A DNA stretch of 34,914 nucleotides from Chthonomonadales bacterium. Its GTDB lineage: Bacteria > Armatimonadota > Chthonomonadetes > Chthonomonadales > CAJBBX01. Within the stretch, counting starts at the first letter, position 1. Every line of letters starts with the position of its first letter. Under the pieces are notes generated by a model. It searched no databases and was not told the origin of the DNA. It saw only the letters and a program-made list of their open reading frames with translations. The position numbers and the translations under genes are program-made. Positions 1 to 34,914 of this stretch are shown piece by piece. The stretch lies in contig JABWBA010000031.1 in NCBI GenBank assembly GCA_013360745.1, positions 1-34,914 on the forward strand, read 5' to 3'.

Positions 1-2108
1 TCGCCGATGCGGAGCAGCGCAGCCTGCATCCAGCGCCAGGCGCGTATCAGGAACCGCTGAGCCCCTTCAACGCCTCCCTCCTTCCATTCGATATTGGAGG
101 CGAAGGGAGCCGCGAACATGATATGGATCCGCAGGCTGTCGGCGCCGTAGCGCTCGATCATGCTTTCAGGCGATACTACGTTGCCTTTGGACTTGGACAT
201 CCGTACCCAGCGGTGGATGATCTGATCGGCTGGGAAGCCAGCGAGGTCCTCAGGGCGGAGGACGATCCAGTCGACGATGCTGTCGCCGTCGTTGGTGTCT
301 GTCGCTTCGTCGGCGCGTGGCGGGCGTCCCGGCGTCCAGGCGAGTACCGTGCCCTGGCTCCGCAGACGTGGGAACGGCTCCGTAAATCCGATGAGTCCCT
401 CATCGTACATGACCTTGGTCCAGAACCGGGCATAGAGAAGGTGCATGACAGCGTGTTCCGCGCCGCCCGTATACATCCCGACCGGCAGCCATGCATCGAT
501 GAGCGAACGATCCGCGAAAGTCGCGCTGTTATTGGGGTCCGCGAACCTCAAAAAGTACCACGACGAACAGGCGAAGCCGCCCATCGTATCGGTTTCCCGC
601 AGGGCCTCGCCCCCGCAGGCGGGACAACGGGTCCGAACGAAGTCCGGCAGCGTCGCCAGTGGAGATTCCCCGGTTCCCGAAGGTTCATAGCGCTCGACAT
701 CGGGAAGCAGCACCGGAAGATCCGTCTCCGGAACCGGAGTCTCACCGCACGTTGCGCAGTGGACGATGGGGATCGGTGCGCCCCAGTACCGCTGGCGGCT
801 GATCAGCCAGTCCTTCATGCGATAGTGGACGCGTCGAGCCCCGACGCCGTGTTCCTCGAGGAAGCTGATCACGCGCTGAACGGTTTCCGGCGCGTTGGGC
901 GCACCGGCGAACGGGCACTTCGGCGTACGTGCCTCGGGACCAGGGGTAAAGTCGAGCATTGCGCCGCCGTCCGGGAGGGCCTCGGTCATCTCGCTGCCGC
1001 GGCTGGGGCCATCCGCTCGGCGATAGACGAGCTCCACCGGCAGATCGTGGAGCTTAGCGAACTCGAAATCCCTTTGGTCGTGCGCAGGGACGGCCATGAT
1101 CGCTCCGGTCCCGTAGCCCATCAGCACATAGTCCGCGATCCAGATCGGTATGGCCGCACCGTTCACAGGGTTCCGCGCATAGGAGCCGAGGAAAACGCCC
1201 GTCTTGGCTCGTTCGACGGATAGTCGCTCCGTGTCCGTGCTCGTTTGCGCATGACGGACATACTTCTCGACCGCATCTCGTTGGTTCGGGGCGGTCAACT
1301 CGGCCACGAGCGGATGCTCGGGCGCGATCACCATGAAGGTGGCGCCCCAGAGCGTATCGGGACGTGTGGTGAAGACCTGTAACGTATGTACTGAGCCGAT
1401 CACCGAGAAGTCGACCTCGGCGCCTTCGCTCCGTCCGATCCATTCTCGCTGTTGGAGCTTGATCCCCTCGGGCCAGTCGAGCGTGTCCAGGTCGGCCAGC
1501 AGTCGTTCGGCATAGGCGGTGATGCGGAAGTACCACTGCGGCAATGGGCGCTTCTCGACGTGTGCGTCGCAGCGCCAGCATCGGCCTTCCTTCACCTCTT
1601 CGTTCGCGAGGCCCGTTCGACACTGCGGGCACCAGTTGATGGGCGCCATCGCACGATAGGCGAGGCCGCGTCGATGGAGCAGCAAGAAGAACCACTGAGT
1701 CCATCGATAGTACTCGGGATCGCTGGAGTTGATCTCCCGGCTCCAGTCGTAGCTGCAGCCGATCCGTTTCAGGGTTCGACGATAGTTGGCAGCGTACTCT
1801 GGCACCATCTCGCGCGGATGGCGCCGCCGCTTGATCGCCTCGTTCTCCGCGGGCTGCCCGAAGGCGTCCCATCCCATCGGATGGAGGACCTCATAGCCTT
1901 TCATCCGTCGAAATCGGCAGTAGGCGTCCGTGGGCGCGTAGTTCTTGCAGTGTCCGACCGAGAGGCCCGCCCCTGATGGGTAGGGGAACATCTCGAGAAC
2001 ATAGTCCCTGGGGCGGGACGAATGGTCGTCGGCGCGGAAGGTGCCCTGCGCCTCCCAATGTGCTTGCCACCTGGCTTCTATATCGCTGAACTCGTAACGA
2101 TCCGTCAT
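1..2108 (-). CDS. leuS: Leucyl-tRNA synthetase (LeuRS), 3' end cut by window edge
   Basis: Class I aminoacyl-tRNA synthetase that charges tRNA-Leu in the cytoplasm. The frame is open from the ATG at 2108 to the left edge (702 codons seen). The N-terminus carries FPYPSGAGLSVGHCKNY at about residues 41-57, the LeuRS form of the HIGH box, but the first His is Ser. It is followed by HPMGWDAFGQPAE. Zinc-type Cys pairs (NWCPQC and CWRCD), the CP1 editing-domain stretch TTRPDTLWGA and the AIMAVPAHDQRDFEF motif follow. The KMSKS loop is MSKSKGN at about residue 637. The missing part is the anticodon-binding and C-terminal region. A TTGACC/TATAAT promoter lies just upstream. The many open frames on the plus strand here are antisense shadows. 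The identity is certain; the Ser substitution is unusual. Confidence 0.97.
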   Translation of the reverse strand, partial: MTDRYEFSDIEARWQAHWEAQGTFRADDHSSRPRDYVLEMFPYPSGAGLSVGHCKNYAPTDAYCRFRRMKGYEVLHPMGWDAFGQPAENEAIKRRRHPREMVPEYAANYRRTLKRIGCSYDWSREINSSDPEYYRWTQWFFLLLHRRGLAYRAMAPINWCPQCRTGLANEEVKEGRCWRCDAHVEKRPLPQWYFRITAYAERLLADLDTLDWPEGIKLQQREWIGRSEGAEVDFSVIGSVHTLQVFTTRPDTLWGATFMVIAPEHPLVAELTAPNQRDAVEKYVRHAQTSTDTERLSVERAKTGVFLGSYARNPVNGAAIPIWIADYVLMGYGTGAIMAVPAHDQRDFEFAKLHDLPVELVYRRADGPSRGSEMTEALPDGGAMLDFTPGPEARTPKCPFAGAPNAPETVQRVISFLEEHGVGARRVHYRMKDWLISRQRYWGAPIPIVHCATCGETPVPETDLPVLLPDVERYEPSGTGESPLATLPDFVRTRCPACGGEALRETDTMGGFACSSWYFLRFADPNNSATFADRSLIDAWLPVGMYTGGAEHAVMHLLYARFWTKVMYDEGLIGFTEPFPRLRSQGTVLAWTPGRPPRADEATDTNDGDSIVDWIVLRPEDLAGFPADQIIHRWVRMSKSKGNVVSPESMIERYGADSLRIHIMFAAPFASNIEWKEGGVEGAQRFLIRAWRWMQAALLRIG

Positions 2109-2141
2109 GATGATGTTTACCACACTCCGAGCAGGGTACCT

Positions 2142-2171
2142 ATTATAGTCGTCCTGTGTGATACGGGTCAA
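2142..2171 (-). promoter_or_regulatory. Sigma70-type promoter of leuS
   Basis: Read on the minus strand there is TTGACC (2166-2171), an 18-nt spacer and a perfect TATAAT (2142-2147). The expected transcription start is near 2135, giving a leader of about 27 nt before the leuS ATG at 2108. I see no T-box in this short leader, so leuS does not appear to be controlled by uncharged tRNA here. Confidence 0.75.
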
Positions 2172-2193
2172 ACGGTAGAGTTGGGACTCGCGT

Positions 2194-2952
2194 CTAGAAA
2201 AGACCGTCCGGCCGGGCCGCGATGACGAGCACGTCGAAGGTTACGCTGCATGCCCAATGGAGAACGAACGCGGGATAGAACGAGCGCGCCCGCAGCGCCA
2301 ACCATCCGAGGACCATGGCGGCGAAAAACGACCCGATCACCTCCGGAGTGGGTTTGCCGATGTGCATGATGCCGAACGCGATCGCCTGAAGCAACAGGGC
2401 GGGCCACGCGCCGAAGAACCTTGCCAGGCCGAACGTCATGAAGCCCCGGTAAAAGAACTCCCAACCGAGCATATATAGGCCGTACGATGTCTCATAGTAG
2501 AGCAGATAGGGCCACGAATAGGCGGCCTGCTGCTGGAGCGGGTAATAGGCCATGAAGTCGGACTGTCGGGCCGCAACCAGGAGCGGAACCAGCATCAACG
2601 CGTACAACGACAGGGTCAGGCGCCATTCGTCCGGTCGAGGACGCCACAGACCATATTGGTGGGGGCCTTCCCGGGGTAGGGCAAACATCGTAAGGAACGG
2701 CAGCAGCAGCAGCCCGACGAGGTTGACGACGAGGTATTCCTCCCAGCTTCGAGCGGTAAAGCAGCCGCGATCCATCGACCACACCGGACAGGGCTGCATG
2801 TTGTACACCGTCAGGAAGGAGACGACGGCGCCGCTTACGATCAGAGTTGCTACGGAGGCCCGCAGGTTCCGGCGTCTCGCCTCGTTGTGCGTCTCCTCGG
2901 AGCCCGTGATAGCCGGTGCGGCCTCGACGGGGGATGGCAGATCGTCCGTCAT
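2194..2952 (-). CDS. CPBP family intramembrane metalloprotease (Abi/Rce1-like)
   Basis: A 252-residue integral membrane protein with the three motifs of the CPBP (Rce1/Abi) family. WEFFYRG at 164-170 supplies the Glu and Arg of motif 1. FGIMH at 193-197 supplies a His. HWACSVTFD at 232-240 supplies the last His and an acidic residue. Hydrophobic segments lie near 33-50, 74-92, 112-127, 150-170, 178-195, 205-220 and 226-246. Family members are glutamate-dependent membrane proteases or act in prenyl-protein processing, bacteriocin self-immunity and protein sorting; the substrate is unknown here. The ATG overlaps the stop of the upstream amidohydrolase by 4 nt (ATGA), so the two are probably translationally coupled. 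leuS downstream has its own promoter. Confidence 0.85.
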   Translation of the reverse strand: MTDDLPSPVEAAPAITGSEETHNEARRRNLRASVATLIVSGAVVSFLTVYNMQPCPVWSMDRGCFTARSWEEYLVVNLVGLLLLPFLTMFALPREGPHQYGLWRPRPDEWRLTLSLYALMLVPLLVAARQSDFMAYYPLQQQAAYSWPYLLYYETSYGLYMLGWEFFYRGFMTFGLARFFGAWPALLLQAIAFGIMHIGKPTPEVIGSFFAAMVLGWLALRARSFYPAFVLHWACSVTFDVLVIAARPDGLF

Positions 2953-4328
2953 CGTCGCGCCAAGCTTGCGCTCAGGCGTCTGAGTTTGCGCCTTGCCGCC
3001 GCAATCCCCGGTATGCGAAGCCCTCGCCGGTCCTTGAGAACTTGCCCGCCGACCATCGTGTACGCCACATCGTTCGCGCTGCAGGACCAGACGAGCGCGT
3101 TGCAGGGATCGCAGGATGGCCAGCGCCCGGGCTTGCGCAGCGAGACGACCGTTATATCGGCAGCTTTGCCGGGCACGAGGCTGCCGACTACCCGGGCTAG
3201 ACCAAGCGCCCGAGCGCCTCCGAGCGTCGCTATGGTCACCATATCGGCCGCGGTCGGCGTAGCAGCGCTCCGCCGCCGAGCTCGCTCAAGCAGCGCTCCG
3301 AACCGCATGTCCTCGATCATATCCATGGTATTGTTGCTCACAACGCTGTCGGTGCCCAGTCCGAGCCGCGATGCGCCGAAGGCCGAACGGTCCATCGTCG
3401 CTCCTCCTGGGTCACGAACCGAGCCCATTAGCCATGTGAGCGGAGCGGCGCCGTTCCCCAGTTTCGCATTCGATTTTGGGCAATAGGCGATGGAGGCGCC
3501 TGATGGTCCCAGAAGCGCGTGATCGGAGGACGACACCTGAACACAATGAACCAGCAGCGTACGGTCGGTGAGGGCGCCCAGGTCCGATAGGTAGCGGATC
3601 ACGCTGGTTCCGCCCGCGCTCCACCGAATCCGGCGCGCCTTCAACCGCTCGGCAATGGCGCCGGATCCGCTCCGAACGAGCTCGGCTTCCTCGTTTGACT
3701 CTGCCGCGTGGATGCAGAGCGGCGTCGACGTCTGGGCGGTATGATCGACCAGTGCGCGCATGAGCTCCGGACGGACCGTATAGGCGGCATGCGGGGAGAC
3801 GCCCGGCGTTACCCAGGTCCCCTGAGCGGCGCTGCGATGGCGTTGGAGCGTCCGGTCGAGGCTAGCGAGTGTTGCTTCCACCGGCTCATCCGCAGCGATT
3901 CCGAAAACCTCCTGATAGGCGATGGCCCGAACCCCGGACCGAGCCAGAGCGGTGACCGACGCTCCAGAATCGGTGCAGTCGCCAATGGTCGTGATTCCCG
4001 CCGAGATCGCCTCCGCGACTCCGATGAGCGCCGACGCAGCCCATTCGTCCTCCGTTAGGTGGGTTTTATACTCCATCAAGGACAGGATCCAGGGGAGCAT
4101 GGGCAGATCCTCGACCAGACCGCGCAAAGCCGTATAGTCGAGATGCGCATGGACGTTGACGAAGCCCGGGAGGATCATGGCGTCACCGAAATCGATCGCA
4201 TCGGTCGTCGGCGCCGAGCCCGAAGCAGCGGGCCGTACAGCGGCGATCTTTGTGTCCTCGACGACGACCTCGCCATGCTCGATTACCGGTCCTTCAACGG
4301 GTACGACCCAGCGTGCGCGGAGCCGCAT
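2949..4328 (-). CDS. Amidohydrolase, ATZ/TRZ/MtaD-like deaminase
   Basis: A 459-residue metal-dependent hydrolase. It has the composite beta-sandwich start (GEVVVEDTKIAAV), then LPGFVNVHAHLDYTALRG with metal ligands H60 and H62. Later ligands fit LCIHAAES, LLVHCVQ and the catalytic Asp in LGLGTDSVVSNN. The C-terminal stretch ALGLARVVGSLVPGKAADITVV is typical of the superfamily. Relatives deaminate S-adenosylhomocysteine, methylthioadenosine, guanine, or aminodeoxyfutalosine in menaquinone synthesis. The HAHLDYTALRG signature suggests a purine-nucleoside-type substrate, but I cannot choose. It starts 3 nt after the pseudopilin stop and overlaps the CPBP gene by 4 nt, so the three genes form a coupled run with no obvious shared pathway. 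Confidence 0.85.
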   Translation of the reverse strand: MRLRARWVVPVEGPVIEHGEVVVEDTKIAAVRPAASGSAPTTDAIDFGDAMILPGFVNVHAHLDYTALRGLVEDLPMLPWILSLMEYKTHLTEDEWAASALIGVAEAISAGITTIGDCTDSGASVTALARSGVRAIAYQEVFGIAADEPVEATLASLDRTLQRHRSAAQGTWVTPGVSPHAAYTVRPELMRALVDHTAQTSTPLCIHAAESNEEAELVRSGSGAIAERLKARRIRWSAGGTSVIRYLSDLGALTDRTLLVHCVQVSSSDHALLGPSGASIAYCPKSNAKLGNGAAPLTWLMGSVRDPGGATMDRSAFGASRLGLGTDSVVSNNTMDMIEDMRFGALLERARRRSAATPTAADMVTIATLGGARALGLARVVGSLVPGKAADITVVSLRKPGRWPSCDPCNALVWSCSANDVAYTMVGGQVLKDRRGLRIPGIAAARRKLRRLSASLARR

Positions 4329-4331
4329 CGG

Positions 4332-4973
4332 CTAGAGCTGGGTGGCCCAGAGCTGTTCGAGGGCGCTGCGGCTCACATTCTTCGTATGTCCGTCCCCATG
4401 CAGGACGTTGTAGCGGTATTGTTCGAGGATCAACCCCCCGTGCCAGCGACCCGCCGCGTCGAACATGACGTTCGTTTCAGCGGGCAAGGCCATCGTAGCC
4501 TCTCCGAGATGCCGGAATGCGATCTCGGTACGATAGTTATAGCTCGTCCCGAATCGCACATAGCTTGTCGGTCGCGCATCGAGCGGTATCCCATTGGAGT
4601 CCTCGATATCATAGCCGGTGTCCGCCGGGCATCGGAACAAATCCTTCGACTTTACGTACGGTTGAAGAGCTTCATGGATCATCGGCATGAACGGTATCTG
4701 GCTCTGGAACTCCGGGAACAAGCTCCAGATAATCGGTGTGTATTTATCAGTGGGATCCACCGCCCATGGGTACAGCTCATCGGAGTCCATGGCGTACATG
4801 CGGATCGCGAGCCCGATCTGGCGTAGATTCGATACGCATGTTATCTCTCTGGCTTTGCCTCGGGCGGTCAGGAAAACCGGGAAGAGCAGTGCGGCCAGCA
4901 CGGCGATGATGGCGATGACCGTAAGAAGTTCGATCATCGTGAAGCCGGTGCGGTTGCGGAACGAAAGGTCCAT
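4332..4973 (-). CDS. Type II/IV pseudopilin-like secreted protein (prepilin N-terminus, DUF1559-like)
   Basis: 213 residues from the chosen start. The N-terminus is a class III prepilin signal: a short basic leader ending in Gly10, then [20 protein letters not shown] with Glu at +5, which prepilin peptidase would cleave after Gly10. The hydrophobic helix is followed by [18 protein letters not shown], usual for this family. The C-terminus has [14 protein letters not shown], matching the His/Asp-Gly tail motif of DUF1559-like pilins. An upstream in-frame ATG at 4994 is possible, but GAGGTGA at 4981-4987 sits 7 nt before the ATG at 4973, so I prefer the latter. No pilus assembly genes are nearby, as is usual for the many scattered pseudopilins of Armatimonadota and Planctomycetota. 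The exact role is unknown. Confidence 0.88.
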
Positions 4974-5092
4974 GGATCGATCACCTCGCGCCATACCGCA
5001 TACTACCCCGTATTGGCTGCGGAATGCGATGCGCGGACTGTCCTCTGTGGCGCCGTCTGGATGTAAGAGATCGGATGTGTTAGGAGTTCAAT

Positions 5093-6706
5093 ATGGCGGA
5101 TGACCGCTACGATATCGTGGTGCACGGAGGAACGGTCCTCGATGGAATCTGTGACGCTCCGTACGCCGCCGATATCGGCATTGTGGATGACCGGGTAGTC
5201 GCGATCGGTGATCTCGGTGATGCCCACGCATCCCGACGAGTTTCCGCGGTCGGGATGCGGGTGGCTCCCGGATTCATCGACATTCACACCCACTCGGATA
5301 TCTCGATCACCTTCCATCAGCCGATGGTCAGCATGATCTCGCAGGGTGTCACGACCCAGGTAACCGGCAACTGTTCGCTGTGCCTCGGGCTGGCTACATC
5401 CAGCGAGACCTTCGCGTTTGAACAGAGCTGGTTGGATGCCCATGGCGCTCGGATCTGCTGGACCGACCTGGATGGGCATCTGAAATACGTCCGTGAAATC
5501 GGCTGCGGCACGAACTACGTGATGCTCGCCGGACACGGCACCATCCGTAAGCGAGTGATGGGCATGGCGGACCGGTATGCCGACAGGCATGAGATCGAGG
5601 CGATGAAGCGCGAGCTTGTCGTAGCGCTGGAACAGGGCGCATGGGGTATCTCCACCGGGTTGGAGTATACGCCCTCCGGATGCGCCAACCTCGAGGAGCT
5701 GGTTGCGTTGTCCAGCGTTGTACGACGGTACGGGGGCTTCTACGCGACGCACCTGCGCAATGAAGGAGACGCCCTGCTGGAGGCGGTTGCCGAGGCGCTT
5801 GCCGTGGGTGAACAAGCGCGCGTAGCCGTGCAGCTCTCCCATCACAAGGCCGAAGGGCGCAGGAACTGGGGCAAAGTCCACGAGACCATCAAGATGGTCG
5901 ACGCGGCCCGCCAGCGGGGCGTTGATGTGGAGATGGATCAATATCCGTATACGGCGTTCATGACCAATCTTGCCACGCAGATCCTCCCTCCCTGGGCGGT
6001 ACGGGGCAGCAATGATGAGGTGCTCGCCCGTCTCGAGGACCCAACGACCAGACAGGGGATTGCGGCCGAGGTGCGGGATCGATATCCCGATCTGGAGGAC
6101 GATTCGACCGAGAGCCCGTGGGAACTGATCGAGATCGGCGTAGCCCGCGGACTTCGATCACTGCAGGGACGGACCGTGGCCAGCCTCGCCCGCGAACAGC
6201 GCCGTTCGGCGGTGGACGTCGCGCTGGATCTCGTCGTGCATGAAAGCAACTTCCTCAGCGCCATCAACCATGGTATCGGGGCGGAGGACGTCCGTTATGT
6301 CATGCAGCACCCGCTTACGATGATCGGCTCTGATGCCGTAGGGACAGGGCCCGAAGGTAAGACCGGCGACGATCCGGTGCATCCCAGATGCTATGGGACG
6401 TTCCCACGCGTCCTCGGGCGGTATGTTCGAGAGGCCGGCGTCATTACGGAGGCGGAAGCGATCAAGAAGATGACCGTTCTGCCAGCGACGCGTCTGGGCC
6501 TCACCGACCGGGGGAAGCTTGCGCCAGGCGCTTATGCGGACATCGTCGTCTACGATCCCAATCGGGTCGAAGATACCGCTACCTATGAAGAACCACACCG
6601 CGTGGCCACAGGGATCCAGACCGTGCTGACCAACGGTCGAATCACGTGGGATGCCGGCGCCTGGACCGGTGCGTTGCCCGGCAGGGTCCTGCGGCGCGGG
6701 CCCTAG
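5093..6706 (+). CDS. N-acyl-D-amino-acid deacylase (D-aminoacylase)
   Basis: A 537-residue amidohydrolase-superfamily enzyme that hydrolyses N-acyl-D-amino acids. The start DDRYDIVVHGGTVLDG and the APGFIDIHTHSD motif (H65, H67) are characteristic. Cys94 in TGNCS is the family's metal-ligand cysteine. The two later ligand histidines fit ATHLRNEG and LSHHKAEG. The catalytic Asp is in MIGSDAVG, followed by HPRCYGTFPRVLG, a strong family signature. The C-terminal LTDRGKLAPGAYADIVVYDP closes the beta-sandwich. The ATG has a good GGAG ribosome site 6 nt upstream. It diverges from the pseudopilin gene and stands alone. The acyl-amino acid specificity cannot be read from sequence; scavenging of D-amino acids from cell wall is an inference. 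Confidence 0.93.
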   Translation: MADDRYDIVVHGGTVLDGICDAPYAADIGIVDDRVVAIGDLGDAHASRRVSAVGMRVAPGFIDIHTHSDISITFHQPMVSMISQGVTTQVTGNCSLCLGLATSSETFAFEQSWLDAHGARICWTDLDGHLKYVREIGCGTNYVMLAGHGTIRKRVMGMADRYADRHEIEAMKRELVVALEQGAWGISTGLEYTPSGCANLEELVALSSVVRRYGGFYATHLRNEGDALLEAVAEALAVGEQARVAVQLSHHKAEGRRNWGKVHETIKMVDAARQRGVDVEMDQYPYTAFMTNLATQILPPWAVRGSNDEVLARLEDPTTRQGIAAEVRDRYPDLEDDSTESPWELIEIGVARGLRSLQGRTVASLAREQRRSAVDVALDLVVHESNFLSAINHGIGAEDVRYVMQHPLTMIGSDAVGTGPEGKTGDDPVHPRCYGTFPRVLGRYVREAGVITEAEAIKKMTVLPATRLGLTDRGKLAPGAYADIVVYDPNRVEDTATYEEPHRVATGIQTVLTNGRITWDAGAWTGALPGRVLRRGP

Positions 6707-6713
6707 CCGCTCC

Positions 6714-6762
6714 CCGCTGCGTTTGGGGCTTCCGGATCCGCTCGGCGCCCCGCACGCAGCGG
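6714..6762. terminator. Strong hairpin between convergent genes, possible bidirectional terminator
   Basis: A perfect 9-bp stem, CCGCTGCGT (6714-6722) with ACGCAGCGG (6754-6762), encloses a second stem, GGGGC (6725-6729) with GCCCC (6747-6751). It lies in the 72-nt gap between the convergent deacylase and thioredoxin genes. There is no run of T on either side, so it is not a textbook intrinsic terminator. It may stop both transcripts weakly or protect their 3' ends. Confidence 0.45.
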
Positions 6763-6778
6763 TCGATGGAACCGTCGT

Positions 6779-7912
6779 CTAGCGGATGCCGGCTTCGCCG
6801 AGCGCTTTCATTACAGCCGCCGGGTCGAAGCCCTCACCCTTATAGATCACCTTTCCGTCGCGATCGTACAGGACGTTCGTCGGATACGCCCGGACTTTGA
6901 ACATGCCGACCAGATCGGTCGACGTCTTGTTGAAGCCGACAGGGAACGTGAGGCCGTGGCGTTCGGCCCAGGCCTTTACATCGGCTTTGGACTCGCCGAT
7001 ACCGTTGACCGCGATGATCTCCAGACCGTGATCCTTGAACTTCCGATACAACTCCTCGAGATGCGGAGCCTCCGCATTGCAGGCGCCTCAAGTGGAGAAG
7101 AAGAAGGTAAGGAAGATCATCTTGCCGCGAAGATCCGAAAACCGTATCTGTCGATCATCGTAGGTTCGGACGGTGATCGACGTGGGCACGGAGGGGCTAT
7201 CCGGCGCGGGCAGCGCCGTGAGCTGTCGTGCTCCTTCGGGCAGCTTCACTGCGAACCCATCCGTAGGGAGCGGCTTATCGATCTCGACCGTGCGAACCGT
7301 TTCGACGATCACCGGAGCGCCCTTGCTGAAGAGCGCGACGCGTCGTACGAGATACCGGTCGTTGTCGATATACAGTTTGGCCGAATGATCAGCATCGTAG
7401 TCGAAGCTCAATACCCAGGCGAGCTGGTCGCCGAAGCTTTGAGGGCCGCTCACCTCGGCGCTTCTCATACGGGACGCAAGGTCGTCACGACGATCCTGCC
7501 AGCGGCCTTCAAGAAGGAGTGTGATCACTCTGGAGGCTGGCGTGGGTACGGCAATCCCTTTGAGCGTATCGACCCCGATGAGTTGTCTAGAAGCGGCGGT
7601 TCGAGTGTAGACACTCCGATCCACCCGCAGCGCCGTCAACTGCTTGCCGTCCGACCATACCTCGGTATCGCAATAACTTCCGGTCATCGAAAGCCGGTAC
7701 AGGTTCGGTCGTTTGGCGGCAACGACGACGGAGGCGGAATACTCCTTGTCGCCAGCTTTATGCGTCCAAGCCGACTCGCAGCGAAACGTGCTGGCCGCCC
7801 GATAGTTGGCCGCGGTCTTCATCAAGATGCGCGCCGCGTCGGCGGCCTGCCCATGTGCGAGCGGAGCTGCGACCGTGGTCGCTAACAGAGCGATTATCGA
7901 TCTCAGGTTCAT
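6779..7912 (-). CDS. Secreted thioredoxin/TlpA-like protein with probable selenocysteine (in-frame UGA, UxxC)
   Basis: Reading through one TGA (7088-7090) gives a single 377-residue protein. The start is the ATG at 7912, with AGGAG 6 nt upstream. Residues 1-23 are a signal peptide (hydrophobic core, cleavage near HGQA-AD). Residues about 25-235 resemble the LolA/DUF2092 lipoprotein-carrier-like fold often placed before redoxin domains. From about 250 a TlpA/AhpC-TSA thioredoxin fold follows: IRFSDLRGKMIFLTFFFST, then UGA at codon 275, then GACNAEAPHLEELY. The usual sequence is WCxxC with PHL, so UGA replaces the first catalytic Cys and Cys278 is the second. The fold continues with GLEIIAVNG and the cis-Pro loop AYPTN (Pro344). 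A SECIS-like stem follows the UGA. The role is probably extracytoplasmic thiol-disulfide exchange. The alternatives are a nonsense mutation or sequencing error (TGC to TGA). No sel genes are in the window. Confidence 0.78.
7061..7077 (-). promoter_or_regulatory. SECIS-like hairpin downstream of the in-frame UGA
   Basis: On the minus strand, ten nt after the UGA codon lies a perfect 7-bp stem, AUGCGGA / UCCGCAU, with a GGC loop (or 6 bp with an AGGCU loop). The apical loop begins 16-17 nt past the UGA and has G within its first two positions. Both match the published bacterial SECIS consensus as I remember it. CCU before and AGG after could extend it as a lower stem. It lies inside the coding sequence, as bacterial SECIS elements do. 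Confidence 0.65.
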
Positions 7913-8025
7913 TGGCGCTCCTTTGCTGATATCCATATGCCGTCCGCGAAGCGGCCTCCCGCGCCTCGGCATAGTATCAAGATCTCAGTATAACGCAACC
8001 CTGATCGTTGATGGATCGTTGCTGT

Positions 8026-8685
8026 TCATCCGATACCGAGCCATCGATGCATCAGAAACCACACACGGTCGATCAGAAGCGCCATACGGGCCATGACGGT
8101 CGAACCGAAGATGGCGCCGAACGCGAACATAAGCATTAGGCGGCCGGTTCGGGCGGTGCTCTGGATCACCCTGTTCTTCTGTTCGAATGAGAAGAAGAAG
8201 TAGGTCATCACGGTGATGATGATCACGAGGAACAGGATGTTGTTCAGCGATTGGCCGAGAGGCGTCACCTGAGAGCCGGCCGGAAGCATACTCTGGGTGA
8301 CCCACAGGGGCTTGAACGATCCGCGGATCTGTGGGATGTATAGGTTGGCAGTCGCCTGGAACGCCTGGCCGGCGGCGAAGCCCAGCAGGATCCCGATGGA
8401 GATTCGGCTCATCCAGTTATAGCGTTTTGTGAAGATCGTGTAGAAGAGGAATCCGCCGAACAGAGCAAAGGCCCAGGGCCACTGGCCATCACGGGTCATC
8501 GGAATCCACCACTGCGGCTTCAGGATCTCATGCCACGCGGCCTTGATCGTATAACCGGCGGCGAGGCCGATGAACATGTGCTCGAATAGCCTGTAGAGCC
8601 AGTTCTCTTTGAGGATAAGGGAGAAGAGCGCCAGAGTGCCGATCGCGCCGATCCAGATACCGACTGGATGTGAATATTCGATCAC
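8026..8685 (-). CDS. Uncharacterised polytopic membrane protein (last gene of membrane cluster)
   Basis: 219 residues from a GTG start at 8685. That GTG shares GTGA with the stop of the upstream gene and has GGGAGG about 6 nt ahead of it. An open frame extends further upstream to 8961, but that part overlaps the preceding gene and is not protein-like. About six hydrophobic segments are seen: near 8-24, 34-52, 71-85, 93-110, 149-166 and 183-205. A conserved-looking Trp/Pro-rich loop (KPQWWIPMTRDGQWPW) sits between helices 2 and 3. I do not recognise the family. As the last member of a six-gene overlapping operon it is probably a subunit of the same membrane assembly. Confidence 0.8.
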   Translation of the reverse strand: MIEYSHPVGIWIGAIGTLALFSLILKENWLYRLFEHMFIGLAAGYTIKAAWHEILKPQWWIPMTRDGQWPWAFALFGGFLFYTIFTKRYNWMSRISIGILLGFAAGQAFQATANLYIPQIRGSFKPLWVTQSMLPAGSQVTPLGQSLNNILFLVIIITVMTYFFFSFEQKNRVIQSTARTGRLMLMFAFGAIFGSTVMARMALLIDRVWFLMHRWLGIG

Positions 8686-9518
8686 GCCTTGCCTCCCTGT
8701 CTCCGCGAGGCGAACATCCCGTAGTTGCCCAGGCCGATCAGGACGAAAAGCAGGATCAGTGTCAGCGATACAGGGGTAATCGCTCGAGTGGTGAAACCCT
8801 TGATGCCGAGCATCCGCTCGTACTCCGCCGCGCCCTTGATGCCAAAGAGCATCCCGGCGATCTGGCCGGAGTCGATGTAGGTATATAGCTCGGGCGCCAT
8901 TACAGAAGTCGGCGCATAGCAGAACGGCGCGTCGGTGCTTCCGGCAACAAGGCCCAACCATGAGACGTAGTTGGCGGAAGCCGACACCTCCGCAATAAAG
9001 CCGACATCATCGAAGTTCCGGATACCCTTCATGATCGGGAACTGATGCAGGGGTTTGCGCTCTTTCGTATCTTGCTTTAGAGTCTCTTCGATATTCCGGA
9101 CCATCCCTTTGAGTGTTCCCGCGATATCGGCCCGGAAGCCAAAGTTGATCCAATCTCGTCCGTACTTGTACCCGTACTTCGGGGCGAGTTCATCGGCTAC
9201 TTCGTAAGCCAGGATCGTGGACTGCGGATCACCGAAGGCGATCAACGCGAACTTGAGCTTTCGCCGCATCAAATGCTCGATGATGACCCTCGTCTGCGGG
9301 CGATTTTCCCCCTGGGTGCTCGCGCTCCAGAGTGTCGAGACGATCGCGAGCTTTCTGGGATCGGCCTTCTCGATGGCGTCGTAGACGCCGCGCGCCTGTG
9401 GGCCGACGGCGAGGGGCAATGGGATCGGCACGAGGAGCCCGATGACCACGATGAGGAGGAGTGTCAGATAGAGATATCGGCGATCGATATTCTGAAGGTT
9501 CTCCGCGAAGCTGCTCAT
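8682..9518 (-). CDS. Uncharacterised membrane-anchored protein with extracytoplasmic Rossmann-like domain
   Basis: 278 residues. One N-terminal membrane helix (about 16-38) and one C-terminal helix (about 246-265) flank a roughly 200-residue soluble domain. That domain has alternating hydrophobic strands and helices: KLAIVSTLWSAST, LKFALIAFGDPQST, VSWLGLVAGSTDAPF and QIAGMLFGIKGAAEYE. The pattern recalls an alpha/beta ligand-binding domain facing outward, but I cannot name the family. The ATG overlaps the upstream stop (ATGA) and the TGA overlaps the downstream GTG (GTGA), so translation is coupled on both sides. It is the only cluster member with a large soluble domain and so the likeliest recognition or ligand-binding part. 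That role is inference. Confidence 0.82.
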   Translation of the reverse strand: MSSFAENLQNIDRRYLYLTLLLIVVIGLLVPIPLPLAVGPQARGVYDAIEKADPRKLAIVSTLWSASTQGENRPQTRVIIEHLMRRKLKFALIAFGDPQSTILAYEVADELAPKYGYKYGRDWINFGFRADIAGTLKGMVRNIEETLKQDTKERKPLHQFPIMKGIRNFDDVGFIAEVSASANYVSWLGLVAGSTDAPFCYAPTSVMAPELYTYIDSGQIAGMLFGIKGAAEYERMLGIKGFTTRAITPVSLTLILLFVLIGLGNYGMFASRRQGGKA

Positions 9519-10327
9519 GACTCATCTGCCTTTGCTTCAAAGAATGCGCCTCGTTCCAGCGATAGCCAGAGGCGCAGCGCGATGGCCAGGCCGCCGATAC
9601 CCAGGCCGAAACCGATGGCGCGTGTCGCAGGAGCGTTGACCGTCAGCAGGAGCCAGTTGCTGATGCTGTCTAGGCGAAAGATGGAGGCAAAGGAGCCGTT
9701 CTCCGGTATCCAATGCGTCAGGTACTGGCCGATAGGGATTTGACCCAGCATCACGACCAGGGCTGCGACCATCAACAGCGTAGCCTCGGCTGACTTTATG
9801 CGGAAGGCGCGGTATGCAGCGGAGATGATGAAGAACGCAAGCGTCGCAAACATCGCGGCGTCGAAGCTGTTGAGGACATCCCGGAAAAGCGAGCGGAAGA
9901 AGAGCGTATTCTCGAACCGGATGCCAGCGACAGCCATTACCACAATGGAGATCAACAGGACCGCGCTGTTAGGCCATCCTTCCCGTTGCTTTACCACTTT
10001 GCCCGTGTGGATCCGGACCAGACTGAATACCCCGAGCCCAAGAGTGAACGCGGCGAGAACGTTGATGACATTGCCGACCGTTGGCACCGCAAACGTCAGG
10101 AAGTTCTCGTCGGTGCCTTTTCGCACCGGCCAGAAGAACTCAAGAGCATAAAAGAGGCCGGCCAGAAACGTCAGGCTCGCGATTAACGCCTTGCGGGCAC
10201 GTCCCGGCAGGCTCTGAAGCACGAAGAAGAGGACTACGCTGCACGCGATCACGAGGAGCGGTGCGATCCAGATCATCGACCCTTTGGCTGCAGGGAAGGC
10301 GCTGATGAGGAACTTCTGCAGGTTCAT
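9515..10327 (-). CDS. Uncharacterised polytopic membrane protein
   Basis: 270 residues from the ATG at 10327. The open frame continues upstream to 10405, but that part overlaps the DUF6754-like gene. About seven hydrophobic segments are visible: near 15-37, 45-63, 80-103, 122-139, 158-176, 184-201 and 238-258. Charges are concentrated in the short loops, and there is no obvious catalytic motif. GGAAGG lies about 12 nt before the ATG. The start is 16 nt after the DUF6754-like stop, and the stop overlaps the next ATG by 4 nt. I do not recognise the family. It is presumably a structural or channel subunit of the cluster. Confidence 0.8.
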   Translation of the reverse strand: MNLQKFLISAFPAAKGSMIWIAPLLVIACSVVLFFVLQSLPGRARKALIASLTFLAGLFYALEFFWPVRKGTDENFLTFAVPTVGNVINVLAAFTLGLGVFSLVRIHTGKVVKQREGWPNSAVLLISIVVMAVAGIRFENTLFFRSLFRDVLNSFDAAMFATLAFFIISAAYRAFRIKSAEATLLMVAALVVMLGQIPIGQYLTHWIPENGSFASIFRLDSISNWLLLTVNAPATRAIGFGLGIGGLAIALRLWLSLERGAFFEAKADES

Positions 10328-10343
10328 ACCCTGATCCGCCTTC

Positions 10344-11123
10344 CTACAACGTGAACCATTGAATGAAGAACCATTTCGCGCCGAGGGCGGGAATGGACAT
10401 TGCAATCGTTCCGATCAAGACAACGAGCAGAATGATGATCTTGCAGTAATCCTGGCCCACAAGGCTGCCGAGTAGAGTGGGCTCGCGGGAGATATAGGCG
10501 CTCGCGGCATAGTATTCATCACCGATGATCGTATAGTCGCAGGAGGCGATGAAGAACGGCAGCTGGGTTGTCGATACGGTTCCGGCGACCTGGATCGCGC
10601 CGACCTGCTGTCCCGCTTCCGCGAAGATCAGCGATTCCGCGAAGAAGTCACCGAAGAGAAAACTCGCCGCTACCTTCTCCCTGAAGATCGTTCCGGCCAC
10701 GCCGGAGGCGAAGGCGAACTGGCGATCCGATAGGAAGTAGACGGAGTTCGGATCGTAATCCTCTGGCTTGCCGGCTGCCGTGTAGGAATCCCGCACGACT
10801 TCCTCCGCGACCGTATACAGAGCGGAATCGGCAGTCGGCATGATTAAACGATTGCCGAACTGAGCAGCGGTCTTGATGATATAGCTGAAGATCGTCAGAG
10901 CCTGCAGCCCGACAACGCCGAGGCCGCTCAGTCCAGGAACCATCAGGATCGGACGGCCCATCTCGGTAGCGCGCCCTACTGCTTCGTCGATGGCGTTGAG
11001 ACCGGGTATCCGCCGAACGAAATACTTGCGCCCACGTTGCGCGGTCACGATCGTAAGCAGAACGATGGCGCTCAGGAGGGCGATCAGGATCGCGGACTCC
11101 CAGCGATCGCTGGCGTGAATCAC
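10344..11123 (-). CDS. DUF6754-like membrane protein
   Basis: 259 residues with hydrophobic ends (about 9-28 and 231-250) and a long, highly patterned middle. Signature-like stretches are GRPILMVPGLSGLGVVGLQ, LIMPTADSALYTVAEEVV, YFLSDRQFAFASGVAG and LPFFIASCDYTIIGDEYYA. These match my memory of the uncharacterised DUF6754 family, but the assignment rests on pattern recognition only. The ATG overlaps the upstream small gene (ATGA). The density of small residues and the repeated AxG/GxG patterns suggest packed membrane helices and an oligomer. The function is unknown. It is the most conserved-looking member of the six-gene cluster and the best search anchor for it. Confidence 0.8.
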   Translation of the reverse strand: MIHASDRWESAILIALLSAIVLLTIVTAQRGRKYFVRRIPGLNAIDEAVGRATEMGRPILMVPGLSGLGVVGLQALTIFSYIIKTAAQFGNRLIMPTADSALYTVAEEVVRDSYTAAGKPEDYDPNSVYFLSDRQFAFASGVAGTIFREKVAASFLFGDFFAESLIFAEAGQQVGAIQVAGTVSTTQLPFFIASCDYTIIGDEYYAASAYISREPTLLGSLVGQDYCKIIILLVVLIGTIAMSIPALGAKWFFIQWFTL

Positions 11124-11434
11124 TCGGTATCCTCCTTGGTCTTCAGTTGCCGCGAAGTCGCCAGCTCTTCGATCTTCCCGATGAGCAGCTCGACGTTGGC
11201 GCGGGATTCTAGCAGGCGCGACGCGTTGGACACACGATCGAAGCCAATGATCGGTGCGATAAGCGGGGATGTGACGATGAGCGTCTGGCTGGCGAAGAAC
11301 GAAAGCGGTTTGTGCATTTCCAGCAGCAGGATCGCTGGCGTCTCGAGGCCTCGACGATGAATCTGTTGCGCAATGTGATCGATCATCCTGTCACGTTCAT
11401 CGTCCGCAAGAGGCTCGCCCAGATTGTCGATCAC
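11120..11434 (-). CDS. Small uncharacterised protein with one hydrophobic segment
   Basis: 104 residues: an acidic N-terminus (MIDNLGEPLADDERDRMI), then LETPAILLLEMHKPLSFFAS, one hydrophobic stretch (about 50-68) and a helical tail rich in Glu, Arg and Lys. The pattern suggests a small peripheral or single-pass subunit with its C-terminal helix in the cytoplasm. The ATG overlaps the stop of the upstream PH-like gene and the stop overlaps the DUF6754-like start, both by 4 nt. Co-translation with its neighbours argues for a real gene despite its size. I do not recognise the family. Confidence 0.78.
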   Translation of the reverse strand: MIDNLGEPLADDERDRMIDHIAQQIHRRGLETPAILLLEMHKPLSFFASQTLIVTSPLIAPIIGFDRVSNASRLLESRANVELLIGKIEELATSRQLKTKEDTE

Positions 11435-12003
11435 GACGCCCCCTCCCAGTACGTTCTCACCAGATGCTCAATATGCGTTCGGCTGCCCGTCTGGCCTTCG
11501 TCGGCGTATCGAAGATAGATGCCGCGAAAGGCATCCAGTCTCGACACGCGGCGAAAAGGTGACAGGAGGATACCACTCGAGTTGACATCGATTCGCTTGA
11601 CCGCCTGCCAACTCATCGATAGACGTGTCAGGCCATAGGAGCAGCGAATACCCTCCGCGTCAAGCCGATAACGGATCGGCAGGAGGTATTCGAAAGCGGA
11701 GCCAACGACGAAGCCGCATCCGAGGACACCGCCGAGCCAGTGATGGAGCGACAGGGCTCCGGCGAGGACGCCGAGGGCTCCGGCAACAGCAATGCCCCAG
11801 ATCCTCCATGGAGATCGAGTGCGCAAACACACCGACCACTCAGCCGTGGTGGTGGCCGCAGATATTGTGGAGCCCGGTTCGGGCGACGCTCTGACCGTAC
11901 GAGTCACTGGCATGGGCGCGTGATTTGGTGCGGGACGCCCGAGCGCCTGAGTGCCGGGCAGATGATATTGATTATAGTGGCGTTGGGGTTCATCTGTCAA
12001 CAT
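11431..12003 (-). CDS. Membrane-anchored PH-like domain protein (first gene of membrane cluster)
   Basis: 190 residues if started at the ATG at 12003, which has AGGA 5 nt upstream. Other starts are TTG 12069 (overlaps the infC promoter) and ATG 11913 (no ribosome site). A polar, Pro/Thr-rich N-terminus precedes two hydrophobic helices (near 70-88 and 92-108). A short beta-rich domain follows: YRLDAEGIRCSYGLTRLSMS, WQAVKRIDV, GILLSPF and AFRGIYLRYA. The helix pair followed by a strand set with a WxxV-I motif resembles bacterial PH-like (YdbT/YdbS-type) membrane domains. That is tentative. It begins the overlapping six-gene operon and is divergent from infC. Confidence 0.7.
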   Translation of the reverse strand: MLTDEPQRHYNQYHLPGTQALGRPAPNHAPMPVTRTVRASPEPGSTISAATTTAEWSVCLRTRSPWRIWGIAVAGALGVLAGALSLHHWLGGVLGCGFVVGSAFEYLLPIRYRLDAEGIRCSYGLTRLSMSWQAVKRIDVNSSGILLSPFRRVSRLDAFRGIYLRYADEGQTGSRTHIEHLVRTYWEGAS

Positions 12004-12062
12004 GCACGTCCTGAGCACCGATTCGTGACGAAACTGGCTATGGCGATTTCTGGGCAAGATCG

Positions 12063-12091
12063 TTGACAACGGATGGGCTCTCTGGTATACT
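12063..12091 (+). promoter_or_regulatory. Near-consensus sigma70 promoter of infC-rpmI-rplT
   Basis: A perfect TTGACA (12063-12068), a 17-nt spacer and TATACT (12086-12091), preceded by TGG, which is an extended -10. The transcription start should be near 12098, giving a leader of about 34 nt before the infC ATC codon. The leader is too short to hold an upstream L20-type control structure. Confidence 0.88.
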
Positions 12092-12131
12092 CCGCGCCTG
12101 TAGACCCTACGAGGGATCGAGAGGAACCCCC

Positions 12132-12665
12132 ATCAACAAAGAGTTTCGCGTCAACGAACAGATCCTGCGATTCAGCCGGGACTATCCGCGCGTTCGGGAC
12201 GTCCGCGTCATCGACGAGAATGGTCAGCAGCTGGGCATCATCGAAGTTCGCCGCGCCCTCGACATCGCGAGGGACCGATCGCTCGATCTCATCGAGGTGG
12301 CTCCGCAGGCAACGCCGCCCGTCTGCCGTATCATGGACTACGGCAAGTATAAGTATGAACAGTCCAAGAGGGACCGCGAAGCGCATAAAAAGCAGCGGGG
12401 CGGCGATCTCAAGGGGCTCTTTCTGCGGCCGAGAACGGATGAACACGACATCGCCTTCAAAGTCAAGAACGCGATCAAGTTCCTTCAGGAAGGCCATAAA
12501 GTCAAGGTGACGGTGCGGTTCCGCAGCCGAGAGATCACGCGGCCAGAGTACGCGATGAAGCAGCTCGAGCAGGTGGCGGAGGCAGTGAAGGATGTCGGTG
12601 TAATCGAGAAGGCGCCGGCAATGGAAGGCCGGACGATGACGATGATCCTCGCGCCAAAAGGGTAA
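12132..12665 (+). CDS. infC: Translation initiation factor IF-3, ATC start codon
   Basis: 177 residues. IF-3 binds the 30S subunit, checks the start codon and prevents premature 50S joining. The sequence begins at the family's usual N-terminus (INKEFRVNEQI) and has LIEVAPQATPPVCRIMDYGKYKYE, then a basic linker and the C-terminal domain with VRFRSREI. There is no ATG, GTG or TTG at the right place. The codon for the first residue is ATC at 12132, with AGAGGA about 8 nt upstream. A frame-compatible TTG at 12063 falls in the -35 box and cannot be the start. Non-canonical AUU/AUC starts are the classical device by which IF-3 represses its own translation. It is followed by rpmI and rplT. Confidence 0.96.
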   Translation: MNKEFRVNEQILRFSRDYPRVRDVRVIDENGQQLGIIEVRRALDIARDRSLDLIEVAPQATPPVCRIMDYGKYKYEQSKRDREAHKKQRGGDLKGLFLRPRTDEHDIAFKVKNAIKFLQEGHKVKVTVRFRSREITRPEYAMKQLEQVAEAVKDVGVIEKAPAMEGRTMTMILAPKG

Positions 12666-12713
12666 GGCGCTCGAACCGAGTGTGCGGGACTTAATCATGT
12701 CGAGAGAGCGGAA

Positions 12714-12914
12714 ATGGCGAAGATAAGAACAAAGAAAACCGTTGCCAAGCGTTTCAAGGTCAGTGGGGGCGGAAAACTCATGCGGCGCAGCGTCGGGCTA
12801 AATCATCTGATGCGCAAGAAGACCAAGTCGCGACGCCGCAAGCTTACCAAAGGTGTGGAGCTTTTTGCGGGCGACGGCCAGCGGATGATCCGAATGCTCG
12901 GCGGGCGCAGCTAG
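12714..12914 (+). CDS. rpmI: 50S ribosomal protein bL35
   Basis: 66 residues and very basic: MAKIRTKKTVAKRFKVSGGG, then KLMRRSVGLNHLMRKKT, KSRRRKLTKG and VELFAGDGQRMIRML. This is the complete bL35 family at its usual length. GAGAG lies about 10 nt ahead of the ATG. It sits between infC and rplT in the conserved order and is presumably co-transcribed from the infC promoter. Confidence 0.97.
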   Translation: MAKIRTKKTVAKRFKVSGGGKLMRRSVGLNHLMRKKTKSRRRKLTKGVELFAGDGQRMIRMLGGRS

Positions 12915-12959
12915 CCGTTCCCAGCTCGGGCCGTCTGGGTCCGAAATCATCACGAGAGA

Positions 12960-12993
12960 ATGGGATAGAAGCGGGTTCTGCGACCCCTCCCAT
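12960..12993 (+). promoter_or_regulatory. Two-tier hairpin just upstream of the rplT ribosome site
   Basis: ATGGGA (12960-12965) pairs with TCCCAT (12988-12993) around an inner stem GGGT (12973-12976) / ACCC (12983-12986). The structure ends about 6 nt before the rplT Shine-Dalgarno AGGAG. L20 represses its own operon in E. coli and B. subtilis by binding mRNA structure, so this is a candidate control site. No sequence match to known L20 leaders is claimed. Confidence 0.4.
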
Positions 12994-13012
12994 CTGCTAG
13001 GAGACGATAACT

Positions 13013-13378
13013 ATGCCGCGCGTGAAACGCGGGACGCTGGTACGTAAGCGTCATAAGAAGATCCTCGACGCCGCTGAGGGGTATTTCGGCGGGAAGCGCA
13101 GGCTGTTTCGGAGCGCTAATGAACAGCTCCTGAAGAGTGGCGCCTACGCTTATCGAGACCGTCGGAATCGGAAGCGAATGTTCCGGCGATTATGGATCAC
13201 TCGGATTAGCGCCGCATGCCGCGCGAACGGTATTAGCTATAACCGGTTTATGGAAGGCCTCAGAAAAGCGGAGATCATCGTCGATCGTAAAGTTCTCTCG
13301 GAACTGGCGATCACCGATGCTGCGGCGTTTGCCGATATGGTCGCTGCTGCGGCCGGGGCGCTCGCTCCGGCGGTCTGA
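13013..13378 (+). CDS. rplT: 50S ribosomal protein bL20
   Basis: 121 residues. bL20 is an early 23S rRNA assembly protein and often an autoregulator of its operon. Family features are [60 protein letters not shown] and [24 protein letters not shown] lies 8 nt ahead of the ATG. Length and sequence are typical, with a short Ala-rich tail. It is the third gene of infC-rpmI-rplT. A gap of about 200 nt separates it from pheS, so pheST may have separate control. Confidence 0.98.
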
Positions 13379-13489
13379 ACGCCAGTCGCGGGTCCTTTGT
13401 CTGCAATGGGAGGATCCGCCCATACCGCTTCGACACCGTACACTGATGCCGCCCGGGCAGCGTTGTGTTCCCCGATGTGAGGAGCCTTC

Positions 13490-13512
13490 GCCGCCGGGGC
13501 GGTTTCGTTTCT
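13490..13512 (+). terminator. Weak GC hairpin with T-rich tail ahead of pheS
   Basis: CCGC (13491-13494) and GCGG (13499-13502) can pair around a CGGG loop, followed by TTTCGTTTCT. It could be a weak terminator of the infC-rpmI-rplT unit or an attenuator for pheST. The stem is short and the T run is broken. Nothing else is seen in the 197-nt gap 13379-13575. Confidence 0.3.
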
Positions 13513-13575
13513 ATTATGGCATCGGCACAACCGTAATGGCTTCGGCGAAAGGGAAACTCGGTCAAGGGGCTGTTG

Positions 13576-14556
13576 ATGGATGAGATAAGCGCACTTCTCG
13601 ACGATGCGGCAACAGGAGCCGCCGAGGCCCGTACCAGCCAGGAACTGTCGGCGGTCGAAACCCGGGTTCTTGGATCCAAAGGGCGTCTGCAGGCTCTGAT
13701 GGCAGAGCTGCGCCATGCGCCTCCCGAAGAACGCCGGAGCCTTGGCGCTCGCCTCAACGATACCCGTGTCGCGATCACGACGATCTTCGCAAAGCGCAAA
13801 GAGGCCATCAAGGCGATCGAACGCGAACGGAGGCTAGAGGCCGAAACCGTGGACGTCACGCTGCCCGGGCTGCCCGTTCCTCGAGGAAGATCGCATCCGT
13901 TGTCCACAACGACCGATCGGATCAAGGAGGTTCTGATCGGCCTCGGCTTCGAGTTCTTCGATGGCCCGGAGCTTGAAGACTACGCGCACAACTTCGCCGC
14001 GCTGAACTACCCGGAAGAGCACCCGGCATTCGACGAGCAGATGACGTTCTATATCAACGACGATCGGCTGCTTCGAACACAAACCACCGCCATCCAGGGC
14101 CGCGCCATGCGCGGGCGCAAGCCGCCGCTCAGGATCGCTACCGTGGGGCGATGTTTCCGATATGAGGCTGTAGACGCCACCCACCACCATACATTCCATC
14201 AAGTCGATGTCTTCATGGTGGATCATCATGTGTCGCTCGCTGATCTCAAAGGGATCCTCAAAGCCTTTGCGAGCGCGATGTTCGGCGGCGACGTCGAGGT
14301 GCGGTTTCGACCCGATTACTTTCCGTTTGTCGAACCGGGTGTGGATTACTCCATCTACTGGCGCGATCGATGGCTCGAGCTGGGCGGCGCCGGCTTGATC
14401 CACCCGAACATTCTGGCGGCCCACGGTTTCGATCCGGAAGTCTATAGCGGCTTTGCCTTCGGGCTCGGCGTCGAGAGGATCCACATGATTCGCCACGGTG
14501 TAACGGATCTGAGGGACTATCTCAACAACGACCTGCGGTTCCTGTGGCAGTTTTGA
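13576..14556 (+). CDS. pheS: Phenylalanyl-tRNA synthetase alpha subunit
   Basis: 326 residues. This is the catalytic class II subunit of the alpha2-beta2 PheRS. An N-terminal coiled-coil arm (about 1-85, rich in Glu, Ala and Arg) is followed by VTLPGLPVPRGRSHPL. Motif-containing segments come next: FDGPELEDYAHNFAALNYPE, HPAFDEQMTFYI, LRTQTTAIQGRAM, then GRCFRYEAVDATHHHTFHQV (motif 2) and FGLGVERIHMIRHG (motif 3). The ATG at 13576 has AAGGGG 6 nt upstream; a TTG one codon earlier is less likely. It is followed by pheT after 19 nt. Confidence 0.97.
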   Translation: MDEISALLDDAATGAAEARTSQELSAVETRVLGSKGRLQALMAELRHAPPEERRSLGARLNDTRVAITTIFAKRKEAIKAIERERRLEAETVDVTLPGLPVPRGRSHPLSTTTDRIKEVLIGLGFEFFDGPELEDYAHNFAALNYPEEHPAFDEQMTFYINDDRLLRTQTTAIQGRAMRGRKPPLRIATVGRCFRYEAVDATHHHTFHQVDVFMVDHHVSLADLKGILKAFASAMFGGDVEVRFRPDYFPFVEPGVDYSIYWRDRWLELGGAGLIHPNILAAHGFDPEVYSGFAFGLGVERIHMIRHGVTDLRDYLNNDLRFLWQF

Positions 14557-14575
14557 GACAGGGGAGGTTGGAGCG

Positions 14576-16636
14576 ATGAGACTGCCCGTGGAGTGGATCC
14601 GTGAGTACGCACCGGTCCCATTGTCGAGTGGGGAGATCGCCGAGCGGCTGACGATGGCCGGCCTTGAGGTGGAGTCGCTCGAAGAGACCGAGGCGGGAGC
14701 CGTGCTCGATATCAAAGTGACGCCGAATCGCGGGGATTGCCTGTCAGCGCTTGGCGTCGCCCGAGAGCTTGCGGCGGCATGCGACGTGCCCTATCAGGGC
14801 GGACCCGACATTGCGCCGGAGGGCGCGGACGCGCACGGTATCGCCGATCGTATCCAGGTGCACATCGAAGAGCCTGATCTTTGTGCGCGATACGCAGCCC
14901 GGGTGATCGAAGGGCTCAGGATCGGTGTATCGCCGGATTGGATGCAGCGACGATTGATCGATGCCGGGATGCGGCCGATCTCCAATATCGTCGATGTCAC
15001 CAACTATGTGATGCTGGTTACGGGGCAGCCGCTCCACGCTTTCGATTTGAGCGCCTTGCACGGGCCGCGGATCGTGGTGCGCTGCGCCCGTAACGGTGAA
15101 AGCCTCATGACACTGGACGGTACGCTCCGGAGTCTGACCGCAGACATGCTCGTCATTGCCGATGCCGCTGAGCCCGTTGCCATCGCGGGCATCATGGGCG
15201 GGCGTGCTACCGAGGTGACGGATCGGACCAGTACAGCGCTCCTCGAATCGGCTAACTTCCGCTGGCAGAGCGTTCGACGCACCGCGCGGACGCTCGGCAT
15301 GAATACGGAAGCCTCCTATCGCTTCGAACGGGGCGTGGACCCGGAGGGTGTTGCCTATGCAGCCGATCTAGCGTGTCAGCTGTTGGCGGAGATCGGAGCG
15401 GGTACGCCCTTGCCCGGCATCGTCGACGTCTATCCCGGTCGTCAGGAGATCCCGGAGCTATCGCTGCGATCGGCTCGGTGTGCGGCGCTTATCGGTTACG
15501 CGCCAACGGACGAGGAGATCGTCCGGGCACTATCCGCTCTCGGGTACGCGGTGCACCGCAGCGAGATCGGGGTTTTTGCCGTACGACGCCCATCGTGGAG
15601 ATCGGATGTGGAAGGCGAGATCGATGTAATCGAGGATGTAGCGCGGGTGCTCGGTTACGAGCGGATCCCCGAGCGCCTGCCTTCCGGCGCGACTACGTTT
15701 GGCTCCGATACCGAAGCGTCGCGTATGGACGCTCGCGTTCGACGCTCGCTCATCGGCAGCGGTCTCACCGAAGCCAGAAATCACACGATGCTGGCTCCCG
15801 ATCCTCTGGACGAAAGCCTCTCCGGCTACGATCGTATCAGCGTACGCAGCGCCCTTTCGGCGGATCTGTCCGGCCTGCGGCGCTCTTTGCTGCCTGGACT
15901 GTACGCGGTACTCGATCGGAATGCGCGCCGAGGGCAGGGACCGCTTGCGTTCTTCGAAACCGGCGCCATCTTCGGTCAGGACCCATCAGGCGTGATGATC
16001 GAGGAGGCTGCCGTAGCTGCGATCATCTGCGGGCCACTTCATCACCGGTCCTGGGTGCGCGATGCGGTCGGGAAACCCTCGTTCTTCGTCGGCCGCGGCA
16101 TCGTCGAGCGTCTCGCTCTTGACCTTGAATTGGAGTTTCGGTTCGAACCCTCTTCGGACGCGCGATTCCATCCGGGACGGCAAGCGCGGATCATCCTCGA
16201 CCATCGTCCTGTTGGGATCGTGGGCGAGCTGCCGGAGGAGGTAAGTCAGGAGCTTCGGACCCGGGATCGATGCGTGGTGATGGAGATCCGATTGACGCCG
16301 ATCCTCGACGCTGTTACGAATCACACCGTCCTGTACCAGCCGCCCGCACGTTTTCCCGCGATCGCACGGGATCTTGCTCCCCGAGTACCGCTGGATGTGT
16401 CCTATGCACGAGTCCACGAGGTGGTCGAGGCGCACGGACGCCATCTTCTCGAGGACATACGGGTTACCGATGTCTATACCGGGCCGCCGTTGGGTGAAGG
16501 GCTGAAGAGTCTGACCCTGTCGCTCACCTTTCGATCCTCGGAGCGCACGTTGACCGATTCGGAAGTGGATGATGCGTTGAGTGATATGCGGCAATCCATG
16601 GTCAGCAGCTTCGGCGCAACGTTTCAAGAAGCCTGA
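14576..16636 (+). CDS. pheT: Phenylalanyl-tRNA synthetase beta subunit, short form without EMAP/OB domain
   Basis: 686 residues against about 790-800 for the common bacterial form. The N-terminal B1 part (RLPVEWIREYAPVPLSSGEI, TMAGLEVESLEE) jumps straight to VLDIKVTPNRGDCLSALGVA. The roughly 110-residue B2 domain, the EMAPII-like OB fold, is therefore absent. The rest is complete: the B3/B4 editing module (SNIVDVTNYVMLVTGQPLHA, TLDGTLR, IAGIMGG), the B5 domain, the catalytic-like core and the C-terminal ferredoxin-like anticodon-binding domain (PPARFPAIARDLAPRVP). GGGGAGG lies 8 nt before the ATG. The deletion is clean and in frame, so it is probably a natural variant. pheT ends 8 nt before a glycosyltransferase gene. 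Confidence 0.95.
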   Translation: MRLPVEWIREYAPVPLSSGEIAERLTMAGLEVESLEETEAGAVLDIKVTPNRGDCLSALGVARELAAACDVPYQGGPDIAPEGADAHGIADRIQVHIEEPDLCARYAARVIEGLRIGVSPDWMQRRLIDAGMRPISNIVDVTNYVMLVTGQPLHAFDLSALHGPRIVVRCARNGESLMTLDGTLRSLTADMLVIADAAEPVAIAGIMGGRATEVTDRTSTALLESANFRWQSVRRTARTLGMNTEASYRFERGVDPEGVAYAADLACQLLAEIGAGTPLPGIVDVYPGRQEIPELSLRSARCAALIGYAPTDEEIVRALSALGYAVHRSEIGVFAVRRPSWRSDVEGEIDVIEDVARVLGYERIPERLPSGATTFGSDTEASRMDARVRRSLIGSGLTEARNHTMLAPDPLDESLSGYDRISVRSALSADLSGLRRSLLPGLYAVLDRNARRGQGPLAFFETGAIFGQDPSGVMIEEAAVAAIICGPLHHRSWVRDAVGKPSFFVGRGIVERLALDLELEFRFEPSSDARFHPGRQARIILDHRPVGIVGELPEEVSQELRTRDRCVVMEIRLTPILDAVTNHTVLYQPPARFPAIARDLAPRVPLDVSYARVHEVVEAHGRHLLEDIRVTDVYTGPPLGEGLKSLTLSLTFRSSERTLTDSEVDDALSDMRQSMVSSFGATFQEA

Positions 16637-16644
16637 GTCGGGCG

Positions 16645-18351
16645 ATGACGCACCCGCCCGGTGACGGCGCGGACGATCGAATGAAGCGATGCTCGTGGGT
16701 ACGGAGCCTCGATATGCGTACAGCGCTGGCGTGCGCCGCCATCGTTCTCCTCGCCGGAGCGCTGCGGCTCTGGGGGATCGGATGGGGACTGCCGAACCCG
16801 GACCGTACGTTTTCACTGCACCCCGACGAAGGCGTCAACCTGGTCAACGGGGTACTCGATCGCGGCGTAGCCAGACCGCACCTTGATATCGGCTTCTACA
16901 ACTACGGGTCGTTCTATTTCCTGCTCTGGCAGATCGCTGTCGCCGTCAATAGCGCCTACGGATTTGTCCATGGGTATGCGGACCCATCGTTGCGGCTGGC
17001 GGCACAGGACAGCATCGGCGCGATGCTGCTGGTCGGTCGGTTGTTGTCCGCGTCTGCTTCGGCGCTGACGTGCGTCATCCTGTTTCTATCCGGCCGCCGC
17101 TTGGAGCGAGGGCGCGCAGGCGCCATCGCGGCGACGTTGTTCGCAGTGGCGCCGCTCGCGGTCGTGAACGGCCATTTCGCTACCGTCGATAGCGTTGCCA
17201 CCCTTATTGTGGCCTGCACCATGTTCGCAGCCTTCGCCTATGCCCGACACCCATCGACGACTACGTTATCCGTTGCGGGCGTATTGGCGGGGCTCGCAGC
17301 GGCAACACGCTACAACACCGCCCTGTGCGCCCTTATGCCGCTCGTTGCGATCTGGCGCCCAGGAGATCAACCTGCCGATGGGGGATATGCCCTGCGGGTT
17401 CGCCTGACGCTCCTGCTGACGGCGACTTGCCTCGCAGGTTTTCTCATCGGCTGTCCAGGCGCGCTCATCAACTCGTCGAAGTTCCGCGCCGATGTCCTGT
17501 TCGAGGCCGCAAAATCGGCTCGCGGGATGGGGGCGCTCTTCGAGGATACGGGCAACGGATGGGCGTACCATTATCTGGTCTCGCTCCGCCACGGTCTCGG
17601 CTGGCCGGCTCTGGCGCTGGTATCTCTGGGCGTGGTGATCGCGCTCGTTCGCCGCGACCGTTCGGTGTGGATTCCGCTGGCGTTCCTCATTCCGTACTAC
17701 CTGATGATGGGAGCGGCGCAGGTTCGGTTCGCCCGGTACATGCTGCCGATGCTGCCGGGTGTTGTCATGCTGACCGGCCTGGCGCTCACAGCGCTCGACG
17801 GTCGACGATGGACCGGGCGGACGGCGCTGGGAACGTACGCTCTGGTTGTCGGCTGGACTGCCATGATCGCTGTCGGCTACTGCCGCATGATGGCGGGGCC
17901 TGACGCACGTGATCTCGCGTTGAGATCGATACGGTCGGACGTTTCGAAGGGCTCGTCGATCGCCTTTGCCACTACGCCGTGGTATTGGTCGCCGTCGCTT
18001 CTACCGGATTTCACCTCGCCCATTCCGGGATCAGCCAGGCGAACGCAGATCCTGTCGCAGCCGTCGGATTGGATCCTGAGGCTGCCGCGAGCCGATAGGG
18101 AGTGGGACATGACCGCCCTCGAGGATCCATCGCCATCTGCCGTCATCGTTTCGGATCTGGAATCGCAGGACCCTGTACGCCTACGACGCACGGACGTTCT
18201 TCAGTTTCTGCGTCGCGCGGCAAGCGGGCGCAGGGCCCGGACGTTCGGCGGACGGCCGACGATTCTCGATCTTCCGCTGGTGTCGAAGGGCTATCTGCCC
18301 AACGACCTTCTCTACGTTTGCCCGACGATTACCGTGTACCTCTCACGATAG
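16645..18351 (+). CDS. GT-C family glycosyltransferase (ArnT/PMT/GT39-like membrane protein)
   Basis: 568 residues with about 10-12 hydrophobic segments in the first 420 residues and a soluble C-terminal part. The first helix (about 26-46) is followed by the GT-C signature region LRLWGIGWGLPNPD and the FSLHPDE motif (Asp61, Glu62), the usual catalytic acidic pair in the first outer loop. Such enzymes move a sugar from a polyprenyl-phosphate donor to lipid, protein or glycan on the outer face of the membrane. It follows pheT by 8 nt and ends 3 nt before the recombinase gene. A GT2 dolichyl-phosphate-mannose-synthase-like enzyme in the same run (20645-21388) could make its donor. Acceptor and sugar are unknown. 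The start could also be an internal ATG 12 or 23 codons on. Confidence 0.87.
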   Translation: MTHPPGDGADDRMKRCSWVRSLDMRTALACAAIVLLAGALRLWGIGWGLPNPDRTFSLHPDEGVNLVNGVLDRGVARPHLDIGFYNYGSFYFLLWQIAVAVNSAYGFVHGYADPSLRLAAQDSIGAMLLVGRLLSASASALTCVILFLSGRRLERGRAGAIAATLFAVAPLAVVNGHFATVDSVATLIVACTMFAAFAYARHPSTTTLSVAGVLAGLAAATRYNTALCALMPLVAIWRPGDQPADGGYALRVRLTLLLTATCLAGFLIGCPGALINSSKFRADVLFEAAKSARGMGALFEDTGNGWAYHYLVSLRHGLGWPALALVSLGVVIALVRRDRSVWIPLAFLIPYYLMMGAAQVRFARYMLPMLPGVVMLTGLALTALDGRRWTGRTALGTYALVVGWTAMIAVGYCRMMAGPDARDLALRSIRSDVSKGSSIAFATTPWYWSPSLLPDFTSPIPGSARRTQILSQPSDWILRLPRADREWDMTALEDPSPSAVIVSDLESQDPVRLRRTDVLQFLRRAASGRRARTFGGRPTILDLPLVSKGYLPNDLLYVCPTITVYLSR

Positions 18352-18354
18352 GAT

Positions 18355-19311
18355 ATGGACCGCCAGAGGCTCCTCGAAGGCTTTCGCGGGTACCTTGCCC
18401 TTGAACGGCGTTCATCGCCGAACACGATCGAAAGCTATACCCGGGATGTCCTCCAGTTGCTGGATTGGATGGACGATCGCGGCGATATTGGCGGGGCGCC
18501 AGACGCCGAGGATATTCGACGCTACACCGAGCATCTCAGCCGGACGGATCTTGCGCCGGCGAGTGTCACGCGCAAGCTCGCGTCGATCCGGGCGTTCGCG
18601 TCGTATCTATTTGAGGATGGACTGACCATCGACAGGATACCGGTCGACGGAGCTGGGCGCCGCCGGCGACAGCGCTTGCCCCGACTCCTATCGTTGCTGA
18701 AGATGGCGCGCCTACTCGATCTGGAACCTGGTCCGAACGCCCCACTCCACATCCGGGATCGCGCAATGATGGAGCTGCTCTACTCGAGCGGGCTGCGAGT
18801 CTCGGAGCTTGTCGCATTGACATGGGCCGATATCGACCCGACGCAGGGCACCGTTCGCTGCATCGGAAAGGGCAATAAGGAACGTGTGGTCCCGATCGGG
18901 GGCACGGCGCTTCGCGCGATCGGCGCTCACTATCGATCGATGCAGGAAGCAGGCCGGCGGCCAAATCCGAGCGATCGACTGTTCGTTTCGCGGCGAGGAG
19001 CAAGGATCACCCGTGGCCGTGTCTGGCAGATCGTCCGGAATGCGGCGGCTCGTGCGGGGATTACCGAGCGCGTCTCACCGCACACATTCCGTCATAGTTT
19101 CGCGTCCCATATGCTGGCCAGAGGCGCGGATCTGAGGGTGCTCCAGGAGATGCTGGGGCACGCGCGAATCACGACGACGCAGGTATATACCCATGTGGAT
19201 CGCGAGCGGCTCAAGATGGTGTACCGTCAGGCGCATCCTCGCGCTGTCCGACATTCCATCATGAGGACAGCGGAGGCGGTCTCCGCCGAGGGCGGGCTCG
19301 ACGCGGCATGA
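18355..19311 (+). CDS. Tyrosine recombinase XerC/XerD-like
   Basis: 318 residues. The N-terminal SAM-like core-binding domain (about 1-95; FRGYLALERRSSPNTIESYT) and the C-terminal catalytic domain are both complete. The catalytic set is visible: R148 (SSGLRVSEL), K172 (GKGNKERVVPI), H243 and R246 (HTFRHSFASH), H269 (LGHARI) and nucleophile Y278 (TQVYTHVD). Length and motifs are those of the chromosome-dimer-resolution recombinases rather than of phage integrases. No att sites or mobile genes surround it, which supports a housekeeping XerC or XerD. It starts 3 nt after the GT-C stop. The last 25 residues, Ala/Glu-rich, are beyond the usual Xer end. Confidence 0.92.
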   Translation: MDRQRLLEGFRGYLALERRSSPNTIESYTRDVLQLLDWMDDRGDIGGAPDAEDIRRYTEHLSRTDLAPASVTRKLASIRAFASYLFEDGLTIDRIPVDGAGRRRRQRLPRLLSLLKMARLLDLEPGPNAPLHIRDRAMMELLYSSGLRVSELVALTWADIDPTQGTVRCIGKGNKERVVPIGGTALRAIGAHYRSMQEAGRRPNPSDRLFVSRRGARITRGRVWQIVRNAAARAGITERVSPHTFRHSFASHMLARGADLRVLQEMLGHARITTTQVYTHVDRERLKMVYRQAHPRAVRHSIMRTAEAVSAEGGLDAA

Positions 19312-19324
19312 TCGAGGAGGTTCC

Positions 19325-20020
19325 ATGGTTCAGCGGGATGTAGGGACGATCAAGGAAATACCCACGGAAGAACGGCCGCGCGAGCGTCTTGCGCAGTACG
19401 GTCCGCAGAGCCTTTCGACTCAGGAGCTTCTGGCAATCATCATACGCACCGGCAGTCGTGAACAGAGCGTTCTGCGGTTGGCTGATGCACTCCTCCACGC
19501 CTTTGGCGGCTTACGGGGCCTGGCCTCTGCTGAGCTCGGTGATCTGAGACGAACCAGGGGTATCGGGCCGGCGAAGGCGGTTGAGATCTCGGCGTGTTTC
19601 GAACTGGGCAAGCGGCTGGTCGCGTGCGCGGATGAGCGGAATCGGAGGGAACTGACGACGCCGGAGGCCGTCGCGAACCTGCTGATGCCGGAGATGCGGG
19701 ATCTGGAGGTGGAGGAATGCCGTTTGCTGACCCTGGACACGAAATCGCGACTCATCCGGATCCGCCAGATATCGCTGGGTATTCTGGACCAGACCGTGAT
19801 CCATCCAAGGGAGGTGTTCCGCCCCGCCATATCCGATGCCGCGTGTTCGATCATTCTCGTCCATAATCATCCGACCGGCGATCCAACTCCAAGCGCGGAC
19901 GACCACAGCATTACCCGGAGGCTTCGGGCGGCGGGAGAACACATTGGTATCGAGCTTGTGGACCATGTTATCATCGGCGATAACCGCTGGGTGAGCCTGC
20001 GGGAGCGGGGCGGATGGTAG
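19325..20020 (+). CDS. radC: RadC family JAB/MPN-domain protein
   Basis: 231 residues. An N-terminal helix-hairpin-helix region (ERLAQYGPQSLSTQELLAII, and LRRTRGIGPAKAVEI) precedes the MPN/JAB metal-binding domain. The zinc motif is HNHPTGDPTPSADD: H180, H182, S190 and D193, with Thr in place of the usual Ser after HP. REVFRPAI just before it is typical. GAGGAGG lies 4 nt ahead of the ATG. The old link to DNA repair is not supported by later work, and the real role of RadC is unsettled. It overlaps the translin-like gene by 7 nt. Confidence 0.94.
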   Translation: MVQRDVGTIKEIPTEERPRERLAQYGPQSLSTQELLAIIIRTGSREQSVLRLADALLHAFGGLRGLASAELGDLRRTRGIGPAKAVEISACFELGKRLVACADERNRRELTTPEAVANLLMPEMRDLEVEECRLLTLDTKSRLIRIRQISLGILDQTVIHPREVFRPAISDAACSIILVHNHPTGDPTPSADDHSITRRLRAAGEHIGIELVDHVIIGDNRWVSLRERGGW

Positions 20021-20655
20021 ATCCGTACGGGTTGAAGCGCATTGCGCTGGAAGCGCGGCATGATCTCGAACGGATCACTGCCGCCCGGGAAGAGGGTCTG
20101 CGACATTGCAGGGCGGCCATCCAGCATGCGTCGCGGGCAATACGGGCGACGCACCGCGGCGACCACGAGGACGCCAACGCCTGGCTGGAGCGGGCGTACG
20201 CGAGCGTCACCGGGGCCGGCGAGACGCTGAGGGATCATCCGTGTCTCTTCCATGCGGGCTTTGTGCACGATGCCCAGAAGGAATACGCAGAGGCGATGAT
20301 CTTCACCGCGATGGTATCCGGGCATCCTCTTCCGAGGCCTACCGAGCTCTCCGTCGAGATCCCGGCCTACCTCAACGGCCTTGCCGAGGCTGGGAGCGAA
20401 GGTCGCCGGTATGTTCTGGACCAACTTCGATCGGGGCATTTTGATGAAGCCGACCGGATGATGTCGGTCATGGACGACATCTACGATGAACTGAACCAGT
20501 TTGATTTTCCCGATGCGGTTACAGGCGGGCTGCGGCGAACCAACGACGCATTTCGGGCGGTTCTGGAACGAACGCGGGGTGACCTTACGTGGACGGCACA
20601 GCATCAGACGCTGCTCCAAGCGATGTCGGATTTCGGACGTTTCGTTGACCGTTGA
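20014..20655 (+). CDS. Translin family protein, archaeal type (possible RNA-processing nuclease)
   Basis: 213 residues, all helical. Family-like stretches are AREEGLRHCR, THRGDHEDANAWLERAY, GFVHDAQKEYAEAMIF, LPRPTELSVEIPAYLNGLAE, FDFPDAVTGGLRRTNDAFRA and VLERTRGDLT. They match the translin/TRAX family as found in archaea, where it is sometimes mislabelled as haloacid dehalogenase. E90 and E93 in KEYAEA and D178 in RRTND are placed like the acidic residues that make TRAX a nuclease in eukaryotic C3PO. The bacterial protein may therefore be an active ring-shaped RNase. That role is inference. It starts inside the end of radC and is itself overlapped by the GT2 gene. Confidence 0.85.
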   Translation: MVDPYGLKRIALEARHDLERITAAREEGLRHCRAAIQHASRAIRATHRGDHEDANAWLERAYASVTGAGETLRDHPCLFHAGFVHDAQKEYAEAMIFTAMVSGHPLPRPTELSVEIPAYLNGLAEAGSEGRRYVLDQLRSGHFDEADRMMSVMDDIYDELNQFDFPDAVTGGLRRTNDAFRAVLERTRGDLTWTAQHQTLLQAMSDFGRFVDR

Positions 20656-21388
20656 TGGATCGACGGAGCGTGCGCCTATCGAGAGTCCCGCGCCGCTCCT
20701 CACCGTGCTCATGCCCGTGTACAACGAACGGAGCACCATTGAGGAGATCCTGCGGCGTGTACTGGAGGTGCCGATCTCGAAGGAGCTGTTGATCATCGAC
20801 GACGCTTCCACGGATGGAACCAGGGAGTATTTGCAGCAGCGGATAGACGGCTCGGATCCTGCGCTCCGAGCCGTCTATCGGGAACAGAATGGCGGCAAAG
20901 GGGCCGCGATCCGGGCGGGCCTCCCCTACGTCCGCGGCAGGTACGTCGTGATACAGGATGGCGACCTCGAGTACGATCCGATGGATTTTCTGAAGCTGGT
21001 TCGAGTGATGGAAGAGGAGGGAGCGCCCATCGTATACGGCAGTCGTTTTATCCATGGCATCCCGCCCATGCGCTGGGCCAACAGGCTGATCAACCGGCTG
21101 CTGGCGATGATGGTCCGCAGGTTGTACGGAGCGGCGATCACCGATGAAGCCACGTGCTATAAGGCGTTTCGTTCGGAGGTGCTTCTGGGCATCCCGCTGA
21201 CCTGTCGCCGGTTCGAGTTTTGCCCGGAGGTGACTGCCAAAGCCCTCCGATCGGGATATGATATTCGCGAAACGCCGATCACCTACAGAGCGAGAACCGT
21301 AAAGGAAGGTAAGAAGATCCGATGGACGGACGGTGTCGCCGCGATCTGGACGTTGATCCGATATCGCTGGTGGCGCCCATCACATTGA
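20645..21388 (+). CDS. Family 2 glycosyltransferase, dolichyl-phosphate-mannose-synthase-like
   Basis: 247 residues from TTG at 20645. The open frame extends upstream into the translin gene, but no better start is seen and the overlap with that gene would be large. The GT2 fold is clear: LLTVLMPVYNERSTIEEIL, ELLIIDDASTDGTREYL, NGGKGAAIRAGL, then VIQDGDLEYDP with the DGD metal site, IVYGSRFI and the C-terminal RTVKEGKKIRW. It is the single-domain, soluble type that transfers a sugar from a nucleotide donor to polyprenyl phosphate. It probably acts on the inner face of the membrane and may feed the GT-C enzyme at 16645-18351. Start confidence is moderate. Confidence 0.9.
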   Translation: MTVDGSTERAPIESPAPLLTVLMPVYNERSTIEEILRRVLEVPISKELLIIDDASTDGTREYLQQRIDGSDPALRAVYREQNGGKGAAIRAGLPYVRGRYVVIQDGDLEYDPMDFLKLVRVMEEEGAPIVYGSRFIHGIPPMRWANRLINRLLAMMVRRLYGAAITDEATCYKAFRSEVLLGIPLTCRRFEFCPEVTAKALRSGYDIRETPITYRARTVKEGKKIRWTDGVAAIWTLIRYRWWRPSH

Positions 21389-21400
21389 CGAGAGGGAACC

Positions 21401-21610
21401 ATGGAGACTGTAACACTGGTCGCGCCGGATATGCACTGTGACGGCTGCGCTGCATCGATACGACAGACACTTGGTCGAGTGGAGGGAATCGATTCGATAG
21501 AGATCGATGTGGCCCGGAAGGCCGTTACGGTGAACTACGACGCGGCGAAGATCGGCATCGATGCGATTCGAACTCGTTTGGACGATGCCGGATTCCCGGT
21601 TGAGGCCTGA
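21401..21610 (+). CDS. Heavy-metal-associated (HMA) domain protein, CopZ-like
   Basis: 69 residues forming one complete ferredoxin-like HMA domain with the metal motif MHCDGCAAS (Cys13, Cys16). GAGAGGGAACC precedes the ATG. Such proteins bind Cu(I) or other soft metals and hand them to a P-type ATPase. No ATPase or metal regulator lies in the window, so the partner must be elsewhere. It sits 12 nt after the GT2 stop and 42 nt before the beta-propeller gene. Confidence 0.92.
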   Translation: METVTLVAPDMHCDGCAASIRQTLGRVEGIDSIEIDVARKAVTVNYDAAKIGIDAIRTRLDDAGFPVEA

Positions 21611-21652
21611 CGCGACCGGGATGAAGGCGCCGCGAGAACTGGGAGGAACGGC

Positions 21653-22741
21653 ATGAAGGACAGGTTGGGCAGGTGGACGATCGCGATATCCGCCGCATGT
21701 ATGACCCTTATACTGGGCATTACGACGCCGGTAGGGGCGGCTCCTCCTGCCGCGATCAGCCCCGACGGTCGACAGATCGCGCTGGCTTGGCCGCCGACGG
21801 GTACCGCCGATGCCGAAACGACGCTTCTGAATACGGAGACAGGGGCGGTGGAAGGGCTGCAATCGGAACAAGCGCCTCTCGGCATGGCCTGGTCCCCGGA
21901 TGGAGCGTTCCTCCTGTACGCAGTCGGTAATCCGGACGAACCGGTTACATACGTGTTCGATATGACCAAACGACGATCGCGCCGCATACCCGCGAAGATG
22001 GGCCCTCCCTTTGGGTGGCGCGAGGATAGCCGCCGGTTTGCCGGAGTCTGGAAGAACGAGGACGGACGCACGGAGGTGGTGTTCTTTGGCCTGTCTGAGT
22101 TCGGAGAGACACTGCGCGCACCGTCTGCGGTCGATGCCATCATCGGAAATCGTATGGTCTGGCTGCCGAACACCGATGATGTCGCGTTCATCGGCCAGGT
22201 TCGCGGGCTTGCGAACGTGCGCACAATGGAGGGAGGGCAGGAACGCACCATTACCTCGACGGGCGATGTTCTTACCATCGCGCTCTCGAAGGACGGGAAG
22301 GAGCTCATATGGGCTCGATCGAGCCGTAACACGCGGTACATTCTGTTGAGCCTCTATGCCTTTGACCTATCCACGCGATCGGTACGGCGCCAGGAGTTTC
22401 CGGAACGGGTCGCTGGCATCAATCCTCGGCCCGACACGTCGCCGACAAGGTTGATCTCCGCGACTCTGTGCCCTGCCGGGGATCGTCTCGCGGTCGTCGT
22501 GGAGTACCCGTCTTCGGGCAAGACCGCAGGCACCTGCCGGCTCTACGCGTTGCGGATGAGCGGAGGAGGAGCCCGTATGGTCCGGAGCGTCCCGAGTGCG
22601 AACGCGGGCCTCACGGCTGTTTGGTCCGACGATGGCCAGCGACTCGCGGTCGTCGATCGTCGCGGTTCGGAGGCCTACCTGGCGGTGTTCGATTCGAACG
22701 GTTCCAACGGCAAGGTTGCGCTCCATTGGAGACGGCCATAA
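21653..22741 (+). CDS. Secreted TolB/PD40-like beta-propeller protein
   Basis: 362 residues. A signal peptide (about 1-29, ending GAA-PPAA) is followed by repeated blades of the PD40 kind: PPAAISPDGRQIALAW, LGMAWSPDGAFLLYAV, ALSKDGKELIWARSS, ATLCPAGDRLAVVVEY and TAVWSDDGQRLAVVD. This is about six blades, so a TolB-like propeller without an enzyme domain. GGGAGGAACGGC precedes the ATG. The last 16 nt overlap the TTG start of the LD-carboxypeptidase gene. The role is unknown; a periplasmic or surface scaffold is plausible. Confidence 0.82.
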   Translation: MKDRLGRWTIAISAACMTLILGITTPVGAAPPAAISPDGRQIALAWPPTGTADAETTLLNTETGAVEGLQSEQAPLGMAWSPDGAFLLYAVGNPDEPVTYVFDMTKRRSRRIPAKMGPPFGWREDSRRFAGVWKNEDGRTEVVFFGLSEFGETLRAPSAVDAIIGNRMVWLPNTDDVAFIGQVRGLANVRTMEGGQERTITSTGDVLTIALSKDGKELIWARSSRNTRYILLSLYAFDLSTRSVRRQEFPERVAGINPRPDTSPTRLISATLCPAGDRLAVVVEYPSSGKTAGTCRLYALRMSGGGARMVRSVPSANAGLTAVWSDDGQRLAVVDRRGSEAYLAVFDSNGSNGKVALHWRRP

Positions 22742-23670
22742 CGACGTTCCAGAGGCCTCCCCGGCTCCGACCGGGAGGAACCATCGGCGTCACGGCCCCG
22801 TCGAGCGCAGTGCGCAGCGATGCGTTCGGCAGGGGGCTGGACTATCTGCGGGCGCGGGGCTTTCGCGTTGTCCTCGGGGATCATGTCTATGATCGTTCCG
22901 ACTATCTCGCGGGCCTCGACCCCGACAGAGCCGGGGATCTCCAGGCCCTGCTGGGGCGGTCGGATGTTGATGCGGTGATCTGCGCCCGAGGTGGGTATGG
23001 CGCCTGTCGGATGGTAGACCTGATGGACTGGGATCGTCTGAGAGAACAACCGAAGATATTCATCGGTTACAGCGATATTACGACCCTCCATCTTGCCATC
23101 GAACGACAGTGCGGCTGGATGACGTTTCACGGTCCTATGGTAACGACCCTGGGGGACGGACTGCGCCCGACCGAAGAGGACCTCTTCTGGCGCATGATCA
23201 TGCATCCGGAGCCTGCCGGCCGAATCATCGGGCCGACGGACGAGTTGGAGCGCCTCATGGACGGGACTGCGGAGGGTGAGCTCGCAGGCGGATGCCTCAC
23301 GCTCTTGTGCGCTGCGCTCGGCACGAAGGAAGCCCCGGATTTCGGGGGACGGATCGTCCTCCTCGAAGATACGGATGAACCGCTCTATCGCGTGGATCGG
23401 TATCTGGCGCAGCTCGTACGCAGCGGTTGCCTCGATGATGCGGCCGGTTTCGTCGTCGGTACGGTCAGTAATCTGATGGACCAGCCGGAGAAGCCGATGC
23501 GAACCCTCCGGGATCTGTGGATGGAATATCTCGGGCGGTTCGGTCGGCCGATGATCTCGGGCGCGCGGTTCGGGCATGTTGATAGCCCCATGACGCTGCC
23601 GCTAGGATGTACCGCACGTCTCAATGCGGGGGCGGGAACGTTGGAAGTCATCGGACCGGCCGTTCTCTAG
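22726..23670 (+). CDS. LD-carboxypeptidase (peptidase S66)
   Basis: 314 residues from TTG at 22726, with AAGG about 9 nt upstream. No ATG is available, and the frame upstream of the TTG is a shadow of the beta-propeller gene. The S66 catalytic triad is in place: Ser116 in the elbow FIGYSDITTLH, Glu214 in VLLEDTDE and His284 in RFGHVDSPMTLPLG. These are nearly the numbers of the Pseudomonas enzyme (115, 217, 285). ICARGGYGACR is the conserved loop before the nucleophile. The enzyme trims the terminal D-Ala from tetrapeptide muropeptides during wall recycling, although some S66 members cleave microcin or other substrates. It ends 15 nt from the convergent rnhB-yraN gene. Confidence 0.92.
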   Translation: METAITTFQRPPRLRPGGTIGVTAPSSAVRSDAFGRGLDYLRARGFRVVLGDHVYDRSDYLAGLDPDRAGDLQALLGRSDVDAVICARGGYGACRMVDLMDWDRLREQPKIFIGYSDITTLHLAIERQCGWMTFHGPMVTTLGDGLRPTEEDLFWRMIMHPEPAGRIIGPTDELERLMDGTAEGELAGGCLTLLCAALGTKEAPDFGGRIVLLEDTDEPLYRVDRYLAQLVRSGCLDDAAGFVVGTVSNLMDQPEKPMRTLRDLWMEYLGRFGRPMISGARFGHVDSPMTLPLGCTARLNAGAGTLEVIGPAVL

Positions 23671-23685
23671 TCGATCGAAGGCCGA

Positions 23686-24678
23686 TCAAGGGAATGCCCC
23701 TTGATGGTGTCGGATGTCCGGATGGCCCCTATCGAGCACTACTTCGATGACATCGAACCGGCAGGGGGCGTCGACATCTCCGTGAACGCTGAGAAACTCC
23801 AGCGCAGCCTCCTGGAGGCGACTCTGCTGAGCGGGGCTGACCCGAGCCGCCGGCGGGTCCTCGCCGCGCATGAAGGCCGTTTTTACCTCGACAAAGACAT
23901 AGACATCGCGATCGAGGGCGATGATGTCGATCTCCCCGTGTTGAGCTCGATAACGCCTCGCGAGGATGATGTAGTTGAGCTTTGTGAGGAACTCCGTCGC
24001 CATCGCCTCTCCTGTTAACCCCGGCGTTGAGGCCCGAGCGCGCGGCTCGCGGGAAGGCTCCAGTACTGTGCGAACCGGGCCGAACGATCGTCGGTGCTCC
24101 GGCATAGGACCGAGCTGTTGCAGCGCTGCCAGATGCGAACGGGTCGGATAACCCTTGTGCTGCGCAAGGCCGTACCCGGGCCAGGCATGATCGAGTTCCT
24201 CCATGTATCGATCACGGGTGACCTTGGCGACGATCGACGCGGCCGCGATGGAGACGCATAGGGCATCACCGCCGATGAGAGCCCGATGGGGAATGGGGAA
24301 CAAGGGAACTGCGAGTCCATCGATCAGGACGAAATCGGGACGCTCCGGACAAGCGTCGAGCGCCCGTCGCATCGCGAGATGGGTGGCTTGCAGGATGTTG
24401 TGGCGATCGATCTCCGCGGCGGTCGCGGTTCCGATGCCGATGGATGCGCCCGACCGCTCCAAATGGTCGAGGGCGTCGGCGCGCTGGCGGCCGGTCAGGG
24501 ATTTGGAATCGGCCACACCGCCAACGTCGATCCCGTCGGGCAGAACGACGCAGGCCGCCACCACCGGTCCGGCAATCGGTCCTCGACCCGCCTCATCGAT
24601 ACCGGCAACCGTGGCGTGGCCCGCATCGTGCGCAGCGTGTTCGAAGGACCATGTTGGAACCGATCTGATACGGGCCAA
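23686..24678 (-). CDS. rnhB: Ribonuclease HII fused to YraN/UPF0102 endonuclease-like domain
   Basis: 330 residues from TTG at 24678 (GGAAGG about 10 nt upstream). Residues 20-210 are RNase HII: VAGIDEAGRGPIAGPV (Asp28, Glu29), VADSKSLT, VLIDG (Asp120), AASIVAKVTRDRYM (Asp156) and HKGYPT. It cleaves RNA in RNA-DNA hybrids and single ribonucleotides in DNA. Residues 220-320 are a YraN/UPF0102 domain: GLTGEAMATEFL, RRYRAQHGEIDIIA and VYVFVEVKTA, with the D-ExK nuclease set Asp251, Glu264 and Lys266. The two are often adjacent genes; here one frame joins them through an Arg/Pro linker. It is the last gene of the ffh operon, 61 nt after lepB. Confidence 0.93.
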   Translation of the reverse strand: MARIRSVPTWSFEHAAHDAGHATVAGIDEAGRGPIAGPVVAACVVLPDGIDVGGVADSKSLTGRQRADALDHLERSGASIGIGTATAAEIDRHNILQATHLAMRRALDACPERPDFVLIDGLAVPLFPIPHRALIGGDALCVSIAAASIVAKVTRDRYMEELDHAWPGYGLAQHKGYPTRSHLAALQQLGPMPEHRRSFGPVRTVLEPSREPRARASTPGLTGEAMATEFLTKLNYIILARRYRAQHGEIDIIALDRDVYVFVEVKTAFMRGEDPPAARVSPAQQSRLQEAALEFLSVHGDVDAPCRFDVIEVVLDRGHPDIRHHQGAFP

Positions 24679-24739
24679 ACGCGATGTCGCCTTCCGTTGG
24701 AACGACGTCCCAGCCCGATGGCGGACGAGGATGGCTGTG

Positions 24740-25471
24740 TTAGCGGATCAGCCGGATACGATTCAGGGGCCAGAACACCGCGATTGCCTTGCCGATGACT
24801 CGGTTGCGGGGGACGGTGCCCCAGTACCGGCTGTCGTTGCTATTATTCCGATTGTCGCCCATCACGAAGTACTGCCCGCGCCCGAGGGTCAACGGGCCGG
24901 TTGTCGCATAGGTCGCCGGCAGGCGGTCCTCCATCGCTTCGAGGATATAGGGCTCCTTCTGCGGCTTGCCGTTAACATAAAGCTTGAGTTCGTTGGACGA
25001 ATCCCGCTTAACCTCGAGGGTGTCACCGGGGACGCCGACCAGCCGTTTGATCAGTACGTTTTCCGCGCGCCCCTCAACATCGGCCTTTTTCTCCGCTCGA
25101 AACACGATGATGTCGCCGCGATGGGGATCGCCCAGGCGATACACGAGCTTGTTGACGAAGATGTGATCATGGCAGGTATCGGAATAGACGACGCCTGTAC
25201 GCGACATCCCTCGATCGTGCCCGCAGAGCGTGGGTTCCATCGATTCGGTCGGTATGTAGAACGCCTGCACGAAGAACGGGCGGATGATCATGAACACGAG
25301 GACGCTCGCGATCACCAGCGATTCGGCGAGTTCGGCGAAAAAACGGGCGGCCCCGTTGCGTATGGGCGCGAGGATCAGTCGCAGTATCGTAAGCGCCGCC
25401 GCGACCATAACAATCGTGGCAACGCTGAGATTCGCCAGATATTCGGTAATCCCGACTTCCTGTGGGTGCAA
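24740..25471 (-). CDS. lepB: Signal peptidase I
   Basis: 243 residues from TTG at 25471, with GGGAG 7 nt ahead. A longer open frame to 25564 overlaps rplS and is rejected. Two N-terminal membrane helices (about 12-35 and 50-70) precede the catalytic domain. Ser77 is in YIPTESMEPTL and the general base Lys142 is in VLIKRLVGVPGD. The remaining boxes are GDIIVF and YFVMGDNRNNSNDSR. It removes signal peptides from exported proteins on the outer side of the membrane. It follows rplS by 19 nt, the usual place for it in this operon. Confidence 0.95.
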   Translation of the reverse strand: MHPQEVGITEYLANLSVATIVMVAAALTILRLILAPIRNGAARFFAELAESLVIASVLVFMIIRPFFVQAFYIPTESMEPTLCGHDRGMSRTGVVYSDTCHDHIFVNKLVYRLGDPHRGDIIVFRAEKKADVEGRAENVLIKRLVGVPGDTLEVKRDSSNELKLYVNGKPQKEPYILEAMEDRLPATYATTGPLTLGRGQYFVMGDNRNNSNDSRYWGTVPRNRVIGKAIAVFWPLNRIRLIR

Positions 25472-25490
25472 CGAACCGCTCCCGAAGAAC

Positions 25491-25874
25491 CTATCCGGCT
25501 GTATTGGGCTGCTGGGTCTCCGTCTTTTTGGCGCGAAGCTCTTTGATCCGAGCCTTCTTGCCAATCACACCTCTCAGGTAATAGAGCTTGGCGCGACGGA
25601 CCATGCCTCGTCGAATCACCTCGATCTTATCGATCCTCGGAGAATGAACGAGGAAGGTTCTTTCGACGCCGATACCGTGAGATATCTTCCGTACGGTGAA
25701 CGATGCACGGTTCAGGGTGCCCCTTCGGGCGATTACCAATCCCTCGAACACCTGTACTCGTTCTTTGCCACCTTCGACCACCCTGGCATGGACGCGGACG
25801 TTATCGCCGGCCCGAAAGTTGGGTATGTCCGATCGGAGCTGTTCACGCTCCAGGCTCTTAATGATTGTACTCAT
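25491..25874 (-). CDS. rplS: 50S ribosomal protein bL19
   Basis: 127 residues with [63 protein letters not shown] and [11 protein letters not shown], all typical of bL19 at the 30S-50S interface. The C-terminal tail [17 protein letters not shown] is family-like. AGGAG lies 8 nt before the ATG, which overlaps the trmD stop by 4 nt. Confidence 0.98.
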
Positions 25875-26647
25875 GATCTCGCTCCTGCGTACTCCTTCTC
25901 AGTGTACCGCTGCGGGCAACGGTGTGCGGCTGCCGATTCTAGCAGATGAACATCGTCGGCGGTAATATCGCAACGTGCCCAGAGGTCAGGCCGCAGCGCC
26001 CTGGTCCTCCGCAACTGCTGCAGACGTCTCCAACTCTCGACCTCGCGATGGCCTCCGTCCAGCAGCGCATCGGGTACTCCGACGCCCCGGAAGCTTCGCG
26101 GACGCGTGAACTGCGGATAGTCCAGAAGCCCATCGGCGAAGCTATCGCGAGACGGAGCCTCAGCACACCCGAGCGCCCCGGGAAGAAGCCGTACGATCGC
26201 ATCCACCATCACCCAGGCCGCAGGCTCACCACCCGTCAGAACATAGTCTCCGATTGAGTAGGCGTGAGAGGCTAGAGTCAATCGGACACGCTCATCGACG
26301 CCTTCGTACCGTCCGCATATAAAGACTAGATGATCGAGACAGGCCATTTCAAACGCGGCTTCCTGGTCAAATCGAACGCCTTGAGGGTCGGTCAGAATGA
26401 TCCGATCGGGCTGGGAAAGCCGGCTCGCATGAGCGATAGCGCGCTCAATCGGCTCCGGTTTCAGAACCATCCCGCCGCCCCCGCCGCATGGTGGGGAGTC
26501 AGTGGTCCTGTGCCGGTCGGCAGCGTAGTCGTGTAGATCATGGACCTGAATGCGAACGATGCCGGAATCGATGGCTCGGCCCAGGATGCTATGGGGCAGC
26601 GCGGTCTCGACCATTTGAGGCGCTACGGTGAGGATATCAATGAGCAT
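25871..26647 (-). CDS. trmD: tRNA (guanine-N1-)-methyltransferase (m1G37)
   Basis: 258 residues of the SPOUT knotted methyltransferase that modifies G37 of tRNAs and prevents frameshifting. Motifs are [20 protein letters not shown] and [12 protein letters not shown], then the trefoil-knot SAM site [15 protein letters not shown] and [15 protein letters not shown]. The C-terminal domain has LDYPQFTRP and [10 protein letters not shown]. The start overlaps the rimM end by 11 nt and the stop overlaps the rplS start by 4 nt. Confidence 0.97.
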
Positions 26648-27209
26648 CGTCGTTGAGCAGCCCTTCCGGCGGGTCCACCACGATCTGTCGAGTAGCGGTA
26701 TCGATCGACTTAACGATCGAGGCCACCATCGGAATCAGGATCTTACCTATGCAGAGTAAGTCATGAGCCGGCGCCGCTTCCACATCATCCAGACGGCCGA
26801 TGTGACGCCCATTCGTGGTTACGACATCCATCCCGATCAGTTCGGTAACCAGAAAGGAGCCAGCCGGGAGCGAATCCGCGGTGTCTCGCTCGGCCCATAC
26901 CTCTGCGCCACGCCAGGCTTCTGCCATGTCCATTGTCGACATACTCTTGAGCTTCAGTAGAACCTGTCCTTTGTGGAATCGCGCCCCTTCGACGGCAAAC
27001 CGATGAGCCTGCCGTCCGGGCAACGCCAGGGCGACCTCCTCTAGTTCGAGAAACCTCTCGGTAGCTGTTATCAGCGACCGAACTTTCATCTCCCCTCGGA
27101 TCCCGAAGGGTGCGGTTACAACGCCGACGAGCACATCCCACGGCGGCCTGGTCCGTCTGGACTCCGCGTCCGGCGATGCGCTGACGGAGGCGTCAGCTGA
27201 CGATCTCAA
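26637..27209 (-). CDS. rimM: 16S rRNA processing protein RimM
   Basis: RimM helps 30S assembly by binding uS19. The N-terminal RimM domain is DVLVGVVTAPFGIRGEMKVR and so on to SMSTMDMAEAWRGAEVWA. The C-terminal PRC-barrel is FLVTELIGMDVVTTNG and ILIPMVASIVKSID, ending [14 protein letters not shown]. The start is uncertain because no strong ribosome site is seen. I use TTG 27209 (190 residues, 17-nt overlap with khpA); GTG 27134 would give a 165-residue protein beginning just before LVGVV. The frame further upstream overlaps khpA and is not RimM-like. Confidence 0.92.
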   Translation of the reverse strand: MRSSADASVSASPDAESRRTRPPWDVLVGVVTAPFGIRGEMKVRSLITATERFLELEEVALALPGRQAHRFAVEGARFHKGQVLLKLKSMSTMDMAEAWRGAEVWAERDTADSLPAGSFLVTELIGMDVVTTNGRHIGRLDDVEAAPAHDLLCIGKILIPMVASIVKSIDTATRQIVVDPPEGLLNDDAH

Positions 27210-27459
27210 CCTGGACACGCCGACGTGTCGGCATCGCGGCTGCACGAGCGGCCTGCCGTAGGGCATTCGCGACGCGACCTTGCCGTCCAATGACCTTGCC
27301 AAGGTCCTCCTGGGCGACGGCTACCTCGTAGCTGGTCTCTGAACCGTGATCGATGGAGCGTAGTTCGACCCGATCCGGCTGATCGACGATTCCTCGGACG
27401 ATGCAGAGTAGAAGGCCGGCGACAGGATCCTCGTTCGGCGACGTCGGCTCAGCCGACAT
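27193..27459 (-). CDS. khpA: KhpA, KH-domain RNA-binding protein
   Basis: 88 residues from ATG 27459, overlapping the rpsP stop by 11 nt. The single KH domain has [40 protein letters not shown] with the GKVIGRQGR loop that grips RNA, and [12 protein letters not shown]. It is in its standard place between rpsP and rimM. KhpA acts with KhpB as a small-RNA chaperone and influences cell elongation in Gram-positive bacteria. KhpB is not in the window. Confidence 0.94.
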
Positions 27460-27730
27460 CTGCGGGCGTTTCTTCGGCCGGTGGCGCATCGTATACGCCG
27501 GCCTTGCGGAGGAGCGCACGGGTTGTATCGGTTGGCTGAGCGCCCGATCCCAGCCAGTAACGAGCTCGCTCGTCGCTAACCTTGATCGTTGGCGGGTCTG
27601 TCCTGGGATCGTAGTAACCCAGCGTTTCGATGAACCTGCCGTCCCGAGGACTGCGGCTATCGGCGACTACTACGCGGTAGAACGGGCGGCCTTTCGCACC
27701 CATCCTCCTCAAACGAATCTTCGTAGACAA
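27449..27730 (-). CDS. rpsP: 30S ribosomal protein bS16, TTG start
   Basis: 93 residues: [40 protein letters not shown] and [20 protein letters not shown] are bS16 throughout. There is no ATG at the right place. TTG at 27730 is preceded by AAGGAG 7 nt upstream and puts the N-terminus exactly where the family starts. The open frame upstream is not S16-like. The C-terminal tail is acidic and Ala/Pro-rich. Confidence 0.96.
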
Positions 27731-27827
27731 ATGGCGTCTCCTTGTCGATCTGCCGGATATTCGAGCATACGTTCCGTACCGTCCCACGCGTTGTAGCGAA
27801 GGACCCGATACAATACCCGATTACTGG

Positions 27828-29156
27828 CTATATGGGCAGGCGGAAGCCCCGTCGTCCTCGCGGCTTGCTGCGGCGTCCAACCATCGAGCGGACCATCTGA
27901 CGCATACCCTCGAACTGACGCAGGAACTGATTGATCTCCTGGACGGTCATACCGCACCCCGCCGCGATACGACGCTTACGGCCCCCGCCGATGATGGAAG
28001 GGTCGCTTCGCTCTTCAGGAGTCATCGATTTGACGATGGCTTCCTGTCGAGCAACGGCCTTCTCATCGATCTGAACTCCCTTCAGGCTCCCCATACCGGG
28101 AATCATCCCGAGGACCTGCTCCAGCGGACCCATTTTCCGTACCTGCTGCATCTGCTCCAGGAAATCGTTCAAGTCGAATCGATCTTCGCGAAGCCGCTGC
28201 TCCATTTCCTGAGCTTTACGCTGGTCTACCGTCTCCTCGGCCCGCTCGATCAGGGTCAATACATCGCCCATGCCGAGGATACGGGAGGCCATTCGATCCG
28301 GATGGAACGCGTCCAGATTGTCGAGCTTTTCGCCCATGCCGACGAACTTCACCGGCACTCCGGTTACGTGGCGGATCGATAACGCCGCCCCGCCTCGTGC
28401 GTCGCCATCGAGCTTGGTGAGGACGAAACCGGAGACACTCAGGCGGGTGTGGAAGTCCGTGGCGAAGTTAACCGCGTCCTGGCCTGTCATGGCATCGACA
28501 ACCAGCAGCGTCTCGTGAGGCTGGATGGCTTCGCGGATCTGGGCGAGCTCTTCCATCATCGCTTCGTCGATATGCAGTCGACCTGCCGTATCAACGATCA
28601 CGACATCGTTGCCGTTGACCGCCGCATGGCGCAGGGCATCCCGAGCGATCTGAACCGGCGACTGCCCCTGGGAACCACCGTAGACTGGCGCCTTGATCTG
28701 TTCTCCCAGGACTTCGAGCTGTCGGCGCGCCGCCGGCCGATAGATATCGCAGGCTACAAGAAGGGCGTGACGCCCATGCCTGCGCATCCATCCGGCGAGT
28801 TTGCCGCAGGTCGTGGTCTTGCCCGAGCCCTGAAGGCCACAGAGCATCAGGACCGTCTGGCCCTTCGGCGCGAACTGGACCCGGGCATCGGAGCCGCCTA
28901 GAAGCGCAGTCAGTTCGGAATGGACGATCCGTACGACAGTTTGAGCGCCTGAGAGGCTTTCGAACACCTCTGTCCCGATGGCCCGTTCCCGCACTCGCTG
29001 CAAGAACTCCTTGACCACGCGATAATGAACATCGGCCTCAAGAAGAGCAAGGCGCACTTCGCGGAGGGCTTCGTCGATGTCCTTTTCGGTCAGCCGCCCC
29101 CGACCGCGGAGGCGCGCGAACACGCCCTGCAGCTTATCGGTCAGGCTATCGAACAT
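27828..29156 (-). CDS. ffh: Signal recognition particle protein Ffh (SRP54)
   Basis: 442 residues. The N-domain four-helix bundle (about 1-85) is followed by the SRP GTPase domain: P-loop GLQGSGKTT (107-115), DIYRPAAR, DTAGRLHID, and TKLDGDARGGAALS with VGMGEKLDNLD. The methionine-rich M-domain follows from about 320 (LEQMQQVRKMGPLEQVLGMI, MTPEERSDPSIIGGGRKRR), ending in an Arg-rich tail. It binds signal sequences on the ribosome with 4.5S RNA and docks to FtsY. No SRP RNA gene is seen in the window. First gene of an eight-gene operon; the 97-nt gap to rpsP is the largest inside it. Confidence 0.98.
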   Translation of the reverse strand: MFDSLTDKLQGVFARLRGRGRLTEKDIDEALREVRLALLEADVHYRVVKEFLQRVRERAIGTEVFESLSGAQTVVRIVHSELTALLGGSDARVQFAPKGQTVLMLCGLQGSGKTTTCGKLAGWMRRHGRHALLVACDIYRPAARRQLEVLGEQIKAPVYGGSQGQSPVQIARDALRHAAVNGNDVVIVDTAGRLHIDEAMMEELAQIREAIQPHETLLVVDAMTGQDAVNFATDFHTRLSVSGFVLTKLDGDARGGAALSIRHVTGVPVKFVGMGEKLDNLDAFHPDRMASRILGMGDVLTLIERAEETVDQRKAQEMEQRLREDRFDLNDFLEQMQQVRKMGPLEQVLGMIPGMGSLKGVQIDEKAVARQEAIVKSMTPEERSDPSIIGGGRKRRIAAGCGMTVQEINQFLRQFEGMRQMVRSMVGRRSKPRGRRGFRLPI

Positions 29157-29248
29157 GGTGCGATCTACTCCCAGCCGTTCGCAGACATCCGGCGTCCGCT
29201 ATCCTACGCCGGTCCGAACGATCCGATCCATCCGTCAATCCGTTGCTT

Positions 29249-29278
29249 ACCATACCGCTCGGACGCTCGGGCTGTCAA
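29249..29278 (-). promoter_or_regulatory. Sigma70-type promoter of the ffh operon
   Basis: On the minus strand a perfect TTGACA (29273-29278) is followed by an 18-nt spacer and TATGGT (29249-29254). Transcription would begin near 29241, leaving a leader of about 85 nt before the ffh ATG. It lies in the 204-nt divergent gap 29157-29360. I found no convincing promoter for the opposite gene there. Confidence 0.65.
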
Positions 29279-29360
29279 TCTGGAATCTGGCGAGTCGAGT
29301 GAAGCCTGCTGTGCGGGAGGAGAACCGTGCCTCGATCGCGAAGGGGGGCACAGGGGGACA

Positions 29361-31424
29361 ATGATGATGCGTATGGCGCTGGTTATTGCCCTTGCGGCGC
29401 TCACTCGGCAGGTGATGTGCGACACGATCCTGCTCCATGATGGACGCCGTATCGAGAACTGTTATGCCCGTGATGAAGGGACCCGCATCCTGATCTGGGA
29501 CAGCATGTCCGAGGTCGGAGGTCCGGCCCGGGAGATCGTTCGGGGGCTCGTCAAGGAGTTGAAGATCGAACGGACCGACCAGTGGGATGCGCGGCCTGAA
29601 CTGCCGGACCTGAGCGTCACCCATATCGAACTCACGCCTCGTTTGCCCGGGCTTCACGGCGTCGTTCAATATGATGAGATCGGAAGGCCGCGAATCGCGG
29701 GCGCCAGGGCCCTCGTTGATAATGGCGATCGCGGTTATCTGGCCCCCGGCGAGGCGGTCAAGAACCTGCAGCTCAAGTATAAGGTTGGCCAACAGGTCAC
29801 CCTCATCGCCCACGTCAAGAACGTCGGCTTTCGTGATGCGCCTTCGTTCGAATACGAATGGCTGATGGATGGCAAACGACTCGGCGGCGGCCGCCACAGC
29901 GCCCCGCTCAAGGAGATGGCCGAGTTGACCTTCTCCCGGAAGTGGAACTGGGAGGACGGTCAGCACACCGTTACCTTCAAAGTTAAGCCGTCATCGCCGG
30001 AAATCGCATCGATTAACGACACGGCATCCGATCCGCTATGGGGTTTCGCGTTCTTTTATGTGGTTAGCAAAGGGCGCGTCGATGCCTGGCATCAGTTCCG
30101 TAGCGCGGCGGGGACCTTTTGCTTCGAGGATTATTACCGATGGCACCTTGATGTGATGAATCGCCTGTTCGCGGCGAGCGTCTTCCCTGCGGCTCCGAAG
30201 GGGATAATCGCCCGCGTGCGCCTCGACCGCATTGTCTATGCCGATGATGTGGATAAAGCGGTGGCGGCGCTTCGGGAGCCGGACGGGCTCGGCTATCATC
30301 AGGGCGGGTGGATCTGGTCCGAGTCCCCGGAAGAGAAACAGGGGAAATGGAATCAGGTGAACCGGGAATGGCGATGCGCCACGGAATGGTCGCTGCCGCA
30401 CGAGCTCGGCCACCAGCTCGGGCTCGTCGACTATTACGCCCTCGATTATCCCGGCCACGAAGACCATGTCATGCCGGACAACGGCGATAAGATCACCCAT
30501 TTCCAGCGCCACCCGAACGCGATGATGCACTGGCACGGTCCGCATCCGTTCAACGAGACGGATGCGGGCTACCTGAACGCGACCTGGGACAAACCCCGGG
30601 GATACTTCGGCGATTACTATTTTGCCATCCCTCGGGCGGTGGTCCTTCGGATCGTCGATATCAACGGCGAGCCCGTGCCCGGCGCCACCGTAGAGTGTTT
30701 CCAGCGTGGGACCGCGGTGGATCCAAAGGGGCCGACCGGTCGTGACGGCGCCTGCACCTATTACACGGTGATCGAGGACGGGAACTACGATCGGCCGGTC
30801 TCCAAAGAAGCGGTGATGTCCGGTAAGACGGGCCCATCGGGATTGCTGCGATTGGCGAACAGGCCGGTCGCAGCGGTAACCACACTCAACGGCTTCTCTC
30901 GAGGGCCAAATCCCTTCGGCAATATCAATGTCGTGGGCGGGCGCGGTTTGATGCTGATTCGGGTGACCAGGGGCGATCGTTCGGCCCATTTCTGGCTCGA
31001 AGCGTGGGATCTGAACGTCCTGTGGTTTCGGGGTCAAAAGGACCGTTGCGAGATCGTCCTTCGGACCCCGTTCGGCTCGGTTGATTCGCCGCCCGAACCA
31101 GGCGCGGTCACGGCGACGGATGGGCCTGACGGCCATGTGACCGTTCGCTGGGAGGCGCCGCCTACCTCGACAACGGGCGTCTATTTCGATCGTGTGATCG
31201 GCTACCGGGTCTATCGGCGCGTTTCGAGTGACGGGCTGAACGATCGGCCATGGCAACCGATCGCCACGCTCGGGCCATCGGAGCGGTCCTTCAACGTCGA
31301 TCTGAAGGCGACTCTGGTGGAGGATACCTATTGGTTTACCCGCACCGATCGCTTCGCGGTTAGCGCAATCGGTGAGAGCGGAAGGGAGAGCGGTCTGGCA
31401 GAGGCGCCGCCCATCAAGAGATGA
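29361..31424 (+). CDS. Secreted metalloprotease-like protein (HExGHxxGxxD) with C-terminal FN3-like domain
   Basis: 687 residues from ATG 29361; ATGs at 29364 and 29367 are equally possible behind AGGGGG. A signal peptide is near 4-20 (ALVIALAALTRQVMC). A CARDB-like stretch lies near 130-210 (VGQQVTLIAHVKNVGFRDAP). The zinc site is SLPHELGHQLGLVDYYALD: H347, E348, H351, G354 and D357, the extended pattern of metzincin-like proteases. A carboxypeptidase-regulatory-like beta domain (VLRIVDINGEPVPGATVE) follows, and the last 110 residues read as a fibronectin type III domain (PGAVTATDGPDGHVTVRWEA). I do not know the exact family. The upstream open frame to 29025 overlaps ffh and is a shadow. It stands alone and is convergent with the Ig-repeat gene. 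Confidence 0.82.
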   Translation: MMMRMALVIALAALTRQVMCDTILLHDGRRIENCYARDEGTRILIWDSMSEVGGPAREIVRGLVKELKIERTDQWDARPELPDLSVTHIELTPRLPGLHGVVQYDEIGRPRIAGARALVDNGDRGYLAPGEAVKNLQLKYKVGQQVTLIAHVKNVGFRDAPSFEYEWLMDGKRLGGGRHSAPLKEMAELTFSRKWNWEDGQHTVTFKVKPSSPEIASINDTASDPLWGFAFFYVVSKGRVDAWHQFRSAAGTFCFEDYYRWHLDVMNRLFAASVFPAAPKGIIARVRLDRIVYADDVDKAVAALREPDGLGYHQGGWIWSESPEEKQGKWNQVNREWRCATEWSLPHELGHQLGLVDYYALDYPGHEDHVMPDNGDKITHFQRHPNAMMHWHGPHPFNETDAGYLNATWDKPRGYFGDYYFAIPRAVVLRIVDINGEPVPGATVECFQRGTAVDPKGPTGRDGACTYYTVIEDGNYDRPVSKEAVMSGKTGPSGLLRLANRPVAAVTTLNGFSRGPNPFGNINVVGGRGLMLIRVTRGDRSAHFWLEAWDLNVLWFRGQKDRCEIVLRTPFGSVDSPPEPGAVTATDGPDGHVTVRWEAPPTSTTGVYFDRVIGYRVYRRVSSDGLNDRPWQPIATLGPSERSFNVDLKATLVEDTYWFTRTDRFAVSAIGESGRESGLAEAPPIKR

Positions 31425-31526
31425 GCTCAGAGCCTGCCTGGCGCCCATCCCGATGACGGCTTTCGGAGGTCAGAGAAGCTGATGTTATCGATAGGGCACG
31501 CCCGTGTTGGTCGCTATACGGTGTCG

Positions 31527-34500
31527 TTACAGGATGTTCAACGTTGCGGCGCCCGTACCGGGATCCAGATAGGCGTCGCCTGCGAACCTGCATTCGAGCG
31601 TTGTACTTCCCGGCGTCGCATCGAGAGGCACCGTATAGAGTAGGGCGGCTGCTCCAGTAGGCCCTGTGGCTGCAGAGCCCAAGAACGTTCCGTTCAGCCA
31701 GTAGTCGATCTGTTTATCGGATTGCCAGGCGTAGTCGTAGAGTCGCCGGAGATAGACGCGCAGGTAGGTGGAGGAGCCCCGGGCTACGGATCTTGGCAGC
31801 ACCCAGAGATAGGGGATGGCTGGAGTCACGGTCAGGGTCGTAGTTGCCGAGGACGATAGGTAACCATCGTCGCCGGCCCATTCCGCTACGATGGGGCGTA
31901 ATCCTGCACCTCCTGCCTCAGGGATACTGTAGCCGATCTGCGCTCTTCCATCTGCGATCGTCGCATCGCTGCCGACCGGGGTGCCGGCGACCGAGAACTG
32001 CACGGTCTTATCGATTACAGGGATATTCGTCGTAGTGTATAGATACGCCTTCAAGACCGTATAGCCGGTTATCCTGCCCGTTCGGTTCAGGCCCGTCATC
32101 TTCGTCGCGAGAGTGCGGCTTGTCAGGGTGGCTGAGCCGGCCGAGGGTGTGTAGGCAGCATCACCGCCGAACGTGGCCTCGATGGTGCGGATCGGATCGC
32201 CGCTCGTGATCAACCACTCCAGGGTTGCACGGCCAGCCCCATCTGTCCATGCGGCGCCCGTCGGTGTGCCTCCAACCGAGAAGCTGATCTCTCGTCCGAC
32301 AATCCAGGCGTTATCCACCGCGCGACGGAGATACGCACGAAGGAATATGTTCCTCGTGATGACCCCGTCACGGTCCAGAGTGAAGAGGGTGGTGGCTGTC
32401 GGCGTAATCGTCAGTGTGGCGGTTCCTGTAGAGCTGGCATACTGGCCATCGGAGGCGAAACGCGCTTCGATCAGAGCCGTCGTATCCCCGATCGAATCCG
32501 GAACGGTATAGGCGATCTCGGCCGCTCCGGTGCCCGCCGCTGTGACCGCGGCGCCGATCCAGCTGCCCTGCACATAGAAGGCGATCGTCCGGCCTGCAAT
32601 GGGGAGCCCATCGGTAGCGGAGGTTAGTGTGGCTCGAAGTTGGATCGTTGTCCCCGCCGCTCCAGCCGCATCATCCGCGACGAGCACGGAACCGTCTCCC
32701 ACAATCGTCAGCCCTCCCGGAATCGTGGCGGTTTGGCCGTCGGGATTGGTAAGAACAATATCGCGGGCGCCGATCGCCGCATCGACTGCGATATCGATGG
32801 TAGCCGTCGCTTCTGTGGGGCCAGCGACCGAGAACCGTACGTTGGTGATGCCATTCGGGGCGCCGCCATCGATGGTCAGCACGGGCCGGGAGATAAAGTC
32901 GACTCCGGGATCGAAGAGGCCGGCGCCGGTCATAACGATGGACGCGTTGGCCGTCCCGCGGACCAGCACCGCCTCGGGATTATTGAGGGTAGGCGGGGGC
33001 GCGAGCAGCTCCGATACCCACGTGCCCCAACGGTTGGTTGTGGCAGTGGCATACTCCTGTATCGTCCAAACCGTCATCCCATCACGAGGATCAAGGCTGG
33101 AATAGCTGTAATCACCCCATCGGACTCGGTTGCTGGTCACCATATCATAGATGCCCAGACCGGACCGGAGCTCCATCACGGATTGCACGGAGCCTGGCGT
33201 GTCATCGGCCAGGCGGCCCGTAGTGCGTACGGCGATGTAGTTCGAGGCGTTGGATGCCGAAAACGAGATGGCAGCGTGACCCTGATAGGTGACCGTGACC
33301 GAAGGATAGAAGAAGTGGAGCGGATCGGATGGTGCAGGATCATAAATGCGCCCGGATTGTACCAGGGTCGCCACAGGGGCGGTGGCGTCGATTTCGAGCC
33401 ACTCCGCGCCGGTTCGATCGGCTCCTAGCGCTCCGCCCATGGCATTGCATCCGATATTGCGGACGGCCCAGAGCCGTCCATTTCGAATCGTCGCGTGCAG
33501 TATTCGATCGTCTCCGACATGCACGGGCTCGGACGATCCATGAGAAGGGGCGTCCGATGGATCCGCGTATTCCGGTGTGTTCAGGACGCTGGTCGCTGAA
33601 AAGGTTGGTGCGCCAGACGCGGGCCATGTCAGGGTACGGTAGTTCACATTGGCCCAGGCGTTCGTGGACGCCCCTACGAACCACGCAAGACCGCCTGCGG
33701 GAACCGGATCCTCGTTGTGCGGAGGCTGCGGGGTGGACCATATATCAGTGATGTTATCCGTCGAATACACCGTGTCCAGGGTGGGCGATGGCGCGACGAG
33801 CGTGGCCTTGCGTGTCGCATAGATGCGCGAGAAGCTCGTATTATCGTCTCGGAAATACCGAACGCCCACGTAGAGCCCGTTAGCATCGACACCCAGGGTT
33901 TCATAATCCGAAAAGTAGGTCGTGCCCTCGCTCGGCGGGAGGCCGGCGGGGAACACATACTTATCCCAGATGCCCGTTGGATCAGCCGTCCGCGAAACCG
34001 CGAGCAGGACATGGTTGGCGTTCCACTTCGGTTGCCCGTATTCCAGACATGTGGCGAACCAGCGTCCTGTTGGCCGATCATACAGGACACGTGGGTCGTA
34101 CGCTCCGTTCCGAGGATAGGATGTATCACCGACCACCGTCGTGAAGAATGAGGTCAGGCGGATCAGCGCTATCCGAGAGCCCTGCCGGCTATAGACCGCA
34201 ACGGCTCCGTTGATCACCTCCAGGAAATGGTCCGGACCGATGGCGCCCATCGTATCGGGAGGTACGAGGCCCGCGCCGAAGGCCGCATATTCGTCGGAAA
34301 GGCTGACGCCCGCGAAGGATGCCCTGGATGTCTGGGGCGACAGCGTCTGTCGTGCCTCGTCGCGCTTGACCGGAAGCGTCGACTCTATGAACGGGGCGGG
34401 GACGAATAGCGGTGCGGAGGCCTGCGAGTCCGAGAGCCATTTACGCTTTCCGGCTCGTTCGTGTTCGTGGATATTGATGAGGATCGGCGGTTCGGGGCGT

Positions 34501-34646
34501 TGAACGCCTCGATCTCGTCGGATCATAGCGGCCATGCTCTCTGTGAAGGGGTGGGTCGAGCGCGAAACCGCCCGACCTACCTCAGCGCGAGCGCCGTTGG
34601 TCAGCCCGAAGACGAGCAGGAGAGCCGTGCATCTGAGACGATTCAT
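31527..34646 (-). CDS. Large secreted protein: propeller-like N-terminal region, IPT/TIG domain and four Ig-like repeats
   Basis: 1039 residues from ATG 34646 with AGG about 8 nt upstream; it begins with a signal peptide (RLRCTALLLVFGLTNGARA). ATG 34679 or 34787 would put a non-signal extension before it. Residues about 110-545 look beta-rich and propeller-like (DTMGAIGPDHFLEVINGAVA, DPRVLYDRPTGRWFATCLEY, SDYETLGVDANGLYVGVRYF). Residues about 550-645 fit an IPT/TIG domain (LTNPDGQTATIPGGLTIVG). Four Ig-like units of about 97 residues follow (near 648, 746, 846 and 943). Each has a strand with FSV or YWL and G, a SIP/TVP-type strand, and an F-G-D-A-Y-like closing turn before TATLTI. There is no sortase or membrane anchor at the C-terminus. 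A surface or matrix adhesin-like role is inference. Confidence 0.85.
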   Translation of the reverse strand: MNRLRCTALLLVFGLTNGARAEVGRAVSRSTHPFTESMAAMIRRDRGVQRPEPPILINIHEHERAGKRKWLSDSQASAPLFVPAPFIESTLPVKRDEARQTLSPQTSRASFAGVSLSDEYAAFGAGLVPPDTMGAIGPDHFLEVINGAVAVYSRQGSRIALIRLTSFFTTVVGDTSYPRNGAYDPRVLYDRPTGRWFATCLEYGQPKWNANHVLLAVSRTADPTGIWDKYVFPAGLPPSEGTTYFSDYETLGVDANGLYVGVRYFRDDNTSFSRIYATRKATLVAPSPTLDTVYSTDNITDIWSTPQPPHNEDPVPAGGLAWFVGASTNAWANVNYRTLTWPASGAPTFSATSVLNTPEYADPSDAPSHGSSEPVHVGDDRILHATIRNGRLWAVRNIGCNAMGGALGADRTGAEWLEIDATAPVATLVQSGRIYDPAPSDPLHFFYPSVTVTYQGHAAISFSASNASNYIAVRTTGRLADDTPGSVQSVMELRSGLGIYDMVTSNRVRWGDYSYSSLDPRDGMTVWTIQEYATATTNRWGTWVSELLAPPPTLNNPEAVLVRGTANASIVMTGAGLFDPGVDFISRPVLTIDGGAPNGITNVRFSVAGPTEATATIDIAVDAAIGARDIVLTNPDGQTATIPGGLTIVGDGSVLVADDAAGAAGTTIQLRATLTSATDGLPIAGRTIAFYVQGSWIGAAVTAAGTGAAEIAYTVPDSIGDTTALIEARFASDGQYASSTGTATLTITPTATTLFTLDRDGVITRNIFLRAYLRRAVDNAWIVGREISFSVGGTPTGAAWTDGAGRATLEWLITSGDPIRTIEATFGGDAAYTPSAGSATLTSRTLATKMTGLNRTGRITGYTVLKAYLYTTTNIPVIDKTVQFSVAGTPVGSDATIADGRAQIGYSIPEAGGAGLRPIVAEWAGDDGYLSSSATTTLTVTPAIPYLWVLPRSVARGSSTYLRVYLRRLYDYAWQSDKQIDYWLNGTFLGSAATGPTGAAALLYTVPLDATPGSTTLECRFAGDAYLDPGTGAATLNIL

Positions 34647-34689
34647 TGGTAGACCTATCGTACGCGAACGTACCGGCATTATGTTGATG

Positions 34690-34719
34690 ATTATACGAGA
34701 TCCAACCTGTCCATGTCCG
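34690..34719 (-). promoter_or_regulatory. Candidate promoter of the Ig-repeat gene
   Basis: On the minus strand a perfect TATAAT (34690-34695) is preceded at 18 nt by CGGACA (34714-34719), which matches four of six -35 bases. The start would be near 34683, about 37 nt before the ATG at 34646. It supports choosing that ATG over the upstream ones. Confidence 0.5.
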
Positions 34720-34801
34720 CTCCAAGCGCTGCTGGCAATGGAGCGACCCTCGCCGAGCCGCGAACCCCTCCGAAGATTCCCCGTCAAAATGCGACCAGGT
34801 C

Positions 34802-34832
34802 TTGACAGGTGGTGTTGTTGTTCTGGTATAGT
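34802..34832 (+). promoter_or_regulatory. Promoter of a probable rRNA operon
   Basis: TTGACA (34802-34807), a 19-nt T/G-rich spacer and TATAGT (34827-34832), with TGG just before the -10 box (an extended -10, which can compensate for the long spacer). It points rightward toward the boxA and the window edge. The infC promoter at 12063 has the same TTGACA and TGG-TATA pattern. Confidence 0.75.
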
Positions 34833-34862
34833 GTCGTTCGCGTCCTTCTTCGGAGGGAGTGT

Positions 34863-34914
34863 TGTTCTTTGAAAACCGGGCAGGCTTGGTTAAGGAATCA
34901 GGTCTTGCAACGTA
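34863..34914 (+). promoter_or_regulatory. rRNA leader with boxA antitermination motif, cut by window edge
   Basis: TGTTCTTTGAAAAC (34863-34876) matches the boxA-type motif of terrabacterial rRNA leaders, bound by NusB/S10 for antitermination. It lies 31 nt after the -10 box with no open frame between. The remaining bases to the edge look like untranslated leader. A 16S rRNA gene is expected just beyond the window. Confidence 0.7.

Follow-up and report, generated by a model that had tools for sequence, protein, structure and literature searches.

Selenoproteins of the TlpA/redoxin/Prx-like group that carry a UxxC motif are known (PF00578, PF08534 and cd02966 entries, PMC13188914; Prx-like UXXC proteins, PMC1088965). 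The candidate examined here lies in the same thioredoxin-fold superfamily, with selenocysteine (Sec) predicted at the first position of UxxC and a SECIS element just past the UGA. It appears to differ from them in having a DUF2092/LolA-fold domain fused to the N-terminal side of the redoxin. The review PMC13188914 mentions neither DUF2092 nor LolA.

The two halves of the protein each resemble a well-known system. DUF2092 has previously been tied to LolA (PMC4520260), the outer membrane lipoprotein carrier, and the N-terminal domain matches both PF09865 and LolA folds. LolA is a stand-alone carrier, whereas the LolA-like domain described here, known from sequence and a structure model, is fused to a redoxin. 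The C-terminal domain has the predicted fold of ResA (1st9). ResA has a CxxC motif and no LolA-like domain, whereas the present protein has UxxC together with the LolA-like domain. Among NCBIfam families, NF041054 (ResA-like WAxxUGC selenoprotein; 31.1 bits against a cut-off of 300) and NF053656 (TUGYCR redoxin; 18.7 bits against a cut-off of 100) are Sec redoxins with weak similarity and different motifs. No NCBIfam model covered the protein above its cut-off.

The literature searched, which left most subscription journals outside its scope, described no selenoprotein with DUF2092 or LolA and no selenoprotein from Armatimonadota. A UxxC redoxin with Sec is a known kind of protein, and its fusion to a LolA-like domain may be unreported. 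This agrees with the initial annotation, in which a LolA-like plus UxxC redoxin architecture was not known to have been described. The locus would add a LolA-domain selenoprotein, and with its relatives a phylum-wide set of Sec redoxins, for Armatimonadota.

Gene layout and predicted domains

The window, meaning the whole stretch of 34,914 nucleotides that was analysed, is one complete contig of a 3.32 Mb assembly with 127 contigs and 97% completeness, from a bacterium placed in the order Chthonomonadales of Armatimonadota. On the minus strand, the frame from 7912 to 6779 contains 377 codons followed by TAG, and its sole interruption is the TGA at 7088-7090. The LolA/DUF2092-like and TlpA-like halves thus share one frame parted by one TGA, as first proposed. 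The following features were assigned.

6779..7912, minus strand: predicted selenoprotein coding sequence, ATG at 7912 to TAG at 6779-6781, 377 residues including U275 when TGA is translated as U; orthologues have the same extent
7918..7923, minus strand: Shine-Dalgarno-like AAGGAG ahead of the ATG at 7912, recognized from sequence
7844..7912, minus strand: putative signal peptide, residues 1-23 (MNLRSIIALLATTVAAPLAHGQA), assigned by sequence pattern; pLDDT is below 50 there
7220..7837, minus strand: DUF2092/LolA-fold domain, residues 26-231 (Pfam PF09865, 9.3e-14; LolA by Foldseek)
6782..7180, minus strand: ResA/TlpA-like redoxin domain, residues 245-377 (Pfam PF00578, 2.1e-19; ResA 1st9)
7088..7090, minus strand: in-frame UGA, predicted Sec275 at the first catalytic position, from translation and orthologue alignment
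7079..7081, minus strand: Cys278, second residue of UxxC, invariant in the orthologue alignment
7061..7077, minus strand: candidate SECIS hairpin of 7 bp with loop GGC, beginning 10 nt past the UGA

The translation around the UGA reads LTFFFST-U-GAC-NAEAPHLEELY, which places U275 at the first position of the active site U275-G-A-C278 and Cys278 at the second, where the initial annotation had put them. The motifs it listed as intact (FSDLRGK, PHL and AYPTN) were all found. Its warning that a naive caller would split the gene also holds, since the list of open reading frames gives 7088-7972 and 6779-7051. Standard annotation would divide this gene in two.

The DUF2092 match scored 51.8 bits against a gathering threshold of 21.2, and the AhpC-TSA (PF00578) match, covering residues 246-357, was also above its cut-off. 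The structure model had an overall pLDDT of 84.6. Its N-terminal half resembled LolA (Foldseek 8v1k, 4ki3 and 1iwl; E about 1e-10). The C-terminal half resembled ResA 1st9 (Z 19.5, rmsd 2.0 over 130 residues, 30% identity). LolA-like and ResA-like folds are therefore predicted for the two halves. The N-terminus looked like a signal peptide when judged by eye, and the protein is predicted to be exported.

Directly upstream of the gene lie membrane-protein ORFs with DUF6754 (8026-11123, minus strand). In G003, G007 and G010 they show strong conservation and synteny, and in G002 they do so in part, over the 1.5 kb of flank read. The gene is preceded by these membrane-protein genes in its family relatives as well, with DUF6754 among them where the stretch retrieved reached far enough.

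The UGA codon and the downstream hairpin

The gene almost certainly decodes the UGA at 7088-7090 as Sec, which would make it a true selenoprotein gene with a canonical bacterial SECIS; this judgement draws on sequence comparisons. The earlier suggestion of a probable selenoprotein is supported by the Sec machinery of the genome, the Cys column in orthologues, the TGA-bearing relatives and a hairpin that is Sec-specific and covarying. Mechanistically, SelB-bound Sec-tRNA(Sec), steered by the hairpin 10 nt downstream, would read the UGA as Sec.

A Cys had been expected at the UGA column in homologues. The syntenic orthologues carry TGT (G007), TGC (G010 and G002) or again TGA (G003) at this codon. 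Compared with its two closest Cys orthologues, the protein was 63% and 61% identical past the UGA, against 51% for the LolA-like half, and the nucleotide differences fell mostly at codon position 3. Persisting purifying selection on the protein is indicated downstream of the UGA.

The comparison covered 43 TGA-bearing relatives, one of them the window gene itself, and about forty relatives with Cys. TGA stood precisely at the column of residue 275 in 42/43 of the former. The one case with a TGA off the Cys column was L127, from G035.

These comparisons bear on whether the UGA is an accident, arising from faulty sequencing or assembly or from a nonsense mutation that marks the onset of a pseudogene. 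The window represents one genome, and one substitution (TGC to TGA) would turn the Cys form into the UGA form. An accident is nevertheless highly improbable given the recurrence of TGA at the same codon in the relatives, the complete hairpin in the window gene, and the Sec machinery in the same genome. Conservation of the protein past the UGA equals or exceeds that of the part preceding it, in line with the initial view that decay was unlikely. A base-calling error at 7088-7090 in particular appears very unlikely because relatives in other genomes bear both TGA and the covarying hairpin.

The hairpin has the sequence ATGCGGA-GGC-TCCGCAT (7077-7061, minus strand). The bacterial SECIS model of PMC13188914 describes a loop of 3-9 nt with G in the first two loop positions, a stem of 4-16 bp, 16-37 nt from the UGA to the loop and an MFE of -7.5 or lower. 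With its GGC loop, 7 bp stem, 17 nt to the loop and -14.2 kcal/mol, the window hairpin fits this model. The energy of the single sequence is unremarkable (z -0.43), and the hairpin is considered significant because of comparative data, namely Sec-specificity, excess stems and covariation, and not because of energy alone. Folding energy of the whole segment against synonymous-codon shuffles was uninformative (fraction 0.25 for the window gene). No SECIS family of Rfam reached its gathering score in the window.

Sec genes share the geometry of 7 bp, a 3-nt loop mostly starting with G, and a start 10 nt past the UGA. At least 6/7 pairs form in 39/42 Sec genes vs 3/40 Cys genes, counts that are not independent because the genes are related. 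A raw p value from these counts therefore exaggerates their independence. Well-supported branches of the domain tree provided just five independent Sec/Cys contrasts; nearly all went in the expected direction, with a median p of 0.0625.

Perfect stems were compared with an expectation in which amino acids were fixed and codons were drawn from each gene's own usage. The Sec set contained 33 perfect stems vs 0.12 expected, while in the Cys set none were expected and none were observed. Compensating changes occurred at 4/7 pairs, with 44 double-change cells vs 17.3 in shuffles (0/500). The covariation signal was lost when the partner was shifted by 1-3 bases. The SECIS-like stem at the expected spacing, first noted in the one sequence, is thereby recognized as specific to Sec genes and covarying.

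TGA-bearing redoxins with the same hairpin (L107-L146) are widespread in the phylum, with several per genome in some, for example G050, G025 and G036.

Selenocysteine machinery and UGA use

All four genes of the Sec pathway, for which a search had been proposed, were found in the genome of the window (G000). SelB scored 277.5 bits, together with a match to its C-terminal part, above the cut-off. The tRNA-Sec (selC) scored 71.6 bits and has the anticodon TCA. SelD scored 342 bits and has an in-frame TGA in its own active site, followed after 8 nt by a 7-bp stem with loop GCC. SelA is split into two pieces at contig ends (C108:2-673 and C2:3-209), its middle part being unassembled. The assembly is fragmented, and the machinery sits on contigs other than that of the window. 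The same selD/tRNA-Sec arrangement was seen in G002 and G003, which argues against contamination as the source of the machinery.

At least three genes of G000 (the window gene, selD and a gene on C45) have a read-through UGA, a pattern that would also arise if UGA had been reassigned genome-wide, for example to Trp. Reassignment has a vanishingly small probability, however. TGA is the normal stop of pheS, pheT, a xer-type recombinase gene and others in the window, the read-through TGAs fall at Cys columns rather than Trp columns, and both tRNA-Sec and selB are present.

The gene on C45 is a second Sec redoxin (C45:3009-4241, equivalent to L187:610-1842), with the UGA at C45:3888 and the motif HWUTFC. 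Its N-terminal half is unlike that of the window gene. Its hairpin, AGCGGGG-GTA-CCCCGCT, also begins 10 nt after the UGA. The redoxin-specific SECIS model, whose only confident match in the genome was the window gene, missed it, and it was recovered by the Pfam search. Two molybdopterin oxidoreductases of G000 were considered as Sec formate dehydrogenases and rejected, as neither had a stop within the match.

Across 61 genomes, among the matches listed, selB was found above the cut-off in 17/18 genomes with a TGA-bearing match vs 22/43 others (Fisher p 0.0009). Leaving out G035, whose TGA lies off the Cys column, the count among the matches listed was 16/17 (p 0.0016). The exception, G050, has TGA genes and no selB above the cut-off. 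The lack of selB is likely an assembly gap, because a selD fragment with TGA lies at a contig end in this genome.

Proposed function and variation at the Sec site

The product is predicted to be exported, with a LolA fold (DUF2092) at its N-terminus followed by a ResA/TlpA-like redoxin whose active site reads U-G-A-C. It is probably a thiol:disulfide reductase outside the cytoplasmic membrane, although we infer the redox direction. Sec275 would attack a substrate disulfide outside the cytoplasm, and Cys278 would resolve the mixed selenenylsulfide. The redoxin could then be re-reduced by a putative membrane thiol donor of the CcdA/DsbD-like type. The LolA-like domain probably keeps the substrate, or some other hydrophobic partner, close to the active site.

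The redoxin might instead be a peroxidase or small-molecule reductase rather than a protein-disulfide reductase. AhpC/TSA and weak GPx-type profile matches, and GPX4 structures among the fold matches, point in this direction. The UxxC motif speaks against it, and the match to ResA (Z 19.5) is stronger than that to GPx (Z about 16). Glu281, which is invariant in the orthologue alignment, corresponds by position to Glu80 of ResA. We therefore regard a peroxidase or small-molecule reductase as unlikely, and disulfide reduction is favoured.

Since the whole LolA-like domain precedes the UGA, Sec decoding could be accompanied by a second product. Deliberate partial termination at the UGA would free an exported LolA-like domain of 274 residues, with selenium supply setting the ratio. 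For E. coli, a recoding efficiency of just 30-40% is reported (PMC4513850). If true, Sec decoding would serve as a selenium switch: with selenium the cell would export the LolA-like carrier together with its fused redoxin, and without it just the carrier domain. Against this, there is no sign of the short form being stable or selected, and the Cys orthologues, in the same gene order, make the full-length form only. Such a regulated short product is very doubtful.

Within the family, tRNA-Sec, selB and selD were all above cut-off in G000, G002, G003 and G004. Family genomes without the three above cut-off have Cys (G007, G010 and G001) or Ser at the site. G002 has kept the Sec machinery, yet has Cys at the site. 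Orthologues with Sec, with Cys or with no active-site Cys, in genomes with or without the Sec trait, form a natural series for asking what an exported redoxin gains from selenium.

The orthologues with Ser come from another genus (G006, G009 and G011). In these Ser-Glu-Gly-Ser replaces CxxC, so that both active-site cysteines are lost. The SEGS orthologues (L014, L015 and L016) are about 600 residues long, with the DUF2092/LolA-like domain doubled and a redoxin fold without redox residues.
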